Assembly: GCF_019720895.1 (NCBI RefSeq)
Contig: NZ_JAHKSH010000002.1
Location: forward strand, 639,563 to 703,562
Source: Microbacterium salitolerans
GTDB taxonomy: Bacteria > Actinomycetota > Actinomycetes > Actinomycetales > Microbacteriaceae
Length of the DNA: 64,000 bases
Reading direction: 5' to 3'
Position numbers and translations under genes: made by a program
In this document: positions 1 to 64,000 of the stretch, in pieces
How the letters are laid out: every line of letters starts with the position of its first letter
Position numbering within the stretch: position 1 is the first letter of the stretch
The notes under the pieces: generated by a model
What the model was told of the DNA's origin: nothing
Database searches by the model: none
What the model saw: the letters and a program-made list of their open reading frames with translations, nothing else

Positions 1-208
1 TGAAGCCGTACAGCACATAGAGCACCGCGATCAGGCCCATTGCGCCGAAGCTCATCATCATCATGCTGACCACGGACTTGGCCTTGACCAGGCCCCCATA
101 GAAGAAGGCGACGCCGGGCGTCATGAAGAGCACCAGCGCTGTGGCCATCATCAGCCACGCCATGTTTCCGTCCGCGCCTGCCGCGGTGAGCAGTTCTTCC
201 TCAGACAT
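1..208 (-). CDS. amt: Ammonium transporter, N-terminal part (cut by window edge)
   Basis: Only the first 69 residues lie in the window; the gene runs off the left edge. The reading is ATG at 208, a short acidic N-terminus, then a membrane helix ending in a TPGVAFFYGG segment and a second helix rich in methionine. FYGG followed by a small-residue, Met-rich helix is typical of the Amt/AmtB/Rh channel family, which takes up ammonium. Two adjacent hydrophobic helices are visible. A GTAAC-N6-TTTAC element upstream hints at control by a GlnR-type nitrogen regulator, in line with the glutamine synthetase genes further along. The family call is firm; the function of the missing part cannot be checked. 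Confidence 0.88.
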   Translation of the reverse strand, partial: MSEEELLTAAGADGNMAWLMMATALVLFMTPGVAFFYGGLVKAKSVVSMMMMSFGAMGLIAVLYVLYGF

Positions 209-355
209 TCGGTTCCTTTGCGATTCGGGTGATCAGGACACCGGTCAGCTGCAGGTCGACATGGAGCGCTCGACCGGGTGACCCCATCGTCGTGGGGCGG
301 CGTTACCCGAGCAGTGCTGAGGAGGTTACGACTGGATTTCGCGGACCGGCCGCAC

Positions 356-371
356 GTAAACGCTGCGTTAC
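356..371 (-). promoter_or_regulatory. Candidate GlnR-like half-site pair upstream of amt
   Basis: On the minus strand the sequence reads GTAAC, six bases, TTTAC. Actinobacterial GlnR boxes are runs of GTnAC and GAAAC half-sites at 11-bp spacing. Further GTAAC pentamers on the same strand lie at 329-325 and 306-302. The match is partial and the site lies about 150 bp before the start codon, so this is tentative. Confidence 0.3.
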
Positions 372-414
372 GCGCGACGACCGGACCCGCGAACGGGACC
401 GATGGATCCGCTTG

Positions 415-1455
415 TCACGCGTGGGTCGAGGCGACGAGGCGCGAGATCGCGCGCAGGTACTTCTTGCGATAGCCGCCCGCGAGCATCTCGTCGGAGAAGA
501 CGTCGTTCAGAGCGGTGCCCGTCGCCCGCAGCGGCAGCTGCGCGTCGTACACCCGGTCGATGAACGCGACGAAGCGCAGCGCCTCCGACTGGTCGGTGAG
601 CTGACGCACCCCGCGCAGACCGACGGCTGCGACCCCGGCGATGAGACGGATATAGCGCGAGGGATGGACGTCGGCCAGGTGGGCGATGAGTTCGTCGAAC
701 GCGTCCTCGGAGGCGGTGCCGCCGTCGCAGGCGGCACCGAGCGCGGAGAGGAAGTCGGCATCGTCCGTCACGACCGCTCCCCCGTCGAGCGAACGCTGGC
801 GGAAGTCGACGCCGTCGATGCGGATCGTCTCGAAGCTGTCGGACATCCCCTGGATCTCCCGCAGGAAGTCCTGCGCCGCGAACCGCCCCTCTCCGAGCGC
901 GTTCGGCGGCGTGTTGCTCGTGGCGGCCAGACGGGTTCCCGTGCGCACGAGCTCGCCGAGGAGACGCGTCATGACCATCGTGTCGCCGGGATCGTCGAGC
1001 TCGAACTCGTCGATGCAGAGCAGAGCGGATCCCGACAGCAGGTCGACCGTGTTCTTGTATCCGAGCGCGCCCACGAGCGCCGTGTACTCGATGAAGGAGC
1101 CGAAGTGCTTTCGGCGCGCAGGGACCGCATGGTAGATCGCGGCGAGCAGGTGCGTCTTGCCGACGCCGAATCCGCCGTCGAGGTAGACACCGGGCTTCGT
1201 CTCGGGGGTCGCGGGCTGCCGCTTCCTGCCGAAGGAGAACAGGCTCCCCCGCTTGACGGGAGCCGATCCGCCCGTCGCGAAGCTCTGCAGAGTCTCCTTC
1301 GCGTCCTGCTGCGACGGATACGCCTCGTCGACGCGATATGTCTCGAACGTCGCGTCATCGAACTGAGGCGGCGGTACGAGACTGTCGAGCATCTCCTCTC
1401 CCGTGAGCTGCGGGTGGCGCTCTGAGAGACGGACGATCGTGGCGGCAGAAGTCAT
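415..1455 (-). CDS. zapE: ZapE / AFG1-like ATPase
   Basis: 346 residues, ATG start. A Walker A motif (GGFGVGKTH, around residue 95) and a Walker B-type LLCIDEFELDD (around 147) identify the AFG1/ZapE group of AAA-like P-loop ATPases. Bacterial ZapE is linked to FtsZ-ring regulation; the mitochondrial homologue acts in protein quality control. The length fits the family. A TAAGCT box lies 7 bp before the ATG and a GAAGGA run could act as a ribosome site. It is divergent from sufE with about 65 bp between starts. The family is secure; the cellular role in this organism is inferred. Confidence 0.9.
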   Translation of the reverse strand: MTSAATIVRLSERHPQLTGEEMLDSLVPPPQFDDATFETYRVDEAYPSQQDAKETLQSFATGGSAPVKRGSLFSFGRKRQPATPETKPGVYLDGGFGVGKTHLLAAIYHAVPARRKHFGSFIEYTALVGALGYKNTVDLLSGSALLCIDEFELDDPGDTMVMTRLLGELVRTGTRLAATSNTPPNALGEGRFAAQDFLREIQGMSDSFETIRIDGVDFRQRSLDGGAVVTDDADFLSALGAACDGGTASEDAFDELIAHLADVHPSRYIRLIAGVAAVGLRGVRQLTDQSEALRFVAFIDRVYDAQLPLRATGTALNDVFSDEMLAGGYRKKYLRAISRLVASTHA

Positions 1456-1521
1456 CCTTCACAGCTTAATGCGCGCCCGCCGCCTGGCCCGTCCGCCCAT
1501 GATCGTCGTATCGTGGCGGTG

Positions 1522-1962
1522 ATGATGACTTCCGCTCTCCCTGCCTCCCTGGCTGAGATCCGCGACGACCTCCTCGACATCGACGAAGCCGACCGGCTCC
1601 CGTTCCTCGTCGAGGTCGGCGACGAACTGCCTGAAGTCCCTGCTGAGTACCGCGAGGATCCGTCGCGCACGGAACGCGTCGAGGAGTGTCAGTCCCCCGT
1701 CTACATCGCCGTCGAGGTCGACGACGAGCGCCGCGTGACGCTGCACGCGATCGCCCCGGCGGAGGCGCCGACGACACGCGGCTTCGCGAGCATGCTCGCG
1801 CAGGGTGTGCGGGGGGCAACGGTCGAGTCGGTGCTCGCGATTCCCGAGGACTTCCCCCTCACTCTCGGCCTCGGCTCACTCGTCTCACCGCTGCGCCTCG
1901 CAGGCATGGCGGGCATGCTCCGTCGCACGCAGCGACAGGTGCGCGCTCAGCAGCGAATCTGA
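1522..1962 (+). CDS. sufE: SufE family Fe-S cluster sulfur acceptor
   Basis: About 146 residues. The fold elements of SufE are present, including an LPEVPAEYREDPSRTERVEECQS stretch whose cysteine (ECQS) is the expected sulfur-accepting residue. SufE accepts sulfur from a SufS-type cysteine desulfurase for Fe-S cluster assembly. I chose ATG 1522 over GTG 1513 because a TATCGT -10-like box (1509-1514) overlaps the GTG and sits 7 bp before the ATG; ATG 1525 is also possible. The stop overlaps the convergent hydrolase gene by 16 bp. No cysteine desulfurase lies nearby. Confidence 0.87.
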   Translation: MMTSALPASLAEIRDDLLDIDEADRLPFLVEVGDELPEVPAEYREDPSRTERVEECQSPVYIAVEVDDERRVTLHAIAPAEAPTTRGFASMLAQGVRGATVESVLAIPEDFPLTLGLGSLVSPLRLAGMAGMLRRTQRQVRAQQRI

Positions 1963-3140
1963 TCCGCCAGCCATCCGGTGATCGTCCGCGCCCACCGATC
2001 CTCGTCGTAGTTCCAGAGCTTCGTGTGGCGTGCGCCCGTGTAGGACACGAACGTCACGAGGTCGGGGCGCGCCTCGGCGAGCCCGTGCGATGCCCCGGAG
2101 GGCACGAACCCGTCGTCATCGCTGTGCAGGAGAAGGATCGGATGGCGCAGCTCGTCGGCACGCCTCACGATGTCGAGGTCGTCGAGCGAGATCGCGTTTC
2201 CCGACCGGACCACCCGCGACCACGACCGCAGCGTCAGCTGGCGCAGCGCGATGTGCGTCACGGGTGCGGGCACACGGAGGGCGCGCGCCTGGAAGTCGAG
2301 GACGAGACGCCAGTCGACGACAGGCGAGTCGAGGATCACCGCGGCGATCACGTCGGGGTGCGACGTGTTGAGAACGGTCTGGAGCACGATCGCGCCGCCC
2401 ATGGACCACCCCATCAGGACAATGCGGCGCGCGCCGCGCTCGCGGGCGTACTCGATCGATGCCTCGATGTCGCGCCACTCGGTCGCGCCGAGGCCGTAGC
2501 GGCCGGAACCGGACCTCGGCGCCTCTCCGTCGTTGCGATACGAGACGGCGAGCGTCGTGATGCCGGCATCGCGGAACACGGGTGCCGAACGGAGGACCTC
2601 GGACCGTGTCGTGCCGCGACCGTGCACGACGATCGCCCAGGTGTCGTTCGCCGAGGATCCGCGGGGCGGGAACAGCCACGCGGGACACGCGCCGACCGGT
2701 GCGGGAATCGACACCTCGGAAAAGGGGATGTGCAGCTGGTCCGGCCGGGTGAAGTACCAGCCGCTGAATGTCGCATCGCGGCCAATTCTCTCCGCGGGTG
2801 AGACGTGCGTGAGAAGTTTGCGGGTGACGGTCGCGTCGGTCGTCGCATGCACGGACCCCAGCTGCAGATAGTCGCGCGCCCCGTTGACGAACAGTCCGTA
2901 CCGCCCGGGCAGAACGGTGTCCGGTGTGCGGTTCAGCGTAATCGTCTGAGCCGTGCGGTCGAGACCCACCACCTCGGTATCGGCGATGCGACGCGTGAGC
3001 GGGGTCACCGCCTGCCGGGCGACGGCGAAGGCGACGAGCGTGCCGCCCACGACGATGCCCGCCGTCGTCGCCGCCGCGATGGTCGCGGCTTCGACGAACC
3101 GCCCTCGCGCGCTCGCGGCGTGCCTGAAACCCCTCACCAC
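1947..3140 (-). CDS. Membrane-anchored alpha/beta hydrolase
   Basis: 397 residues, GTG start. An N-terminal transmembrane segment (about 18-40) is followed by a roughly 100-residue extra domain, then an alpha/beta-hydrolase core. The nucleophile elbow is GWSMGG (Ser246), the acid is in HSDDDGFVP (about Asp343) and the histidine in ARHTKLW (His372), so the triad looks intact. The substrate is unknown; the layout resembles prolyl-oligopeptidase-like or acyl hydrolases. A TAGGCT box 6 bp before the GTG suggests a leaderless message. It is divergent from DUF3000 with 22 bp between start codons, and its 3' end overlaps sufE. Confidence 0.85.
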   Translation of the reverse strand: MVRGFRHAASARGRFVEAATIAAATTAGIVVGGTLVAFAVARQAVTPLTRRIADTEVVGLDRTAQTITLNRTPDTVLPGRYGLFVNGARDYLQLGSVHATTDATVTRKLLTHVSPAERIGRDATFSGWYFTRPDQLHIPFSEVSIPAPVGACPAWLFPPRGSSANDTWAIVVHGRGTTRSEVLRSAPVFRDAGITTLAVSYRNDGEAPRSGSGRYGLGATEWRDIEASIEYARERGARRIVLMGWSMGGAIVLQTVLNTSHPDVIAAVILDSPVVDWRLVLDFQARALRVPAPVTHIALRQLTLRSWSRVVRSGNAISLDDLDIVRRADELRHPILLLHSDDDGFVPSGASHGLAEARPDLVTFVSYTGARHTKLWNYDEDRWARTITGWLADQIRC

Positions 3141-3146
3141 ATTCCC

Positions 3147-3156
3147 AGCCTAGTCT
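3147..3156. promoter_or_regulatory. Overlapping divergent -10 boxes
   Basis: The ten bases AGCCTAGTCT hold TAGGCT on the minus strand (3152-3147), 6 bp before the hydrolase GTG at 3140, and TAGTCT on the plus strand (3151-3156), 6 bp before the DUF3000 GTG at 3163. The boxes share two base pairs, so two polymerases could not occupy both at once. Neither gene has a recognisable Shine-Dalgarno sequence. Confidence 0.6.
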
Positions 3157-3162
3157 GACCGC

Positions 3163-3741
3163 GTGGCCAGAGACGGGCGAGTTGAGAGCGGATTCGAATC
3201 CGCTGCCGATGCGCTGCGAGCAGCGTCCCACCGTTCCGACCTGGTGGTGCGAGAGATTCCCTCGCCTGGCGACATCGCGCCCTTCAGCATCGCCTTCGCG
3301 GGCGATGTCCGCCCGGACTCCCACGGCGATTCGCCCTACGGAACCGGGCGCTTCATCCTGTTGCACGACCCCGACGAGCCCGAGGCGTGGGGCGGACCGT
3401 GGCGGGTCGTCACGTTCGCGCAGGCTCCGCTCGAGCCCGAGATCGGCACGGATCCACTTCTTGCTGATGTCGCGTGGTCGTGGCTGACCGATGCGCTCGC
3501 CTCCCGCGGGGCCGCATACCGCGCCATCTCGGGGACTGCCACGAAGACCGTCTCGCGAGGCTTCGGCACGCTCGCGGATCAGGGCGACGGATCGCAGATC
3601 GAGCTCCGCGCGTCCTGGAGCCCGGAGAGCCCGTCGGAGGCGCACATCGAGGCGTGGGTCGAGCTCGTGTGCATGCTCGCGGGGCTTCCTCCCGGCTCGG
3701 AGGACATCGCGGTCCTCCGAGCCGGGCCGCGTCACCCCTGA
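3163..3741 (+). CDS. DUF3000 family protein
   Basis: 192 residues, GTG start placed 6 bp after a TAGTCT box. It matches my recollection of the actinobacterial DUF3000 family, which sits next to the RNase D-like HRDC gene, as here. No signal peptide, membrane segment or catalytic motif stands out; the protein is acidic and probably cytosolic. The function is unknown. The start is well constrained because the next upstream gene is only 22 bp away on the other strand. Confidence 0.85.
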   Translation: MARDGRVESGFESAADALRAASHRSDLVVREIPSPGDIAPFSIAFAGDVRPDSHGDSPYGTGRFILLHDPDEPEAWGGPWRVVTFAQAPLEPEIGTDPLLADVAWSWLTDALASRGAAYRAISGTATKTVSRGFGTLADQGDGSQIELRASWSPESPSEAHIEAWVELVCMLAGLPPGSEDIAVLRAGPRHP

Positions 3742-3820
3742 CCACGGCCGCCTGCGCATCGCGAGACAATGGGTTCATCCCGTCCACAGCCGCCGCGTGG
3801 CTACTCGCCCGCGCCGCACG

Positions 3821-3836
3821 AAGGAGAACCGTCATT
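3821..3836 (+). promoter_or_regulatory. Ribosome binding site with ATT start codon
   Basis: AAGGAG at 3821-3826 is followed by seven bases and then ATT at 3834. No ATG, GTG or TTG occurs in this frame at normal spacing: the next GTG (3846) is 19 bases from the AAGGAG, and no in-frame ATG or GTG occurs between the DUF3000 stop and the ATT. The spacing therefore points to ATT as the initiator. Confidence 0.5.
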
Positions 3837-5027
3837 CCGTACCGCGTGATCGACACCGCACAGGGCCTCGCCGAGGCCGCCCGCGCACTGGCTGACGCCG
3901 CGGGACCCGTCGCTGTCGATGTCGAACGGGCATCGGGATTCCGGTACTCGGCCCGCGCCTACCTGATTCAGGTGTTTCGTCGCGGCGCCGGGGTGTTCCT
4001 CTTCGACCCGCCCGCCGTCGGCGACTTCGGACCGCTTCAGGAGGCGATCGGCGACGCCGAATGGGTGTTCCATGCCGCCAGCCAGGACCTGCCGTCGCTG
4101 CACGAGCTCGATCTGGTGCCGACGTCGATCTTCGACACCGAGCTGTCGGCACGGCTGCTGGGATGGCCGAAGGTCGGACTCGGCGCCGTCGTCGAGCGCA
4201 CCCTCGATATCGTGCTGAGGAAGGAGCACTCCGCCGCCGACTGGTCGACCCGCCCGCTGCCTCAGGACTGGCTCGAATACGCCGCCCTCGACGTCGAGCA
4301 CCTCCTCGACGTCCGCGACGCCGTGGCCGCCGAGCTCGACGAGACGGGCAAGCGCGAGTGGGCCGAGGAGGAGTTCGAGGAGGTGCGCACACGACTCCCC
4401 AAGCCGGCACCGGCCGAGCCGTGGCGTCGACTCGGCGGCCTCCACAAGGTCCGCGGGCGGCGCAACCTCGCCGTCGCGCGTCAGCTGTGGACGGCGCGAG
4501 ACGAGTTCGCGCGCGCCGAGGATGTCTCGCCCGGGCGCCTCGTCCCCGACCGCGCCCTGATCGCCGCCATCCTGGCGCAGCCGCGCAGCAAGAGCGAGCT
4601 CACCGGGCTCAAGGCGTTCACGGGACGTGCAAGCCGATCGGAGATCGACCGATGGTGGAAGGCGTTCGTCGACGGGCGCGAGATCGAGGAGCTCCCCCTC
4701 GAGCGCGTGCCGACCGACGCGCTCCCGCCCGTCCGGGCCTGGGCAGGACGACGCGCCGACGCGGATCGCCGGCTCAAGGCCGCCAAGCCGGCCGTCGAGG
4801 CGCACGCGGAGTTCCTGTCGATGCCGACGGAGAACCTCCTCACCCCGGATCATCTCCGACGAATCGCCTGGCAGCCGCCCACGTCTCTGTCGATCGAGAC
4901 GGTCTCCACTGCGCTGCGTGACCTCGGGGCCCGCGAATGGCAGATCGCGCAGACCGCGCCGATCATCGCGCTCGCGTTTGTTCAGGCGGCGCAATCACCC
5001 GCCGCACCCGCCGAACCGGCTTCGTAG
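3834..5027 (+). CDS. rnd: Ribonuclease D-like 3'-5' exonuclease with HRDC domain
   Basis: About 397 residues from the ATT at 3834, or 393 from GTG 3846. The DEDD exonuclease residues are visible: DVE near the N-terminus (AVDVERASGFRY), the Asp in HAASQDLPSL, and YAALDVEHLLD as the YxxxD motif. An HRDC-like helical region follows (about 210-290), then a second helical region. RNase D trims structured RNA 3' ends, including tRNA precursors. It follows DUF3000 by about 90 bp and precedes fadA. The start is the uncertain part. Confidence 0.88.
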   Translation: MPYRVIDTAQGLAEAARALADAAGPVAVDVERASGFRYSARAYLIQVFRRGAGVFLFDPPAVGDFGPLQEAIGDAEWVFHAASQDLPSLHELDLVPTSIFDTELSARLLGWPKVGLGAVVERTLDIVLRKEHSAADWSTRPLPQDWLEYAALDVEHLLDVRDAVAAELDETGKREWAEEEFEEVRTRLPKPAPAEPWRRLGGLHKVRGRRNLAVARQLWTARDEFARAEDVSPGRLVPDRALIAAILAQPRSKSELTGLKAFTGRASRSEIDRWWKAFVDGREIEELPLERVPTDALPPVRAWAGRRADADRRLKAAKPAVEAHAEFLSMPTENLLTPDHLRRIAWQPPTSLSIETVSTALRDLGAREWQIAQTAPIIALAFVQAAQSPAAPAEPAS

Positions 5028-5068
5028 GATCACCCCAACTGACTCGCCTTCGACGTGGAGGATCCCTC

Positions 5069-5100
5069 TAGGCTGGCTACGCACACCAACCTCAGGAGGC
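5069..5100 (+). promoter_or_regulatory. Likely -10 box and RBS of the fadA-fadB operon
   Basis: TAGGCT at 5069-5074 is a -10-like box and AGGAGG at 5094-5099 lies 4 bases before the GTG start of fadA at 5104. No good -35 hexamer is visible at 16-18 bp. This start has a proper leader, unlike several others in the window. Confidence 0.4.
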
Positions 5101-5103
5101 AAA

Positions 5104-6315
5104 GTGGCCCAGCTGACGGATGTCTATTTCGTCGATGGCGTACGCACCCCGTTCGGTCGCGCAGGCGACTCCGGGATGTACGCGAACACCCGCGCCGACG
5201 ATCTCGTCGTGAAGGCGCTCATCGGACTGATGGAGCGCAATGGAGGCGTTCCGAAGGATCGAATCGATGACGTGGCGATCGCCGCGACCTCGCAGACGGG
5301 CGATCAGGGACTCACCCTCGGACGATCTGCCGCGATGCTCGCGGGACTCCCCGAGACGGTTCCCGGCCTCGCGATCGATCGCATGTGCGCCGGCGCGATG
5401 ACGGCCGTCAGCACGATGGGCGCGTCGATCGGCGCGGGAATGTACGACCTCGCCATCGCGGGCGGCGTCGAGCACATGGGGCACCACCCGATCGGGGCGA
5501 ACGCGGACCCGAATCCGCGCTTCGTCGCCGAGCGCCTCGTCGATCCGCAGGCCCTCAACATGGGCGTGACGGCCGAGCGCCTGCACGATCGCTTCCCGCA
5601 GCTCACCAAGGAGCGCGCGGATCGCTTCGGCATGCTCAGCCAGCAGAAGGTGCAGGCCGCGTACGACGAGGGCAGGATCCAGCCCGACCTCGTTCCCGTC
5701 GCGATCTCGGATGCAGACGGCGCCTTCGGACTCGCGGCGGAGGACGAGGGCCGTCGGCCGCAGACGACCATGGCGGATCTGGCCGGGCTGAAGACGCCGT
5801 TCCGCCCGCACGGGCGCGTCACGGCCGGCACGTCCTCTCCTCTGACGGACGGCGCGACGATCAGCCTGCTCGCCGGCGGAGCCGCCGTGAAGGAGCACGG
5901 GCTCGCCCCTAAGATGCGCATGGTGTCGTTCGCCTACGCGGGCGTGCAGCCCGAGGTCATGGGAATCGGCCCCATCCCCTCGACGGAGAAGGCGCTGGCG
6001 AAGGCGGGCCTCGACATCGCCGACATCGGACTGTTCGAGCTGAACGAGGCGTTCGCGGTGCAGGTGCTGTCGTTCCTCGACCACTTCGGCATCGACGACG
6101 AGGACCCGCGCGTCAACGCCTGGGGCGGCGCGATCGCCCTCGGCCACCCGCTCGCCGCCAGCGGTGTGCGCCTCATGATCCAGCTGGCAGCGCAGTTCGC
6201 CCTCCGCCCCGACGTCCGCTACGGCATGACGGCGATGTGCGTGGGGCTCGGGCAGGGCGGCACCGTGATCTGGGAGAACCCCCACTACACGGGCAAGAAG
6301 GCGAAGAGGAAGTGA
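5104..6315 (+). CDS. fadA: Thiolase family acetyl-CoA C-acyltransferase
   Basis: 403 residues from GTG 5104, preceded by AGGAGG. The thiolase residues are visible: the nucleophilic cysteine in IDRMCAGAMTAV, NEAFAVQ, the histidine in GHPLAASGVR and a second cysteine in MCVGLGQGG. It cleaves 3-ketoacyl-CoA with CoA in the last step of beta-oxidation, or runs in reverse. The stop overlaps a possible GTG of the downstream fadB-like gene, so the two are almost surely cotranscribed and form the trifunctional-type complex. Confidence 0.93.
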   Translation: MAQLTDVYFVDGVRTPFGRAGDSGMYANTRADDLVVKALIGLMERNGGVPKDRIDDVAIAATSQTGDQGLTLGRSAAMLAGLPETVPGLAIDRMCAGAMTAVSTMGASIGAGMYDLAIAGGVEHMGHHPIGANADPNPRFVAERLVDPQALNMGVTAERLHDRFPQLTKERADRFGMLSQQKVQAAYDEGRIQPDLVPVAISDADGAFGLAAEDEGRRPQTTMADLAGLKTPFRPHGRVTAGTSSPLTDGATISLLAGGAAVKEHGLAPKMRMVSFAYAGVQPEVMGIGPIPSTEKALAKAGLDIADIGLFELNEAFAVQVLSFLDHFGIDDEDPRVNAWGGAIALGHPLAASGVRLMIQLAAQFALRPDVRYGMTAMCVGLGQGGTVIWENPHYTGKKAKRK

Positions 6316-6323
6316 CCGGCGCG

Positions 6324-8462
6324 ATGACCGACTACAGCACCATCGACTTCAGCGAGCTCGAAGCCGCCTCGGCAGACGAGGTCGTGACGCACTCCCTCAC
6401 GCGCGACGTCGCGCTTCCGAGCGGCCGCACCCTCGCTCTGATCACTCTTCACAACGGACACGACCATAAGCGGCCCAACACGCTCGGCCCGCTCACGCTG
6501 CGTGAACTCGGCGAGACGCTCGACGCTCTGCGCGAGCGCGCCAGCGCCGGTGAGATCGACGCAGTCGCCGTGACCGGGAAGCCGTACATCTTCGCCGCCG
6601 GTGCCGATCTGTCCCAGATCGGCGCGCTCAAGGAGCGCAGCAACGCGCTCCTGATCGCGCAGCGCGGTCACCAGGTGTTCGGCAAGCTCGGTGACCTCGG
6701 CGTGCCCTCGTTCGCCTTCGTCAACGGGCTGGCGCTCGGCGGCGGGCTCGAGGTCGCGCTCGGCGCCGACTACCGGACGATCGACTCGTCGGCCGCGGCC
6801 GTCGCGTTCCCCGAAGTCTTTCTCGGCCTCATCCCGGGCTGGGGCGGTGCGACCATCCTGCCGAATCTCATCGGCATCGAGAACGCCCTCGAGGTCATCA
6901 TCTCGAATCCGCTCAAGCAGAACCGCACGCTCAAGCCGCAGCAGGCGTACGAGCTCGGCATCTTCGACGCGATGTTCTCTCCCGCCGCCTACCTCGAGGA
7001 CTCGCTCGCCTGGGCCGACAGAGTCATCTCGGGCGAGGTGACCGTCGAACGCAAGAATGTCCCCGGGCGCATCGAGCGCGCCACGAAGTGGCCCGCAGCG
7101 ATCAAGATCGCTCGCGGCATGCTCGAGCAGAGGATCGGCACCGTTCCGAAGTCCCCCTACCGTGCGCTCGACCTGCTCGACAAAGCTGCGAAGGGCTCGA
7201 AGGAAGAAGGGTTCGCGCGCGAGGACGAGGCGCTGGCGGATCTCGCCGCCGGCGACCAGTTCGCTGCGTCCATGTACGCGTTCGACCTCGTGCAGAAGCG
7301 TGCGAAGCGCCCCGTGGGTGCCCCCGATGCGTCGCTCGCGCGCCCGGTGAAGAAGGTCGGCGTCGTCGGCGCCGGTCTCATGGCCAGCCAGTTCGCGCTC
7401 CTCTTCCTACGCCGTCTGCAGGTGCCCGTGGTCATCACCGACATCTCGCAGGAGCGCGTCGACAAGGGACTGTCGTACATCCGCGACGAGATCGCGAAGC
7501 TCGAGGGCAAGGGCCGGCTCGATGCCGATGCCGCGAACCGGCTTCGCGCGCTCGTGACGGGCACGACCGACAAGACCGACTTCGCCGACTGCGACTTCGT
7601 GATCGAGGCTGTCTTCGAGGAGACGGCGGTCAAGCAGGAGGTCTTCCGCGAGATCGAGCAGCACATCGACGCCGACGCGATCCTCGCGACGAACACGTCG
7701 TCGCTGTCGGTCGAGGAGATCGGATCCGTCCTCGCGCACCCCGCGCGCCTCGTCGGATTCCACTTCTTCAACCCGGTCGCCGTCATGCCGCTCATCGAGA
7801 TCGTGCAGACGCCTCAGACGAGCGAGGAGGCGCTGTCGACCGCATTCGTGACGGCGAAGTCGCTCAAGAAGAACGCCATCGGGTCCGCCGATGCGCCGGG
7901 CTTCATCGTCAACCGCCTGCTCGCCAAGGTCATGGGCGAGGCGGCGCGCGCCGTCGACGAGGGCGCGGCTCTCGTCGACGTCGAGAAGGCGTTCGCCCCG
8001 CTCGGACTGCCGATGGGGCCGTTCGAGCTCATCGACCTCGTCGGGTGGAAGGTCGCGGCCCACGTGCAGGACACGATGGTGACGCACTTCCCGGAGCGCT
8101 TCTATGCGTCGGAGAATCTGCACCGACTCGCCGAGATCGACCAGCCGCTGGAACGCGACAAGAAGAAGCGGATCACGGGCTGGACGAAGAAGGCGAAGAA
8201 GGCGCTCGAGATCGGCGAGACCCCCGCCACGGCCGACCAGATCCTACAGCGCGTCGAGGACGAGCTCGCGAGGGAGATCCGCATCATGCTCGACGAGAAG
8301 GTCGTCCCCGAAGTCGAGGACATCGACCTCGCGCTGATCCTCGGCGCAGGCTGGCCGTTCATCGACGGCGGGGCCACGGCCTACCTCGACCGCGTCGGCG
8401 CCTCCGAGCGCGCGACGGGGCGCACGTTCCACGACCCCGTGATCCGGGGTGTGGTCGGCTGA
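6324..8462 (+). CDS. fadB: Enoyl-CoA hydratase / 3-hydroxyacyl-CoA dehydrogenase, FadB-like
   Basis: About 712 residues from ATG 6324; GTG 6312, overlapping the fadA stop, is an alternative. The N-terminal crotonase domain has the oxyanion-hole segment NGLALGGGLEVALGADYR. The dehydrogenase half begins near residue 335 with a Rossmann GVVGAGLMASQ, then VLATNTSSLSVEEI and HFFNPVAVMPLIEIV. The family normally has GxGxMG; the usual glycine after Met is Ala here. It hydrates 2-enoyl-CoA and oxidises 3-hydroxyacyl-CoA with NAD, working with the thiolase just upstream. Confidence 0.93.
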   Translation: MTDYSTIDFSELEAASADEVVTHSLTRDVALPSGRTLALITLHNGHDHKRPNTLGPLTLRELGETLDALRERASAGEIDAVAVTGKPYIFAAGADLSQIGALKERSNALLIAQRGHQVFGKLGDLGVPSFAFVNGLALGGGLEVALGADYRTIDSSAAAVAFPEVFLGLIPGWGGATILPNLIGIENALEVIISNPLKQNRTLKPQQAYELGIFDAMFSPAAYLEDSLAWADRVISGEVTVERKNVPGRIERATKWPAAIKIARGMLEQRIGTVPKSPYRALDLLDKAAKGSKEEGFAREDEALADLAAGDQFAASMYAFDLVQKRAKRPVGAPDASLARPVKKVGVVGAGLMASQFALLFLRRLQVPVVITDISQERVDKGLSYIRDEIAKLEGKGRLDADAANRLRALVTGTTDKTDFADCDFVIEAVFEETAVKQEVFREIEQHIDADAILATNTSSLSVEEIGSVLAHPARLVGFHFFNPVAVMPLIEIVQTPQTSEEALSTAFVTAKSLKKNAIGSADAPGFIVNRLLAKVMGEAARAVDEGAALVDVEKAFAPLGLPMGPFELIDLVGWKVAAHVQDTMVTHFPERFYASENLHRLAEIDQPLERDKKKRITGWTKKAKKALEIGETPATADQILQRVEDELAREIRIMLDEKVVPEVEDIDLALILGAGWPFIDGGATAYLDRVGASERATGRTFHDPVIRGVVG

Positions 8463-8467
8463 TCAAC

Positions 8468-8520
8468 CGCAGAAGCGGCCAGTGCACCTCACGGGAGGAG
8501 GAGCGCTGGCCGCTTCTGCG
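8468..8520. terminator. Long-stem hairpin between convergent fadB and dxs
   Basis: CGCAGAAGCGGCCAG (8468-8482) is exactly complementary to CTGGCCGCTTCTGCG (8506-8520), with a 23-base loop. It lies between the 3' ends of two convergent genes and can serve both. A clear U-tract is missing. Confidence 0.7.
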
Positions 8521-8542
8521 TGTCGGGTCGCCGGCCTCCGCC

Positions 8543-10510
8543 TCAGCGCGACGAGCGCCGCACGTGGGAGGCCCCGGCATCCGCTTCCTCGCGCGCGCCG
8601 CGTGCGGATCCGCCCTCCGGCCGAGCGACGGGAACGCGCGTGCCCAAGACCTGGGCGACCACGTCATGGGCGATCTTGGCCGGCATGAGGCCCGCGTCCT
8701 CGAGGATCTCGCCGCGCGACGCATGGTCGATGAAGGCGTCGGGGAGGCCGAGCTCGTCGACCGCGGTGTCGATGCCGGCTTCACGCAGCACCTGGCGCAC
8801 GCGCGTCCCGATCCCGCCGACACGGATCCCGTCCTCGATCGTGATCACGAGACGATGGCGCCGGGACATCTCGACGATCGAACCCGCGACCGGCACGACC
8901 CAACGCGGGTCGACGACGGTCGCGCCGATCCCCTGCGCCCGGAGTCGTTCTGCGACGTCGAGCGCTGTGCGCGCGAAGGGGCCGATCCCGAGGATCAGCA
9001 CGTCCTCGTCGCCGTCGCGGAAGAGGACGTCGACGCCGTCGTCGGTGCGCTCGATCTGGTCGATCCGCGCGGCCACCGCGCCCTTGGGATATCGGATCAC
9101 CGTGGGTGCGTCATCGACGGCTACGGCTTCGTCGAGCTCCTCTCGGAGCCGCTCGGCGTCGCGCGGCGCCGCGATGCGCACGTTCGGGACGATGTGCAGG
9201 AGAGCGAGATCCCACATTCCATGGTGGCTCGGGCCGTCAGGGCCGGTGACGCCCGCTCGATCGAGCACGAAGGTGACGCCCGCTCGATGGAGGGCGACGT
9301 CCATGAGGACCTGGTCGAACGCGCGGCTCACGAACGTCGAGTACAGCGCGACGACGGGATGGAGACCTCCGTATGCGAGGCCCGCCGCCGAGGTCACGGC
9401 ATGCTGCTCTGCGATTCCGACGTCGTACACACGCTGCGGGAAGCGCTCCGCGAACGGGGCGAGGCCCGTCGGTCGGAGCATCGCGGCCGTCATCGCGATG
9501 ACGTCCTCCCGACGTTCGCCGATCTCGACGAGCTTCTCGGAGAAGACATCGGTCCAGCCGATCGCCGACGCGCCGAGCGGCTCCCCCGTGATGGGGTCGA
9601 TCTGTCCGACCGCGTGGAACTGATCCGCTTCGTCCTCGCGCGCAGGCTCGTAGCCGCGACCCTTCTCGGTGATCACGTGGACGATGACGGGCGCGCTGTA
9701 CGACTTCGCGAGCTCGAGCGTCTCCAGCAGGGCCGGCAGATCGTGCCCATCGATCGGGCCGAGGTACTTGATGTCGAGCTGGGCGTACAGCGCGGAGTTG
9801 TTCGTGAGCCGCGAGAGGAACCCATGCGTGCCGCCGCGCACGCCGCGATAGAGAGCGCGTCCGACCTTGCCGAGGCGTCGTGCCAGCTTGCCCGACTTCG
9901 CGTCGAGGTCGCGATAGGTGGCCGCCGTGCGCACGCGGTTGAGATAGCGCGCCATGCCACCGATCGTCGGAGCGTAGGATCGCCCGTTGTCGTTGACGAC
10001 GATCACGAGGTTGCGATCGTTGTCGTCGGTGATGTTGTTGAGCGCCTCCCACGTCATGCCGCCGGTGAGGGCGCCGTCGCCGAGCACCGCGACGACGTGC
10101 CGATCGTCGCGGCCGGTGCGGGCGAACGCGCGCGAGATCCCGTCGGCCCAGCTCAGCGAACTCGATGCGTGCGACGATTCGACGACGTCGTGGGCGCTCT
10201 CAGAGCGCTGCGGGTAGCCGGCGAGGCCGCCCCTCGATCGCAGGTCGGAGAAGTCCTGGCGCCCCGTGAGGAGCTTGTGCACGTACGACTGGTGTCCCGT
10301 ATCCCAGACGATCGGGTCCGATGGCGACTCGAAGATCCGGTGCAGCGCGATCGTCAGCTCGACGACCCCGAGGTTCGGTCCGAGATGGCCACCCGTACGC
10401 GCGACATTCTCGATGAGGAACGCGCGCACCTCCTCGGCGAGCTGGGTCAGCTGGCGCGAGGACAGGCGATCCAGGTCCCGCGGCGAGGCGATCGAATCAA
10501 GCAGACTCAT
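8543..10510 (-). CDS. dxs: 1-deoxy-D-xylulose-5-phosphate synthase
   Basis: 655 residues from ATG 10510. It shows the thiamine diphosphate site GDGALTGGMTWEALNNI, the GHQSYVHK segment near the N-terminus and the catalytic glutamate in VGIAEQHAV. The enzyme condenses pyruvate and glyceraldehyde-3-phosphate to start the MEP isoprenoid pathway, a precursor also for thiamine. An open frame extends upstream, but it runs through the acnA terminator hairpin, so the ATG at 10510 is preferred. The neighbours are acnA upstream on the same strand and fadB convergent. Confidence 0.95.
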   Translation of the reverse strand: MSLLDSIASPRDLDRLSSRQLTQLAEEVRAFLIENVARTGGHLGPNLGVVELTIALHRIFESPSDPIVWDTGHQSYVHKLLTGRQDFSDLRSRGGLAGYPQRSESAHDVVESSHASSSLSWADGISRAFARTGRDDRHVVAVLGDGALTGGMTWEALNNITDDNDRNLVIVVNDNGRSYAPTIGGMARYLNRVRTAATYRDLDAKSGKLARRLGKVGRALYRGVRGGTHGFLSRLTNNSALYAQLDIKYLGPIDGHDLPALLETLELAKSYSAPVIVHVITEKGRGYEPAREDEADQFHAVGQIDPITGEPLGASAIGWTDVFSEKLVEIGERREDVIAMTAAMLRPTGLAPFAERFPQRVYDVGIAEQHAVTSAAGLAYGGLHPVVALYSTFVSRAFDQVLMDVALHRAGVTFVLDRAGVTGPDGPSHHGMWDLALLHIVPNVRIAAPRDAERLREELDEAVAVDDAPTVIRYPKGAVAARIDQIERTDDGVDVLFRDGDEDVLILGIGPFARTALDVAERLRAQGIGATVVDPRWVVPVAGSIVEMSRRHRLVITIEDGIRVGGIGTRVRQVLREAGIDTAVDELGLPDAFIDHASRGEILEDAGLMPAKIAHDVVAQVLGTRVPVARPEGGSARGAREEADAGASHVRRSSR

Positions 10511-10554
10511 GGTGTCGAGACTACGCCGTCGCTCTGAGAAGTTCAGGGAACGAC

Positions 10555-10593
10555 GAGAGCCCCTCGCACCGATCGGCGGTGCGAGGGGCTCTC
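10555..10593 (-). terminator. Rho-independent-type terminator of acnA
   Basis: Arms at 10555-10571 and 10577-10593 (GAGAGCCCCTCGCACCG and its complement) form a 17-bp perfect stem with a 5-base loop, 14 bp after the acnA stop. On the minus strand it is followed by a moderately T-rich tail. Confidence 0.8.
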
Positions 10594-10607
10594 CGTGAGT
10601 GCGTCGA

Positions 10608-13418
10608 TCAGACCAGGCTGCGCAGCACGTACTGCAGAATGCCGCCGTTGCGGTAGTAGTCGGCCTCACCCGGCGTATCGATGCGGACGACCGCGTCGAA
10701 CTCGACCGTCTGCTTGCCGGCGGGCGAGTGCTCGCTCGGCTGCGCCGAGACGCGCACCGTCTTCGGAGTCGTACCCTCATTGAGCTGCTCGAGACCCGAG
10801 ATCGAGAAGACCTCGGTGCCGTCGAGTCCGAGCGACTCGATCGACTCGCCCTCCGGGAACTGCAGCGGAACCACGCCCATGCCGATGAGGTTCGAACGGT
10901 GGATGCGCTCGAAGCTCTCGGTGATGACGGCCTTCACGCCCAGCAGGCGCGTGCCCTTGGCAGCCCAGTCACGCGACGAGCCGGAGCCGTACTCCTTGCC
11001 GCCGAGGACCACGAGCGGGATCTCCTCCGCCGCGTAGTTCTGCGCCGCGTCGTAGATGAACGACTGCGGTGCGCCCTCCTGCGTGAAGTCGCGCGTGTAG
11101 CCGCCCTCGACGCCGTCGAGGAGCTGGTTCTTCAGGCGGATGTTCGCGAACGTGCCGCGGATCATCACCTCGTGGTTTCCGCGGCGGGAGCCATACGAGT
11201 TGAAGTTCCGCCGGTCGATCCCGTGCTCCTGCAGGTACTGACCCGCAGGGCTGTCGGCCTTGATCGCACCGGCCGGCGAGATGTGGTCCGTCGTGACCGA
11301 GTCGCCGAGCTTCGCCAGGACGCGCGCTCCCTCGATGTTCTTCACGGGCTCGAGATCGAGGGTCATGCCGTCGAAGTACGGAGGCTTGCGCACGTACGTC
11401 GACTCGCCGTCCCAGTCGAACGTCGATCCCGTGGGCGTGGGAAGGCTCTTCCACTTCTCGTCGCCCTCGAACACGCTCGCGTACTGGTGGGTGAACATGT
11501 CGGTGCTGATCGACGAGTCGATCGTCGACTGCACCTCCTCGGCCGTGGGCCAGATGTCCTTCAGGAAGATGTCGTTGCCCTCGGCATCCACGCCCAGCGG
11601 GTCGTTGTCGAAGTCGAAGTTCATCGACCCCGCCAGCGCGTACGCGATGACGAGCGGCGGCGATGCGAGGTAGTTCATCTTGACGTCGGGGTTGATGCGC
11701 CCCTCGAAGTTGCGGTTTCCGGAGAGGACTGCAGTGACCGCGAGGTCGTTGTCGTTGATCGCCTCGGAGACCTCCTCGATGAGGGGCCCCGAGTTGCCGA
11801 TGCAGGTCGTGCAGCCGTAGCCGACGGTGTAGAAGCCGAGCGCTTCGAGGTCGGTGTTGAGACCGGCCTTCTCGTAGTAGTCCGTGACGACCTTCGAGCC
11901 GGGAGCCATCGTCGTCTTCACCCAGGGCTTCGAGGTGAGGCCCTTCTGTGCAGCGTTGCGCGCCAGCAGCCCCGCGGCGAGCATGACCGACGGGTTCGAC
12001 GTGTTCGTACACGACGTGATGGCCGCGATCGTGACGGCGCCGTGGTCGAGCGTGTACTCCCCGCTCGGGCCCGAGACCGTGCTGGGCTTCGAGATGTTCG
12101 CGGGGGCGAACGCCGTGTGGCGGATGGTCCGCTCCTGGTCCTCGCCCTCGTTCTCCGGCGTCGTCGACGGGGCATCCGATGCCGGGAAGGACTCGGCGAC
12201 CTGGTCGTCGACGATCGAGTCGGCGGTCGCGTAGTTGACGAGGTCCTTCGAGAACTGCTCCTTGGCGCTCGTCAGCTCGATGCGGTCCTGAGGACGCTTC
12301 GGGCCGGCGATCGAGGGGACGACCGTCGAGAGGTCGAGCTCGAGGTACTCGCTGAACGTGGGCTCGGCCGACGGGTCGTGCCACATGTGCTGCTGCTTGG
12401 CGTAGGCCTCGACCAGCGCGAGCTGCTCCTCACTGCGGCCCGTGAGACGCAGGTAGTCGATCGTGACGCCGTCGACCGGGAACATCGCAGCCGTCGAGCC
12501 GAACTCGGGGCTCATGTTTCCGATCGTCGCGCGGTTCGCGAGCGGCACCTGGCCGACGCCGTCGCCGTAGAACTCGACGAACTTGCCGACGACGCCGTGC
12601 TGGCGCAGCATGTCGGTGATCGTGAGGACGACGTCCGTCGCCGTGACACCCGCCGGGATCTCGCCCGTGAGCTTGAAGCCGACGACCTTGGGGATCAGCA
12701 TGGACACGGGCTGACCGAGCATGGCCGCCTCCGCCTCGATGCCGCCGACTCCCCAGCCGAGCACGCCCAGACCGTTGACCATCGTCGTGTGCGAGTCCGT
12801 CCCGACGCACGTGTCGGGGTAGGCCTGAAGGGCGCCGCCGACCTCGCGCGTGAACGTCGTGCGCGCCAGGTACTCGATGTTGACCTGGTGGACGATGCCC
12901 GTTCCCGGCGGGACAACCTTGAAGTCGTCGAACGCCGTCTGGCCCCAGCGCAGGAACTGGTACCGCTCGCCGTTGCGCTCGTACTCGATCTCCGTGTTGC
13001 GCTCGTAGGCGTCCGCACGGCCGAAGAGGTCGGCGATGACGGAGTGGTCGATGACCATCTCGGCCGGCGCCAGGGGGTTGATCTTGTTCGGATCGCCGCC
13101 GAGACCGGCGACGGCCTCGCGCATCGTGGCGAGGTCGACGATGCACGGGACGCCGGTGAAGTCCTGCATGACGACGCGGGCTGGCGTGAACTGGATCTCG
13201 GTGTCCGGGTCCGCAGCGGCATCCCAGCTGCCGAGAGCCTCGATCTGCTCACGGGTGACGTTCTTGCCGTCCTCCGTGCGGAGCAGATTCTCGAGCAGCA
13301 CCTTGAGGCTGTAAGGAAGCTTCTCGTAACCGTCGACCGCATCGACGCGGTAGATCTCATAGTCGGTGCTGCCGACCGTCAGGGTGCTCTTGGCACCGAA
13401 GCTGTTCACCGTGGACAC
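10608..13418 (-). CDS. acnA: Aconitate hydratase
   Basis: 936 residues from GTG 13418, with AGGAGGAG a few bases upstream. The 4Fe-4S ligands are the cysteine in [10 protein letters not shown] and the pair in [12 protein letters not shown]; the C-terminal swivel domain has [10 protein letters not shown] with the substrate-binding arginine. The enzyme interconverts citrate and isocitrate in the TCA cycle. The length fits the AcnA/IRP type. An 18-bp palindrome about 126 bp upstream is a likely operator. Dxs follows after a terminator. Confidence 0.96.
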
Positions 13419-13543
13419 GGGTGTCTCCTCCTGGTCGACCTCGGCATTGCGCCTCCCATCTTGCTCCCGGGAACGCACGACGGCTAGTAAGGCCGTCCTC
13501 ATAGTCCAAAGGGCGAGATGCGCACGGGCGCATCGGCGCAATC

Positions 13544-13561
13544 TATCTTGATGTCAAGATA
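13544..13561. promoter_or_regulatory. 18-bp palindromic operator upstream of acnA
   Basis: TATCTTGA-TG-TCAAGATA is a perfect inverted repeat; including the flanks (13541-13564), only one further pair mismatches. The minus strand contains TTGACA inside it, a possible -35 of acnA, so binding would block transcription. The shape fits MarR-family operators; a MarR protein, TamR, is known to act on aconitase in Streptomyces. No MarR gene is in the window. Confidence 0.6.
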
Positions 13562-13597
13562 AATCGTACACGACCGACCGCGTCCCCGCGGCTCCGA

Positions 13598-14359
13598 TCA
13601 GCCGCCAGGCGTGTCGGGCGCGCTCTTCGATCCCCTGCCCGGATACACGGCCCGCACGGCGAGCCACGTGATCGCCACGAGCGGAGCGAACAGCGGTATT
13701 CCCATGACGAGCTTCACCGTCCCGATCACCTGCACGTCGACGTCTGCGAGCCACATCGGGAACTGCACCGCCAGGCGCGCGAAGAACAGCGCTCCCCACA
13801 TGATCGCGAGCCAGAAGAACACGCGGCGCTTACGACGATCCCGCCGCCAGGCGAGGCCCTCGTCCATGAGGAAGCCGGCGGCGAGGCCGATGATGGACCA
13901 CCCCGCGAACGCGGACACGAGGAAGGCCGACCCGTAGATCACGTTCGTGATGAACCCGGGGATGAAGTTGTCCTCGGCGCGCCCCGTGAAGAGCACGAGC
14001 GCCCCCGCGACGCCGACGGCGATGAGCCCGCCGAGAGCCGCCGACGGCGGCTGCCGCTGGACCAGTCGCGCGACCGTGAAGACGCCTGCGGCCGCCACGG
14101 AGAGACCGACCGCGAGCACGAGCTGGTCGCGCCAGACCGTGAGGCTCACGAGGAAGACGACGAGCGGCAGCACGGACTCGACGATGCCGCGAACGCCGCC
14201 CATCGCCTTCCACACCGCCTGCCCCGTCGACGTCGTGTCGGACGGGTCCAGCCCGGCGCGCCGCGCCGCCTGGCCGAAAGCCTGACTGAGCTGCGACGAG
14301 GCGTGCACCTGGTCGGTCGCCTCCGCCTCCTCCTTCGGCTCTCGCTCGGGATCCGTCAT
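13598..14359 (-). CDS. DUF3159 family membrane protein
   Basis: 253 residues with a charged cytosolic N-terminus of about 50 residues and then five or six hydrophobic helices (from about residue 60 to 235). It matches the actinobacterial DUF3159 family, whose function is unknown. Its ATG overlaps the TGA of the DUF3710 gene upstream by one base (TGATG), so the two are translationally coupled. Gene order DUF3710, DUF3159, acnA, dxs is one I recall as typical of the family Microbacteriaceae. Confidence 0.85.
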   Translation of the reverse strand: MTDPEREPKEEAEATDQVHASSQLSQAFGQAARRAGLDPSDTTSTGQAVWKAMGGVRGIVESVLPLVVFLVSLTVWRDQLVLAVGLSVAAAGVFTVARLVQRQPPSAALGGLIAVGVAGALVLFTGRAEDNFIPGFITNVIYGSAFLVSAFAGWSIIGLAAGFLMDEGLAWRRDRRKRRVFFWLAIMWGALFFARLAVQFPMWLADVDVQVIGTVKLVMGIPLFAPLVAITWLAVRAVYPGRGSKSAPDTPGG

Positions 14360-14958
14360 CAGGATCCGGGCGTCGAGGGCATCTCGAGCGGGATCAGATC
14401 GCGCGGCGGCATCGGGGAGCCGCCGCGGACGACGACGATCGAACGGAACAGATCCTCGATCTGCTCGGCGTGCTCCGGCGAGCTCGCCCCCATGCCGCCG
14501 ATGACGCCGCGCAGGAACCAGCGGGGGCCATCGACGCCCACGAAGCGCGCGATGCGCATCCCGGAGCCCTCTTCCGCGCTGACAGGCACCTCGGCGAGAA
14601 GCTCCGCACCCAGGGCGCCTTCACGCTCCTCGACCCGACCGCCCTGCTGCGACACCTGCGCACGGATCTGCTCGCGTGTCTCATGCCAGAGACCGGCCGT
14701 TCGCGGCGCCGCGAACGGCTGCACCTGCAGGGTCGATTCGGCGTAGTCGAGACCCACCGCGACGATGCGCTTGGTCTTCTCCTCGACCTCGAGCCGGAGA
14801 TTCAAGCCCTCGCGCGGCAGGACCTTGATGCCGCCGAGATCGATGTAGGGGCGCACGGGGTTCGCCTCCGACTCGTCGAAGGGTCCGTTCTGCGCCCGGT
14901 CGGCCGGTGCCGACTTCCGCGAGGAGGTCGTGCCGGGATCGTCGTGAGGTTCAGTCAT
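14359..14958 (-). CDS. DUF3710 family protein
   Basis: 199 residues. A disordered, charged N-terminus (about 1-35) precedes a compact domain carrying GLWHETREQI and a tryptophan-containing GPRWFLRGVIGG segment, as in DUF3710 proteins of actinobacteria. No catalytic motif is recognised and the function is unknown. It lies 25 bp downstream of dut and is followed by DUF3159 with a one-base overlap, so dut-DUF3710-DUF3159 is probably one operon. Confidence 0.85.
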   Translation of the reverse strand: MTEPHDDPGTTSSRKSAPADRAQNGPFDESEANPVRPYIDLGGIKVLPREGLNLRLEVEEKTKRIVAVGLDYAESTLQVQPFAAPRTAGLWHETREQIRAQVSQQGGRVEEREGALGAELLAEVPVSAEEGSGMRIARFVGVDGPRWFLRGVIGGMGASSPEHAEQIEDLFRSIVVVRGGSPMPPRDLIPLEMPSTPGS

Positions 14959-14983
14959 CAGTCTCGTCGTCTTCTTTCGTCGT

Positions 14984-15436
14984 TCAGCTGTCGGCGCGCG
15001 TCGCGGCGTATCCGGAGGATCCGAACCCGCCCGCTCCGCGCACGCTGTCGGAGAGGTCTTCCACGGGCAGGAAGCGAGCGCGCGTGACGGGCATGACGAT
15101 CAGCTGCGCGATCCGGTCGCCTGCGCCGACGTCATATGCGGTGCGGCTGTCGGTGTTGAGGAGGGCGACCTTGATCTCGCCGCGGTAGCCCGCGTCGATC
15201 GTGCCGGGCGAGTTGACGATCGTGATGCCGTGCTTCGCCGCGAGTCCGCTGCGCGGGACCACGAATGCCGCGTATCCGTCGGGAAGCGCGATGCGCACGC
15301 CGGTCGCGACGAGCGCGCGCTCCCCCGGCTCGAGGCGGACGTCCTCCGTCGCGACGAGATCGGCACCAGCATCGCCGGGGTGCGCATAGGCGGGCACCTG
15401 CGGTGCCACAATGGGAACATCCACGGAATCACTCAC
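14984..15436 (-). CDS. dut: dUTP diphosphatase
   Basis: 150 residues from GTG 15436. All five dUTPase motifs appear in order: AHPGDAGADL, PRSGLAAKHG, NSPGTIDAGYRGEIKV, RIAQLIV, and a C-terminal RGAGGFGSSG. It hydrolyses dUTP to dUMP and pyrophosphate, keeping uracil out of DNA, and acts as a trimer. A TACCCT box lies 6 bp before the GTG, suggesting a leaderless message. It is divergent from the DUF3093 gene, with only 12 bp between the two start codons. Confidence 0.95.
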   Translation of the reverse strand: MSDSVDVPIVAPQVPAYAHPGDAGADLVATEDVRLEPGERALVATGVRIALPDGYAAFVVPRSGLAAKHGITIVNSPGTIDAGYRGEIKVALLNTDSRTAYDVGAGDRIAQLIVMPVTRARFLPVEDLSDSVRGAGGFGSSGYAATRADS

Positions 15437-15448
15437 GCAACGAGGGTA

Positions 15449-15934
15449 ATGCAGATCCAGACCGACTCCCGCGACAACCGCCACGCTACCGAGGTCTATC
15501 GCGAACGACTCGCGCCGTCGCTGAAGATCATCGCCGGAGCCGCGATCGTGGCGCCGATGGTGTCGCTCGTCTTCGTGCAGGTCGACCGCACGCTCGCGCT
15601 GTCGCTCGGCGCCCTCTCGGCGATCGCCCTGGTGTCCGCGCTCATCTGGGCGGCGCCGGTGATCCGCGTCTCCGGTGGCGAGCTGCGCGCCGGGCGCGCG
15701 CATATCGACGTCTCCCTGCTCGGCGATCCGCGCTCATTCGACGGGGACGATGCGCGTGCCGCTCGCGGCCCCGGGCTCGACGGACGAGGCTGGCACCTCA
15801 TACGCGGAGGGATCGCCGGGATCGTGTCCGTTCCGAACATCGATCCCGACGACCCCGTGCGCTCGTGGACCATCTCGACACGCACCCCCGACCGCCTGGC
15901 TGCGGCGATCCGCCGGGCGCAGCGCGAGAGCTGA
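15449..15934 (+). CDS. DUF3093 family membrane protein
   Basis: 161 residues from ATG 15449. Two hydrophobic segments (about residues 26-45 and 50-72) are followed by a soluble C-terminal domain containing WHLIRGGIAGIV and a terminal arginine-rich helix. This layout is that of actinobacterial DUF3093 proteins, function unknown. It commonly sits beside dut, as here. The start is bounded by the divergent dut start 12 bp away. Confidence 0.82.
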   Translation: MQIQTDSRDNRHATEVYRERLAPSLKIIAGAAIVAPMVSLVFVQVDRTLALSLGALSAIALVSALIWAAPVIRVSGGELRAGRAHIDVSLLGDPRSFDGDDARAARGPGLDGRGWHLIRGGIAGIVSVPNIDPDDPVRSWTISTRTPDRLAAAIRRAQRES

Positions 15935-15935
15935 C

Positions 15936-16226
15936 TCAGGCCGAGCAGTCCTTGCAGATCGGGCCGGAGGTGTCGGCGTGGTCGAGCTGCGACCGGTGCT
16001 TCACGAGGAAGCAGCTCATGCACGTGAACTCGTCCTGCTGCGGCGGGAGCACGACGACATCGAGTTCGACGTTCGAGAGGTCGTTTCCACCGAGCACGAA
16101 GCTCGGGTTGTCGGCGTCCTCGGACTCGACGGACGTGGTCTGGTTCGAGCGCGCCGCTTTCAGGGCCTCGATCGACTCGTTGCCTTCTTCTTCATTCTTA
16201 CGCGGTGCGTCGTAGTCGGTTGCCAT
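15936..16226 (-). CDS. DUF4193 family zinc-ribbon protein
   Basis: 96 residues. The N-terminal half is acidic and disordered; the C-terminal half has two CxxC knuckles, TCMSC and ICKDC, that should bind one zinc ion. This is the DUF4193 family of actinobacteria; its role is unknown, though a zinc ribbon suggests a protein or nucleic-acid contact. It ends one base after the convergent DUF3093 stop and is divergent from sepH. Confidence 0.87.
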   Translation of the reverse strand: MATDYDAPRKNEEEGNESIEALKAARSNQTTSVESEDADNPSFVLGGNDLSNVELDVVVLPPQQDEFTCMSCFLVKHRSQLDHADTSGPICKDCSA

Positions 16227-16545
16227 CGTGAGGGCGTCACTTCTTTCACAGTCTGCGGAGGAAACGGGAGCCCCGCGCGGGTCACGCACCTGGTTGAGGA
16301 GGGGCGGATCGCGACTCGGAGCGAGCGGTCATCGACATCCGACGCGAACTCGGCACCGTGGGCGGGGCGGCGACAGTTTGCACGACGCCGCCGCCTTTCG
16401 CAAATGGCGACGCGCGCGGCGCGCCTGGGGCTGCCGATCGAGCAAACCTACGGCGCGCCCGCGTTATTCCCGTTTTCCCGGCTGCGCCGTGGCAACATGT
16501 GTGCGGATCGCGCCCCCGGCGGCGCTTTCGGCGGAGAGGAGCAGG
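16227..16545. other. Divergent intergenic region between DUF4193 and sepH
   Basis: 319 bp without a supportable gene. It must hold the promoters of DUF4193 (minus) and sepH (plus). A less GC-rich patch near 16440-16500 is the most promoter-like part; GAGAGGAGCAGG ahead of sepH provides the ribosome site. I found no convincing -35/-10 pair, strong hairpin or RNA gene here. Confidence 0.5.
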
Positions 16546-17565
16546 ATGGAACAGCTGACCATCGTGGGCGCGGAGGGGCTGAGGCTCGTCCTCGCCACCG
16601 AACAGGGACAGCGCTTCACCCTCGACATCGACGACATGCTGCGCACGGAGGTGCGCAAGGCGCGCGCCGAGGCGGAGCCGAAGCCGCGCGAAGCAGGACC
16701 GAGCCCACGGGAGATCCAGGCCCATATCCGTTCGGGAATGGCCGCCGAGCAGGTCGCGGAGCTGCTCTCCTGCGACATCGAGCGCGTCCGGCTCTTCGAG
16801 GGCCCTGTGCTCGCCGAGCGCGAGCACATCGTCGGGCGTGCGCTGGCGATGCCGGTGCTCACCGGTGTGCGGATCGACCAGGACGAGAATCCGACGTTCG
16901 GCACCGCGATCCGGCAGAAGCTCACCGAGCTGTCCGCGACGAACGAGCGCTGGACGAGCTGGAAGGAGGACGAGGGGTGGGTCATCAAGCTCACCTTCGT
17001 CGCCTCATCCGTCGACCACGACGCCCGCTGGACATTCGACCCGCGCCGGAGCGCACTTGCGCCCGCGAACGACGACGCGACGCAGCTCTCGCGCCAGGGC
17101 AAGATGCCCGACGGTCTCATCCCCCGACTGCGCGCGCTCGACGTCGTCGCGGACGAGAAGGACTCGTCGACGTTCGACGAGAAGGCGTTCCACGAGGACG
17201 CGCCTGTCCCCACTCCCGAACCCGAGCGCACAGCTGACACAGCTGATCTCCTCGAGGCCCTTCGCCGCAAGAGGGGCCAGCGCGAGGTGCCCCCTGCTCT
17301 CCATGACGACGACGAGCACGACGAGAGTGCGCCGCGCGGCCCGCAGCGCCCCGTCGCCATGATCGGTGCGATCGACCCCCGCGTGGAGGAGACGCCGCCA
17401 GCCGACGACGCGGAGGACAACGCGAACGAGAACGATGACGACACTTCCGTCGAGGAGTCGGACGCGCGCGCCAAGCCGAGCGCGTCGGAGTCCGCGAAGC
17501 GCCGCGGCCGTCCCGCCATGCCGTCATGGGACGAGATCGTCTTCGGCGCGCGCGGCGACGACTGA
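16546..17565 (+). CDS. sepH: Cell division protein SepH (DUF3071)
   Basis: 339 residues. The N-terminal conserved domain (about 1-170) begins with LTIVGAEGLRLVLAT and includes a helix-turn-helix-like stretch (PSPREIQAHIRSGMAAEQVAELL). The C-terminal half is acidic and disordered and ends in a short basic GRPAMPSWDEIVFG motif. SepH in Streptomyces and Mycobacterium binds and stimulates assembly of FtsZ. GAGGAG precedes the ATG. It converges on the phosphodiesterase gene with only 7 bp between stops and no visible terminator. Confidence 0.9.
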   Translation: MEQLTIVGAEGLRLVLATEQGQRFTLDIDDMLRTEVRKARAEAEPKPREAGPSPREIQAHIRSGMAAEQVAELLSCDIERVRLFEGPVLAEREHIVGRALAMPVLTGVRIDQDENPTFGTAIRQKLTELSATNERWTSWKEDEGWVIKLTFVASSVDHDARWTFDPRRSALAPANDDATQLSRQGKMPDGLIPRLRALDVVADEKDSSTFDEKAFHEDAPVPTPEPERTADTADLLEALRRKRGQREVPPALHDDDEHDESAPRGPQRPVAMIGAIDPRVEETPPADDAEDNANENDDDTSVEESDARAKPSASESAKRRGRPAMPSWDEIVFGARGDD

Positions 17566-17572
17566 CGTCGAT

Positions 17573-18706
17573 TCAGTTCGCGTATGCGCCGAGCCGGATG
17601 AGCGGCACGGACGTCTCCTCCGGCGTGATGGATCCATGCTGGCCGATCATCTTCTGCGGCCCCTTGTCGGCCAGACGATCATCGTAGAACGCCCAGCTGC
17701 CGCGCGCCGCGACGAGGACGTCGCCGATGCGCGCGGGCACGTGAGGTGACATGACCGTGCCGAACAGCCCATCGGACAGCGCCTGCTCTCGCGTCGAGAC
17801 GTCCGCCGTCTGCGCAGACTCTCGGCGCCATCTCTCGGCGAGCTCGTCGGCGTCGACGCCGCCCTCTCGATAGACGTGGAGGAGCCTCGGCTCTCCTCCG
17901 AGGTGACGGACGCCATCGAGGCGCGGATCACCGTCCGCGAGCAGCACATGGCGGTGGCGCGGCACGTCGATCATGCCGTGGTCGGCCGTGACCACGGCGC
18001 CGACCGTGGGCGGCAGACTCAGAGCAGGGCGGAGCGCGAGATCGATCGCCTCCAGCGTCTGCGTCCACGCGTCGGAGTCCACACCATGACGATGTCCGAC
18101 CTGATCGAGTTCGGGCAGGTAGCAGTACACGAACGAGTCGGGCTCCTGTGATGCGAGAGCGCAGGCGACCTGCACACGCTGCGCAAGGTCGTCCTCTCCG
18201 ATGTACTCGGCGCCTCGCATGATCGCCGAGGTGAGCCCGGTGGATTCGTACGCGGTCATGCCCACCGCGTACCCCCGGATCCCTGCCCTCGACGCGCGCT
18301 GGAAGACCGTCTCGGAGCGCTGCCAGGTGTCAGGATCCAGGCCGTCGCGCTCGTACCCGTTGAGCTGGTTGGTGAGCACATCGCGGTCGGGATCGAGCGT
18401 GCGGTAGCCCACGAGGCCGTGTTCTCCGGGCTCCGCGCCCGTCAGAATCGAGGTGAGCGCGGCGGCCGTCGTCGAGGGGAAGACGGTGCGCGCAACATGC
18501 TTCTTGGGCATCGCACCGGCGAGATGGCGCGCATGCGCACGATGCGCACGCAGCTGGATCGCCCCGAGACCGTCGACGACGAACACGACGCCTGAGATCG
18601 CAGCAGGCAGCCACGTGCTCTCGCCACGCAGAGATCGGAGCATCTCGGGCGCCACTCCGGCGAGACTCCGGGCAGCCGCGGGCCCCACAGGTAGGATCTT
18701 CTGCAT
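17573..18706 (-). CDS. Nucleotide pyrophosphatase/phosphodiesterase family protein
   Basis: 377 residues from ATG 18706. Alkaline-phosphatase superfamily features are visible: the first metal-site VVDGLG, the nucleophile region [41 protein letters not shown] and a late [10 protein letters not shown]. These match type I phosphodiesterases acting on nucleotide or nucleotide-sugar phosphodiesters. No signal peptide is evident. The substrate is unknown. It is divergent from parC, with about 110 bp between starts. Confidence 0.88.
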
Positions 18707-18816
18707 CCGGGCCAGTCTCGCACAGCACCCGACACGCACCCTTGTGCCGACATCACCCGCGCAGAGCGGAACGGGCGAGACCCCGCACACGACGTCCCAT
18801 CCAGAAGGAGGGCTGC

Positions 18817-21261
18817 ATGGCGCGCACGCAGGAACCCGCCGCCTCACCGGCCGACGAGCGCATCGAAGACATCGCTCTCGAGAGCGAGATGCAGGATTCG
18901 TACCTCGAGTACGCCTACTCGGTGATCTACTCCCGCGCGCTTCCCGACGCGCGCGACGGCCTCAAGCCCGTCCAGCGACGCATCCTGTACCAGATGGCCG
19001 AGATGGGCCTCCGTCCGGACCGCGGGCACGTGAAGAGCGCACGCGTCGTCGGCGATGTGATGGGCAAGCTCCACCCCCACGGCGACAGCGCGATCTACGA
19101 CGCCCTCGTGCGCCTGTCGCAGGACTTCGCGATGCGGGTGCCGCTGGTCGACGGTCACGGCAACTTCGGCTCCCTTGACGACGGACCGGCCGCGTCTCGA
19201 TACACGGAGGCGCGACTCGACCGCTCCGCCCTGCGGATGACCGAGCATCTCAGCGAGGACGTCGTCGACTTCGTGCCGAACTACGACGGCCAGTACCAGC
19301 AGCCCGATGTGCTGCCCGCGGCGTACCCGAACCTCCTCGTGAACGGCGCCACGGGCATCGCGGTCGGCATGGCGACGAACATGGCGCCCCACAACCTCAT
19401 CGAGGTCGTGGGCGCCGCGACGCACCTCCTGGAGCATCCCGAGGCGACGACGGACGACCTCATGCAGTTCGTGCCGGGCCCGGACTTCCCCTCGGGCGGC
19501 ATCATCATGGGACTCGACGGCGTCCGCGACGCCTACGAGACCGGTCGCGGATCCGTCAAGGTCCGTGCGAAGACGACGATCGAGCAGATCGGGCCGCGAC
19601 GCACCGGCATCGTCGTGACCGAGCTCCCGTACATGGTCGGCCCGGAGCGCGTGATCGAGAAGCTCAAGGACGCCGTGCAGTCGAAGAAGCTGCAGGGCAT
19701 CAGCGACGTGAACGACCTCTCGGACCGCAAGCACGGCCTGCGGCTCGTGATCGGTGTGAAGACCGGCTTCGATCCCGCAGCGGTGCTCGAGCGCCTCTTC
19801 CGCCTGACGCCGCTCGAGGACTCCTTCGGCTTCAACAACGTCGCGCTCGTCGACGGCCAGCCGTCGACGCTCGGCCTGCGGGACATGCTCGTCGTGTACG
19901 TGAACCACCGCATCGAGGTCGTGACGCGCCGCACGACGTACCGTCTCCGGCGCCGGCGCGAGCGCCTGCACCTGGTCGAGGGCCTGCTCGTCGCCATCCT
20001 CGACATCGACGAGGTCATCCAGGTGATCCGCACGTCCGAGACGAGCGACGAGGCGAGGACGCGCCTCTGCCAGGTGTTCGACCTCGACGAGGTGCAGGCG
20101 GAGTACATCCTCGAACTGCGCCTGCGGCGGCTCACGAAGTTCTCGCGCATCGAGCTCGAGACCGAGCGCGACGAGCTGCTCGCCGAGATCGCCCAGCTCG
20201 AGGAGCTGCTGGGGTCCGAAGCGCTGATCCGGCGTCAGGTGGCGCGCGAGCTCGAGGCCGTGTCCGACGAGCTCGGCACGCCCCGCCGCACGGTGCTCAT
20301 GAATGCGCGCCCGCAGCCGAAGCGCCCCGCCAAGTCGGGAGACGCGGACCTGCAGATCGCCGATGCCCCCACGCTCGTCGCACTGTCGACGACCGGACGC
20401 GCCGTGCGCATCGATGCGCCCGAGGGCGAGCAGATCGCCCCTCCCGCGCGACGCAGCAAGCACGACGCGATCCTGTCGACGGCCATCACGACGGTGCGCG
20501 GCGAGATCGGCGCCATCACGTCCTCGGGCCGCCTGCTGCGGTTCTCCCCCATCGATCTGCCGTCGGTCCCCCCGACGTCGATCTCGCTCGGCGCGGGCCA
20601 ACGGCTGCGCGACTACATCGGGCTCACCGACAAGAACGAGGACATCCTCGGCCTCGTCGTGCCCAGCAGCGACACGCCCCTCGCACTGGGCACCGCGGGC
20701 GGCGTCGTCAAGCGCATCGTGCCGTCGACACTGGCTGTGCGCCCCGAGCTGGAGATCATCTCGCTCAAGTCGGGCGATCGCGTGGTCGGCGTCGCGGACG
20801 CCGCAGACGATGCTGACGTCGTGTTCGTCACGACCGATGCCCGACTGCTGCGCTTCTCCGCATCGGCCGTTCGTCCTCAGGGCGCCTCGGCGAGCGGCAT
20901 GGCCGGCATCAAGCTGTCGCCCGGCTCCTCCGCTCTGTTCTTCGGATCCGTGACCGGCGACGGCAACGTCGTCGTGACCGTCTCGACCGCAGAGGGGACC
21001 ATCCTCGGCACCGATGCGGGCCGTGCGAAGATCAGCGACTTCGGCGAGTATCCGACAAAGGGCCGCGGCACGGGCGGCGTACGCGCACATGCCTTCCTGA
21101 AGGGCGAGGATCACCTGCAGATCGCCTGGGCGGGCCCCGACCCCGCCTACGCGCTCGATGCAAAGGGCGCCGTCCGGAAGATTCCGATGACACTCTCGAA
21201 GCGCGACGGCTCCGGGCAGCCGCTAGAGGCGCCGCTGGCCACGATCGGTCGCGCGCTGTAG
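18817..21261 (+). CDS. parC: DNA topoisomerase IV subunit A
   Basis: 814 residues from ATG 18817, with AAGGAGG upstream. The winged-helix/tower domain has the active-site tyrosine Tyr129 in [10 protein letters not shown]. The quinolone-determining segment [10 protein letters not shown] keeps Ser91 and Asp95, the sensitive-type residues. The C-terminal beta-propeller lacks a clear GyrA box, which favours ParC over GyrA. Its partner parE lies immediately downstream on the opposite strand, so the subunit genes converge instead of forming an operon. The enzyme decatenates replicated chromosomes. Confidence 0.92.
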
Positions 21262-21348
21262 GAGATCCCCTCTCGACGCGACGGTCGACGAGCGCCGGAG
21301 GCATCGTGCGGGAGACGGCTCTGACGCACGTCGCGGCCGACGCGTCCT

Positions 21349-21372
21349 CCCCCGCCCACCGGCGGGCGGGGG
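21349..21372. terminator. GC hairpin between convergent parC and parE
   Basis: CCCCCGCCC (21349-21357) pairs with GGGCGGGGG (21364-21372) around a 6-base loop, directly before the parE stop codon. There is no U-tract, so termination efficiency is uncertain. Confidence 0.6.
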
Positions 21373-23466
21373 CTATGCGTCGATCGCCTCCTTGTCGAGG
21401 CGCGCCGCTCCCTGGACGATGAAGTTGCGCCGCGGCGCCACCTCGCTCCCCATGAGCATCTCGAACACGTGGCCCGCCTCCTCGGCGTCCTCCATGCGCA
21501 CGCGACGCAGGAGGCGGCCGTCGCGCGACATCGTCGTGTCAGCGAGCTGATCGGCATCCATCTCGCCGAGGCCCTTGTAGCGCTGAATCGGCTCCTGCCA
21601 GCGCTTGTTCTGCCGGCGCAGCTTGGCGAGCAGGGTGTTCAGCTCGCGATCGCTGTAGGTGTAGATCGTCTCGTTCGGCTTCGATCCCGGATTCATGACG
21701 ATCACCCGGTGCAGAGGCGGAACAGCCGCATAGACGCGCCCGTGCTCGATGAGCGGGCGCATGTACCGATAGAACAGCGTGAGGAGCAGCGTCCGGATGT
21801 GGGCGCCGTCGACGTCGGCGTCGCTCAGGATGATGACCTTGCCGTAGCGGGCCACGTCGATGTCGAAGGACCGTCCCGAACCCGCGCCGACCACCTGGAT
21901 CAGCGCGGCGCACTCGGCGTTCGAGAGCATGTCGCCGATCGACGCCTTCTGCGTATTGAGGATCTTCCCGCGGATGGGGAAGAGCGCCTGATACTCGCTG
22001 TCGCGTGCCTTGCGCGCCGTTCCGAGCGCCGAGTCTCCCTCGACGATGAACAGCTCGGAGTTCGACACGTCGTTCGAACGGCAGTCGATGAGCTTGGCCG
22101 GAAGCGACGACGACTCGAGCGCGTTCTTGCGGCGCTGCGTCTCCTTGTGGGCACGGGCCGAGACGCGCGCCTTCATCTCGCTCACGACCTTGTCGAGCAG
22201 CATCGACACCTGGCTCTTGTCGTCGCGCTTGGTCGACGTGAACCGGTGCTTCATCCCCTCGCGCACGACCTTCGCGACGATGGCCCGCACGGCAGGAGTG
22301 CCGAGCACTTCCTTCGTCTGGCCCTCGAACTGCGGTTCGGGCAGGCTGACGTTGAGCACGGCGGTGAGCCCCGCGAGCACGTCGTCCTTCTCGAGCTTGT
22401 CGTTTCCGACCTTGAGCCGACGGGCGTTCTTGTCGACCTCCGCGCGCAGCTGCTTCGTGAGCTCCTGCTCGAAGCCCTGCTGGTGCGTGCCGCCCTTGGG
22501 CGTCGCGATGATGTTCACGAACGACCGCATGATCGTGTCGTATCCCGTGCCCCAGCGCAGCGCGATGTCGACGCGGCACTCCCGTTCGACCTCGGTCGAG
22601 CGCATGGAGCCATCGGGCTGCAGCGTCGGGACCGTCTCGGTGAAGCTTCCCGTCCCCTCGAGCCTCCAGGTGTCCGTGACCGGGGCATCCATCGAGAGGA
22701 ACTCGACGAACTCGCCGAGGCCGCCGTCGAAGCGGTAGGAGCTCTCCTTCACACCGACCTCGGGGTCGTCGGCCGCGCGCTCATCGCGGATGACGATCTC
22801 GAGCCCCGGCACGAGGAATGCCGTCTGACGGGCGCGGGTGACGAGCTCCTCGTACTGGAAGGCGGCGTCGCTCGTGAAGATCTGACGATCGGCCCAGTAC
22901 CGCACGCGCGTGCCGGTGACGCCGCGCTTCGTCTTGCCGATGACGCGCAGTTCGCTGTTCTTCTCGAACGGCGTGAACGGCGCATCCGGGCGCGCCTCAC
23001 CGGTATCTCCGAAGATGCCGGGCTCACCCCGGTGGAAGCTCATCGCGTGCGTCTTGCCGCCGCGGTCGACCTCGACATCGAGACGCTCGCTGAGCGCGTT
23101 CACGACCGACGCCCCCACGCCGTGCAGGCCGCCGGAGGCCGCGTAGGACCCGCCGCCGAACTTCCCGCCGGCATGGAGCTTCGTGTACACGACCTCGACG
23201 CCCGTGAGGCCGGTGCGCGGCTCGACGTCGACGGGCACGCCTCGGCCGCGATCCTGGACCTCGACGCTGCCGTCGTGGCGGAGCACGACCTCGATGCGAT
23301 CGCCGTTGCCGGCGACGGCCTCGTCGACCGAGTTGTCGATGATCTCCCAGAGGCAGTGCATGAGCCCGGGCGAGCCGTTCGAGCCGATGTACATGCCCGG
23401 GCGCTTGCGAACGGCCTCCAGGCCTTCCAGCACCTGCAGATGATGGGCGGAGTACTCAGCTGTCAC
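21373..23466 (-). CDS. parE: DNA topoisomerase IV subunit B
   Basis: 697 residues from GTG 23466. GHKL ATPase motifs are present: EIIDNSVDEAVAG, DRGRGVPV and GGLHGVGASVVNALS. The TOPRIM part shows FIVEGDSALGTA and ILSDADVDGAHIRTLLL, and the C-terminus has QRYKGLGEMDADQL. This is the ATP-driven partner of ParC. A TAGGAT box sits 8 bp before the GTG, suggesting a leaderless message. The gene lies on the strand opposite to parC and next to the sigA region. GyrB is a homologue, but pairing with the adjacent ParC-type subunit favours ParE. Confidence 0.92.
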   Translation of the reverse strand: MTAEYSAHHLQVLEGLEAVRKRPGMYIGSNGSPGLMHCLWEIIDNSVDEAVAGNGDRIEVVLRHDGSVEVQDRGRGVPVDVEPRTGLTGVEVVYTKLHAGGKFGGGSYAASGGLHGVGASVVNALSERLDVEVDRGGKTHAMSFHRGEPGIFGDTGEARPDAPFTPFEKNSELRVIGKTKRGVTGTRVRYWADRQIFTSDAAFQYEELVTRARQTAFLVPGLEIVIRDERAADDPEVGVKESSYRFDGGLGEFVEFLSMDAPVTDTWRLEGTGSFTETVPTLQPDGSMRSTEVERECRVDIALRWGTGYDTIMRSFVNIIATPKGGTHQQGFEQELTKQLRAEVDKNARRLKVGNDKLEKDDVLAGLTAVLNVSLPEPQFEGQTKEVLGTPAVRAIVAKVVREGMKHRFTSTKRDDKSQVSMLLDKVVSEMKARVSARAHKETQRRKNALESSSLPAKLIDCRSNDVSNSELFIVEGDSALGTARKARDSEYQALFPIRGKILNTQKASIGDMLSNAECAALIQVVGAGSGRSFDIDVARYGKVIILSDADVDGAHIRTLLLTLFYRYMRPLIEHGRVYAAVPPLHRVIVMNPGSKPNETIYTYSDRELNTLLAKLRRQNKRWQEPIQRYKGLGEMDADQLADTTMSRDGRLLRRVRMEDAEEAGHVFEMLMGSEVAPRRNFIVQGAARLDKEAIDA

Positions 23467-23665
23467 GATGTTCGATCCTATCTTCGAATCCGTCCGGCGC
23501 CGCGCTGACACTCCCGCGGCCGGACTCCCGCTGCGAGGATCCGAGTCGTCGTACGCCCAGCGCGAAATGTGCCGCCGTTTCGGGAAGCTCACGGGGGCCG
23601 GCGTGGTTGTATGGAGGACAGACGAAGACGTGGATCTGCTGAACGACAACGAAGGAGGCAGCCCG

Positions 23666-23887
23666 ATGACTGCGACGACGACCGCCGATGCACCTGTCTC
23701 GCACCGCCTCACCGCGGCTGACCGCTGCGACGCATGCGGAGCGCAGGCCTACATCGCCGCCGAGGTGGGAGGCAGCGAGCTGCTCTACTGCGCGCACCAC
23801 GGCCGCAAGTTCGAAGAGAAGCTTCGCGCCGTCGCCACCGCGTGGCACGACGAGACCGAGAAGCTCGACGCGGAGGCCGCGAACTGA
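23666..23887 (+). CDS. DUF7455 small zinc-binding protein
   Basis: 73 residues preceded by GAAGGAGG. It contains DRCDACGAQAYI and a later YCAHHGRKFEEKL, giving CxxC plus CxHH ligands for one zinc ion, followed by a helical tail. It is a short actinobacterial protein of unknown function usually found between parE and sigA, as here. A strong terminator follows 10 bp after the stop, so it is monocistronic. Confidence 0.87.
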   Translation: MTATTTADAPVSHRLTAADRCDACGAQAYIAAEVGGSELLYCAHHGRKFEEKLRAVATAWHDETEKLDAEAAN

Positions 23888-23896
23888 GACTTCCCG

Positions 23897-23934
23897 AAGA
23901 GCCCCTCCCGACCCGCCGTCGGGAGGGGCTCTTT
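23897..23934. terminator. Rho-independent terminator after DUF7455
   Basis: AAGAGCCCCTCCCGAC (23897-23912) and its complement (23918-23933) make a 16-bp stem with a 5-base loop, followed by TTTCT. It also lies 27 bp beyond the 3' end of the convergent racemase-like gene and could serve both. Confidence 0.85.
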
Positions 23935-23960
23935 CTGTGCGGCGACGGGGCGCTCGACGC

Positions 23961-25001
23961 TCAGAGGTAGGCGCGTGGGACCAGAGGCGAGATCCGGAGG
24001 AGCGGCTCCTCCCCGACCGTGCCGATCGCTTCGCCGAGGTCGGTCGGCGTCGGCTCCCCTGATGCGCCCGACCCGAAGATGACGACCTCGTCGTCGAGCG
24101 CCGCGCCCGGCCAGGCCGCAACGAACGCCTCGAACGGGTCCACGCGGAGAAGCTCCCGCGGACCGGCGGGCGTCGACACCGAGACGCGGCCGCCCAACGT
24201 CGACGGGAGGCCATCGACGGCGCCGATGCCGATGCGCACGCCCGCGTCGACCACCCCGGTCACGCGGGCCACAAGCGAGGACACGGGAGCGATTCCGGGG
24301 AGGTCGGGGCCGTCTTCGGAGCGCACGCCGAAGCAGAACGCGCCCACGCGCACCAGGTCGTAGCGGAACTCCGGGCGGTGCCACGAGGCCGCGCTCGCCG
24401 CGAGGTGGCGCACATCGGGATCCAGCCCAGCGGCGCGCGCCGCGTCGACCGCGTCGTCGAAGACGGCGCGGGAGACATCGTCCTCGTCGTCGCTCGCCTC
24501 CGCGATATGGCTCCAGATCCCCGTCACGCGGATCCTGCTCTCGCGCTCCCAGCCACGCGCGGCCGCACAGAATTCGGCCCACGCCTCAGGACGGACGCCG
24601 TTGCGGTGGAGCCCGGTGTCGATCTTGAGATGAACCGGCGCGACGACGCCCGCGCTGCGGGCCGCGCGCGCGATCCGCTCGAGATACGAGATATCGCCGA
24701 CGCCGAGTTCGAGGCCTCCTCGTATGCCCGCTTCCGCCTCTTCCTCGGACACGGTCATCCATGCCAGTACGCGCGCACGATCACCTGCTTCGGCCTTCGC
24801 GCGGAGCGAGCTCGCCAGGTCGATGCCGCCGAACCAGACCGCCCCCGCATCGAGGGCGGCATCGACGATGGGCTCGACACCCTGGGCATAGGCGTCGTCC
24901 TTGATGACGACGAGCACCTCCGCGGGCGCCATGCGCGCTCGCACGGCACGAACATTCCGGCGGAGGCGTCCGAGGTCGACGCGCAGCTCTGCCGTGTTCA
25001 C
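23961..25001 (-). CDS. Alanine racemase-like protein A (keeps PLP lysine, lacks catalytic tyrosine)
   Basis: 346 residues from GTG 25001. The fold-type III barrel is complete: Lys34 and Tyr38 in VIKDDAYAQG match the PLP-lysine motif KADAYGHG; Arg133 in KIDTGLHRNG, His165 in GIWSHIAEAS and Arg218 in YDLVRVGAF match substrate and PLP contacts. The C-terminal beta-domain is shortened: the GVSYG tyrosine segment is missing near residue 253, the CMD motif is absent, and the phosphate-contacting tyrosine near 331 is Glu. It still ends in the family's LRISPxVPRxYL. The start overlaps the upstream gene's stop by GTGA, implying coupled translation. On its own it should be a poor racemase. Confidence 0.85.
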   Translation of the reverse strand: MNTAELRVDLGRLRRNVRAVRARMAPAEVLVVIKDDAYAQGVEPIVDAALDAGAVWFGGIDLASSLRAKAEAGDRARVLAWMTVSEEEAEAGIRGGLELGVGDISYLERIARAARSAGVVAPVHLKIDTGLHRNGVRPEAWAEFCAAARGWERESRIRVTGIWSHIAEASDDEDDVSRAVFDDAVDAARAAGLDPDVRHLAASAASWHRPEFRYDLVRVGAFCFGVRSEDGPDLPGIAPVSSLVARVTGVVDAGVRIGIGAVDGLPSTLGGRVSVSTPAGPRELLRVDPFEAFVAAWPGAALDDEVVIFGSGASGEPTPTDLGEAIGTVGEEPLLRISPLVPRAYL

Positions 25002-25675
25002 GGGACCACCTCCCGCGGAGCGGACAGCCCCACCACGGCGACGAGCTCCAGCGCCGACCAACCCGTGGCACGCACCCAGTCGTCGAGCAGATGCGGGGCG
25101 GATCCTCCGAAGTACACGGCCTCCGCGCCGGACTCCAGCTCCAGATCGCTGCCGATGTCGACCACGCACACGTCCATCGCCACGCGGCCGATGATGGGGC
25201 GTTCCGCGTCTCCGAAGCGCACGGACGCCGTTCCGCCGATCGCGCGTGCCACGCCCTGCGCGTATCCGCCAGAGATCAGCGCGGCGTTGGTGTCGCTCGT
25301 CGCGCGATGCCTGTAGCCATACGAGACACCGTCGCCGGCGCGCAGGCGCTTCGTCTGCAGGACGGGGGCCGCGAACGTCAGTGCGGGGGCTCCACGTCCG
25401 TTCAGCCCGTAGACGGCATCGAGATCGAGGGCCGGCCCCGCCGACGGATGCATCCCGAGCGCCACGGCATCAGCGGGCTCGTCCGTGCGCGCCGCGGTCA
25501 CGCCCGCGGCGCGTGCGGACTCCGCCACCGTCGCGGCGCCGTGGCCGCACGCGTCGCGACGCAGATCCACGACGACATCGCGACGGCCTGCGGCCGCCGC
25601 GGCGATATTTTTCTCGAGCGCCGCGCGCGACACACGCACCCGCGGAGCGCTCATGCTCAGAGTCGACTCACTCAT
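24998..25675 (-). CDS. Alanine racemase-like protein B (barrel-deleted, keeps catalytic tyrosine domain)
   Basis: 225 residues from ATG 25675. Residues 11-70 resemble the first strands of the racemase barrel, but the PLP-lysine motif is RRDACGHG (Lys to Arg39, Tyr to Cys43) and about 170 residues of barrel are then missing. From about residue 100 a full C-terminal beta-domain follows with GVSYGYR (catalytic Tyr119), GGYAQG and GRVAMD (Met167, Asp168). These residues act in trans on the partner subunit in the family's dimers. A TAGTCT box 7 bp before the ATG suggests a leaderless message. GTGA overlap with gene A predicts co-production and heterodimer formation. Confidence 0.83.
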   Translation of the reverse strand: MSESTLSMSAPRVRVSRAALEKNIAAAAAGRRDVVVDLRRDACGHGAATVAESARAAGVTAARTDEPADAVALGMHPSAGPALDLDAVYGLNGRGAPALTFAAPVLQTKRLRAGDGVSYGYRHRATSDTNAALISGGYAQGVARAIGGTASVRFGDAERPIIGRVAMDVCVVDIGSDLELESGAEAVYFGGSAPHLLDDWVRATGWSALELVAVVGLSAPREVVP

Positions 25676-25681
25676 CCGACC

Positions 25682-25688
25682 TAGACTA
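25682..25688. promoter_or_regulatory. Divergent -10 element between racemase B and ATP-grasp gene
   Basis: The near-palindrome CCTAGACTAGG (25680-25690) holds TAGTCT on the minus strand (25688-25683), 7 bp before the racemase B ATG, and TAGACT on the plus strand (25682-25687), about 73 bp before the ATP-grasp ATG. The two would compete for polymerase. No strong -35 hexamers are visible. Confidence 0.4.
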
Positions 25689-25760
25689 GGCGGCGCCCGC
25701 CTGAGCGCGTACCCAGCGATCCGCATACGGGCACCGACTTCCCGCCGACCCGGAGGATCC

Positions 25761-26786
25761 ATGCCCGCGAACGGCCTCGCCCTCGGACCGAAGCTCCGCT
25801 ATCTCGCAGAGCGCGCCCGCCGCATCGACATCGGCTCGGTGATCGAGCGCGCTCGAGAGGTGCACGACGAGCACGGCAAGGCGGTGCCTGCCGTGCTCGC
25901 GGACATGCTCTGGTCCGCCGCGAAGAAGGATGTCGCGTTCCAGGACTACGTCGACTTCGACTTCGCGATCCTCTCCGCCGCCGAGCGCGAGACCTTCATG
26001 ACCCACCCTGTCTCGGCACAGCTCGCTCAGCAGTGGTCGCAGCCCGCCGGGCGGAAGATCTTCGAGGACAAGATCGCCTTCAATCGCCGATTCGACGCGT
26101 TCCTGAAGCGCGCGTGGCTCATCGTCGACGACCACAACGTGGATGCCGTGCGTGAGTTCGTCGAGACCCAGAAGACGATCATCGCGAAGGTGCCCGTGAG
26201 CCACATGGGCCTCGGCGTGCGCCGGTATCACGCGAAGGACGTCGACGACTGGTCGGCCTTCCACCGCCAGCTGCGCGACCGCGGCGAGGTGCTGCTCGAG
26301 GAGATCATCACGCAGCACGACGACATCTCCGCCGTCTGCCCCGGCACCGTCAACACGACGCGCATCACGGCGTTCTTCGACGGCGCGGACGTGCACGTTC
26401 TCGCCGTCGCGCAGAAGTTCGGGCGCGGCGAAGTCAGCGACCAGATGTCGTACGGCGGCTTCTACACGATGCTGGACCCGGACACGGGCCACGCGATGAG
26501 CGCCGGGTACGACTCGCACGCGCATGTGCACGAGACCCACCCCGACACCGGCTTCCGCATCGCCGACTTCCAGCTCCCCCTGTTCGACGAGGCCGTCGCG
26601 CTCGTCGACAAGGCCGCCCGTGAGGTCCCCGACGTGCAGTACGCGGGATGGGACGTGGTCGTGACCCCGACCGGTCCTGTGCTCGTCGAGGGCAACTGGG
26701 GTGCGGGCGTGTACGAGAACAAGCCGAGCGTGTCGGGTGTCCGCACCGGGCACAAGCCGCGCTATCGCGCAGCCATCGGCTTCTGA
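25761..26786 (+). CDS. ATP-grasp family protein (sugar-transfer-associated type)
   Basis: 341 residues from ATG 25761, with GGAGGA upstream. An N-terminal helical region (about 1-120) precedes an ATP-grasp fold with IIAKVPVSHMGLGV, LLEEIITQH, the family-typical CPGTVNTTRI, and near the C-terminus YAGWDVVVTPTGPVLVEGNW, whose Asp and Glu/Asn should bind Mg-ATP. ATP-grasp enzymes activate a carboxylate as acyl phosphate and join it to an amine. The real substrate is unknown. It is divergent from the split racemase genes and convergent with a CofE-like ligase, which suggests amino-acid attachment; that link is inference. Confidence 0.8.
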   Translation: MPANGLALGPKLRYLAERARRIDIGSVIERAREVHDEHGKAVPAVLADMLWSAAKKDVAFQDYVDFDFAILSAAERETFMTHPVSAQLAQQWSQPAGRKIFEDKIAFNRRFDAFLKRAWLIVDDHNVDAVREFVETQKTIIAKVPVSHMGLGVRRYHAKDVDDWSAFHRQLRDRGEVLLEEIITQHDDISAVCPGTVNTTRITAFFDGADVHVLAVAQKFGRGEVSDQMSYGGFYTMLDPDTGHAMSAGYDSHAHVHETHPDTGFRIADFQLPLFDEAVALVDKAAREVPDVQYAGWDVVVTPTGPVLVEGNWGAGVYENKPSVSGVRTGHKPRYRAAIGF

Positions 26787-26796
26787 GCACACGAAG

Positions 26797-26834
26797 AAGC
26801 GGCGGGGAGTCTCGGATGAGACTCCCCGCCGCTT
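26797..26834. terminator. Bidirectional terminator between ATP-grasp and CofE-like genes
   Basis: AAGCGGCGGGGAGTCTC (26797-26813) and its complement (26818-26834) form a 17-bp stem with a 4-base GGAT loop. Flanking CACACGAAG and CTTTCGTGTG extend the symmetry. It sits between two convergent stops. Confidence 0.85.
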
Positions 26835-26846
26835 TCGTGTGGGATG

Positions 26847-27539
26847 TCAGGCCGCGCGGATGATGCCCATCGGCGTCGACTGATGCCCCTGCCCCAGCGG
26901 GTTGTCGCTGAGGATCTTCACGAGGGTGCGCTCAGCCGTCTTGTCGAGGGTCGAGCCGAGGATGTTCCCGCCGATGTCGTTGATGTCGACGACCGCGACA
27001 TCGCAGCCGACGAGCTTCTTCATCTCCGCAGCGACCTCTCGCGGCCGCTCGGGGCCGAGCACGACCGCGTCGTTGTACGGCGGGATCGTGTTGGGAGTCG
27101 GGCCGTCGATCGCACGCGCCTTGTCGCCTGCGATCCGGTAGAAGTCGCCGCGCCGCCCGAAGAGCTTCGTCACGGCCGAGACGCCGGCGGCGAAGAGGAT
27201 CCGCAGCGGGCCGACCTCACGCAGAGCGAACTCCATCGTCTCGGGGATGCCGAGACCGATGCCGTACGCCGACTTCGTGACGTACTTCGAGAGGAAGCGC
27301 GCGAGCGGCCGAGGCTCGATCTCGCTCATCATGTAGGAGCGTCCCTGCATGATCGCGACGATCTTCTCGGTGATGAAGAGAGTGTCGCCCTGCTGGACCG
27401 AGTCGACCGCATACTTCTGGACGATCTCCTCGAGCTGATCGCCGGGCATCACCACGTGTGTGCGCAACGGGATGCGCAGGTACGAGGCGCCGTCGATCGT
27501 GACGTTGAGGGCCTTGCCCTCGTTGGCATCGCTCACCAT
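26847..27539 (-). CDS. Coenzyme F420-0:gamma-glutamyl ligase-like (CofE family) protein
   Basis: About 230 residues from ATG 27539 (GTG 27536 possible). It has CofE/FbiB-N features: PGDQLEEIVQKY, GDTLFITEKIVAIMQGR, and a C-terminal VVDINDIGGNILG stretch. CofE adds glutamate to F420-0 using GTP. No other F420 gene is in the window, so a different amino-acid acceptor is plausible. The ATG overlaps the sigA stop (TGATG), so it is translated from the sigA message. It lies next to the ATP-grasp gene and split racemase. The family call is good; the substrate is not known. Confidence 0.78.
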   Translation of the reverse strand: MVSDANEGKALNVTIDGASYLRIPLRTHVVMPGDQLEEIVQKYAVDSVQQGDTLFITEKIVAIMQGRSYMMSEIEPRPLARFLSKYVTKSAYGIGLGIPETMEFALREVGPLRILFAAGVSAVTKLFGRRGDFYRIAGDKARAIDGPTPNTIPPYNDAVVLGPERPREVAAEMKKLVGCDVAVVDINDIGGNILGSTLDKTAERTLVKILSDNPLGQGHQSTPMGIIRAA

Positions 27540-28783
27540 CACTCGAGGTAGTCCCGCAGCGACTGCGAGCGGCTCGGGTGACGCAGCTTCGCCATGGTCT
27601 TGGACTCGATCTGGCGGATCCGCTCGCGCGTGACGCCGAACGTGTCGCCGATCTGATCGAGCGTCTTGGGCTGTCCGTCTCCGAGGCCGAAGCGCATGCG
27701 GATCACGCCCGCCTCGCGCTCCGAGAGCGAGTCGAGGAGCCCCTCGAGCTGACGCTGCAGCATCGTGAAGCCCACGGCGTCCGCCGGGACCACGGCCTCG
27801 GTGTCCTCGATCAGGTCACCGAACTCGCTGTCGCCGTCCTCACCCAGTGGCGTGTGCAGAGAGATCGGCTCGCGACCGTACTTCTGCACCTCGACGACCT
27901 TCTCAGGCGTCATGTCGAGTTCCTTGGCCAGCTCCTCGGGCGTGGGCTCGCGGCCCAGATCCTGCAGCATCTGGCGCTGCACACGGGCGAGCTTGTTGAT
28001 GACCTCGACCATGTGGACCGGGATGCGGATCGTGCGGGCCTGGTCGGCCATGGCGCGCGTGATGGCCTGACGGATCCACCATGTGGCGTACGTCGAGAAC
28101 TTGAAGCCCTTGGTGTAGTCGAACTTCTCGACCGCGCGGATCAGACCGAGGTTGCCCTCCTGGATCAGATCGAGGAACTGCATTCCGCGGCCCGTGTAGC
28201 GCTTCGCGAGCGAGACGACGAGACGGAGGTTCGCGCCGAGCAGGTGGCTCTTCGCGCGCTTTCCGTCGCGGGAGACCCACTGCATGTCGAGGCCGAGCTG
28301 CGTCGACTTCTCAGCCGCCGACATCTTCGACAGCTTCTCCTCGGCGAACAGGCCCGCCTCGATCCGCATCGCGAGGTCGACTTCCTCTGCCGCGTTGAGC
28401 AGCGGAACCTTGCCGATCTGCTTCAGGTAGTCCTTGACAGGGTCGGCCGTCGCCCCGGTGATCTGCGTCGAGTAGACCGGGACGTCCTCCTCCTCGGAGG
28501 CGCTGATGACGATCGCGCCCGTCGGGAGCGGCTCGGCCTGCTCCTTCTTGGGCGCCTTCTTATCTTCGGCCTCTTCGGTCTCGGACGCGTCGTCACCGAT
28601 GATCTCGGCGACGACGTCGCTCTTCTTCCGAGCCGTCTTCTTGGCCGCAGGCTTCTTCGCGGCTGGCTTCTTCGTCGCCGCCTTCTTCGCGGCGCCCTTG
28701 GTGGCAGCCGTATCGTTCTCGGCCGTCGCGGCCGTGGTCTCGTCGACCTCGTCGGTCTTCGTGGTCTTCGTGGCAGGAGTCAC
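27539..28783 (-). CDS. sigA: Primary RNA polymerase sigma factor SigA/RpoD
   Basis: 414 residues from GTG 28783. A lysine/alanine-rich disordered N-terminus with repeated AAKKPAAKK (about 28-55) is followed by regions 1.2 to 4: [11 protein letters not shown], the core-binding and -10-recognition segment with [27 protein letters not shown] and [15 protein letters not shown], and region 4 with the helix-turn-helix [18 protein letters not shown]. The C-terminal RDYLE is standard for HrdB/RpoD. It directs transcription of housekeeping genes. The stop overlaps the CofE-like ATG, an unusual companion. Confidence 0.96.
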
Positions 28784-29003
28784 GTTTCGCCTTTCACCAG
28801 GGCCACCGCGCGCCAGCGCCCCGGGTGTGTTCGAGCACGATTAAGACCCTTGTCAAGTGCGAGCGCCTTGCGGGTTTCGAGATGACAACGGGTCGGATGT
28901 CCATTCTCTCATATGTCGGCGCCGACTGATGACACGGCGAGCCGACGCCGTGTCGAGGGAAACATCGCCTCGCTCGTCGGTATTCCCCACCAGGCCTCCG
29001 ACG
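28784..29003. other. Upstream region of sigA
   Basis: 220 bp between the sigA start and the PAC2 gene's 3' end. TTGACA occurs on the minus strand (28856-28851), a possible -35, but no good -10 follows at 16-18 bp. A purine run lies a few bases before the GTG start. No gene is supported here. Confidence 0.35.
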
Positions 29004-29930
29004 TCAGGCTCCGCGCTCGTCGTCGCCTGGCCGGTCGGCGAGGAATCGTTCGAGCTCGGCCGCCAGTTCATCTGCGCTCGGGAGATCGGACTCGACCAGA
29101 CCCTCGCCCGAGACCGAAGCCCCGCGCTCCCCTGCCATGTAGGCGTCGTAGCGCTGTTCGAGCGCCTCGACCATGCGGGCCAGCTCGTCGTTGCGGGAGA
29201 TCTGGTCGTCGACGCGTTCGAGGTAGGCGCGATTGTCGTCGCGGAGCCCGTCGAGCCCGAACACCAGACCCGTCGCGGTCATGAGCTTGTCGAGCGCCGC
29301 GAGAGCCGCACCGGGATACTCGGTCTCCGCGAGATAGTGCGGGACGAGCATCACGAAGCCGGCGACCGGGAAGCCGTCCTCCGACAGCCGGAACTCCAGC
29401 AGGTGGCCCGCCGTCGCGGGAACCTGCGTGTGCGGACGCCACACGGAGTGGGCCTGGATGAGGTCGGTGCGGGATCCGCTGACCGTCGTCGTCAGCTGGC
29501 GCGTGTGCGGAACCGGCATGGGGATCGCGTGCAGCCATGTGAGGGACGCCACGTCATACTCGTCGGCCAGCTCGCGCACCGCGTCGACGAACGCGTTCCA
29601 CTGGAAATCGGGCTCGTAGCCCGCGAGAAGGAGGAACTGCTGCCCCAGGGCGTCGCGTACGAGTGAGAGTTCGAGTCTCGGCGCGCGGAACTCCGACAGA
29701 TGGTCCTGATCGAACGTGACGATCGGACGACGCGCGCGGTAGTCCAGCAGTGCGTCGTTGCGGAACACGGCGACGGGATGCGGTTCGAGATCCTCTCGCG
29801 CGAACTCGACGATGCTCGACACCGTGCCGCCGGCGTCCGTGATCCCGGTCAGCAGTGCGACGAGCGGGAGGCGCGGGGGGACCACGGGCGCGTTCGCCAC
29901 GCGCTCGAAGATGTCGGGGGTGCGAGGCAT
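29004..29930 (-). CDS. PAC2 family protein
   Basis: 308 residues. The N-terminal part (about 20-230) follows the PAC2 pattern found in actinobacteria: an early LVALLTGITDAGG, HLSEFRAPRLELSLVRDALGQQFLLLAGYEPDFQWNAF, and LTWLHAIPMPVPHTR. A long helical C-terminus (about 230-300) looks coiled-coil-like. Members resemble proteasome-assembly chaperones, though this genome region shows no proteasome genes. A TAGCAT box lies 6 bp before the ATG, with GGAGAG between them. It is divergent from pepA by about 88 bp. Confidence 0.87.
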   Translation of the reverse strand: MPRTPDIFERVANAPVVPPRLPLVALLTGITDAGGTVSSIVEFAREDLEPHPVAVFRNDALLDYRARRPIVTFDQDHLSEFRAPRLELSLVRDALGQQFLLLAGYEPDFQWNAFVDAVRELADEYDVASLTWLHAIPMPVPHTRQLTTTVSGSRTDLIQAHSVWRPHTQVPATAGHLLEFRLSEDGFPVAGFVMLVPHYLAETEYPGAALAALDKLMTATGLVFGLDGLRDDNRAYLERVDDQISRNDELARMVEALEQRYDAYMAGERGASVSGEGLVESDLPSADELAAELERFLADRPGDDERGA

Positions 29931-30018
29931 CTCTCCATGCTACGAGCAGCAGACGCACCTCGGGCCTTCCATGACCGCACCGGGGCGGATGAGCCGGCGC
30001 GTACATAGGATGGGTGAC

Positions 30019-31512
30019 ATGCCTCTCCCCGAACTCGCGATCACTCACGCTCCGTTCCCGTCCGACGAGGCCGACGCTCTGATCCTCGCGGTGCCGTCGC
30101 TCGACGACGACGCGGCCGCCCCGTCGGATCTCGCCGGCCTCCGCCCCGCTCTCGAGGCCATCTCCTTCACGGGCGCGAAGGGCGCGTACGCGCGGGTCTA
30201 CGCGCCGTCGCTCACCGAGAAGCCGCTCGCCGTCGTCGGGCTGGGCTCCTCCGTCGACGCCGACGTCGTGCGCGAGGCTGTGGGCACCGGCGTCCGCCAG
30301 CTGACCGGCTTCGACACGGTGGCCGTCGCCGTGGCCGCCGAGGTCGAGGAAGGATGGCGCGCCGCCGCCGAGGGTGCGATCCTCGGGGGCTACGCGTTCG
30401 ACTCATACAAGAACATCTCCGACGAGAAGAAGGCATCGTCGCGCCGCGCGGCGAAGGTTCTCGTGGCCGCGCCGGACGACGTGTCCGACGACGACCTCCG
30501 CACCGTGCGCGCGCACGGTGACGCCGTCGCCCTCGTCAAGGACCTCGTGTCGACGCCCGCCGACCGCCAGAGCCCCGAGGTCTTCGCCGACCACGCGGCG
30601 GCCTCCACGTCCGATCTCCCGATCCAGGTGACGGTCTGGGATGAGAAGGCTCTCGCGGACGGCGGCTTCGGAGGCATCCTGGGTGTCGGTCGCGGATCCG
30701 ACCGACCGCCGCGCCTCGTGCGCCTCGACTACGCACCCGATGCTGCGGACCGACATGTTGCGCTCGTCGGCAAGGGCATCACCTTCGACACGGGCGGCCT
30801 CTCCCTGAAGCCCGCGGCATCCATGGTCGGCATGCAGGAGGACATGACGGGGGCCGCTGAGGTCCTCGCCGTCGTGCGCGCCGCCGCTCAGCTCGCGCTT
30901 CCCGTGCGCGTGACGGCCTGGATGTGCATCGCCGAGAACATGCCCTCGGGCCGCGCGACGCGTCCCGGCGATGTCCTCGTGATGGCCGACGGCACGACCG
31001 TCGAGGTCACGAACACCGATGCCGAAGGTCGTCTCGTCCTCGCCGACGGTCTCGTCGCCGCGAGCCGCGAGAACCCCGACGTGATCGTCGACGTCGCGAC
31101 CCTGACCGGAGCCATGGTCGTCGCGCTCGGCACGCGCCACACGGGCATCATGGGCGATGACGACGCCGTCGCCGCCTTCCTGGAGGCGTCGGAGCGCACG
31201 GGTGAGGCGGCCTGGCCCCTCCCCCTCCCCGATTTCATGGAGGAGCAGCTCGATTCGCGGGTCGCCGACTTGCAGAACGCCAACGTCGGCAGCCGCGCCG
31301 CCGGCTCTCTCTATGCGGGACTCTTCCTGCGTCGCTTCGTCGGCAGGATCGACAACGCCGACGACGGCGACCGGATCCCCTGGGTGCACCTCGATATCGC
31401 CGGAACCGCGATGAGCACGTCGAGCGCATACGGCTACACCGACAAGGGCCCGACCGGCGCATCGGTCCGCGCGCTCATCGACTTCGTCGCCGCCGGCGGT
31501 CGGACCGCGTGA
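30019..31512 (+). CDS. pepA: Leucyl aminopeptidase (M17)
   Basis: 497 residues. The metal-binding residues of M17 are visible: VGKGITFDTGGLSLKP (Lys and Asp), EDMTGAAEV, and the NTDAEGRLVLADGL signature. The N-terminal domain (about 1-170) is variable, as usual. It removes N-terminal residues from peptides as a hexamer with two metal ions per site. I chose ATG 30019 over ATG 30010 because a TAGGAT -10 box (30006-30011) overlaps the latter and sits 7 bp before the former. lpdA follows after 28 bp. Confidence 0.94.
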   Translation: MPLPELAITHAPFPSDEADALILAVPSLDDDAAAPSDLAGLRPALEAISFTGAKGAYARVYAPSLTEKPLAVVGLGSSVDADVVREAVGTGVRQLTGFDTVAVAVAAEVEEGWRAAAEGAILGGYAFDSYKNISDEKKASSRRAAKVLVAAPDDVSDDDLRTVRAHGDAVALVKDLVSTPADRQSPEVFADHAAASTSDLPIQVTVWDEKALADGGFGGILGVGRGSDRPPRLVRLDYAPDAADRHVALVGKGITFDTGGLSLKPAASMVGMQEDMTGAAEVLAVVRAAAQLALPVRVTAWMCIAENMPSGRATRPGDVLVMADGTTVEVTNTDAEGRLVLADGLVAASRENPDVIVDVATLTGAMVVALGTRHTGIMGDDDAVAAFLEASERTGEAAWPLPLPDFMEEQLDSRVADLQNANVGSRAAGSLYAGLFLRRFVGRIDNADDGDRIPWVHLDIAGTAMSTSSAYGYTDKGPTGASVRALIDFVAAGGRTA

Positions 31513-31540
31513 CCTCCGCGATCGTACGAGTGGACCTGTC

Positions 31541-32938
31541 GTGACCGACCACGCATTCGATGTCGTCGTCCTCGGCGGCGGCAGCGGCGGCTACGCGGCG
31601 GCGCTGCGCGCCGCCGAACTCGGTCGGTCCGTCGCCCTCATCGAGCGCGACCTCGTCGGCGGCACGTGCCTTCACCGCGGATGCGTGCCGACGAAGGCGC
31701 TGCTGCACACGGCCGAGGTCGCCGACACCGTGCGTCACGCCGCGGCCTCCGGTGTCCGGGCGACGCTCGAGGGCATCGACGCGGCAGCCGCGCGAGACTG
31801 GCGGCAGAAGCTCGTCGACGGCAAGTTCCGGGGGCTGACGTCCCTGCTGAAGGCGCGCGGCGTGACGTCGGTCAGCGGCATCGGCACGCTCACGCGCTCG
31901 GGCGAGCAGCCGGCGATCCGCGTCGACGACGACCTCTACGTGGGAGCAGACGTCATCATCGCCACGGGGGCGTCCAGTCGGTCGATTCCCGGAGTCGAGA
32001 TCGGCGGGCGCATCCTCGATTCGACGAGTGCGCTCGCCCTCGATGAGATCCCGGGCCACGCCGTGATCCTCGGCGGGGGTGTCATCGGCGTCGAGTTCGC
32101 CAGCGCGTGGCGCTCCCTCGGCGCCGATGTGACGATCGTCGAGGCGCTCGACTCGCTCGTCGCGAATGAGGATCCTTCGTCTCGCGGTGCTCTGGAGAAG
32201 GCATACCGTCGACGCGGCATCGCCCTCGAGCTCGGTTCCCGGGTGTCGTCGGTGAGCGCCGACGACGCGAGCGTCGCCGTGGAGCTCGAGGACGCGCGGC
32301 GCATCGCCGCCGACTACGTGCTCGTGGCCGTCGGACGCGCGCCCGTGACCGCCGGAATCGGCCTCGACGACCTCGGTGTCGAGACCGATCGCGGATTCGT
32401 CGTCGTGGATGAGGATCTGCGCACGACCGCCGAGCACGTGTGGGCCGTCGGCGACGTCGTCTCCGGGCCGCAGCTCGCGCACCGCGGGTTCCGCCACGGC
32501 ATGTACGTCGCCGAGCAGATCGCCGGTCTCACGCCCTCGCCTCTCGATGACAGGCTCTTCCCGCGTGTGACCTACTCCTCACCCGAGATCGCCGCTGTCG
32601 GACTGACAGAGGACCAGGCCGTGGCCGCGCACGGAGCGGACGCCGTCGGGACGACGGAGGTATCGCTCGCCGGCAACGCGAAGAGCGAGATCGTGCAGGC
32701 CGGATCCCCCGTGCGAGCCGGCCACGCGAAGGTCGTGCGGCTGACGAACGGCCCCGTGGTCGGCGTCCACCTCGTCGGCGACCGCGTCGGAGAGCTCATC
32801 ACCGAGGGGCAGCTCGCGGTCGCCTGGGAGGCCCACCCCGACGATCTGGCGCCCCTCATCCACGCGCATCCGACGCAGAGCGAGGCTCTGGGCGAGGCCT
32901 TCCTCGCCCTCGCCGGCTCGCCGCTCCACACCCTCTGA
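31541..32938 (+). CDS. lpdA: Dihydrolipoyl dehydrogenase
   Basis: 465 residues, GTG start with a weak ribosome site. The FAD motif VVLGGGSGGYAAA, the redox-active disulfide GGTCLHRGCVPTK, the NAD motif VILGGGVIGVEFAS and the C-terminal catalytic HAHPTQSEALGEAF are all present. It reoxidises lipoamide on the E2 protein, making NADH. The neighbour sucB encodes that E2, so the two serve the 2-oxoglutarate and probably pyruvate dehydrogenase complexes. About 95 bp with a TAAGCT box separates them. Confidence 0.95.
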   Translation: MTDHAFDVVVLGGGSGGYAAALRAAELGRSVALIERDLVGGTCLHRGCVPTKALLHTAEVADTVRHAAASGVRATLEGIDAAAARDWRQKLVDGKFRGLTSLLKARGVTSVSGIGTLTRSGEQPAIRVDDDLYVGADVIIATGASSRSIPGVEIGGRILDSTSALALDEIPGHAVILGGGVIGVEFASAWRSLGADVTIVEALDSLVANEDPSSRGALEKAYRRRGIALELGSRVSSVSADDASVAVELEDARRIAADYVLVAVGRAPVTAGIGLDDLGVETDRGFVVVDEDLRTTAEHVWAVGDVVSGPQLAHRGFRHGMYVAEQIAGLTPSPLDDRLFPRVTYSSPEIAAVGLTEDQAVAAHGADAVGTTEVSLAGNAKSEIVQAGSPVRAGHAKVVRLTNGPVVGVHLVGDRVGELITEGQLAVAWEAHPDDLAPLIHAHPTQSEALGEAFLALAGSPLHTL

Positions 32939-32990
32939 CTCACCATCGGCGCTGCTGGCCCCACACGGGACGCGAGCAGAGCCGATCCCC

Positions 32991-33024
32991 TAAGCTGAAC
33001 AACGCACTTCCACCTTCTGAAGGA
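32991..33024 (+). promoter_or_regulatory. Candidate -10 box and RBS of sucB
   Basis: TAAGCT (32991-32996) is a -10-like box and GAAGGAGA (33018-33025 region) lies about 8 bases before the ATG at 33034. No strong -35 is visible. This leader is conventional, unlike many in the window. Confidence 0.4.
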
Positions 33025-33033
33025 GACTCGAAT

Positions 33034-35142
33034 ATGAGCACTTCCGTTGTCCTCCCCGCTCTCGGCGAGAGCGTCACTGAGGGAACGGTCACCCGCTGGC
33101 TGAAGCAGGTCGGCGACACCGTCGAGGTCGATGAGCCTCTGCTCGAGGTTTCGACCGACAAGGTCGACACCGAGATCCCTTCGCCCGTGGCGGGCGTGCT
33201 CGAGTCGATCGCCGCTCAGGAGGACGAGACCGTCGAGGTCGGCGCCGAGCTGGCGACCGTCGGCGACGGCTCCGGCCAGGGATCCGCTCCCACGGCCCAG
33301 GAGCCGGCAGCAGACGCACCGTCCGCGCAGGAGTCTGCGCCCGCCGCGGAAGAGAAGCCCGCCGAGGAGAAGCCCGCAGAGACTCCCGCTCCGGCCGACG
33401 ACAAGCCCGCTGCATCCGGCGACGCGACAGACGTCGTGCTCCCCGAGCTCGGCGAGAGCGTCACCGAGGGCACCGTGACCCGCTGGCTCAAGCAGGTCGG
33501 CGACACCGTCGAGGTCGACGAGCCCCTGCTCGAGATCTCCACCGACAAGGTCGACACCGAGGTCCCCTCCCCGGTCGCCGGCAAGGTCCTCGAGCTCCTC
33601 GCATCGGAAGACGACACCGTCGAAGTAGGGTCCGTCCTCGCCCGCGTCGGCTCGGGCACACCGGCCGAAGAGAAGCCGGCAGCAGACGCATCGCCCGCGC
33701 AGGAGTCTGCGCCCGCCGCGGAAGAGAAGCCCGCCGAGGAGAAGCCCGCAGAGACTCCCGCTCCGGCCGACGACAAGCCCGCTGCATCCGGCGACGCGAC
33801 AGACGTCGTGCTCCCCGAGCTCGGCGAGAGCGTCACCGAGGGCACCGTGACCCGCTGGCTCAAGCAGGTCGGCGACACCGTCGAGGTCGACGAGCCCCTG
33901 CTCGAGATCTCCACCGACAAGGTCGACACCGAGGTCCCCTCCCCGGTCGCCGGCAAGGTCCTCGAGCTCCTCGCATCGGAAGACGACACCGTCGAAGTAG
34001 GGTCCGTCCTCGCCCGCGTCGGCTCGGGCGCACCGGCCGAAGAGAAGCCGGCAGCAGACGCATCGCCCGCGCAGGAGTCTGCGCCCGCCGCGGAAGAGAA
34101 GCCCGCCGAGGAGAAGCCCGCAGACACTCCCGCCCCAGAAGCGCCGGCAGCTCCGGCACAGAAGGCGCCTGCGTCTGAGAAGCCCGCGGCTGCACCGGCC
34201 CCCGATCCCGCACCGGCACAGGGCAGCGACAAGCTGTACGTCACGCCGCTCGTCCGCAAGCTCGCGTCGCAGAACGGCGTCGATCTCGCGCAGGTCACCG
34301 GAACGGGCGTCGGAGGTCGCATCCGCAAGGAGGACGTCCTGAACGCGGCGAAGACCGCGCAGACGGCGACTCCGGCCACGGCGGGCGCGCCGGTCTCGAC
34401 ACCGGCGACGAAGCTCGAGACGTCGCCGCTGCGCGGCACGACTCAGCCGATGACGCGTCTGCGCAAGGTGCTCGCAAAGCGCGCCGTCGAGTCGATGACG
34501 TCGACAGCTCAGCTCACCACGGTCGTCGAGGTCGATGTGACGAAGCTCGCCGGATTCCGCGACCAGAAGAAGGGCGAGTTCCTCGAGAAGACGGGAAACA
34601 AGCTCTCCTTCCTGCCGTTCTTCGCTCTCGCCGCGACCGAGGCGCTCAAGGCCTTCCCGATCATCAACTCGACTCTCGACGGCGAGAACATCGTCTACCC
34701 CGAGAGCGAGAATCTCTCGATCGCGGTCGATACCGAGAAGGGCCTGTACACGCCGGTTCTGCGCGACGCCTCGTCGAAGAACCTGTCGGAGATCGCCGCA
34801 GGCATCGCCGACCTCGCCGATCGCACGCGCAACAGCAAGCTGAAGCCCGATGACCTCGCGGGCGGCACGTTCACGCTGACCAACACGGGTTCGCGCGGCG
34901 CGCTGTTCGACACGCCCGTCGTGTTCCTCCCGCAGTCGGCGATCCTGGGCACGGGAATCGTGTTCAAGCGGCCAGGCGTCGTGAAGGTCGACGGCGTCGA
35001 CGCGATCGGTGTGCGCTCGTACGTCTATCTCGCGCTGTCGTACGACCACCGCACGATCGACGGTGCGGACGCGGCTCGCTACCTCAGCGCGCTCAAGAAC
35101 CGCCTCGAGGAGGCGAACTTCGAGGCCGATCTCGGCATCTGA
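33034..35142 (+). CDS. sucB: Dihydrolipoamide acyltransferase E2 with three lipoyl domains
   Basis: 702 residues. Three lipoyl domains start near residues 4, 134 and 258, with lipoyl lysines in STDKVDTE at Lys43, Lys172 and Lys296. Linkers are rich in Ala, Pro, Glu and Lys. A peripheral-subunit-binding domain (about 400-440, TPLVRKLASQNG) and the catalytic core (about 470-702) follow, with HRTIDG giving His672 and Asp676. In actinobacteria this E2 serves 2-oxoglutarate and often pyruvate dehydrogenase. Domains 2 and 3 are almost identical at DNA level. lpdA is upstream; lipB/lipA for lipoylation lie about 27 kb away. Confidence 0.94.
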   Translation: MSTSVVLPALGESVTEGTVTRWLKQVGDTVEVDEPLLEVSTDKVDTEIPSPVAGVLESIAAQEDETVEVGAELATVGDGSGQGSAPTAQEPAADAPSAQESAPAAEEKPAEEKPAETPAPADDKPAASGDATDVVLPELGESVTEGTVTRWLKQVGDTVEVDEPLLEISTDKVDTEVPSPVAGKVLELLASEDDTVEVGSVLARVGSGTPAEEKPAADASPAQESAPAAEEKPAEEKPAETPAPADDKPAASGDATDVVLPELGESVTEGTVTRWLKQVGDTVEVDEPLLEISTDKVDTEVPSPVAGKVLELLASEDDTVEVGSVLARVGSGAPAEEKPAADASPAQESAPAAEEKPAEEKPADTPAPEAPAAPAQKAPASEKPAAAPAPDPAPAQGSDKLYVTPLVRKLASQNGVDLAQVTGTGVGGRIRKEDVLNAAKTAQTATPATAGAPVSTPATKLETSPLRGTTQPMTRLRKVLAKRAVESMTSTAQLTTVVEVDVTKLAGFRDQKKGEFLEKTGNKLSFLPFFALAATEALKAFPIINSTLDGENIVYPESENLSIAVDTEKGLYTPVLRDASSKNLSEIAAGIADLADRTRNSKLKPDDLAGGTFTLTNTGSRGALFDTPVVFLPQSAILGTGIVFKRPGVVKVDGVDAIGVRSYVYLALSYDHRTIDGADAARYLSALKNRLEEANFEADLGI
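33303..34124 (+). repeat. Near-identical 372-bp tandem repeat inside sucB
   Basis: Sequence 33323-33752 recurs at 33695-34124 with a 372-bp (124-codon) offset. Over these 430 positions I find a single difference (A33658 versus G34030, Thr to Ala). Similarity extends back to 33303 with two more changes. The unit covers one lipoyl domain plus its linker. Identity at silent sites points to recent duplication or gene conversion. Confidence 0.93.
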
Positions 35143-35155
35143 GTCCCGCCTGCTT

Positions 35156-35190
35156 CGACGGGGGCCGTGCTTCGCGCACGGCCCCCGTCG
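35156..35190. terminator. Terminator after sucB
   Basis: CGACGGGGGCCGTGC (35156-35170) pairs with GCACGGCCCCCGTCG (35176-35190), a 15-bp stem with a 5-base loop. It lies between the convergent sucB and hypothetical gene and may serve both. Confidence 0.8.
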
Positions 35191-35195
35191 TCGTG

Positions 35196-36527
35196 TCAGG
35201 GCGCGGCCGACACGTCGCGGATCCGCCATGAGTCGTCCGTCCGTTCGATCACGAGGAACTGCCGAAGGTCGTCGGCGGTGACGCTCAGGAGGGCGACGGC
35301 GCCGTAGTCGTCGACGAGCTCGACATGGCGGCCGTCTGCCGCGGCAGCCACGGGGCCCTCGCGCTCGAGCTCGTACCCGACCCCGCAGCGATCGTGTCCG
35401 CACGCGTCCCAGGCCGCCAGCAGAGCGGTCGCCGCGGCCCGGGGATCGTCCTCCGCCGTCTCCGCCGCGTCCGGCTGCACCGGCGCTCCCGTCTCGGGCG
35501 CCGACGTGGGAGCCCTGGTGCTCTGCGATGCCGGCGCCGCGCGAGACGAAGCCGAAGAATCCGAGGCACGGGAGGGATCGGCGTCGGGCCAGAGCAGGCC
35601 CCCGACGCACCCGAGCACGACGACCGCCACGCCCACGAGGGCGAGACGCCCACGGCCGGTGGACTCGGCTGGCGACCGCCGCCTGCGCGGCCGCTTGCCG
35701 CGCGCCCTCCACCGTGCCCGGAGAGAATGCAGTGCGCCGAAGACGGCCTCCCCCACGCCCGCGTCGATGTGACGTGTGAGTGCACCTCGCAGAACGTGGA
35801 GGACGCCGCCCGTTTCGTCGTCGTCCTCATCGACGATCACACGCGCTGGTCGGGCGCCGCGCCCGGGTGCCGCGGTGACCGAGACATCGATCGGCTGCGG
35901 CGCCGCCGCCTCGAACAGCGTCTCCTCGAGGGACTCCAGCCGACGCGACAGTACCTGAGGGCGACCGATCGCCTCGAGCGCGTCGTCGATCGCTCGCGAC
36001 ACGATGCGGTCGTCGCACCCGCGTCGAAGACGCTGAATGAGGGCGCGACTCGCCTCGGCGATCGTCTCGTCGTCCTCCTCGCTCTGCGAGTACCCGAAGA
36101 CCGGGCGGCCATCGACCGCGAGCCACCAGGAGCCGTGCTCGCCCTCGTCGACACCGCTCGCGCGGGCCTCGGCGATGCCCCGCAGGACCGAGACGACGAT
36201 CGTCACGACCTCGCCTCGGTGCCACGACTCGCGCGCCTCCTCGCGCCTGCCGCAGGCCGCGCTGAGGCGCTCGCGCACGTCAGGGACGACGACATCGTGG
36301 CCATCCGCGCGGCGCACGACATCGGCGGGGGCGAGCACATGCTGTGCGCCGGCGCAGCGCCAGCCCGGCCAGTCGTCGAGCACACGCGCATCGACGAGCA
36401 GGACGGTCGACTCGGACAGCGCCGCACGGGTCGCGGCGAACGGGGCCTGCGGCGGCTCGACACGACGGATCCGCCGCACGACATCGCCGAGAGGGTCCAC
36501 ACGGGAACGGGTCGCGGAAGCAGTCAT
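35196..36527 (-). CDS. Membrane-anchored protein of unknown function
   Basis: 443 residues from ATG 36527 (GTG 36536 possible). I do not recognise the family. The N-terminal part (about 1-280) is soluble and Arg/Glu-rich with a WWLAVDGRPVFGYS motif; a basic stretch RPRRRRS precedes one transmembrane helix (about 295-313). A Ser/Thr/Ala/Pro linker (about 318-355) leads to an extracytoplasmic domain with a CGHDRC cysteine pair and WRIRDVS near the end. The positive-inside rule puts the N-terminus in the cytosol. It sits between sucB and DUF4191, where lipB and lipA commonly lie in relatives. Confidence 0.72.
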   Translation of the reverse strand: MTASATRSRVDPLGDVVRRIRRVEPPQAPFAATRAALSESTVLLVDARVLDDWPGWRCAGAQHVLAPADVVRRADGHDVVVPDVRERLSAACGRREEARESWHRGEVVTIVVSVLRGIAEARASGVDEGEHGSWWLAVDGRPVFGYSQSEEDDETIAEASRALIQRLRRGCDDRIVSRAIDDALEAIGRPQVLSRRLESLEETLFEAAAPQPIDVSVTAAPGRGARPARVIVDEDDDETGGVLHVLRGALTRHIDAGVGEAVFGALHSLRARWRARGKRPRRRRSPAESTGRGRLALVGVAVVVLGCVGGLLWPDADPSRASDSSASSRAAPASQSTRAPTSAPETGAPVQPDAAETAEDDPRAAATALLAAWDACGHDRCGVGYELEREGPVAAAADGRHVELVDDYGAVALLSVTADDLRQFLVIERTDDSWRIRDVSAAP

Positions 36528-36627
36528 GGCATCCACACTGGCGCGATGAGCACGCCCCTGACGTGGCTCGACCCCGTGATTGTGGACGAATCCGGCGGAT
36601 CCGCGGGTGTGCACACGCTGACCCGCA

Positions 36628-36655
36628 TTCGACACGCCGCTCGCCCACGTAGGAT
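36628..36655 (+). promoter_or_regulatory. Promoter of the DUF4191 gene
   Basis: TTCGAC (36628-36633), 16 bp, then TAGGAT (36650-36655). The ATG at 36662 is only 6 bp downstream, so transcription should start at or next to the initiator codon and give a leaderless message. Confidence 0.6.
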
Positions 36656-36661
36656 GGGGGC

Positions 36662-37372
36662 ATGGCATCACGCACGTCCGAGCCCGAAAAGCGTCCTGGG
36701 TTCTTCACCACGATCAAGAACCTCTTCTCGTTCACCCGCGAGGAGTACTCGTGGGTCGCCTGGGTGCTCCCCCTCGTCCTGGTGGCGGGCATCGGCGTCG
36801 GCATCCTGCTCGCGTTCTTCTCGGGACAGCCATGGTGGGGATACATCCTCTGGGGCATCTTCGGCGTGATGATCGGCATCATCGCCTCGATGCTCATCAT
36901 GAACCGCCTCGCGACGAAGGCGATGTACAAGAAGATCGACGGCATGCCAGGCGGCGCCGGACACGTGATCGCCAATATGCTCGGTCGGCGCTGGCGCGGC
37001 GAGGACATGCCCGTCGCCGTCAACCCCAAGACGAAGGATGCGGTCTACCGTGCTGTCGGCCGCGGAGGAGTCGCGCTCGTCGGCGAGGGATCCCGCAAGC
37101 GCCTCGAGAAGCTCATCAAGAAGGAGAAGACGACGGCACTGCGCATTACGCACGGCGCGATCCCCGTCACCGTCTTCTACGTGGGCCACGGCGAAGACGA
37201 GATCCCCGTCTCCCGCCTCGCGTCGTCGATCAAGAAGCTCCCGAAGGCCGTCGACAAGGCCGGGATGCACCAGCTGATCGCGCGCACCGAGTCGATCGGC
37301 CATGGCGTCTCATCGCTGCCGATCCCGAAGGGCGTCGACCCGACCAAGGTGCGAGCCCCGAGGCCGCGCTGA
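36662..37372 (+). CDS. DUF4191 family membrane protein
   Basis: 236 residues. A short basic N-terminus leads into two transmembrane helices (about 35-55 and 60-82), then a soluble domain with VYRAVGRGGVALVGEGSRKRLEKLIKKEK. This matches actinobacterial DUF4191 proteins, which usually lie between lipA and glnA. The function is unknown. A good TTCGAC/TAGGAT promoter gives a leaderless start. It converges on the RDD gene over a strong hairpin. Confidence 0.87.
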   Translation: MASRTSEPEKRPGFFTTIKNLFSFTREEYSWVAWVLPLVLVAGIGVGILLAFFSGQPWWGYILWGIFGVMIGIIASMLIMNRLATKAMYKKIDGMPGGAGHVIANMLGRRWRGEDMPVAVNPKTKDAVYRAVGRGGVALVGEGSRKRLEKLIKKEKTTALRITHGAIPVTVFYVGHGEDEIPVSRLASSIKKLPKAVDKAGMHQLIARTESIGHGVSSLPIPKGVDPTKVRAPRPR

Positions 37373-37387
37373 CGGCATGCCGGATAC

Positions 37388-37419
37388 GACGAGGCCCCCG
37401 CCGCGGCGGGGGCCTCGTC
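37388..37419. terminator. Bidirectional hairpin between DUF4191 and RDD genes
   Basis: GACGAGGCCCCCGCCG (37388-37403) is followed directly by its complement (37404-37419). CGGATA and TATCCG at 37381 and 37421 extend the symmetry. It is placed between two convergent stops. Confidence 0.8.
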
Positions 37420-37434
37420 ATATCCGGTGGGGCG

Positions 37435-37836
37435 TCAGCCACGCACGATGACCGTGTCGGCGAGCAGGTCATGAAGTCCGCGCTGATTCTCGTCCCAGAT
37501 GGCCGCCGGGATCACGAGCACGATCAGCACCGACCGCATGAAGGGGCGCCAGACCCCTACCCACCCGCCGCCGCGACGGATGACTCGCAGTCGCCAGAGG
37601 CGATGGCCCGGACTGCCGCCGGCGGTCGGGAGGAAGATGGTCTGGATCACGATGAAGATGAGGAGCGTCGACCACCACTCGTAGTCGAAGAAGGCCATCG
37701 AGAGAAGGACGACGGCGGCCCAGTCCGTGACGAACGCGCCGACGCGTCGGCTCAGCGGGGCGATGCTCCCCGGACCAGCGGGGGGCAGGCCGATCGACTT
37801 GCCGGGATATTCCTGCGCGGGGGTGTCTGGGCTCAC
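37435..37836 (-). CDS. RDD family membrane protein
   Basis: 133 residues, GTG start 6 bp after a TAGGCT box (37848-37843). The RDD pattern is visible: an early RRVGAFVTDW with Arg and Asp, a central GGSPGHRLWRLRV, and two or three hydrophobic helices (about 36-70 and 98-115). Family members are small membrane proteins, sometimes linked to ion transport, with no assigned role here. It is divergent from glnA1 across about 158 bp, a placement common in actinobacteria. Confidence 0.86.
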   Translation of the reverse strand: MSPDTPAQEYPGKSIGLPPAGPGSIAPLSRRVGAFVTDWAAVVLLSMAFFDYEWWSTLLIFIVIQTIFLPTAGGSPGHRLWRLRVIRRGGGWVGVWRPFMRSVLIVLVIPAAIWDENQRGLHDLLADTVIVRG

Positions 37837-37885
37837 CGCTCCAGCCTATTCGCCGGGCGCATTTGTGCTGACGGCGAGCACCCAC

Positions 37886-37923
37886 GTAACCTCCAGGAAA
37901 CATTCGAGACATTCTCGGGCAAT
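37886..37923 (+). promoter_or_regulatory. GlnR-type box upstream of glnA1
   Basis: Four pentamers at exact 11-bp spacing: GTAAC (37886), GAAAC (37897), GACAT (37908), GCAAT (37919). The first two match the GTnAC-N6-GAAAC core of actinobacterial GlnR sites perfectly; the second pair is weaker. It lies about 70-110 bp before the glnA1 ATG. Confidence 0.6.
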
Positions 37924-37994
37924 GCCCCGCGGATAGCTTCGACGGGTCACCCTTCACGGGCGGCGACCCGAAGTCCCACCAATCTGGAGCCTCC

Positions 37995-39419
37995 ATGTTC
38001 AAAGACTCATCCGAGGTGCTCGCGTTCATCAAGGACGAGGACGTCAAGTTCGTTGACATCCGGTTCACCGATCTGCCCGGTGTCCAGCAGCACTTCAACA
38101 TCCCCGCATCGACCGTGGATGAGGACTTCTTCACCATCGGTCAGATGTTCGATGGCTCCTCGATCCGCGGCTTCGCCAGCATCAACGAGTCCGACATGCA
38201 GCTCATCCCGGACGTCTCGACGGCCTATCTCGACCCGTTCCGCGAGAACAAGACGCTCGTGATCGTCTTCGATATCTACAACCCGCGCAACGGCGAGATC
38301 TACTCGAAGGACCCGCGCCAGGTCGCCAAGAAGGCCGAGAAGTACCTCGCGTCGACCGGCATCGCCGACACCGCGTTCTTCGCGCCCGAGGCCGAGTTCT
38401 ACATCTTCGACGATGTGCGATACGAGGTCACGCAGGGCAAGAGCTTCTACTCGGTCGACTCCGAGGAGGCCGCGTGGAACACCGGTCGTGAGGAAGAGGG
38501 CGGGAACCTCGCCAATAAGACTCCCTTCAAGGGCGGCTACTTCCCCGTGTCCCCCGTCGACAAGCACGCCGACATCCGCGACGACATCTCGCTCCAGCTG
38601 ATCGAGGCGGGCCTCGAGCTCGAGCGCGCACACCACGAGGTCGGAACGGCCGGCCAGGCCGAGATCAACTACCGCTTCGACACGATGGTCCACGCGGCCG
38701 ACGACATCCTGAAGTTCAAGTACATCGTCAAGAACGTGGCCGACCAGTGGGGCAAGACCGCCACATTCATGCCGAAGCCGATCTTCGGCGACAACGGCTC
38801 GGGTATGCACACGCACCAGTCGCTGTGGCTCGACGGCAAGCCGCTGTTCTTCGACGAGCAGGGCTACGCGCAGCTCTCCGACGTCGCACGCTGGTACATC
38901 GGCGGGCTGCTGAAGCACGCTCCCGCGGTTCTCGCGTTCACGAACCCGACGATCAACTCGTACCACCGCCTCGTCAAGGGCTTCGAGGCCCCGGTCAACC
39001 TCGTGTACTCCGCCGGCAACCGCTCTGCCGCGGTCCGCATCCCGATCACGGGATCGAACCCGAAGGCGAAGCGCCTGGAGTTCCGTGCTCCCGACTCGTC
39101 GGGCAACCCGTACCTCGCGTTCGCAGCCCAGCTCATGGCGGGCATCGACGGCATCAAGAACCGCATCGAGCCGCACGAGCCGGTCGACAAGGACCTCTAC
39201 GAGCTTCCCCCCGAGGAGGCCAAGGACATCCCCCAGGTCCCCGGCACGCTCGCCGAAGCGCTCGAGGCGCTCCGCGAGGACCACGCCTTCCTCCTCGAGG
39301 GCGGCGTGTTCACCCAGGAGCTCATCGAGACCTGGATCGACTACAAGTACGAGAACGAGATCATTCCGATGGCCCAGCGCCCTCACCCGTTCGAGTTCGA
39401 GCTGTACTACGGCGTCTGA
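37995..39419 (+). CDS. glnA: Glutamine synthetase type I
   Basis: 474 residues. GSI signatures are present: FDGSSIRGF, the ATP-site [18 protein letters not shown], and NRSAAVRIP. Tyr402 in [19 protein letters not shown] is the expected adenylylation site, so this is the GSI-beta type controlled by GlnE, encoded about 1 kb downstream on the other strand. The enzyme makes glutamine from glutamate, ammonia and ATP as a dodecamer. A GlnR-like box upstream suggests nitrogen control of transcription. A strong terminator follows. Confidence 0.97.
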
Positions 39420-39453
39420 TCCTCGCCGCGGCGTCCACGACGCCGTGCGGATT

Positions 39454-39487
39454 GCGAATGCCCGGGGTCTTCTCCCCGGGCATTCGC
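39454..39487. terminator. Terminator after glnA1
   Basis: GCGAATGCCCGGGG (39454-39467) pairs with CCCCGGGCATTCGC (39474-39487), a 14-bp stem around a 6-base TCTTCT loop. It lies between convergent glnA1 and the GntR gene. Confidence 0.8.
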
Positions 39488-39557
39488 CGTCCCCACCCGC
39501 GTCCGGCGTCTGAGCATGCGCCGCGGCCAGATCGCCGCGTGCATCGGCGACGCCGTG

Positions 39558-40226
39558 TCAGTCGCCGTCGACGAAGTGCTCGCGTGTGGCCGCCTCGACG
39601 CTGCGCAGATGCACCGCCATCGCGCCGCGGGCGCGTTCGGGATCGCGATCGCGGATCGCCTCGATGATCGCGAGATGCTCGGGGAACGAGACGCGCGGGC
39701 GGTTGCGCGTGCGGGCCAGTCGGATCCGGAATCGCGCGTTCTGCGCGCGAAGTCGGTTGACGATCGTCGGCGCGATGCGCATACCGCTCACCTCGAGCAC
39801 GAGGTCGTGGAGCGCCCTGTTGCATTCGGAATACGCCTCGACGTCACCCTCGTCGACGCACACGCGCATGCGGTCGCCGATCGCGACGAGCTGCGCGATC
39901 TGCTCATCACTCGCCGCCGTCGCCGCGTGCCAGGCGCACAGGGACTCGATCGCCGCGCGCAGCTCGACGATCTCGAGCGCCTCGACGACGTCGATCGCGC
40001 GCACCCGGGCGCCGCGATTCTGAAGGCGCTCGACCATCCCCTCGAACGCGAGGTTGCCGAGCGCGGTGCGCACGACGCTGCGAGTGACGCCGTAGTGTTC
40101 GACGAGGTCCGCCTCGATGAGTCGCTGATTCGGCGCCAGCTCGCCGGCGCTGATCGCCCGCCGCAGTTCGTCGGTCAGCCCGTCGACGCCGAGCTTCTGG
40201 CCGTCGCGTGTGTTCGTCGTCGTCAT
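39558..40226 (-). CDS. GntR family (FadR/FCD subfamily) transcriptional regulator
   Basis: 222 residues. The N-terminal winged helix (about 12-75) has LTDELRRAISAGELAPNQRLIEADLVEHYGVTRSVVRTAL, followed by an all-helical FCD domain whose histidine/aspartate residues (RALHDLVLEVSG and later FPEHLAIIEAI) usually bind a metal and an organic acid. The ligand is unknown. It sits between glnA1 and glnE, where related genomes usually have no regulator. An ATTGT-TC-ACAAT palindrome 71 bp upstream may be its own operator. Confidence 0.9.
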   Translation of the reverse strand: MTTTNTRDGQKLGVDGLTDELRRAISAGELAPNQRLIEADLVEHYGVTRSVVRTALGNLAFEGMVERLQNRGARVRAIDVVEALEIVELRAAIESLCAWHAATAASDEQIAQLVAIGDRMRVCVDEGDVEAYSECNRALHDLVLEVSGMRIAPTIVNRLRAQNARFRIRLARTRNRPRVSFPEHLAIIEAIRDRDPERARGAMAVHLRSVEAATREHFVDGD

Positions 40227-40297
40227 GCGTGTCCCCCTTCGGAACCCGTCAGGCGTCGTGTGCCCTGGATCCGCCGCTGAGCGTCATCGTCGATCAT

Positions 40298-40309
40298 ATT
40301 GTTCACAAT
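40298..40309. promoter_or_regulatory. Palindrome upstream of the GntR gene
   Basis: ATTGT-TC-ACAAT is a perfect inverted repeat in an otherwise GC-rich stretch. TTGTnnACAA-type sites are typical of FCD-type GntR regulators, so autoregulation is likely. It also lies just beyond the glnE stop. Confidence 0.5.
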
Positions 40310-40338
40310 CGCGTCTGACTACCCGCACACCATGATGA

Positions 40339-43300
40339 TCACAGATCGTAGAAGACGTTCTCGTACGTGCGTCGCGCTCGGCGCGCCGTGCGCAGCCAGT
40401 CCTCTTCGATCTCCCACGCGGATCCGGGCGGCATCTCGAGGATGCGCGCGACGCCGTCGAGGGCATGAGAGTCGGTCGGGAGCACGTCGCTGTTGGACCC
40501 GGTCAGCAGCGTGTTCGCCGATCGCAGGCGGGTCGCAAGACGCCAGGCCGCGCCCAGCTGCTGCGCCTGCTCCTCTGTCAGGATGCCTTCGTCGTACGCC
40601 GCCTGCAGCGCGTGCAGCGTCCGGGGCGTGCGGAGGTCCGCGATGCGGTGCGCGTGCTGCATCTGGAGAAGCTGCACGAGCCACTCCACGTCGCTCAATC
40701 CGCCCGGGCCGAGCTTGAGATGACGGCTCGGATCCACCCCCTTCGGGATGCGCTCGCTCTCGACCCGCGCCTTGATGCGCTTGATCTCGCGCACGTCTTC
40801 GGTCTTCGCCTGGGCTGGGTATCTCACCTCGTCGACCATCGCCATGAAGTCGTCGCGCAGCTCGGGCGTTCCTGCGACGGCGCGAGCGCGCAGGAGCGCC
40901 TGCGCCTCCCACGACACGGACCAGCGCGCATAGTAGGCGCGGTAGGCCTCGAGTGTGCGCACGATCGGACCGTTGCGTCCCTCCGGACGCAGGTCGGCGT
41001 CGAGGTCGAGCGGGACCCGGTGGTCCTGAGAGGCCTCGCGCAGCGTGCTCACGATGCGGCGTGCATACGACTCCGCGACCTGCGGGTCGAGGTCGGGCGC
41101 GCGGTAGACGTACAGCACATCGGCGTCGGACCCGAAGCCCACCTCGCCGCCCCCGTAGCGTCCCATGCCGATGATCGCGAACTCGATGCTCGCATGCTCG
41201 TCGGGCACCACGTCGCGCCGGACGGCACGCAGGGTCGCCTGAAGCGTGACGTCGGTGATCGTCGTGAGCGCCGTCGTGACGTCCTTGATGGACAGCTCCC
41301 CGAGCATCGATCCGATGGCCGTGCGCAGCAGCTCGCGACGACGGATCCCACGGATCGCGCGCATCGCGTCGTCGAGCGACGGGCGCCGCCTCTGGATCGC
41401 GCGCGCCTCGAGGTCGAGCACCTCCATCGCTCGCGGGCGGAGCTGCTCGGCGCTGTCGAGCCAGCCGACCGACTCGGGGATCCATTCCATGAGCTCGCCC
41501 ACGTAGCGCGACCCGCTCAGCAGCATCGTGAGCGATTCGGCCGCACCAGCGGAGTCACGCAGCATCCGGAGGAACCACGAGCTCTCGCCGAGCCGCTCGC
41601 TGATGCGGCGATACGCGACCAATCCGTAGTCGGGATCCACCCCCTCCGCGAACCAGCGCAGCATGACGGGCATCAGCGTGCGCTGCACCGTGACCTTGCG
41701 GCTGACGCCGCGTGTCAGGGCGCCGATGTGGCGCAGAGCGCTCTTCGCGTCACGGAACCCGATCGCCGAGAGACGGTCGTGGGCCTCGTCGCCGGTCAGC
41801 GCCCGCGCATCGTCCTGGGTCGCGGCCACGGCGGAGAGAAGCGGCCGATAGAACATGCGCACGTGGATATCGCGTACCTCGTCGCGGACACGCCTCCATG
41901 TGGCCGTGATGTCGGTCGCGGTTCCGCCCGCTGCTCCGACCGCGGGGTCGAACAGTCCCGTGGAACGCGCCAGAATCCTGCGACGCTCGTCATCGGACGG
42001 TATGAGATGCGTGCGTCGCAGCTGCTGCAGCTGCAGGCGGTGTTCGAGAAGGCGGAGCAGACGATAGTCGGTCGCGAAGGCCGCCGCGTCGCCGCGCCCG
42101 ATGTATCCGCGATCCACGAGCGCCTCGAGTGCCGAGAGCGTGCCGCGCTCACGGACGAGCTCGTCGGATCGCCCGTGCACGAGCTGCAGCAGCTGCACGG
42201 TGAACTCGACGTCGCGCAGCCCGCCCGGTCCCAGCTTCACCTGCCGGTCGACCTCGTCGCGGGCGATGTTGTCGCTGACGCGCTCGCGCATGGCCTGCAC
42301 GCTGTCGACGAATCCGGCGCGCTCCGAGCTCGACCAGACGAACGGCGCGGTCGCCGCGACATAACGCGCACCGAGTTCGACGTCGCCGGCCAGCGGGCGG
42401 GCTTTGAGGAGCGCCTGGAACTCCCACGAGTGCGCCCAGCGCTGGTAGTAGGCGATGTGCGAATCGAGTGTGCGCACGAGAGCCCCCTGTCGACCCTCGG
42501 GTCGCAGGTTCGCGTCGACCTCCCACAGCGGAGGCTCGGTCTCGAATGCGTCGATGCCGCGCATCGTCTGCGCTGCGAGGCGCGTGGCGATGTCGATGCC
42601 GCGCGCCTCATCGAGATCGGCGTCGTCGGCGACGCCCGCGACGAAGATGACGTCGACGTCCGAGACGTAGTTGAGCTCGCGCGCGCCTGCCTTGCCCATG
42701 CCGATGATGGCGAGCTTCGTCGCGACGACCTCATCGCGTGGAAACAGCCCACGGGATCCCATGCCCTGCGAGATCTTCGTGCGCGCGACCGCAAGCGACG
42801 CCTCGATCGCAGCTGCCGCCGCATCGGACAGCGCCGCCGTCACGTCGCGCACGGCCTCGACCGGATCCGGGGCCGCGAGATCGAACGCCGCGATCTGGAG
42901 GAGGACACGACGGTAGGCCACCCGCAGCGCGTTCCACGCGTCGGCGTCGTCGCTGCCCGCGAACCCCTCCGCCGCGTCGACGGCGGCGAGCAGCTGGCGC
43001 TGCATCTCGCCGGCTGCCGGCAGCCGGACGCCGGCCGTCACCAAGTCGGCGAGCACCGCCGGCCGCCGCAGGAAGAAGTCGCCGAACCCCTGCGATGCTC
43101 CGAGCACCCGCCACAGGTTGCGGGTGCCGCGCGGATCGGCGAGAACCTCGCGCACGGGGCGCGCGTCGCGCCGGGCGATCGCGAGGACGGCGCGCACTGC
43201 GGCATCTGGATCCGCGCTGCGCGCCGCGCCGGCGACGAGATCGTCTCGGCCGACGTCCGTGAGCTCGGCCAGCTCGTCCAATGCCGCGGAAGCATCGGAC

Positions 43301-43362
43301 AGGTCAGCGAAGCCCGCCCGCGCGAGGACCGAGCGGATGGACGGGCGTGCAGGAGGTGTCAC
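40339..43362 (-). CDS. glnE: Bifunctional glutamine synthetase adenylyltransferase/deadenylase
   Basis: 1007 residues, GTG start. Two nucleotidyltransferase halves are visible, each with a GxGxxG...SDxD metal site: GMGKAGARELNYVSDVDVIFV in the first and GMGRYGGGEVGFGSDADVLYVY in the second. Each is followed by a helical GlnD-type domain with KLGPGGLRDVEFTVQLLQL or KLGPGGLSDVEWLVQLLQM. It adds and removes AMP on the GlnA1 tyrosine. It lies 8 bp downstream of glnA2, so the two are cotranscribed; order glnA1, glnE, glnA2 resembles that in Mycobacterium. Confidence 0.96.
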   Translation of the reverse strand: MTPPARPSIRSVLARAGFADLSDASAALDELAELTDVGRDDLVAGAARSADPDAAVRAVLAIARRDARPVREVLADPRGTRNLWRVLGASQGFGDFFLRRPAVLADLVTAGVRLPAAGEMQRQLLAAVDAAEGFAGSDDADAWNALRVAYRRVLLQIAAFDLAAPDPVEAVRDVTAALSDAAAAAIEASLAVARTKISQGMGSRGLFPRDEVVATKLAIIGMGKAGARELNYVSDVDVIFVAGVADDADLDEARGIDIATRLAAQTMRGIDAFETEPPLWEVDANLRPEGRQGALVRTLDSHIAYYQRWAHSWEFQALLKARPLAGDVELGARYVAATAPFVWSSSERAGFVDSVQAMRERVSDNIARDEVDRQVKLGPGGLRDVEFTVQLLQLVHGRSDELVRERGTLSALEALVDRGYIGRGDAAAFATDYRLLRLLEHRLQLQQLRRTHLIPSDDERRRILARSTGLFDPAVGAAGGTATDITATWRRVRDEVRDIHVRMFYRPLLSAVAATQDDARALTGDEAHDRLSAIGFRDAKSALRHIGALTRGVSRKVTVQRTLMPVMLRWFAEGVDPDYGLVAYRRISERLGESSWFLRMLRDSAGAAESLTMLLSGSRYVGELMEWIPESVGWLDSAEQLRPRAMEVLDLEARAIQRRRPSLDDAMRAIRGIRRRELLRTAIGSMLGELSIKDVTTALTTITDVTLQATLRAVRRDVVPDEHASIEFAIIGMGRYGGGEVGFGSDADVLYVYRAPDLDPQVAESYARRIVSTLREASQDHRVPLDLDADLRPEGRNGPIVRTLEAYRAYYARWSVSWEAQALLRARAVAGTPELRDDFMAMVDEVRYPAQAKTEDVREIKRIKARVESERIPKGVDPSRHLKLGPGGLSDVEWLVQLLQMQHAHRIADLRTPRTLHALQAAYDEGILTEEQAQQLGAAWRLATRLRSANTLLTGSNSDVLPTDSHALDGVARILEMPPGSAWEIEEDWLRTARRARRTYENVFYDL

Positions 43363-43370
43363 CGGCGAGA

Positions 43371-44705
43371 TCAGATGATGTCGAACGTCGTCTTCAGCTC
43401 GAGCGACGTAACCTGCTCGCGGTATTCCTCGAACTCGCGGCGCTTGTTCGCGAGGACGTAGCTGAACACCTGCTCACCCAGAGTCTCGGCGACGAGCTCG
43501 CTCTCTTCCATGCGCGCGATCGCATGATCGAGACTCGACGGCAGCGGCCGGTAGCCGAGCGCACGGCGCTCGGCACTGCTGAGCGCCCAGATGTTGTCCT
43601 CGGCCTCGGGGGGAAGCTCGTACTCGTCTTCGATGCCCTTGAGACCCGCGGCGAGCATCAGCGCGTACGACAGGTACGGATTGGCCGCGGAGTCGACCCC
43701 ACGGTGCTCGACGCGCGCCGACTGCCCCTTGCCGGGTTTGTGCATCGGGACGCGGATGAGCGCGGAGCGGTTGTTGTGCCCCCAGGCGATGTAGCTGGGC
43801 GCCTCGTCGCCACCCCACACGCGCTTGTACGAGTTGACGAACTGGTTCAGCACGAGCGAGATCTCGTCGGAATGACGCAGCAGACCCGCGACGAAGTGAC
43901 GCCCGGTCTGCGAGAGCTGATGCGGCGCAGTCTCGTCGTAGAACGCGTTCGTGTCGCCTTCGAAGAGCGACATGTGCGTGTGCATGCCGCTGCCCGGCTC
44001 GCCGGCCAGCGGCTTCGGCATGAACGTCGCGTGCACGCCCTGCTCGATCGCGACCTCCTTGACGACCGTGCGGAACGTCATGATGTTGTCCGCCATGGTG
44101 AGCCCATCCGCGTAGCGCAGATCGATCTCGTTCTGGCCCGGGCCGCCCTCGTGATGGCTGTACTCCACGGAGATCCCGAGGTCTTCGAGCATGCGAACGG
44201 CCCGACGACGGAAGTCATGGGCCGTGCCGCCAGGCACGTTGTCGAAGTAGCCCGCCGAGTCGACGGGCACGGGAACCTCGCCGCGCTTCCCCGGTTTGAA
44301 GAGATAGAACTCCATCTCGGGGTGCGTGTAGAACGTGAAGCCCGCATCCGCCGCCTTCGAGAGCGTGCGCTTCAGGACATTGCGGGGATCCGACACCGCC
44401 GGCTGGCCGTCGGGAGTCGTCAGATCGCAGAACATTCGCGCCGTCGGATCGACGTCGCCGCGCCACGGCAGCAGTTGGAACGTCGTCGGGTCGGGGTGCG
44501 CGAGCAGGTCGCTCTCATGGATACGCGTGAGACCTTCGATGGCCGACCCGTCGAACCCGATCCCCTCGCTGAATGCCCCTTCGACCTCGGCGGGCGCGAT
44601 CGCGACGGATTTGAGCGTTCCGACAACGTCGGTGAACCACAGGCGCACGAACTTCACGCCACGTTCCTCGATCGTGCGGAGCACGAAATCCTGCTGCTTG
44701 TCCAT
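43371..44705 (-). CDS. glnA2: Glutamine synthetase-like protein, GlnA2 type
   Basis: 444 residues from ATG 44705. GSI features are present (FDGSAIEGL, MPKPLAGEPGSGMHTHMS, NRSALIRVP), but it is shorter than GlnA1 and the region after ELPPEAEDNIW lacks the adenylylation loop with KEIPQVPG, so it is the unregulated GlnA2 class. Homologues make glutamine or, in some actinobacteria, glutamylate polyamines; which applies here is unclear. A TAGGCT box (44718-44713) lies 7 bp before the ATG with no ribosome site. It heads an operon with glnE. Confidence 0.93.
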   Translation of the reverse strand: MDKQQDFVLRTIEERGVKFVRLWFTDVVGTLKSVAIAPAEVEGAFSEGIGFDGSAIEGLTRIHESDLLAHPDPTTFQLLPWRGDVDPTARMFCDLTTPDGQPAVSDPRNVLKRTLSKAADAGFTFYTHPEMEFYLFKPGKRGEVPVPVDSAGYFDNVPGGTAHDFRRRAVRMLEDLGISVEYSHHEGGPGQNEIDLRYADGLTMADNIMTFRTVVKEVAIEQGVHATFMPKPLAGEPGSGMHTHMSLFEGDTNAFYDETAPHQLSQTGRHFVAGLLRHSDEISLVLNQFVNSYKRVWGGDEAPSYIAWGHNNRSALIRVPMHKPGKGQSARVEHRGVDSAANPYLSYALMLAAGLKGIEDEYELPPEAEDNIWALSSAERRALGYRPLPSSLDHAIARMEESELVAETLGEQVFSYVLANKRREFEEYREQVTSLELKTTFDII

Positions 44706-44712
44706 GCCAGTC

Positions 44713-44718
44713 AGCCTA
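44713..44718 (-). promoter_or_regulatory. -10 box of the glnA2-glnE operon
   Basis: TAGGCT on the minus strand, 7 bp before the glnA2 ATG. The bases between (GACTGGC) hold no Shine-Dalgarno sequence, which favours a leaderless message. Confidence 0.5.
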
Positions 44719-44762
44719 GTGGCTCTGCCGGTTCGGACATGTCATGTCAGGAGGCGCTGCCC

Positions 44763-44939
44763 CTATTCGTCCTCGCGGCGCTCCTCGTCTTCCCAGGCCT
44801 TCGCGCGCTGTCGGAGAAGCTCTGGAGCGTGTGCCGCCTCCTCCGCCGTGTCGAAGGGACCCGCGCGGTCGAGGGCGGGCGATTCAGGCCCGTGCTCGAC
44901 CTCGCCCGTGCGGAGGTTGTACCAGTAGCTGTCAGCCAT
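44763..44939 (-). CDS. Small conserved actinobacterial protein
   Basis: 58 residues, starting MADSYWYNLRTGEVEHG. This opening and a later FDTAEEAAHAPELL helix match a short actinobacterial protein often annotated as SPOR-domain or mistakenly as methionine aminopeptidase. It is strongly acidic with a charged C-terminus. The function is unknown. It begins 9 bp after the lnt stop, so it is probably the last gene of the rpsP-to-lnt operon. The codon pattern and the conserved N-terminus support it as real. Confidence 0.75.
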   Translation of the reverse strand: MADSYWYNLRTGEVEHGPESPALDRAGPFDTAEEAAHAPELLRQRAKAWEDEERREDE

Positions 44940-44948
44940 GCGGCCAGG

Positions 44949-46556
44949 CTACTCGCTCGCGGAGCCCTTCTCATCGGGAGCGAGCTCGGCACGCAGTCGC
45001 CTCAGGCGGTCGAGCGCCCCGCCTGCAACTGCGAGGCCGAGAATCGGGATCCACAGGAGGAAGGCGCGGAGCTGCTCCCCCATCGCGATCGCAGGCGTCG
45101 TGCCGTCCCTCAGCTCGACGTCGGCGATCATCGCCCCGGGTTCGTCCGCCGGGATCTGCTGAAGGGTCTCACCGTCAGGTGCGATCACCTGACTCGTGCC
45201 GACCGTCGAGATGTTGACGACGCTGCGGCCCGTCTCGATCGCCCTCATACGCGCGACGGCGAGCTGCTGCAGGTTCTCGTCGGTGCCGCGGAAGTCGGCG
45301 TTGTTCGTCTGGAACATCAGCACCTGCGCGCCGTCGTCGACGCCCTCGGCGATGAGGTCGTCGAACAGCACGTCGAAGCAGATCGCGAGCCCGATGCGCA
45401 CATCATCGACGTCGACCACGGGCGCGTCGGCTCCTGGCTCGTACTCCCGCTGGATCATCCCGATGAGCGAGGGCACGATCGCCTCGTACAGCTCGCGCTG
45501 CGGCACGTACTCGCCGAACGGCACGGGGTAGCGCTTGGAGTGCGTCTGCGTGACGCCCTCCTCTTCCCAGAGCATCGAGCGGTTGTAGACGAGGGAGCCG
45601 TCGGAGACCGCGGCGTTCATGAGGATGGGGGCGTCGTACGTCGCGACCGCACGATCGAGTGCCTCTGCCGCGATCGGATCGGCGAGAGGATCCGCGTCGA
45701 CGCCGCCTTCGGGCCACACGACGACGTCGACGTCCTCACCGACGACCGTCTCCGATGCCGCGAGCTGCGCCTGGAGCACCTCGTAGGGCTCTCGCTGATC
45801 GAGGTACGCGGCGGGCCCGTCGCCCTGAACGGCGCCGACGCGGATCGTGCCGGCCGCCTCCGTCGGGAACTGCGGAACGACGACGAGGACGGCGAGAAGG
45901 CCCGCCGGTGCGACGAGCGCCCAGACCGCCCGCACGCGACGCCCGCGCACAAGGAGTCTGACGCCCTCCACGACGAGAGCGACGACGAGCACCATCGCGA
46001 AGGTGAGACCCGCGACGCCGACCCACGACGCGACGGGCGCGAGCGGGCTCTCGGCCTGGGACATGCCGATGCGGCCCCAGGGAAACCCTCCGTACGGCCA
46101 CGCCCCCATGATCAGCTCTCGCGCTGTCCACAGGCCCGCCACGAGCGCGCCGGTGGCCGGGAGGTACCAGCGTGCACGCGGAAGCACCTGCGGGACCCAG
46201 CGATACGCCAGCGCGATCGGGATCGCGCCGAGCCCCATGAAGAGCGTCTGAACGGACGCGAGCGCGACCCACGGGACCCATCGCAGCGGATCATCGCCGA
46301 GGAACTGCGCCGCCCAATCGATGTGCGGGAAGTAGAAGGCCGCCCCGAAGAGGGATCCGAGGAGGAGAGCCCCTCCCGCTCGCCGCCCGATCAGCGACAC
46401 GAGCGACAGCGCCGTCGCCAGGAACGCGAGCGGCCAGATGCCGAGTGCGGGGAACGAGGCATCGAGGAGCAAGCCCCCGCACACCGCTGCGACTGCGGCG
46501 AGCCACAGCGACAGAACGGGACGTTCGCCCGGCGAGCTCGTCTGCGCGGACCGCAT
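44949..46556 (-). CDS. lnt: Apolipoprotein N-acyltransferase
   Basis: 535 residues. Six to seven membrane helices (about 14-215) precede a periplasmic-side nitrilase domain with the catalytic triad Glu283 (VVWPEGG), Lys341 (HSKRYPVPFGEYVP) and Cys393 (AICFDV). A last helix lies near 505-525. It adds the third acyl chain to bacterial lipoproteins, such as the iron-binding lipoprotein encoded at 48 kb. It starts 10 bp after rimM, where trmD would usually be found, and is followed by the 58-residue gene. Confidence 0.94.
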   Translation of the reverse strand: MRSAQTSSPGERPVLSLWLAAVAAVCGGLLLDASFPALGIWPLAFLATALSLVSLIGRRAGGALLLGSLFGAAFYFPHIDWAAQFLGDDPLRWVPWVALASVQTLFMGLGAIPIALAYRWVPQVLPRARWYLPATGALVAGLWTARELIMGAWPYGGFPWGRIGMSQAESPLAPVASWVGVAGLTFAMVLVVALVVEGVRLLVRGRRVRAVWALVAPAGLLAVLVVVPQFPTEAAGTIRVGAVQGDGPAAYLDQREPYEVLQAQLAASETVVGEDVDVVVWPEGGVDADPLADPIAAEALDRAVATYDAPILMNAAVSDGSLVYNRSMLWEEEGVTQTHSKRYPVPFGEYVPQRELYEAIVPSLIGMIQREYEPGADAPVVDVDDVRIGLAICFDVLFDDLIAEGVDDGAQVLMFQTNNADFRGTDENLQQLAVARMRAIETGRSVVNISTVGTSQVIAPDGETLQQIPADEPGAMIADVELRDGTTPAIAMGEQLRAFLLWIPILGLAVAGGALDRLRRLRAELAPDEKGSASE

Positions 46557-46566
46557 GGAGCCGGTG

Positions 46567-47124
46567 CTACTGCTCGTCGTCGGCGAGCTCTTCGAAGAGC
46601 CCCGGCGGCGGTGTGAGCACCACGCGACCGCGACCGAGGTCGACCTCGGGGACGATGGCCGCGACGAACGGCACCATCACCTCGTGGTCGTCCACCGACA
46701 CGATGAGCAGGTCCTGGGAGGGGAGGTGGTCGACGCGGGAGACGCGTCCGATGACCTCGTCTCCGCGGACCGCGTCGAGACCGACGAGCTGGTGGTCATA
46801 CCAGGCATCGGGCTCAGTCGAGGCCGTGTCCTCGTGATCGACCCAGAGAATCGCGCGCGCGAGCGTCTCCGCCTCGTTGCGGTCGTCGACGCCTTCGAAG
46901 AAGATGACGGGGCTGGCGTTCATCCAGCGGAACTCGCGGACTGTGACGGTCTCCCGGTGCCACTTGGAGTGCTCCGGCACCTGGAGCGTGAACGTCGCTC
47001 CCGGGACGAGCCGACCGTCGGGGTCGTCGGTGTAGAGCTCGAGCTTCAACGCGCCCTTCAGCCCGTGTGCCTTGAGCACACGGCCGACGCGGAGCTGGTT
47101 CTTGGGGGTCTTCGCAGCCGACAT
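46567..47124 (-). CDS. rimM: Ribosome maturation factor RimM
   Basis: 185 residues. The N-terminal RimM domain has LRVGRVLKAHGLKGALKLELYTDDP; the C-terminal PRC-barrel has WYDHQLVGLDAV and EVMVPFVAAIVPEVDLGRGRVVLTPPPGL. RimM helps 30S subunit maturation through S19. Its start overlaps the khpA stop by one base, giving a tightly packed rpsP-khpA-rimM run. Confidence 0.95.
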   Translation of the reverse strand: MSAAKTPKNQLRVGRVLKAHGLKGALKLELYTDDPDGRLVPGATFTLQVPEHSKWHRETVTVREFRWMNASPVIFFEGVDDRNEAETLARAILWVDHEDTASTEPDAWYDHQLVGLDAVRGDEVIGRVSRVDHLPSQDLLIVSVDDHEVMVPFVAAIVPEVDLGRGRVVLTPPPGLFEELADDEQ

Positions 47125-47354
47125 CAGTCGTCAGCCACGTCGACGCGCACACGCCGACCGTCGGCGAGAGCCGAGATGAGCGTCCGCAGTGCCTTGGCGG
47201 TCCGGCCGCCGCGCCCGATCACACGACCGCGATCCTCGGCGGCGACGTGCACTTCCAGCACATCCCCCCGCGAGGAGGCGGACTCGTCGACGCGCACATC
47301 ATCGGGGTGATCGACGATGCCTTTGACGATGTGTTCGAGCGCGGCAGCCAGCAC
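47124..47354 (-). CDS. khpA: KH-domain RNA-binding protein KhpA
   Basis: 76 residues, GTG start. A single KH fold with the RNA-binding loop GRVIGRGGRTAKALRTLI. KhpA-type proteins bind RNA and, with KhpB, influence cell division in other Gram-positives. It lies 8 bp after rpsP and overlaps rimM by one base, the usual actinobacterial arrangement. Confidence 0.95.
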   Translation of the reverse strand: MLAAALEHIVKGIVDHPDDVRVDESASSRGDVLEVHVAAEDRGRVIGRGGRTAKALRTLISALADGRRVRVDVADD

Positions 47355-47362
47355 GATGTGTC

Positions 47363-47773
47363 TTACTCCGCCGACTCGGCGGGAGCGTCCGCCGCGGGAG
47401 CCGACTCAGCCGGGGCCTTCTTCTCGGCCTTGGGCTGGACGACCGACTTCTTCGAGGAGTTCGCCTCGTAGGGCTTCTTCTCCTCGGCGACCTTGAGCGT
47501 GCTCTTGGCGTCGGGGTCGCCCTTGAACTTGCCCCAGTCGCCCGTGATCTTGAGGATCGCGGCGACCTGCTCGGTCGGCTGCGCGCCGACGGACAGCCAG
47601 TACTGCGCGCGCTCGGAGTCGACCTCGATGAACGAGGGCTCCTCGGTGGGGTGGTACTTGCCGATCTCCTCGACCACGCGACCATCGCGCTTGGTGCGCG
47701 AGTCGGCGACGACGATGCGGTAGTAGGGTGCGCGGATCTTGCCCATGCGCTTCAGACGGATCTTGACAGCCAC
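47363..47773 (-). CDS. rpsP: Small ribosomal subunit protein bS16
   Basis: 136 residues from GTG 47773. The conserved bS16 part (about 1-80) reads [24 protein letters not shown] and so on. The C-terminal 55 residues are an extra Ala/Glu/Lys/Pro tail, common in actinobacterial S16. It heads the rpsP-khpA-rimM-lnt operon. A TTGGAC/TATCTG promoter lies about 100 bp upstream. Confidence 0.96.
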
Positions 47774-47868
47774 GATTCTCCTGTGGATTGGAAGAGTGAA
47801 CGAACCAGTCGCCCTGCGCGTGGGGTGATGCACGCCGGCGGAAGCTCAATAGGGGTGGCCCGCGGCGT

Positions 47869-47896
47869 CAGATAGAGGGTCGAACGCGCGGTCCAA
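47869..47896 (-). promoter_or_regulatory. rpsP operon promoter
   Basis: On the minus strand TTGGAC (47896-47891), 16 bp, TATCTG (47874-47869). This is one of the best sigma-A-type matches in the window. It leaves a leader of roughly 90 bases before the rpsP GTG. Confidence 0.6.
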
Positions 47897-47978
47897 CGTC
47901 CCATTCTGCCAGATGCCGCACGTGTTCGCGAACACGTCGCACCGCTCGCGCGGCCTCGCATGACACTCGCAGTTTGCA

Positions 47979-48009
47979 TATACTCGGCAATTAGGTGAGC
48001 CTTACCTGA
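47979..48009 (+). promoter_or_regulatory. -10 box and DtxR/IdeR iron box of the siderophore operon
   Basis: TATACT (47979-47984) is followed 6 bp later by TTAGGTGAGCCTTACCTGA (47991-48009), a near-palindrome that matches the 19-bp actinobacterial iron-box consensus TTAGGTTAGGCTAACCTAA at most positions. It covers the expected +1, so the iron-bound DtxR-type repressor would shut the operon when iron is plentiful. Confidence 0.82.
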
Positions 48010-48080
48010 GTGAGGTCACCCTGACCTCCGCCGGATCCTGCCCGAGGATCCCCCTCCCCCTCATGGAAACGAGGTAGCTC

Positions 48081-49091
48081 GTGCACCTGCATCGTGTCTT
48101 CGCCGTCGGCATCTCCGGCGTCGCCGCCCTCTCGCTCGCCGCGTGCTCATCCGGCTCGAGCGACGGCGCCCCACCCGCGGACGAGACGATCACGGTCGAG
48201 CACGCCCTCGGCACCAGCGAGGTTCCCGCGCACCCCGAGCGGGTCGCGGCGATCGGCTGGGGCAATCACGACACCGCGCTGGCGCTCGGCATCGCCCCCG
48301 TCGGCGTCGACGACCAGACCTGGTCGATGGACGGCAGCGACGGCCTCGGGATCTACGAGTGGTCACTCGACGCGTACGACGAGCTCGGCGCTGAGGAGCC
48401 CGTCGTCTACGATACGACGGACGGCGTCGACTTCGAGGCGATCGCCGACAGCGCGCCGGACGTGATCATCGCCGCGCAGTCCGGTCTCGGCGAGGAGGAC
48501 TACGCGACGCTGAGCGAGATCGCCCCGGTCGTCGCCCACCCCGACGTGCCCTGGTACACCTCGTGGCGGGACTCGATCCTGCTCAACTCCCAGGCGCTCG
48601 GGAAGGCGGAGGACGGCGAACAGCTCGTGGCAGACATCGAGCAGCAGATCTCCGATGCGACCGCCGATGCGACCGCGATCGACGGCAAGACCGCCGCGTT
48701 CTTCTCCTTCACGCCGTCCGACCTCTCGACCGGGTCGATCTACGCCGAGGGCGACTCGCGCTCCGGGCTCCTGAGCGACCTGGGCTTCTCTGTTCCCGAG
48801 GCCGCGGTCGAGGCCGCCGAGAGCGGCACCTTCTACGCCGACATCGCCGCGGAGAACGCCGATCAGCTGTCCGACGTCGACGTCATCGTGTCGTACGGCG
48901 ACGACACGCTCATCGAGGCGCTGCAGAACGACCCGCTGTGGAGCACCGTCCCTGCTGTCGAGAAGGGGGCGATCGTCACCGTCGGTGCCGGCAGCCCGCT
49001 GAGCGGTGCGGTGAGCCCGAGCGCGCTGTCCATCCCGTGGGTGCTGGACGAGTACGTCGCGCTCCTGAACGACGCCGCATCGGCCGAGTGA
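48081..49091 (+). CDS. Iron-siderophore ABC transporter substrate-binding lipoprotein
   Basis: 336 residues, GTG start. A lipoprotein signal peptide ends in LSLAAC with the lipidated Cys22. The mature part has the FecB/FhuD-type two-lobed fold with HPERVAAIGWG, PDVIIAAQSG, and a late TVGAGSPLSG. It captures ferric siderophores outside the membrane and passes them to the two permeases. The stop overlaps the first permease start by GTGA, so translation is coupled. It is preceded by an iron box. Confidence 0.93.
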   Translation: MHLHRVFAVGISGVAALSLAACSSGSSDGAPPADETITVEHALGTSEVPAHPERVAAIGWGNHDTALALGIAPVGVDDQTWSMDGSDGLGIYEWSLDAYDELGAEEPVVYDTTDGVDFEAIADSAPDVIIAAQSGLGEEDYATLSEIAPVVAHPDVPWYTSWRDSILLNSQALGKAEDGEQLVADIEQQISDATADATAIDGKTAAFFSFTPSDLSTGSIYAEGDSRSGLLSDLGFSVPEAAVEAAESGTFYADIAAENADQLSDVDVIVSYGDDTLIEALQNDPLWSTVPAVEKGAIVTVGAGSPLSGAVSPSALSIPWVLDEYVALLNDAASAE

Positions 49092-50140
49092 CCACGACCG
49101 CCGTCCGCCTCGACGCCCCCGCTCCACAGGCGGGGGCGTCGAGGCGCGCCCTTCTGCTGGCAGGCGGCGTCGCGGCGGTCGCAGCGGCAGTGCTCATTTC
49201 GCTCGCGTTCGGCTCGAGGACGGTCGGGATCGATGAGATCGTCGACGGCCTCGCCACGTGGCTGCGCGGCGAGGTCCCGGCGGATATCGGCGCCATCTCC
49301 GTGCAGGAGAGGATCCCGCGTACGGTCCTCGCGGTCGTCGCCGGTGCGGCGCTCGCCCTGTCGGGCGCCGTCATGCAGGCGGTCACGCGGAACCCCATCG
49401 CCGACCCCGGGATCCTCGGCGTCAACACGGGCGCCGCATTGTTCGTCGTGTGCGGCATGGCGTTCTTCGGCATGTCGTCGACGTTCGAGTTCCTCGGGCT
49501 GGCTCTCGTCGGCAGCGCTCTCGCCGCGGTCTTCGTATACATGGTCGGATCCGTCGGGGCCGGCGGCGCGACGCCGATCAAGCTCGCGCTCGCCGGGGCC
49601 GCGACGACCGCCGCTCTCTCCTCTCTCGTGAGCGCCGTCCTTCTCCCGCGCGCGCAGGCGATGACAGAGTTCCGGTTCTGGCAGGTCGGCGGCGTAGGCG
49701 GCGCGACGTGGGAGTCCATGGCGCTCGTCGTCCCCCTGATCGCGGTCGCGGCGCTCGCAGTGTTCGTCCTCGGGCCGGGGCTCAATGCGCTCGCTCTCGG
49801 CGACGACGTCGCCGTCGGACTCGGCGTGCGCGTCGGGCGCACGCGCGCCCTCGCTGCGGTCGCGGGCGTGGTCCTGTGCGCAGCCGTCACGGCCGTCGCC
49901 GGCCCGATCGCCTTCGTGGGCCTCATGGTCCCGCACATCGTGCGCCTGCTGTCCGGCCCGGATCAGCGCTGGCTCCTGCCGTTCTCCGCGGTGGGAGGAG
50001 CGATTCTGCTCACGCTCGCCGACACGCTCGGCCGCGTGGTCGGCTCCCCCGGCGAAGTCGAGGCCGGAATCGTGACGGCGTTCCTCGGCGCCCCCGTTCT
50101 CGTGCTGATCGCGCGCCGCACCCGTATGAAGGCGCTCTGA
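49088..50140 (+). CDS. FecCD family iron-siderophore permease 1
   Basis: 350 residues from GTG 49088, overlapping the binding-protein stop. About nine to ten helices; typical FecCD/BtuC segments are RIPRTVLAVVAGAALALSGAVMQAVTRNPIADPGILGVNTGAAL and GPIAFVGLMVPHIVRLLSGPDQR. It forms the channel with permease 2. ATG of the next gene overlaps its TGA by one base. Confidence 0.94.
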   Translation: MTTTAVRLDAPAPQAGASRRALLLAGGVAAVAAAVLISLAFGSRTVGIDEIVDGLATWLRGEVPADIGAISVQERIPRTVLAVVAGAALALSGAVMQAVTRNPIADPGILGVNTGAALFVVCGMAFFGMSSTFEFLGLALVGSALAAVFVYMVGSVGAGGATPIKLALAGAATTAALSSLVSAVLLPRAQAMTEFRFWQVGGVGGATWESMALVVPLIAVAALAVFVLGPGLNALALGDDVAVGLGVRVGRTRALAAVAGVVLCAAVTAVAGPIAFVGLMVPHIVRLLSGPDQRWLLPFSAVGGAILLTLADTLGRVVGSPGEVEAGIVTAFLGAPVLVLIARRTRMKAL

Positions 50141-51198
50141 TGTCCGTGCTCACGCAGACCGTCGGAGCGACGCTCGACCTCCCCGACATCGGCACCGGCC
50201 GCCGCCGCCGCGCGCGCCGCCGCCTCGTCGGCATCTCGGCGCTGTCCGTGCTCGTCATCGGGCTCGGCTTCGGGATGCTCATGCTCGGCCAGACGATCTA
50301 CCCGGTCGCCGACGTCGTCGCCGTCCTCTTCGGCCACGACGTCCCGGGAGCCTCGTTCACCGTCGGCACGCTCAGGATCCCACGCGCCGTCACCGGCGTT
50401 CTCGCGGGGGTCGCCTTCGGAATCGCGGGATCGACGTTCCAGACGATGCTTCGCAATCCGCTGGCCAGCCCCGACGTCATCGGCATCACGTCCGGTGCGA
50501 GCGCCGCAGCCGTCCTCTCCCTCGTCGTCCTCCACCTGTCGAGCGGCCTGACGACGCTGTTCGCGCTGGTCGTCGGCATCGCGACCGCGGCGGCCATCTA
50601 CCTTGCCGCGCGCGGAGGCGAGGCGACGGGCGGGCGCCTGATCCTCATCGGCATCGGCATCGGCGCGATGCTCGACTCCGTCGTCGCGTTCCTCATCCAA
50701 CGCGCGGCCGAATGGGACGTTCCGGCCGCGATGCGCTGGCTGACAGGCAGCTTGAACGGCTCTCGCATGGAGGATCTGCCTCCCCTCGTCGGCGCGGTCG
50801 TCGTGCTCGTGCCGGTGGTCCTCGTGCTCTCGCGGAGCCTCAGCGCACTCGAACTCGGCGACGCCTCCGCGACCGCCCTCGGCGTCCGCGTCGATCGCAC
50901 GCGCGTGCTCCTCATCGTGTCCGCGGTCGCGCTCGCCTGCGTCGCCACCGCGACGACGGGGCCCATCGCGTTCGTCGCCTTCCTGGCAGGACCCATCGCG
51001 CAGCGCATCGTCGGCGCCGGCTCCTCGCTCGTGATCCCTTCCGCGCTCGTGGGCGCCTGTCTCGTGCTCGCCGCGGACCTGCTCGGTCAGTTCGCCTTCG
51101 ATACGCGCTTCCCCGTCGGCGTCATCACGGGGATCCTCGGCGCGCCCTACCTCCTGTTTCTCCTGTTCCGCATGAATCGTCTCGGAGGATCCTCGTGA
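50140..51198 (+). CDS. FecCD family iron-siderophore permease 2
   Basis: 352 residues from ATG 50140 (TGATG overlap). An arginine-rich cytosolic N-terminus (RRRRARRRL) precedes about nine helices with RIPRAVTGVLAGVAFGIAGSTFQTMLRNPLASPDVIGITSGASAA and GPIAFVAFLAGPIAQRI. It is the second half of the transport channel. It ends with GTGA overlap into the ATPase gene. Confidence 0.94.
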   Translation: MSVLTQTVGATLDLPDIGTGRRRRARRRLVGISALSVLVIGLGFGMLMLGQTIYPVADVVAVLFGHDVPGASFTVGTLRIPRAVTGVLAGVAFGIAGSTFQTMLRNPLASPDVIGITSGASAAAVLSLVVLHLSSGLTTLFALVVGIATAAAIYLAARGGEATGGRLILIGIGIGAMLDSVVAFLIQRAAEWDVPAAMRWLTGSLNGSRMEDLPPLVGAVVVLVPVVLVLSRSLSALELGDASATALGVRVDRTRVLLIVSAVALACVATATTGPIAFVAFLAGPIAQRIVGAGSSLVIPSALVGACLVLAADLLGQFAFDTRFPVGVITGILGAPYLLFLLFRMNRLGGSS

Positions 51199-52034
51199 CC
51201 GTTCACCACTCCCTCGAAGCACAGGCGCTCTCGGCCGGCTACGGCGCACGCACCATCGTCGACGCGATCGACCTCGCGCTGCCCCCCGGCCGGATCAGCG
51301 TGATCGTGGGCGCGAACGCGTGCGGCAAGTCGACCCTCCTGAAGACGTTCGCTCGCCTGCTCGCCCCCGCATCGGGCGCCGTCCTCCTCGACGGCGCGCG
51401 AATCGACCGCACGCCCACGAAGCGACTCGCGCAGACGCTCGGCCTGCTCCCGCAGATGCCCGTCGCCCCCGAGGGCATCGTCGTCGCGGACCTCGTCGGG
51501 CGCGGACGGCACCCGCACCAGAAGCTCTTCCGCGCGTGGACCGCGGACGATGAGCGCGCTGTCGCGGAGGCGCTCGCGGTGACGGGCACCACAGATCTCG
51601 CCGACCGCGCCGTCGATGAGCTGTCCGGGGGCCAGCGCCAGCGCGTCTGGATCGCGATGGCGCTCGCCCAGGAGACCGAGCTGCTGCTGCTCGACGAGCC
51701 GACGACGTATCTCGACCTCGCGCATCAGGTCGAGGTGCTCGATCTGATCACCGACCTCAATCGCAAACGCGGGACGACGATCGCGATGGTCCTGCACGAC
51801 ATCAACCTCGCGGCACGCTATGCCGATCATCTCTTCGCCCTGCGGGGCGGGGAGCTCGTCGCGAGCGGCGCGCCGAGCGACGTCGTGACGGCCGAACTCA
51901 TGAGCGACGTGTTCGGACTCGACAGCACCGTGATCCCGGATCCGGTATCCGGCACGCCGCTCATCATCCCGCGCGGACGACACCACGTGCGCGCCACCGC
52001 CCCGAACGTCCCCCTGACAGGAGTCTCCGCATGA
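51195..52034 (+). CDS. Iron-siderophore ABC transporter ATP-binding protein
   Basis: 279 residues from GTG 51195. Walker A is GANACGKSTLLK, the signature LSGGQRQR, Walker B LLLLDEPTTYLD, and the H-loop VLHDINLA. It is the FecE/FepC-type ATPase energising siderophore import. GTGA overlap upstream and ATGA overlap downstream place it in one tightly packed operon. Confidence 0.95.
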   Translation: MTVHHSLEAQALSAGYGARTIVDAIDLALPPGRISVIVGANACGKSTLLKTFARLLAPASGAVLLDGARIDRTPTKRLAQTLGLLPQMPVAPEGIVVADLVGRGRHPHQKLFRAWTADDERAVAEALAVTGTTDLADRAVDELSGGQRQRVWIAMALAQETELLLLDEPTTYLDLAHQVEVLDLITDLNRKRGTTIAMVLHDINLAARYADHLFALRGGELVASGAPSDVVTAELMSDVFGLDSTVIPDPVSGTPLIIPRGRHHVRATAPNVPLTGVSA

Positions 52035-52957
52035 GCACGACCGCCCTCGCGACCGACACGCGGCCGATGCGGTTCTTCCGCGTGCGAGTCACGCGGATCC
52101 AGGACCTGACGCCCAGCTTCCGCCGATTCACCTTCAGCGGCGGGGACCTGCACGAGTACGGCGATCCCGGGTTCGACCAGCGCGTCAAGGTCGTCTTCCC
52201 GACCGACCGTCTGACGATCGACGATATGCCGACGGGTGACGACTGGTACACGGATTGGCGCGGGCTCCCCGACGGCGCACGTCCGCCGTTCCGCACCTAC
52301 ACGACGCGCGCGGTGCGCCCCGAGGCGAACGAGATCGACATCGACATGGTCGCCCACGACGTGCAGGGACCGGCGTCCGCGTGGATCGACCGTGCAGGCG
52401 TCGGCGATGAGGTGCTCGTACTCGCACCCACGATCCACGCAGAGGGCGTGCCGCTCGGCGTGGACTTCGTGCCGCCGGCCGCGACCGAGGAGCTGCTGCT
52501 GGTCGGCGATGAGACGGCCGCCCCCGCGATCGCCGTCATCCTCGAGCAGCTGCCGCGCGAGGCGACGGGCATCGTCGTGCTCGAGGTGCCGGACGACCGG
52601 GACGCGGCCTACCTGCCCCCGCACCCCGGCTTCCGGGTCTACGCGGCCGGGCGCAGATCCGGTGAACGCCACGATCATCTCGTGCGCGTCGTCGAGGCGC
52701 ACGCGGGCGTGCTCTGCCCGGACGGGCGCGGGTCCGACGTCGAGGAGATCGATGTCGACCGCGACCTGCTCTGGGAGGTCCCCCGCACCGCCAAGGGCGG
52801 CGCCGCCCTCAAGAGCGCGCCGCTGTACGCCTGGATCGCCGGCGAGGCGAGCGTCGTCAAGACGCTGCGTCGACACCTCGTCCGCGATGTCGGCGTCGAC
52901 CGTCGCGCCGTCGCCTTCATGGGCTACTGGCGCCTCGGACGGGCCGAGAACAGCTGA
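52031..52957 (+). CDS. Siderophore-interacting protein (ferric reductase-like)
   Basis: 308 residues from ATG 52031, overlapping the ATPase stop. The SIP layout is visible: an FAD-binding domain with PPFRTYTTRA (the RTYT motif), then a reductase-like domain with LLLVGDETAAPAIAVILEQLP and a late AGEASVVKTLRRHLV plus GYWRLGRAE at the end. Such proteins reduce ferric siderophores to release iron in the cytosol. It completes the iron operon and converges on the SorC-type regulator gene with 6 bp between stops. Confidence 0.93.
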   Translation: MSTTALATDTRPMRFFRVRVTRIQDLTPSFRRFTFSGGDLHEYGDPGFDQRVKVVFPTDRLTIDDMPTGDDWYTDWRGLPDGARPPFRTYTTRAVRPEANEIDIDMVAHDVQGPASAWIDRAGVGDEVLVLAPTIHAEGVPLGVDFVPPAATEELLLVGDETAAPAIAVILEQLPREATGIVVLEVPDDRDAAYLPPHPGFRVYAAGRRSGERHDHLVRVVEAHAGVLCPDGRGSDVEEIDVDRDLLWEVPRTAKGGAALKSAPLYAWIAGEASVVKTLRRHLVRDVGVDRRAVAFMGYWRLGRAENS

Positions 52958-52963
52958 GGGACC

Positions 52964-53935
52964 TCACGTCGACGCCAGCGCCTCTGCGAGCGATTCGTCG
53001 AGCACGACGTCGGTGATGATCCCGGCCTCCAGGGCGGCGCGCACGCTCTGCAGCTTGTGCTGCCCCGCGGCCACGCACACCCGCCGCGGCACTCGGCGCA
53101 GGCGGTCCAGCGTCGGCCCGGTCGCGCGCGCGTTGAGTCGGACGTCGCGCCACGTCCCATCCCCGCGGAAGAACACCGTCGCGACGTCGCCGACGGCACG
53201 GTCCTCGGCGAGGCTGCGGTAGTCGTCGCGATCAAGGTAGGCCCCCACGTACACATGACTGGGCACATCGGATGATGGAGATCCGACGCTGAAGACGGCG
53301 ATGTCCATCCGCGCCTGCAGATTCAGCACCCGCTTCGTCATCCGCTCCCGCCACATCGCCTTGCGGGTCTCCGGGTCGTCGAAGAACGCGGGCACGGGGA
53401 ACTGCTGCACTTCCGCGCCGAAGGCCGTGCCGAAGCGCTGCAGGATCTCGCTCGAGTACTCCACGCCCGTCGTCTGAGTGTTCCCGGCGCCGTTGAGCTG
53501 CACGACGGTCGTATTGTGCGTCGCCTTCTGCGGAAGGTGCCTGCTCACGACGCTGAGCGTCGAGCCCCATGCCACACCCACGACCATGTTCGAGTCGACG
53601 AACTGCGCGACGACGTGCGAGGCGGTCCGTGCGACGCGGTCGAGTCGGTCGGCCTCGCTCACCCCCACCGGAACCGGAACGACGTGCGCGGTGATGCCGA
53701 ACCGACCGTGCAGCCGCGCTTCGAGTCCGCCGCCATGCGCGAGCGGCGAGCTGATCCGGATGTCCACGATGCCCGAGCTCCTCGCATAGCTGAGCAGCCT
53801 CGACACCGACGATCGCGACACGCGCATCTCACGTGCGATCGCCTCCATCGTCCTGTCCTGGAGGTAGTAAAGACGCGCCGCGGTGAGAGCGGACTCGACG
53901 CGCGGATCGCGCGGATTATGCGTCTCGCTGACCAT
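52964..53935 (-). CDS. SorC/DeoR-type sugar-binding transcriptional regulator
   Basis: 323 residues from ATG 53935, with GGAGGAAT upstream. The N-terminal helix-turn-helix (about 18-60) reads LYYLQDRTMEAIAREMRVSRSSVSRLLSYAR, followed by a SorC-type effector domain with VGVAWGSTLSVVS and a late RVCVAAGQHKLQSVRAALEAGIITDVVLDE. The ligand is probably a phosphorylated sugar or polyol. It is divergent from glpD1, with a perfect 14-bp palindrome between them, so it most likely controls the glycerol genes. Confidence 0.9.
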   Translation of the reverse strand: MVSETHNPRDPRVESALTAARLYYLQDRTMEAIAREMRVSRSSVSRLLSYARSSGIVDIRISSPLAHGGGLEARLHGRFGITAHVVPVPVGVSEADRLDRVARTASHVVAQFVDSNMVVGVAWGSTLSVVSRHLPQKATHNTTVVQLNGAGNTQTTGVEYSSEILQRFGTAFGAEVQQFPVPAFFDDPETRKAMWRERMTKRVLNLQARMDIAVFSVGSPSSDVPSHVYVGAYLDRDDYRSLAEDRAVGDVATVFFRGDGTWRDVRLNARATGPTLDRLRRVPRRVCVAAGQHKLQSVRAALEAGIITDVVLDESLAEALAST

Positions 53936-53961
53936 GATTCCTCCTGTCGCGCACCGCATCT

Positions 53962-53975
53962 GCACATATGTGCAC
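53962..53975. promoter_or_regulatory. Palindromic operator between the SorC-type regulator and glpD1
   Basis: TGCACATATGTGCA is a perfect 14-bp palindrome. Downstream, a weak TTTGTG (53989-53994) and TATACC (54010-54015) could be the glpD1 -35 and -10, 15 bp apart. The site is well placed to control both divergent genes. Confidence 0.6.
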
Positions 53976-54039
53976 ACGGTTTGCTCGTTTGTGTGGTCGG
54001 CGAGAAGGCTATACCGAGCTCCCCGAGAAAGGCACCCGC

Positions 54040-55734
54040 ATGACTGACACCGCCCCGCTCCCCGAACGCTCCTCCGTCCGCGCTGTGCGCGAGTCCGGAC
54101 GCACATCGGTCGTCGTGATCGGCGGCGGCATCAACGGGATCTCGACCTTCCGCGACCTCGCACTGCAGGGCGTCGACGTCGTCCTCGTCGAACGGAGCGA
54201 CTTCGCCTCCGGCGCGTCGGCCGCATCGAGCCACATGGTCCACGGCGGCATCCGCTATCTCGAGAACGGCGAGTTCCGCCTCGTCCGTGAATCCGTGCAG
54301 GAGAGGAACAGGCTCCTCCGGCTGGCGCCTCACTTCGTGCGCCCCCTCGAGACGACGATCCCGATCTACTCGACGTTCTCGGGGATCCTCTCCGCCCCCA
54401 TGCGCTTCCTCACCCACAAGTCGGGCCGCCCGCAGGAGCGCGGCGCGGCGCTCATCAAGCTCGGGCTCATGATCTACGACCTGTTCTCGCGTGACGGCGG
54501 CTCCGTCCCCCGCCACCGTTTCCTGCGTCGGCGGAAGGCGAGCGAGGACCTTCCCGCGCTCGATGAGCGCGTCGCCTACACCGCGACCTACTTCGACGCG
54601 TCGATGCACGACCCCGAGCGCCTCGCGCTCGACGTCCTCCTCGACGGCCTCGACGCCCATGAGGGCGCCCACGCCATCAACTACGCCGAGGCGGTCGGCT
54701 CGACCGAGAACGGCGTGCGGATCCGCGACCGCGAGACCGGTCAGACCTTCGACATCGCCGCAGACGCGGTCGTCAACGCATCGGGCCCGTGGACGGACCT
54801 CACGAACGACGCGCTCGGCACGCCGACGCGGTACATGGGCGGCACGAAGGGGTCGCACATCGTGCTCGACCATCCGGAGCTCCTGGCGGCGACCCGCGGC
54901 CGCGAGATCTTCTTCGAGCACTCGGACGGCCGGATCGTGCTCATCTACCCCCTCAAGGGCCGCGTGCTCGTCGGGACGACGGACATCGACGCCGACCCGC
55001 GCGAGAAGGCCGTCTGCACGGAGGAGGAGGTCGACTACTTTTTCGACCTCATCCGCCACGTCTTCCCCACGATCGACGTCGACCGCTCGCAGATCGTGTA
55101 CCGCTTCTCGGGGATCCGCCCCCTTCCTCGCCACGAGGACACCGCCCCAGGATTCGTCTCGCGCGACTACCGGATCGAAGTGGACGACTCCCGCGGCATC
55201 CCGTTCGTGAGCCTGGTCGGCGGCAAGTGGACGACCTTCCGCGCCCTCGGCGAGTCGCTCGCGACGCGCGTGCTCGAGCTGATCGGCTCGCCGCGCGTTA
55301 CCGACACGCGACAGCTGCCCATCGGCGGCGGACGCGACTTCCCCACGACCGACGCGGCGCGGGCGGCATGGGCGCAGACGCACCTCGCCGGCGCCGGAGA
55401 CCGCGCGGAGCCGCTGCTCGCGCGGTACGGCACCCGCGCGGCGGACGTCTGGCGCTTCGTCCAGGACGGCGACGACGCGCCCCTCGCCCACGACGATCTG
55501 TCGACGCGGGAGCTCGAGTGGATGGTGCGCGAAGAGCAGGTACGCCGGCTCGGGGACGTCGTGTTCCGACGCACGAGCCTCGCCTTCACCGGGCGCATCG
55601 AACGCCGGACGCTCGACGAGATCGCCGACCACCTCGCACCGCTCCTGCAGTGGGACGCCGCGCGCCGCGCCCACGAGGTGGAGTCGGTGCTCCAGGACCT
55701 CGGCGAGCATCACGGCGTGATGCTCGCCGCATGA
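54040..55734 (+). CDS. glpD: FAD-dependent glycerol-3-phosphate dehydrogenase 1
   Basis: 564 residues. The FAD motif VVVIGGGINGISTFRDLALQGVDVVLVER and SHMVHGGIRYLENGEF are GlpD signatures; the C-terminal helical domain (about 400-560) is complete. It oxidises glycerol-3-phosphate to dihydroxyacetone phosphate, feeding electrons to quinones. A clear paralogue lies at 58.3 kb after glpF and glpK. It starts 104 bp from the divergent regulator. Confidence 0.94.
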   Translation: MTDTAPLPERSSVRAVRESGRTSVVVIGGGINGISTFRDLALQGVDVVLVERSDFASGASAASSHMVHGGIRYLENGEFRLVRESVQERNRLLRLAPHFVRPLETTIPIYSTFSGILSAPMRFLTHKSGRPQERGAALIKLGLMIYDLFSRDGGSVPRHRFLRRRKASEDLPALDERVAYTATYFDASMHDPERLALDVLLDGLDAHEGAHAINYAEAVGSTENGVRIRDRETGQTFDIAADAVVNASGPWTDLTNDALGTPTRYMGGTKGSHIVLDHPELLAATRGREIFFEHSDGRIVLIYPLKGRVLVGTTDIDADPREKAVCTEEEVDYFFDLIRHVFPTIDVDRSQIVYRFSGIRPLPRHEDTAPGFVSRDYRIEVDDSRGIPFVSLVGGKWTTFRALGESLATRVLELIGSPRVTDTRQLPIGGGRDFPTTDAARAAWAQTHLAGAGDRAEPLLARYGTRAADVWRFVQDGDDAPLAHDDLSTRELEWMVREEQVRRLGDVVFRRTSLAFTGRIERRTLDEIADHLAPLLQWDAARRAHEVESVLQDLGEHHGVMLAA

Positions 55735-55796
55735 CGACCCCTGCGGCGTCATGAGCGTCGACCGCGTCGACGCAGAGCAGGACCCCATACACATCA

Positions 55797-55817
55797 GCGC
55801 GTCAATGACTGACGCGC
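55797..55817 (+). promoter_or_regulatory. Short hairpin between glpD1 and glpF
   Basis: GCGCGTCA (55797-55804) and TGACGCGC (55810-55817) form an 8-bp stem around ATGAC, 19 bp before the glpF ATG. No U-tract follows, so it may be a processing or attenuating stem and not a full terminator. Confidence 0.35.
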
Positions 55818-55836
55818 CCGAAAGGTCATCGAAGAC

Positions 55837-56592
55837 ATGAATGAACTGAATCCGGTGCTGTACTTCCTCTCGGAGTTCGTCGGCACGTCCCTCCTGCTGC
55901 TGCTCGGCTGCGGCGTCGTCGCCAACGTGGTGCTGGCGAAGACCAAGGGCTTCGCCGGCGGCATCATCGCGATCGCGTGGGGCTGGGGCCTCGCCGTGTT
56001 CGTGGGCGTGCTGGCCTCCGCGTACTCCGGATCGATCCTGAACCCGGCCGTCGGCGTGGGCCTGCTCGTCACCGGCACGATCACGCCCGTGATGTTCCTC
56101 ATCGCCACGATCGCCGAGGTGCTCGGCGGAATCTTCGGCGCCGTCCTGTGCTGGATCGTCTACAAGAAGCACTTCGACGCCGAAGAGGACGCCGGCAACA
56201 AGCTCGGCGTGTTCGCCACGGGTCCGGCCATCCGGTCGTACGGTCTCAACTTCATCACCGAAGTGATCGCCACCTTCGTGCTCGTCTTCAGCATCCTCGC
56301 GTTCGCCGACTTCGGCGACATCAACGTGGGCGTCCCCGGCGATCTCGGACCGCTCTCGGCGCTCCCCGTCGCGCTGGTTGTCGTCGCCATCGGCCTCTCC
56401 CTCGGCGGCCCCACTGGCTATGCCATCAACCCGGCGCGTGACCTCGGCCCGCGCATCGCGCACGCGATCCTGCCGATTCCCGGCAAGGGATCGAGCGACT
56501 GGGCCTATTCGTGGGTCCCGATCGCCGGCCCCCTCGCCGGCGGAGCGCTCGCGGGCTTCGCGTCGCCGGTTCTGCTCGGCTTCGCTTCCTGA
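55837..56592 (+). CDS. glpF: Glycerol facilitator (aquaglyceroporin)
   Basis: 251 residues, six hydrophobic helices plus two half-helices. The two NPA boxes are SGSILNPAVG (near 66-75) and GYAINPARDLGPR (near 190-202); the Asp after the second NPAR is typical of glycerol-conducting GlpF and not of water-specific channels. It lets glycerol cross the membrane for GlpK to phosphorylate. AAAGG lies before the ATG. glpK follows after 36 bp. Confidence 0.94.
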   Translation: MNELNPVLYFLSEFVGTSLLLLLGCGVVANVVLAKTKGFAGGIIAIAWGWGLAVFVGVLASAYSGSILNPAVGVGLLVTGTITPVMFLIATIAEVLGGIFGAVLCWIVYKKHFDAEEDAGNKLGVFATGPAIRSYGLNFITEVIATFVLVFSILAFADFGDINVGVPGDLGPLSALPVALVVVAIGLSLGGPTGYAINPARDLGPRIAHAILPIPGKGSSDWAYSWVPIAGPLAGGALAGFASPVLLGFAS

Positions 56593-56628
56593 TACCGTCA
56601 CCAATCGCATTCAAAGGAGAATCCACTC

Positions 56629-58143
56629 ATGGGCGACTACATCCTCGCTATCGACCAGGGCACGACCTCGAGCCGCGCGATCATCTTCGACAAGAAGGGA
56701 TCGATCATCTCCTCCGGGCAGAAGGAGCACGAGCAGATCCTCCCGCGTGCCGGGTGGGTCGAGCACGACGCGGTCGAGATCTGGCACAACGTGCAGGAGG
56801 TCATCGGCCTCGCACTGAGCCGCGCCGACCTCACGCGCCATCACATCGAGGCCGTCGGCATCACGAACCAGCGTGAGACGACGGTCGTGTGGGACCGGAC
56901 CACCGGCCAGCCGGTGCACAACGCCATCGTGTGGCAGGACACGCGCACGCAGTCGATCGTCGACCGCATCGCCGGCGATGAGGGCGTCGACCGCTTCAAG
57001 GACATCGTGGGCCTCCCGCTCGCGACCTACTTCGCCGGGACGAAGATCGCCTGGATCCTCGAGAACGTCGACGGGGTGAAGGAGCGCGCCGAGGCGGGCG
57101 AGCTGATGTACGGCACGACCGACTCCTGGGTGCTGTGGAATCTCACCGGCGGGTCGGACGGCGGCGTGCACGTCACCGACGTGACGAACGCCTCTCGCAC
57201 CCTGTTCATGGACCTCGAGACCCTCGAGTGGCGCGACGACATCCTGAGCGAGTTCGGCGTGCCGCGCTCGATGATGCCCGAGATCCGTTCCTCGTCCGAG
57301 ATCTACGGCTACGCCGAGGACTCGTCGCTGCTGCGCGAGACCCCGATCTCGGGGATCCTCGGCGACCAGCAGGCCGCGACCTTCGGTCAGGCCGCGTTCC
57401 ACAAGGGCGAGAGCAAGAACACGTACGGCACGGGCAACTTCCTCATCTTCAACACGGGTGAGGAGATCGTCCGCTCGCAGAACGGCCTGCTGACGACCCC
57501 CTGCTACAAGCTCGGCGACCAGCCGACGCAGTACGCGCTCGAGGGATCGATCGCGGTGACCGGATCCCTGATCCAGTGGCTGCGCGACCAGCTCGGCATC
57601 ATCTCCTCGGCCCCCGAGGTCGAGGAGCTGGCCAAACAGGTCGACGACAACGGCGGCGTGTATTTCGTGCCGGCGTTCTCCGGTCTGTTCGCCCCGTACT
57701 GGCGCCCGGACGCGCGCGGCGCCCTCGTCGGGCTCACGCGCTTCTCGAACCGGAACCACATCGCGCGCGCCGCGCTCGAGGCGGTCGCGTTCCAGACGCG
57801 CGACGTGCTCGACGCCGTCAACGCCGACGCCGGTGTCGAGCTCAGCGAACTGAGGGTCGATGGCGGGATGGTCGCGAACGACACGCTCATGCAGTTCCAG
57901 GCTGACGTCATCGGCGTGCCGGTGGTGCGTCCCGTGATCGCCGAGACGACCGCTCTCGGAGCGGCGTACGCGGCGGGTCTCGCGGTCGGCTTCTGGGCCG
58001 ACCTCGATGAGGTGGCCGACAACTGGCAGGAGGACACGCGCTGGGAGCCCGCGATGGAGGACTCGGAACGCGACCGCCAGCTCCGGAACTGGCACAAGGC
58101 CGTCACGAAGTCGATGGACTGGGTCGACGACGACGTGAAGTGA
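56629..58143 (+). CDS. glpK: Glycerol kinase
   Basis: 504 residues with AAAGGAGA before the ATG. FGGY-family features include [38 protein letters not shown] and, late, [15 protein letters not shown]. It phosphorylates glycerol to glycerol-3-phosphate, trapping it for the GlpD enzymes on either side. The operon glpD1-glpF-glpK ends at a long hairpin. Confidence 0.97.
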
Positions 58144-58158
58144 GCCGACGGCGCTCAC

Positions 58159-58204
58159 GCGACGCAGGGCACGGGTTCCGGAAGGGATCCGTGCCCTGCG
58201 TCGC
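58159..58204 (+). terminator. Terminator after glpK
   Basis: GCGACGCAGGGCACGG (58159-58174) is complementary to 58189-58204, a 16-bp stem with a 14-base loop. It separates the glpD1-F-K operon from glpD2. Confidence 0.75.
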
Positions 58205-58311
58205 AACCGCTTCGAGATGATCTCGAGGCGTTTCCCGGGCCTCGCCCTCACGCGACGGGTCCATGATGGGAGGGGACAGCCGAGACCGCCACGCCACGAA
58301 AGGTCACACGC

Positions 58312-60030
58312 ATGACGGAGCGCCCGATCGTCGCCGACGTCCGCGAGCGAGGACGTGCGCAGGTGGTGATCATCGGCGGGGGCATCAACGGCATCGCGAC
58401 GTTCCGGGACCTCTCACTGCAGGGCGTCGATGTCGTGCTGATCGAGCGGAACGACTTCGCGTCGGGCGCCTCGGCCGCGTCGAGCCACATGGTCCACGGA
58501 GGGATCCGCTACCTCGAGAACGGCGAGTTCCGTCTCGTGCACGAGTCGGTGCAGGAGCGAAACGACCTGCTGAAGACGGCGCCCCACTACGTGAAGCCTC
58601 TGAAGACGACAGTGCCCATCTACTCCTTCTTCTCGGGACTCCTCAGCGCCCCGATGCGCTTCCTCTTCCAGAAGCAGGGCCGTCCCGCCGAGCGCGGCGC
58701 CGCCGTCATCAAGATCGGCCTCACGATCTACGACCTGTTCGCGAGCGTTGGTCGCTCGACCCCGTGGCACCGGTTCCGCGGACGCACGTCGTCGCTCCGC
58801 GAGCTGCCGATGCTGAACCCCGACGTGAGATTCACCGCGACCTACTTCGATGCGTCGATGCACGACCCGGAGCGCCTCGCGCTCGACGTGCTCTCCGACG
58901 GCCTCGCCGCGAACCGCTCCGCCCGGGCACTCAACTACGTCGAGGCGGTCTCCCGCACCGATGACGGCATCGTCCTCCGCGACCGGGAGACGGGACACGA
59001 GTTCGCGGTCGCGTGCGATGTGATCGTCAACGCCTCCGGGCCGTGGACCGACCTCACGAATCGGGCCCTCGGAGCTGAGACCCGTTTCATGGGCGGCACA
59101 AAGGGATCCCACATCGTGCTCGACAACCCGGCCCTCGTCGATGCGACGGGCGGGCGCGAGATCTTCTTCGAGCACTCCGACGGGCGCATCGTTCTCATCT
59201 ATCCGCTCAAGGACCGCGCGATGGTCGGCACGACCGACATCCAGGCGGATCCGGCGCAGCCGGCACGCTGCACCGACGACGAGGTCGACTACTTCCTGGA
59301 TCTCATCGGCGACGTCTTCCCCGACGTGCCCGTTTCGCGCGACGAGATCGTCTATCGCTTCAGCGGGATCCGCCCGCTCCCGGCGAGCGACGCCGAGGCC
59401 AATGGGCAGATCTCGCGCGACTACCGCATCGAGATCGACCAGGCGAACGACGGCGGTGCGCCGCGCACGCCCGTCGTGAGCCTCATCGGCGGCAAATGGA
59501 CGACCTTCCGGGCGCTCGGCGAGACGCTGTCGGATGTCGTGCTCGGAATGCTGCGGCTGCCCCGCGTGGTCAGGACGCGCGGGCGCGCGATCGGCGGCGG
59601 CCGCGACTTCCCGACGACCCATCGCGCCCGGGAAGTCTGGCTGCGTTCGCGCATGCAGGGGTCCGGACGCCGAGGACAGGTCCTGCTCGATCGCTACGGC
59701 ACCAGGGCCGAGCGCGTCTGGGACCTCATCGAGGAGGAGCACGACGACCAGCTCGCTGGCAGCGCGCTGTCGACGCGCGAGCTCATGTGGATGGTCGAAC
59801 GCGAGCACGTCGTGCACCTCGACGACGTCGTGCTGCGCCGCACCGACCTGGCCTTCACGGGCGCGATCACGGCCGAGCTGCTCGAGCGCATCGCCGACGC
59901 CCTCGCTCCCCTGCTCGACTGGGATGCTGCCCGGTGCGACGCAGAGGTTCGCCGTACCACCGAAATCCTCCGCGACGCCCACGGCGTCGATTTCGCGTCG
60001 ATCGTGGGGGACCCGGCCGAGCGCGCGTGA
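58312..60030 (+). CDS. FAD-dependent glycerol-3-phosphate dehydrogenase 2
   Basis: 572 residues, AAAGG before the ATG. It is a paralogue of the gene at 54.0 kb, sharing long identical runs such as SHMVHGGIRYLENGEFRLV and TYFDASMHDPERLALDVL, with differences mostly in the middle and C-terminus. The FAD motif VVIIGGGINGIATFRDL is intact. It probably has its own promoter after the glpK terminator. Why two copies flank glpF-glpK is unknown; differing regulation or electron acceptors are possible. Confidence 0.92.
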   Translation: MTERPIVADVRERGRAQVVIIGGGINGIATFRDLSLQGVDVVLIERNDFASGASAASSHMVHGGIRYLENGEFRLVHESVQERNDLLKTAPHYVKPLKTTVPIYSFFSGLLSAPMRFLFQKQGRPAERGAAVIKIGLTIYDLFASVGRSTPWHRFRGRTSSLRELPMLNPDVRFTATYFDASMHDPERLALDVLSDGLAANRSARALNYVEAVSRTDDGIVLRDRETGHEFAVACDVIVNASGPWTDLTNRALGAETRFMGGTKGSHIVLDNPALVDATGGREIFFEHSDGRIVLIYPLKDRAMVGTTDIQADPAQPARCTDDEVDYFLDLIGDVFPDVPVSRDEIVYRFSGIRPLPASDAEANGQISRDYRIEIDQANDGGAPRTPVVSLIGGKWTTFRALGETLSDVVLGMLRLPRVVRTRGRAIGGGRDFPTTHRAREVWLRSRMQGSGRRGQVLLDRYGTRAERVWDLIEEEHDDQLAGSALSTRELMWMVEREHVVHLDDVVLRRTDLAFTGAITAELLERIADALAPLLDWDAARCDAEVRRTTEILRDAHGVDFASIVGDPAERA

Positions 60031-60072
60031 CGCGCCGACCACCCTCGGCCGCAGGGGCCGCGCGCGGCGAGG

Positions 60073-61638
60073 TCAGCCCTTGCCGAAGAGCTTCTGGATC
60101 TCAGCCATGTCGGTCTCGCTCGGCTCCGGCGCCTTCGTCCCGCCGAGGCCGAAGCCGGATCCGGTCGGCTGCTCCTGCGGCGCGTCGGTCTCCTGCGCCG
60201 CGCGCTTGGCGGGGTTGCCGGAGCGGCCCGACTGGTGCTTGGCCTTCTTGACCTTCTTGCTGGCGCGCTTCGCCGAGGCACCGGGCTTCATCCCCGGCAT
60301 GCCACCCATCCCGGGCATCCCGGCGTTCTCGCCCCTGGCCATCTTCTTCATCATCTTCGCCGCCTGCTCGAAGCGGTTGACGAGCTGATTCACCTCGGTG
60401 ACGGTGACACCGGATCCGCGGGCGATGCGGGCACGACGGGATCCGTTGAGGATCTTCGTGCTGTGTCGCTCGGCGGGCGTCATGGAGCGGATGATCGCCT
60501 CGGTGCGATCGATCTCGCTCTCGTCGAAGTCCTGAAGCTGCTGCTTCATCTGGCCGCCCATGCCCGGCAGCATGCCGAGCATCTTCTTCATCGAGCCCAT
60601 CTTCTTGAGCTGCTGCATCTGCTCGAGGAAGTCGTCGAGGGTGAAGGCCTCCTTCGCGAGCTTCTCGGCGACCTTCTTCGCCTCCTCCTCATCGAAGGCC
60701 TCCTGGGCCTGCTCGATGAGCGTGAGGATGTCGCCGAGGTCGAGGATGCGGCTCGCCATGCGGTCCGGGTGGAACTCCTCGAGGTCGTCGAGGGTCTCTC
60801 CCGTGGACGCGAAGATGATGGGGCGCTGCGTGATCGACGCGACCGACAGCGCCGCACCGCCGCGCGCGTCGCCGTCGAGCTTCGAGAGCACGACGCCCGT
60901 GAAGTCGACGCCATCGAGGAACGCCTTCGCCGTGTTGACCGCGTCCTGACCGATCATCGAGTCGATGACGAACAGCACCTCGTCCGGGTCCGTCGCTCGG
61001 CGGATGTTCGACGCCTGCTTCATGAGCTCTTCGTCGACGCCGAGGCGGCCGGCGGTGTCGATGATCACGACGTCATGCAGCTTCTGCTGCGCCAGCGCGA
61101 CGCCCTCCTTCGCGACCCTCACCGGGTCCCCGACGCCGTTGCCCGGCTCCGGCGCGTAGACGGCGGCGCCGGCCTGCTCCCCGACGACCTGGAGCTGGTT
61201 CACCGCGTTCGGACGCTGCAGGTCGGCGGCGACGAGCATCGGCGTGTGCCCGTCCTTCTTCAGGCGCTTGGCGAGCTTGCCCGCGAATGTGGTCTTTCCG
61301 GATCCCTGCAGACCCGCGAGCATGATGACGGTCGGCGGAGTCTTGGCGAACTGCAGCTTGCGCTGCTGACCGCCGAGGATCTCGACGAGCTCCTCGTTGA
61401 CGATCTGCACGACCTGCTGCGCCGGGTTGAGCGCTTTGTTGACCTCATCGCCGAGAGCGCGCTCGCGCACGGTCGCGGAGAAGCTCTTGACCACCTCGAG
61501 CGCGACGTCGGCGTCGAGCAGGGCGCGTCGGATCTCGCGCACGGTGCCGTCGACGTCGGCCGCCGACAGCTTGCCCTTGGTGCGGAGATTCTTGAAGGTC
61601 TCGGTGAGGCGCTCAGAGAGGTTGCCGAAAGTAGCCAT
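60073..61638 (-). CDS. ffh: Signal recognition particle protein Ffh
   Basis: 521 residues. NG domain with GLQGSGKTTFAGKLA (G1), DTAGRLGVDEELM and LSKLDGDARGGAALS; the M domain (about 320-460) is methionine-rich (MKKMLGMLPGMGG) and has HSTKILNGSRRARIARGSG for SRP RNA binding. The C-terminal tail (about 465-521) is an extra Lys/Ala/Pro-rich extension. It targets membrane proteins to the translocase. It follows the TetR gene by 13 bp, so transcription may be shared. Confidence 0.97.
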   Translation of the reverse strand: MATFGNLSERLTETFKNLRTKGKLSAADVDGTVREIRRALLDADVALEVVKSFSATVRERALGDEVNKALNPAQQVVQIVNEELVEILGGQQRKLQFAKTPPTVIMLAGLQGSGKTTFAGKLAKRLKKDGHTPMLVAADLQRPNAVNQLQVVGEQAGAAVYAPEPGNGVGDPVRVAKEGVALAQQKLHDVVIIDTAGRLGVDEELMKQASNIRRATDPDEVLFVIDSMIGQDAVNTAKAFLDGVDFTGVVLSKLDGDARGGAALSVASITQRPIIFASTGETLDDLEEFHPDRMASRILDLGDILTLIEQAQEAFDEEEAKKVAEKLAKEAFTLDDFLEQMQQLKKMGSMKKMLGMLPGMGGQMKQQLQDFDESEIDRTEAIIRSMTPAERHSTKILNGSRRARIARGSGVTVTEVNQLVNRFEQAAKMMKKMARGENAGMPGMGGMPGMKPGASAKRASKKVKKAKHQSGRSGNPAKRAAQETDAPQEQPTGSGFGLGGTKAPEPSETDMAEIQKLFGKG

Positions 61639-61651
61639 GATGACGGCGATT

Positions 61652-62212
61652 TTACCGTGTCGGAACGACGTCGAGCGCCCGTGCGAGATGCCAGGCGAAT
61701 GGCGAGGCTCCCGCGCCCGCCTGAGACCAGGCGCGCAGCGCCTGGAGGACGGCTGCCCCGTAGGCCCCCGCGGTCACGTCGGCGACGAGCGGATCCGTCC
61801 CGGCGACGCGCAGCGCGCGCGCCGCGATCTGGGCGATGCGGCTCATGCGCAGCGCCGACTCGACCTCGAGGTGCTCCTCGAGGCGCATCGCATCGGCATG
61901 CGCGAACGCCAGCGCGAGGGCGTCGGGTGCGAAGTCGCGGGCTATGTCGTCGAGCGCCTCCCGCAGCGCCGCACCGCCGTCGACCGCAGCCGCGGCCGCG
62001 CGGATCCGTTCGTCGAGCGCGCCCCACAAGAGGTCGGCCTTGCCCGCGGCGTAGTTGAAGAAGCTCGACCGGCCGACGCCCGCGCGCGTCGCGATCTCGG
62101 CGACGCTCGTCGCGTCGTACCCCTGTTCGAGGAACAGCTCGATCGCCGCCTCGGCGAGCATGTCGCGCGAGATCGCCTTGGGCCTGCCCGGCCGCCCCTT
62201 CTGGTTCGCCAC
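61652..62212 (-). CDS. TetR family transcriptional regulator
   Basis: 186 residues, GTG start. The N-terminal helix-turn-helix (about 13-60) has AIELFLEQGYDATSVAEIATRAGVGRSSFFNYAAGKADLLW. The rest is an all-helical ligand domain rich in alanine; the ligand is unknown. TACGCT lies 6 bp before the GTG. A 21-bp palindrome 44 bp upstream overlaps the lipB promoter, so it probably represses itself, lipBA, or both. It is unusual to see it beside ffh and lipB. Confidence 0.9.
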   Translation of the reverse strand: MANQKGRPGRPKAISRDMLAEAAIELFLEQGYDATSVAEIATRAGVGRSSFFNYAAGKADLLWGALDERIRAAAAAVDGGAALREALDDIARDFAPDALALAFAHADAMRLEEHLEVESALRMSRIAQIAARALRVAGTDPLVADVTAGAYGAAVLQALRAWSQAGAGASPFAWHLARALDVVPTR

Positions 62213-62253
62213 GCCTCCAGCGTAGGTGCCGGTGCTCCATCACCACCGGGGGC

Positions 62254-62276
62254 TATTGTTGGACGCAGTCCATCAA
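62254..62276. promoter_or_regulatory. lipB -10 box overlapping a TetR-type palindrome
   Basis: TATTGT (62254-62259) is a -10-like box for lipB. Overlapping it, TTG-T-TGGAC, spacer GCA, GTCCA-T-CAA (62256-62276) is a near-perfect inverted repeat; only the two T positions fail to pair. Binding here would cover the lipB start of transcription. Confidence 0.6.
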
Positions 62277-62292
62277 CTCACGAGGAGGATGC

Positions 62293-62934
62293 ATGATCGA
62301 GGTGCTCGAAGCGGGCTACGCCCCGCACTGCGTGTCGTACCACGAGGGGTGGAATCTGCAGCGGCGGATCCACGGGGAGGTCGTGAGCGGCACGCGCCCC
62401 GAGACGCTCATCCTGCTCGAGCACGAGGCGGTGTTCACCGCCGGCACCCGCACCGAGGAGCACGAGCGCCCCGGCCTCAGCGAGACGCCCGTCGTGGATG
62501 TGGATCGCGGCGGCAAGATCACGTGGCACGGCCCCGGACAGCTCGTGGGCTACCCGATCGTCCGCATCGCGGAGCAGCGCGACGTCGTCGGTCACGTGCG
62601 CCGCCTCGAGAGGATGCTCATCCAGCTGCTCGCCCCGCTGGGCATCGAGGGCACCCAGATCCGCGGCCGGAGCGGCGTCTGGGTCGAGGGTCCGCTTGCG
62701 CCGGCGAAGATCGGGGCGATCGGCGTGCGCGTCGAACGAGGTGTCTCGATGCACGGCTTCGCCCTCAACTGCGACAACTCCCTCGCTCCGTACGACGAGA
62801 TCGTGCCGTGCGGGATCACCGATGCCGGCGTCACGACGATCGTCCGGGAGACCGGCCAGGACGTCGCCCCCGCCGACCTCGCGTCCGCCGCGGCGACGGC
62901 CTTCCGCGACGTATTCGAGGAGGTACCTGCGTGA
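62293..62934 (+). CDS. lipB: Octanoyltransferase LipB
   Basis: 213 residues with GAGGAGG before the ATG. LipB features: [32 protein letters not shown], and the catalytic lysine/cysteine region [26 protein letters not shown] and [12 protein letters not shown]. It moves octanoate from acyl carrier protein to lipoyl domains such as those of SucB. The stop overlaps the lipA start by GTGA. Confidence 0.95.
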
Positions 62935-63947
62935 GCGCCTGCGGTTCCGGACCCACGACCAGCACCGCGCCGAACGGCCGCAGGATGCTGCGCCTCGAGG
63001 TGCGCAACGCCGAGACACCCATCGAGAGGAAGCCCGAGTGGATCAAGACGCGTGCGAAGCTCGGCCCCGAGTACCGCGAACTGCATGCTCTCGTGAAGAG
63101 CGAGGACCTCCACACGGTGTGCCAGGAGGCGGGCTGTCCGAACATCTTCGAGTGCTGGGAGGACCGCGAGGCGACCTTCCTCATCGGCGGATCCCAGTGC
63201 ACGCGCCGCTGCGATTTCTGCCAGATCGACACCGGCAGGCCGGCCGAGTACGACACCGACGAACCGCGCCGCGTCGCCGAGTCGGTGCGCCGCATGGAGC
63301 TGCGGTACGCCACCGTCACGAGCGTGGCGCGCGATGACCTGGACGACACGGGCGCGTGGCTCAACGCCGAGACGGTGCGTCGGATCCACCAGATGAATCC
63401 GCACACCGGCGTGGAGCTCCTCGCGAACGACCACGGCGGCGACCCCGCGTTCCTCGGGCAGATCTTCGACGCGCGCCCCGAGGTGTTCGCGCACAACGTC
63501 GAGACCGTTCCGCGCGTGTTCCGCCGGATCCGCCCCGCCTTCACCTACGAGCGGTCGCTCGGCGTGCTCACCCAGGGACACGAGGCGGGACTCATCACGA
63601 AGTCCAACCTCATCCTCGGCATGGGCGAGGAGCCCGAGGAGGTCGTGGACGCACTGCAGGACCTGCACGATGCCGGATGCGACATCATCACCCTCACGCA
63701 GTACCTGCGGCCGTCGCCTCGGCATCTTCCCGTGCAGCGCTGGGTCAAGCCCGACGAGTTCGTCGAGATGAAGAAGATCGCGGAGGACATCGGGTTCCTG
63801 GGGGTCCTGGCGGGCCCGCTCGTCCGCTCGTCCTACCGCGCCGGTCGCCTCTGGGCGCAGTCGATGCGCGAGAAGGGGCGCGAGATCCCCGCGCATCTGC
63901 AGCACATCGCCGACAGCGCACCGACCGAGTTCGCCCAGGCGGTCTGA
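62931..63947 (+). CDS. lipA: Lipoyl synthase LipA
   Basis: 338 residues from GTG 62931. The auxiliary-cluster cysteines are in [14 protein letters not shown], and the radical-SAM CxxxCxxC is CTRRCDFC. The C-terminal RSSYRAG serine also ligates the auxiliary cluster. It inserts two sulfur atoms into octanoyl groups on E2 and GcvH. It is coupled to lipB. The leading SACGSG region is a little longer than typical. Confidence 0.95.
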
Positions 63948-63975
63948 GCGCAGACGAGAGCGGCGGGGGGGGCGC

Positions 63976-63992
63976 GGGGGGGGCGCCCCCCC
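63976..63992. terminator. Possible GC hairpin after lipA at the window end
   Basis: GGGGGGG (63977-63983), CG, CCCCCCC (63986-63992) can pair. The surrounding 40 bp are long G runs. It may be a terminator for lipA, but it also looks like low-complexity sequence near a window or contig edge. Confidence 0.35.
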
Positions 63993-64000
63993 GCACGCAG

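Follow-up and report, generated by a model that had tools for sequence, protein, structure and literature searches.

A gene pair of Microbacterium and related genera predicted to form a heterodimeric racemase with one composite active site

In trypanosomatid AdoMetDC, a catalytic subunit is associated with an inactive paralogue, the prozyme, which activates it allosterically. In alanine racemases, lysine and tyrosine are the two catalytic residues, and they come from different subunits (Lys39 and Tyr265′; PMC3485190). In the M. tuberculosis enzyme, the partner-side residues are Tyr271′ and Tyr290′ (PMC3485190). The substrate pocket of alanine racemases is narrowed by a helix-10 tyrosine (Bst Tyr354, Mtb Tyr364) that sets alanine specificity; this position, called the gate hereafter, is Thr or Ala in lysine and broad-specificity racemases (PMC3485190). 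Microbacterium walls are described with D-ornithine, L-lysine or diaminobutyrate (PMC10757982). Among the matches listed from the open-licence literature, none describes an alanine racemase that is split, heterodimeric or encoded by two genes, which is weak evidence of absence. Among the matches listed from the same kind of literature, none deals with genes for the D-diamino acid found in B-type peptidoglycan.

Two adjacent genes of Microbacterium salitolerans, A and B, are related to alanine racemase and keep opposite halves of its active site. From their sequences, and from those of their relatives, we infer a physical A:B dimer, its activity, its substrate and its role in the cell wall: the pair would encode an obligate A:B racemase of the PLP fold-type III, acting on a basic amino acid (most likely ornithine) whose D-form would enter the B-type cross-bridge. 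The probability of this reading is put at about 0.72.

The gene pair and its predicted enzyme

The window is the whole stretch of 64,000 nucleotides that was analysed (contig NZ_JAHKSH010000002.1, positions 639,563 to 703,562). Coordinates are those of the window. The gyrB and rpoD/sigA flanks are named by their sequence and are presumably these genes.

21373..23712, minus strand: DNA gyrase B-type gene (conserved flank; longest open frame, real start probably further in)
23666..23887, plus strand: DUF7455 protein (conserved flank, A side)
25001-23961, minus strand: gene A, barrel subunit (GTG at 25001, 346 aa)
24998..25001, minus strand: GTGA overlap of the B stop and the A start (-4 junction)
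25675-24998, minus strand: gene B, C-terminal-domain subunit (ATG at 25675, 225 aa)
25761..26786, plus strand: ATP-grasp protein (PF14397), divergent, 341 aa, in the exchangeable module adjoining the pair
26847..27542, minus strand: F420-0:gamma-glutamyl ligase-like (CofE-like) protein (PF01996), 231 aa, same module as the ATP-grasp protein
27539..28783, minus strand: principal sigma factor-like gene (rpoD/sigA) (conserved flank)

The original prediction gave correct coordinates for both genes and omitted their strand. They are read on the minus strand, with B upstream of A; a plus-strand reading is rejected, as it yields no such proteins. The start of A is preceded by GGGAGGTGG.

Pfam detects only Ala_racemase_N in A (7e-46) and only Ala_racemase_C in B (8e-25). 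The residues first read from the letters are all present: Lys34, Tyr38, Arg133, His165 and Arg218 in A, from which the segment of the catalytic tyrosine (Tyr265) is deleted, and catalytic Tyr119 and the GRVAMD motif in B, where most of the barrel is missing and DLRRDACGHG replaces the lysine motif, with Arg at the place of the PLP lysine. B also has gate Tyr138 and Met167. Like Tyr265, Met312 (Bst numbering) is absent from A, and B has neither the PLP lysine nor Arg219. Tyr119 and Tyr138 of B align to residues 271 and 290 of the M. tuberculosis alanine racemase (1xfc). Glu331 of A falls at the alanine gate (Bst Tyr354 / Mtb Tyr364) according to an alignment on the T-I-x-Y-E motif. Both proteins score below the curated cut-off for alr (TIGR00492, NCBIfam, 168 bits): 112.6 for A, 85.6 for B. 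The best PDB matches of the pair are alanine racemases (1vfh, 5fac, 1xfc); the broad-specificity (4dyj) and lysine (4dza) racemases score far lower. A complete alanine racemase (Alr) is also encoded in this genome, on contig C18.

It is considered very probable that A and B join in a composite-site heterodimer. A would contribute the PLP-holding barrel (Lys34, Tyr38, Arg133, His165, Arg218). B would contribute the residues that the partner subunit provides in ordinary alanine racemases (catalytic Tyr119, gate Tyr138 and Met167). Each A:B dimer would have one composite site, and the reciprocal site could not form. Translation of B and A is probably coupled through the GTGA overlap. With the PLP side and the tyrosine side on separate chains, each would be mutable alone.

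Complementary losses and joint inheritance in relatives

Positions are compared in Bst numbering (Lys39, Tyr43, Arg136, His166, Arg219, Tyr265, Tyr284, Met312). The first alignment includes 41 loci (the window and relatives): 39 with separate A and B, one fusion (L050) and one tandem of complete racemases (L076). In the 39 loci, A keeps Lys39, Tyr43, Arg136, His166 and Arg219 except where a contig end truncates its row (in L047 and L073 the cut comes before all five are readable). Tyr265 is never present in A, being deleted or, in L064 and L070, replaced by Gly. In B, Tyr265 and Met312 are present in 39/39 and Lys39 never is (R, A, S, T or D there). In 20 further loci, the five own-side residues are found in all 20 A, and the Tyr and Met in all 18 readable B rows; the two loci without a B row are L168 (contig edge) and L181 (both parts in one frame). 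In the B row of L175 the Lys39 column reads K, but the profile match of this row begins well downstream of that place.

An A-type match was found in 79 of 80 named loci. Of these, 67 have B next to A, 8 are full-length Alr that contain Tyr (Pseudolysinimonas, Agromyces, Arthrobacter, Sinomonas), and the other 4 have an explanation: a contig edge (L085), an assembly gap (L107), a B-A fusion (L144) and a B just below the score limit (L145). The remaining locus, L152, has no A-type match above the limits and is a full-length Alr. Lys39, Tyr43, Arg136 and His166 are present in A of all 79 loci, and Arg219 in 78/79, the one exception being Ser in L154. In the 67 pairs, B has Tyr265, Tyr284 and Met312 in 67/67 and Lys39 in 0/67. 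The overlap of the two genes noted in the window recurs, a -4 junction being present in 58/67 named pairs. A is split over two frames in 2/67 named Microbacterium pairs (L133, L154), by sequencing error or decay.

The barrel part of the upstream partner is reduced to various degrees: a barrel of full length whose lysine is replaced (by D in L052, S in L165 and L167, P in L166 and T in L169), a shortened barrel (L170-L172), a vestige (most loci, window included) or a bare C-terminal domain without any barrel part (L173, L176, L177). Loss of opposite halves seems to have converted a homodimeric enzyme into an obligate heterodimer. The intermediate stages in related genera form a series, rare in nature, on which one can test how paralogues become locked together by complementary loss. 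The pattern is not due to chance, since the same complementary losses recur across all inspected pairs; the pair and its losses are shared by other Microbacteriaceae, in many genera.

In most loci inspected, in many genera of the family, the pair adjoins DUF7455 and gyrB, toward rpoD. The exceptions are the fusion, the pair at the alr locus and contigs too short to tell. A pair or a fusion was seen on inspection in 59 of 199 sampled family genomes (in G124, B lies beyond the contig end), the remaining ones being uninspected or matched only as full-length racemases. The pair is widespread in the family and far from universal; many family genomes are without it. In 198 genomes of the order, short-B look-alikes were found, among the matches listed, only in the genus of the window; the other listed matches are in frames of at least 353 aa.

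Solitary A or B genes, whose occurrence would have spoken against an obligate pair, were sought by profile counts in 149 Microbacterium genomes; none was found, contig ends aside. The A profile matched 126 genomes, two of which (G445 and G529) were discounted as having full-length Alr only, so that A is present in 124/149. Of these 124, 120 gave at least two matches to the B profile, three gave B alone (G392, G419, G515) and one has a B cut by a contig end (G431); these are profile counts, adjacency having been inspected in part only. In each of the 25 genomes that lack A, the B profile matched once at most. Both genes are absent from 24 of the 149 genomes, without remnants at the DUF7455 place (1.5 kb each side), and DUF7455 is there directly beside ATP-grasp or CofE-like genes. 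The 25th (G475, locus L209; 68% complete) has a frame-broken pair, probably because of assembly quality.

Both genes are under purifying selection: over the 40 closest among 91 close pairs, dN/dS has a median of 0.19 in A and 0.20 in B. Pseudogene-like decay, also sought in relatives, was in general not found. The distances of A and B correlate (r = 0.90, shared ancestry ignored). The composite site of the original prediction is supported by the complementary residues of all pairs inspected, by this joint inheritance and by the fusions described below.

Fusions, gate residue and neighbouring modules

Natural fusions join A and B in both orders. A-B fusions are present in three genomes of genus g21 (G020, G100, G161), where the fusion is the only gene with an Ala_racemase_C (PF00842) match. 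B-A fusions are found in L144 and in L181 (one open frame). An alignment with a fused B-A protein placed the B rows on the A half, with conserved positions in that half only, and this protein was set aside as a modelling target. In G192 there are two A/B pairs and nothing that matches a full-length Alr; one of the pairs is flanked by glmS-like and tsaE-like genes and has the order A-B. The g21 fusion L287 has glmS-like and tsaE/tsaB-like neighbours. The glmS-like/tsaE-like neighbourhood, checked in two cases (L287 and L067), is presumably the usual place of alr. As no full-length Alr was found in these g21 genomes or in G192, the complementary architecture must be catalytic there, unless D-Ala comes from elsewhere (e.g. 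a D-amino acid transaminase).

In the barrel tree, the fused and G192 alr-locus barrels are placed within the ordinary Alr clade (99/98), apart from the gyrB-place A. A single origin of all A-type barrels (gyrB-place A, fused and alr-locus A) is rejected by the AU test (p 0.0003), and so is a common A clade with the fused barrels only (p 0.0038) or with the alr-locus ones only (p 0.0024). The test does not reject the fused barrels as sisters of the clade of A and second copies (p 0.30), nor gyrB-place A alone as one clade (p 0.15). In the C-domain tree, from which ten full-length rows without the SYG string were dropped, the fused B rows are found among the gyrB-place B rows (90/92, not starred), which argues against a clean independent origin. 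This tree agrees with the barrel tree for G192, not clearly for g21.

Tandem complete racemases are encoded by other Microbacteriaceae (second full-length copies in L014, L023, L025, L027, L028, L030 and L034). The barrel of these second copies is near the A clade; they keep both Lys and Tyr and have SYD instead of SYG. The tandem L076 (identical to L014), the one viewed over this length, has no gyrB or sigma gene within the surrounding 15 kb. With SYD and a Glu gate, the second copies look like the same second racemase in full-length form.

The gate was read in sets that overlap (some genomes are counted in both, L014 is L076, and the genome's own Alr is counted twice): it is Glu or Asp in 54/54 gyrB-place A outside the named loci (window included) and in 65/67 named A with B, the other two being unreadable (frame-broken L133, L154), Glu in 8/8 tandem second-copy rows (7 distinct), Tyr in the A part of 3/3 fusions and in A of the G192 alr-locus pair, and, in 21 full-length Alr, Tyr (18), Trp (2) or His (1). 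Glu331 is acidic and could bind a side-chain amine, which suggests a basic amino acid as substrate. Together with MurT/GatD-like or ligase-like neighbours, the acidic gate suggests a basic-amino-acid racemase for B-type peptidoglycan. The original prediction named no substrate; for this pair the evidence speaks against alanine. On this sequence evidence, a basic amino acid is the probable substrate. In this Microbacterium it would likely be ornithine, and the odds that the enzyme provides D-ornithine for the wall of this strain are about even. The D-amino acid product would be directed to the cross-bridge of B-type peptidoglycan.

B-type bridges leave from the alpha-carboxyl of D-Glu. In 96 loci with A and a sigma-factor gene in view (named and other copies of some genomes both included), the neighbours are CofE-like and ATP-grasp genes (51), a CofE-like gene alone (3) or a MurT-like gene (42), and both modules are found together in 0/96 at the score limits used. 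Weak MurT matches lie beside CofE-like genes in L096, L113 and L132, and L171, one of the 20 further loci, has MurT/GatD-like and CofE-like genes together. Mutual exclusion of the two modules is therefore strong, not absolute. The presence of two alternative modules in the same slot, which separates the pair from the sigma-factor gene (L037-L156; 25761-27542 in the window), suggests non-orthologous replacement. MurT and GatD are identified by Pfam matches and by NCBIfam matches below the equivalog cut-offs. The nucleophile Cys is found in 0/43 GatD-like frames of L039-L145 (Gly, Ala or Ser by motif reading; the L068 row is misaligned), its position being presumably that given by the class I motif. 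The C94G mutant of S. aureus GatD loses glutamine use (PMC3266927). Loss of the Cys suggests that MurT may ligate something other than ammonia. ATP-grasp or CofE-like genes remain in genomes without the pair. In many pairless Microbacterium (L185-L193, L195, L199, L207), two consecutive ATP-grasp genes occupy the place of the pair.

M. enclense is reported with L-lysine (PMC10757982), yet the pair is intact in M. enclense strain ZYFD042 (L129), which argues against a simple D-ornithine rule. The DNPA form of MurE is that of the S. aureus lysine-adding enzyme (PMC3829189). It is found in 6/24 pairless Microbacterium genomes (L210-L214, L216) versus 0/29 pair-bearing ones with a MurE match (30 sampled, G396 without match; second copies of G447 and G444 left out; kinship ignored). 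In four of these six genomes it is the only MurE match. Other forms in pairless genomes are DQHPR (6) and DFNPR (1). The ordinary DHHPR form is kept by 11/24 pairless genomes without DNPA, DQHPR or DFNPR; one of these (G529) has two further MurE-like copies. The pair-bearing G393 has DDNPY only. A simple D-ornithine rule drawn from MurE is rejected, as a changed MurE is seen in only part of the pairless genomes.

By its gate residue and its neighbours, the locus offers candidates for the genes behind the D-diamino acid in B-type peptidoglycan. A wider reading is tentative: the gyrB-rpoD stretch might be a cross-bridge locus of B-type peptidoglycan, in which D-Orn, D-Dab or D-Lys is the product of the heterodimeric racemase, while a residue is attached to the alpha-carboxyl of D-Glu by the adjoining module (MurT and a GatD without glutaminase activity, or the CofE-like and ATP-grasp proteins); complementary halves would have arisen more than once and would have replaced the essential alanine racemase in some genera.

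Alternative readings and comparison with known systems

The composite-site heterodimer could be a second alanine racemase. The pair is homologous to Alr, and in g21 and G192 D-Ala has to come from an A/B-type enzyme if there is no other source there. This isozyme is nevertheless unlikely: the gate is Glu or Asp in all readable gyrB-place A versus Tyr in the fused and G192 alr-locus A, and a complete Alr is already present in this genome.

That A:B is a PLP enzyme other than a racemase (e.g. a decarboxylase or a PLP-holding regulator) is quite improbable. An acidic gate could suit many amines, and fold-type III includes ornithine decarboxylases of the alanine-racemase fold (PMC8503589), but both racemase bases, Lys and Tyr, are retained across the two chains of the pairs.

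Slightly less credible still are mixed dimers, in which A would use the C-terminal domain of the complete Alr of the genome. Alr does retain the partner-side residues; however, the catalytic Tyr and Met are present in all inspected B rows, the two genes disappear together, and the fusions join A to B.

Functionless, decaying duplicates can practically be dismissed: half a site is missing from each protein, both miss the NCBIfam alr cut-off and A is frame-broken in 2/67 named pairs, but dN/dS is about 0.2 for both genes, the pair is conserved over many genera with invariant catalytic residues, and the 24 pairless genomes show clean joint absence.

The obligate A:B racemase favoured here would share with Alr (TIGR00492; PF01168 and PF00842) the fold domains, the PLP lysine, Arg219, the Tyr265′/Met312′ chemistry and a composite site at the dimer interface. 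Unlike in the Alr homodimer, two genes keep one side each, and gate Tyr354 is replaced by Glu331. The lysine racemase Lyr and the broad-specificity racemase Bar have also lost the helix-10 gate Tyr, a loss linked there to larger basic substrates; they have Thr391 (Lyr) and Ala393 (Bar) versus Glu/Asp here, and are homodimers of full-length chains (PMC3485190). The tandem second Alr copies resemble the pair by a barrel near the A clade and a Glu gate, and differ from it by being full-length, with SYD and with both Lys and Tyr. As in AdoMetDC with its prozyme, a paralogous heterodimer would replace a homodimer; unlike the prozyme, B appears to donate a catalytic residue rather than allosteric activation.
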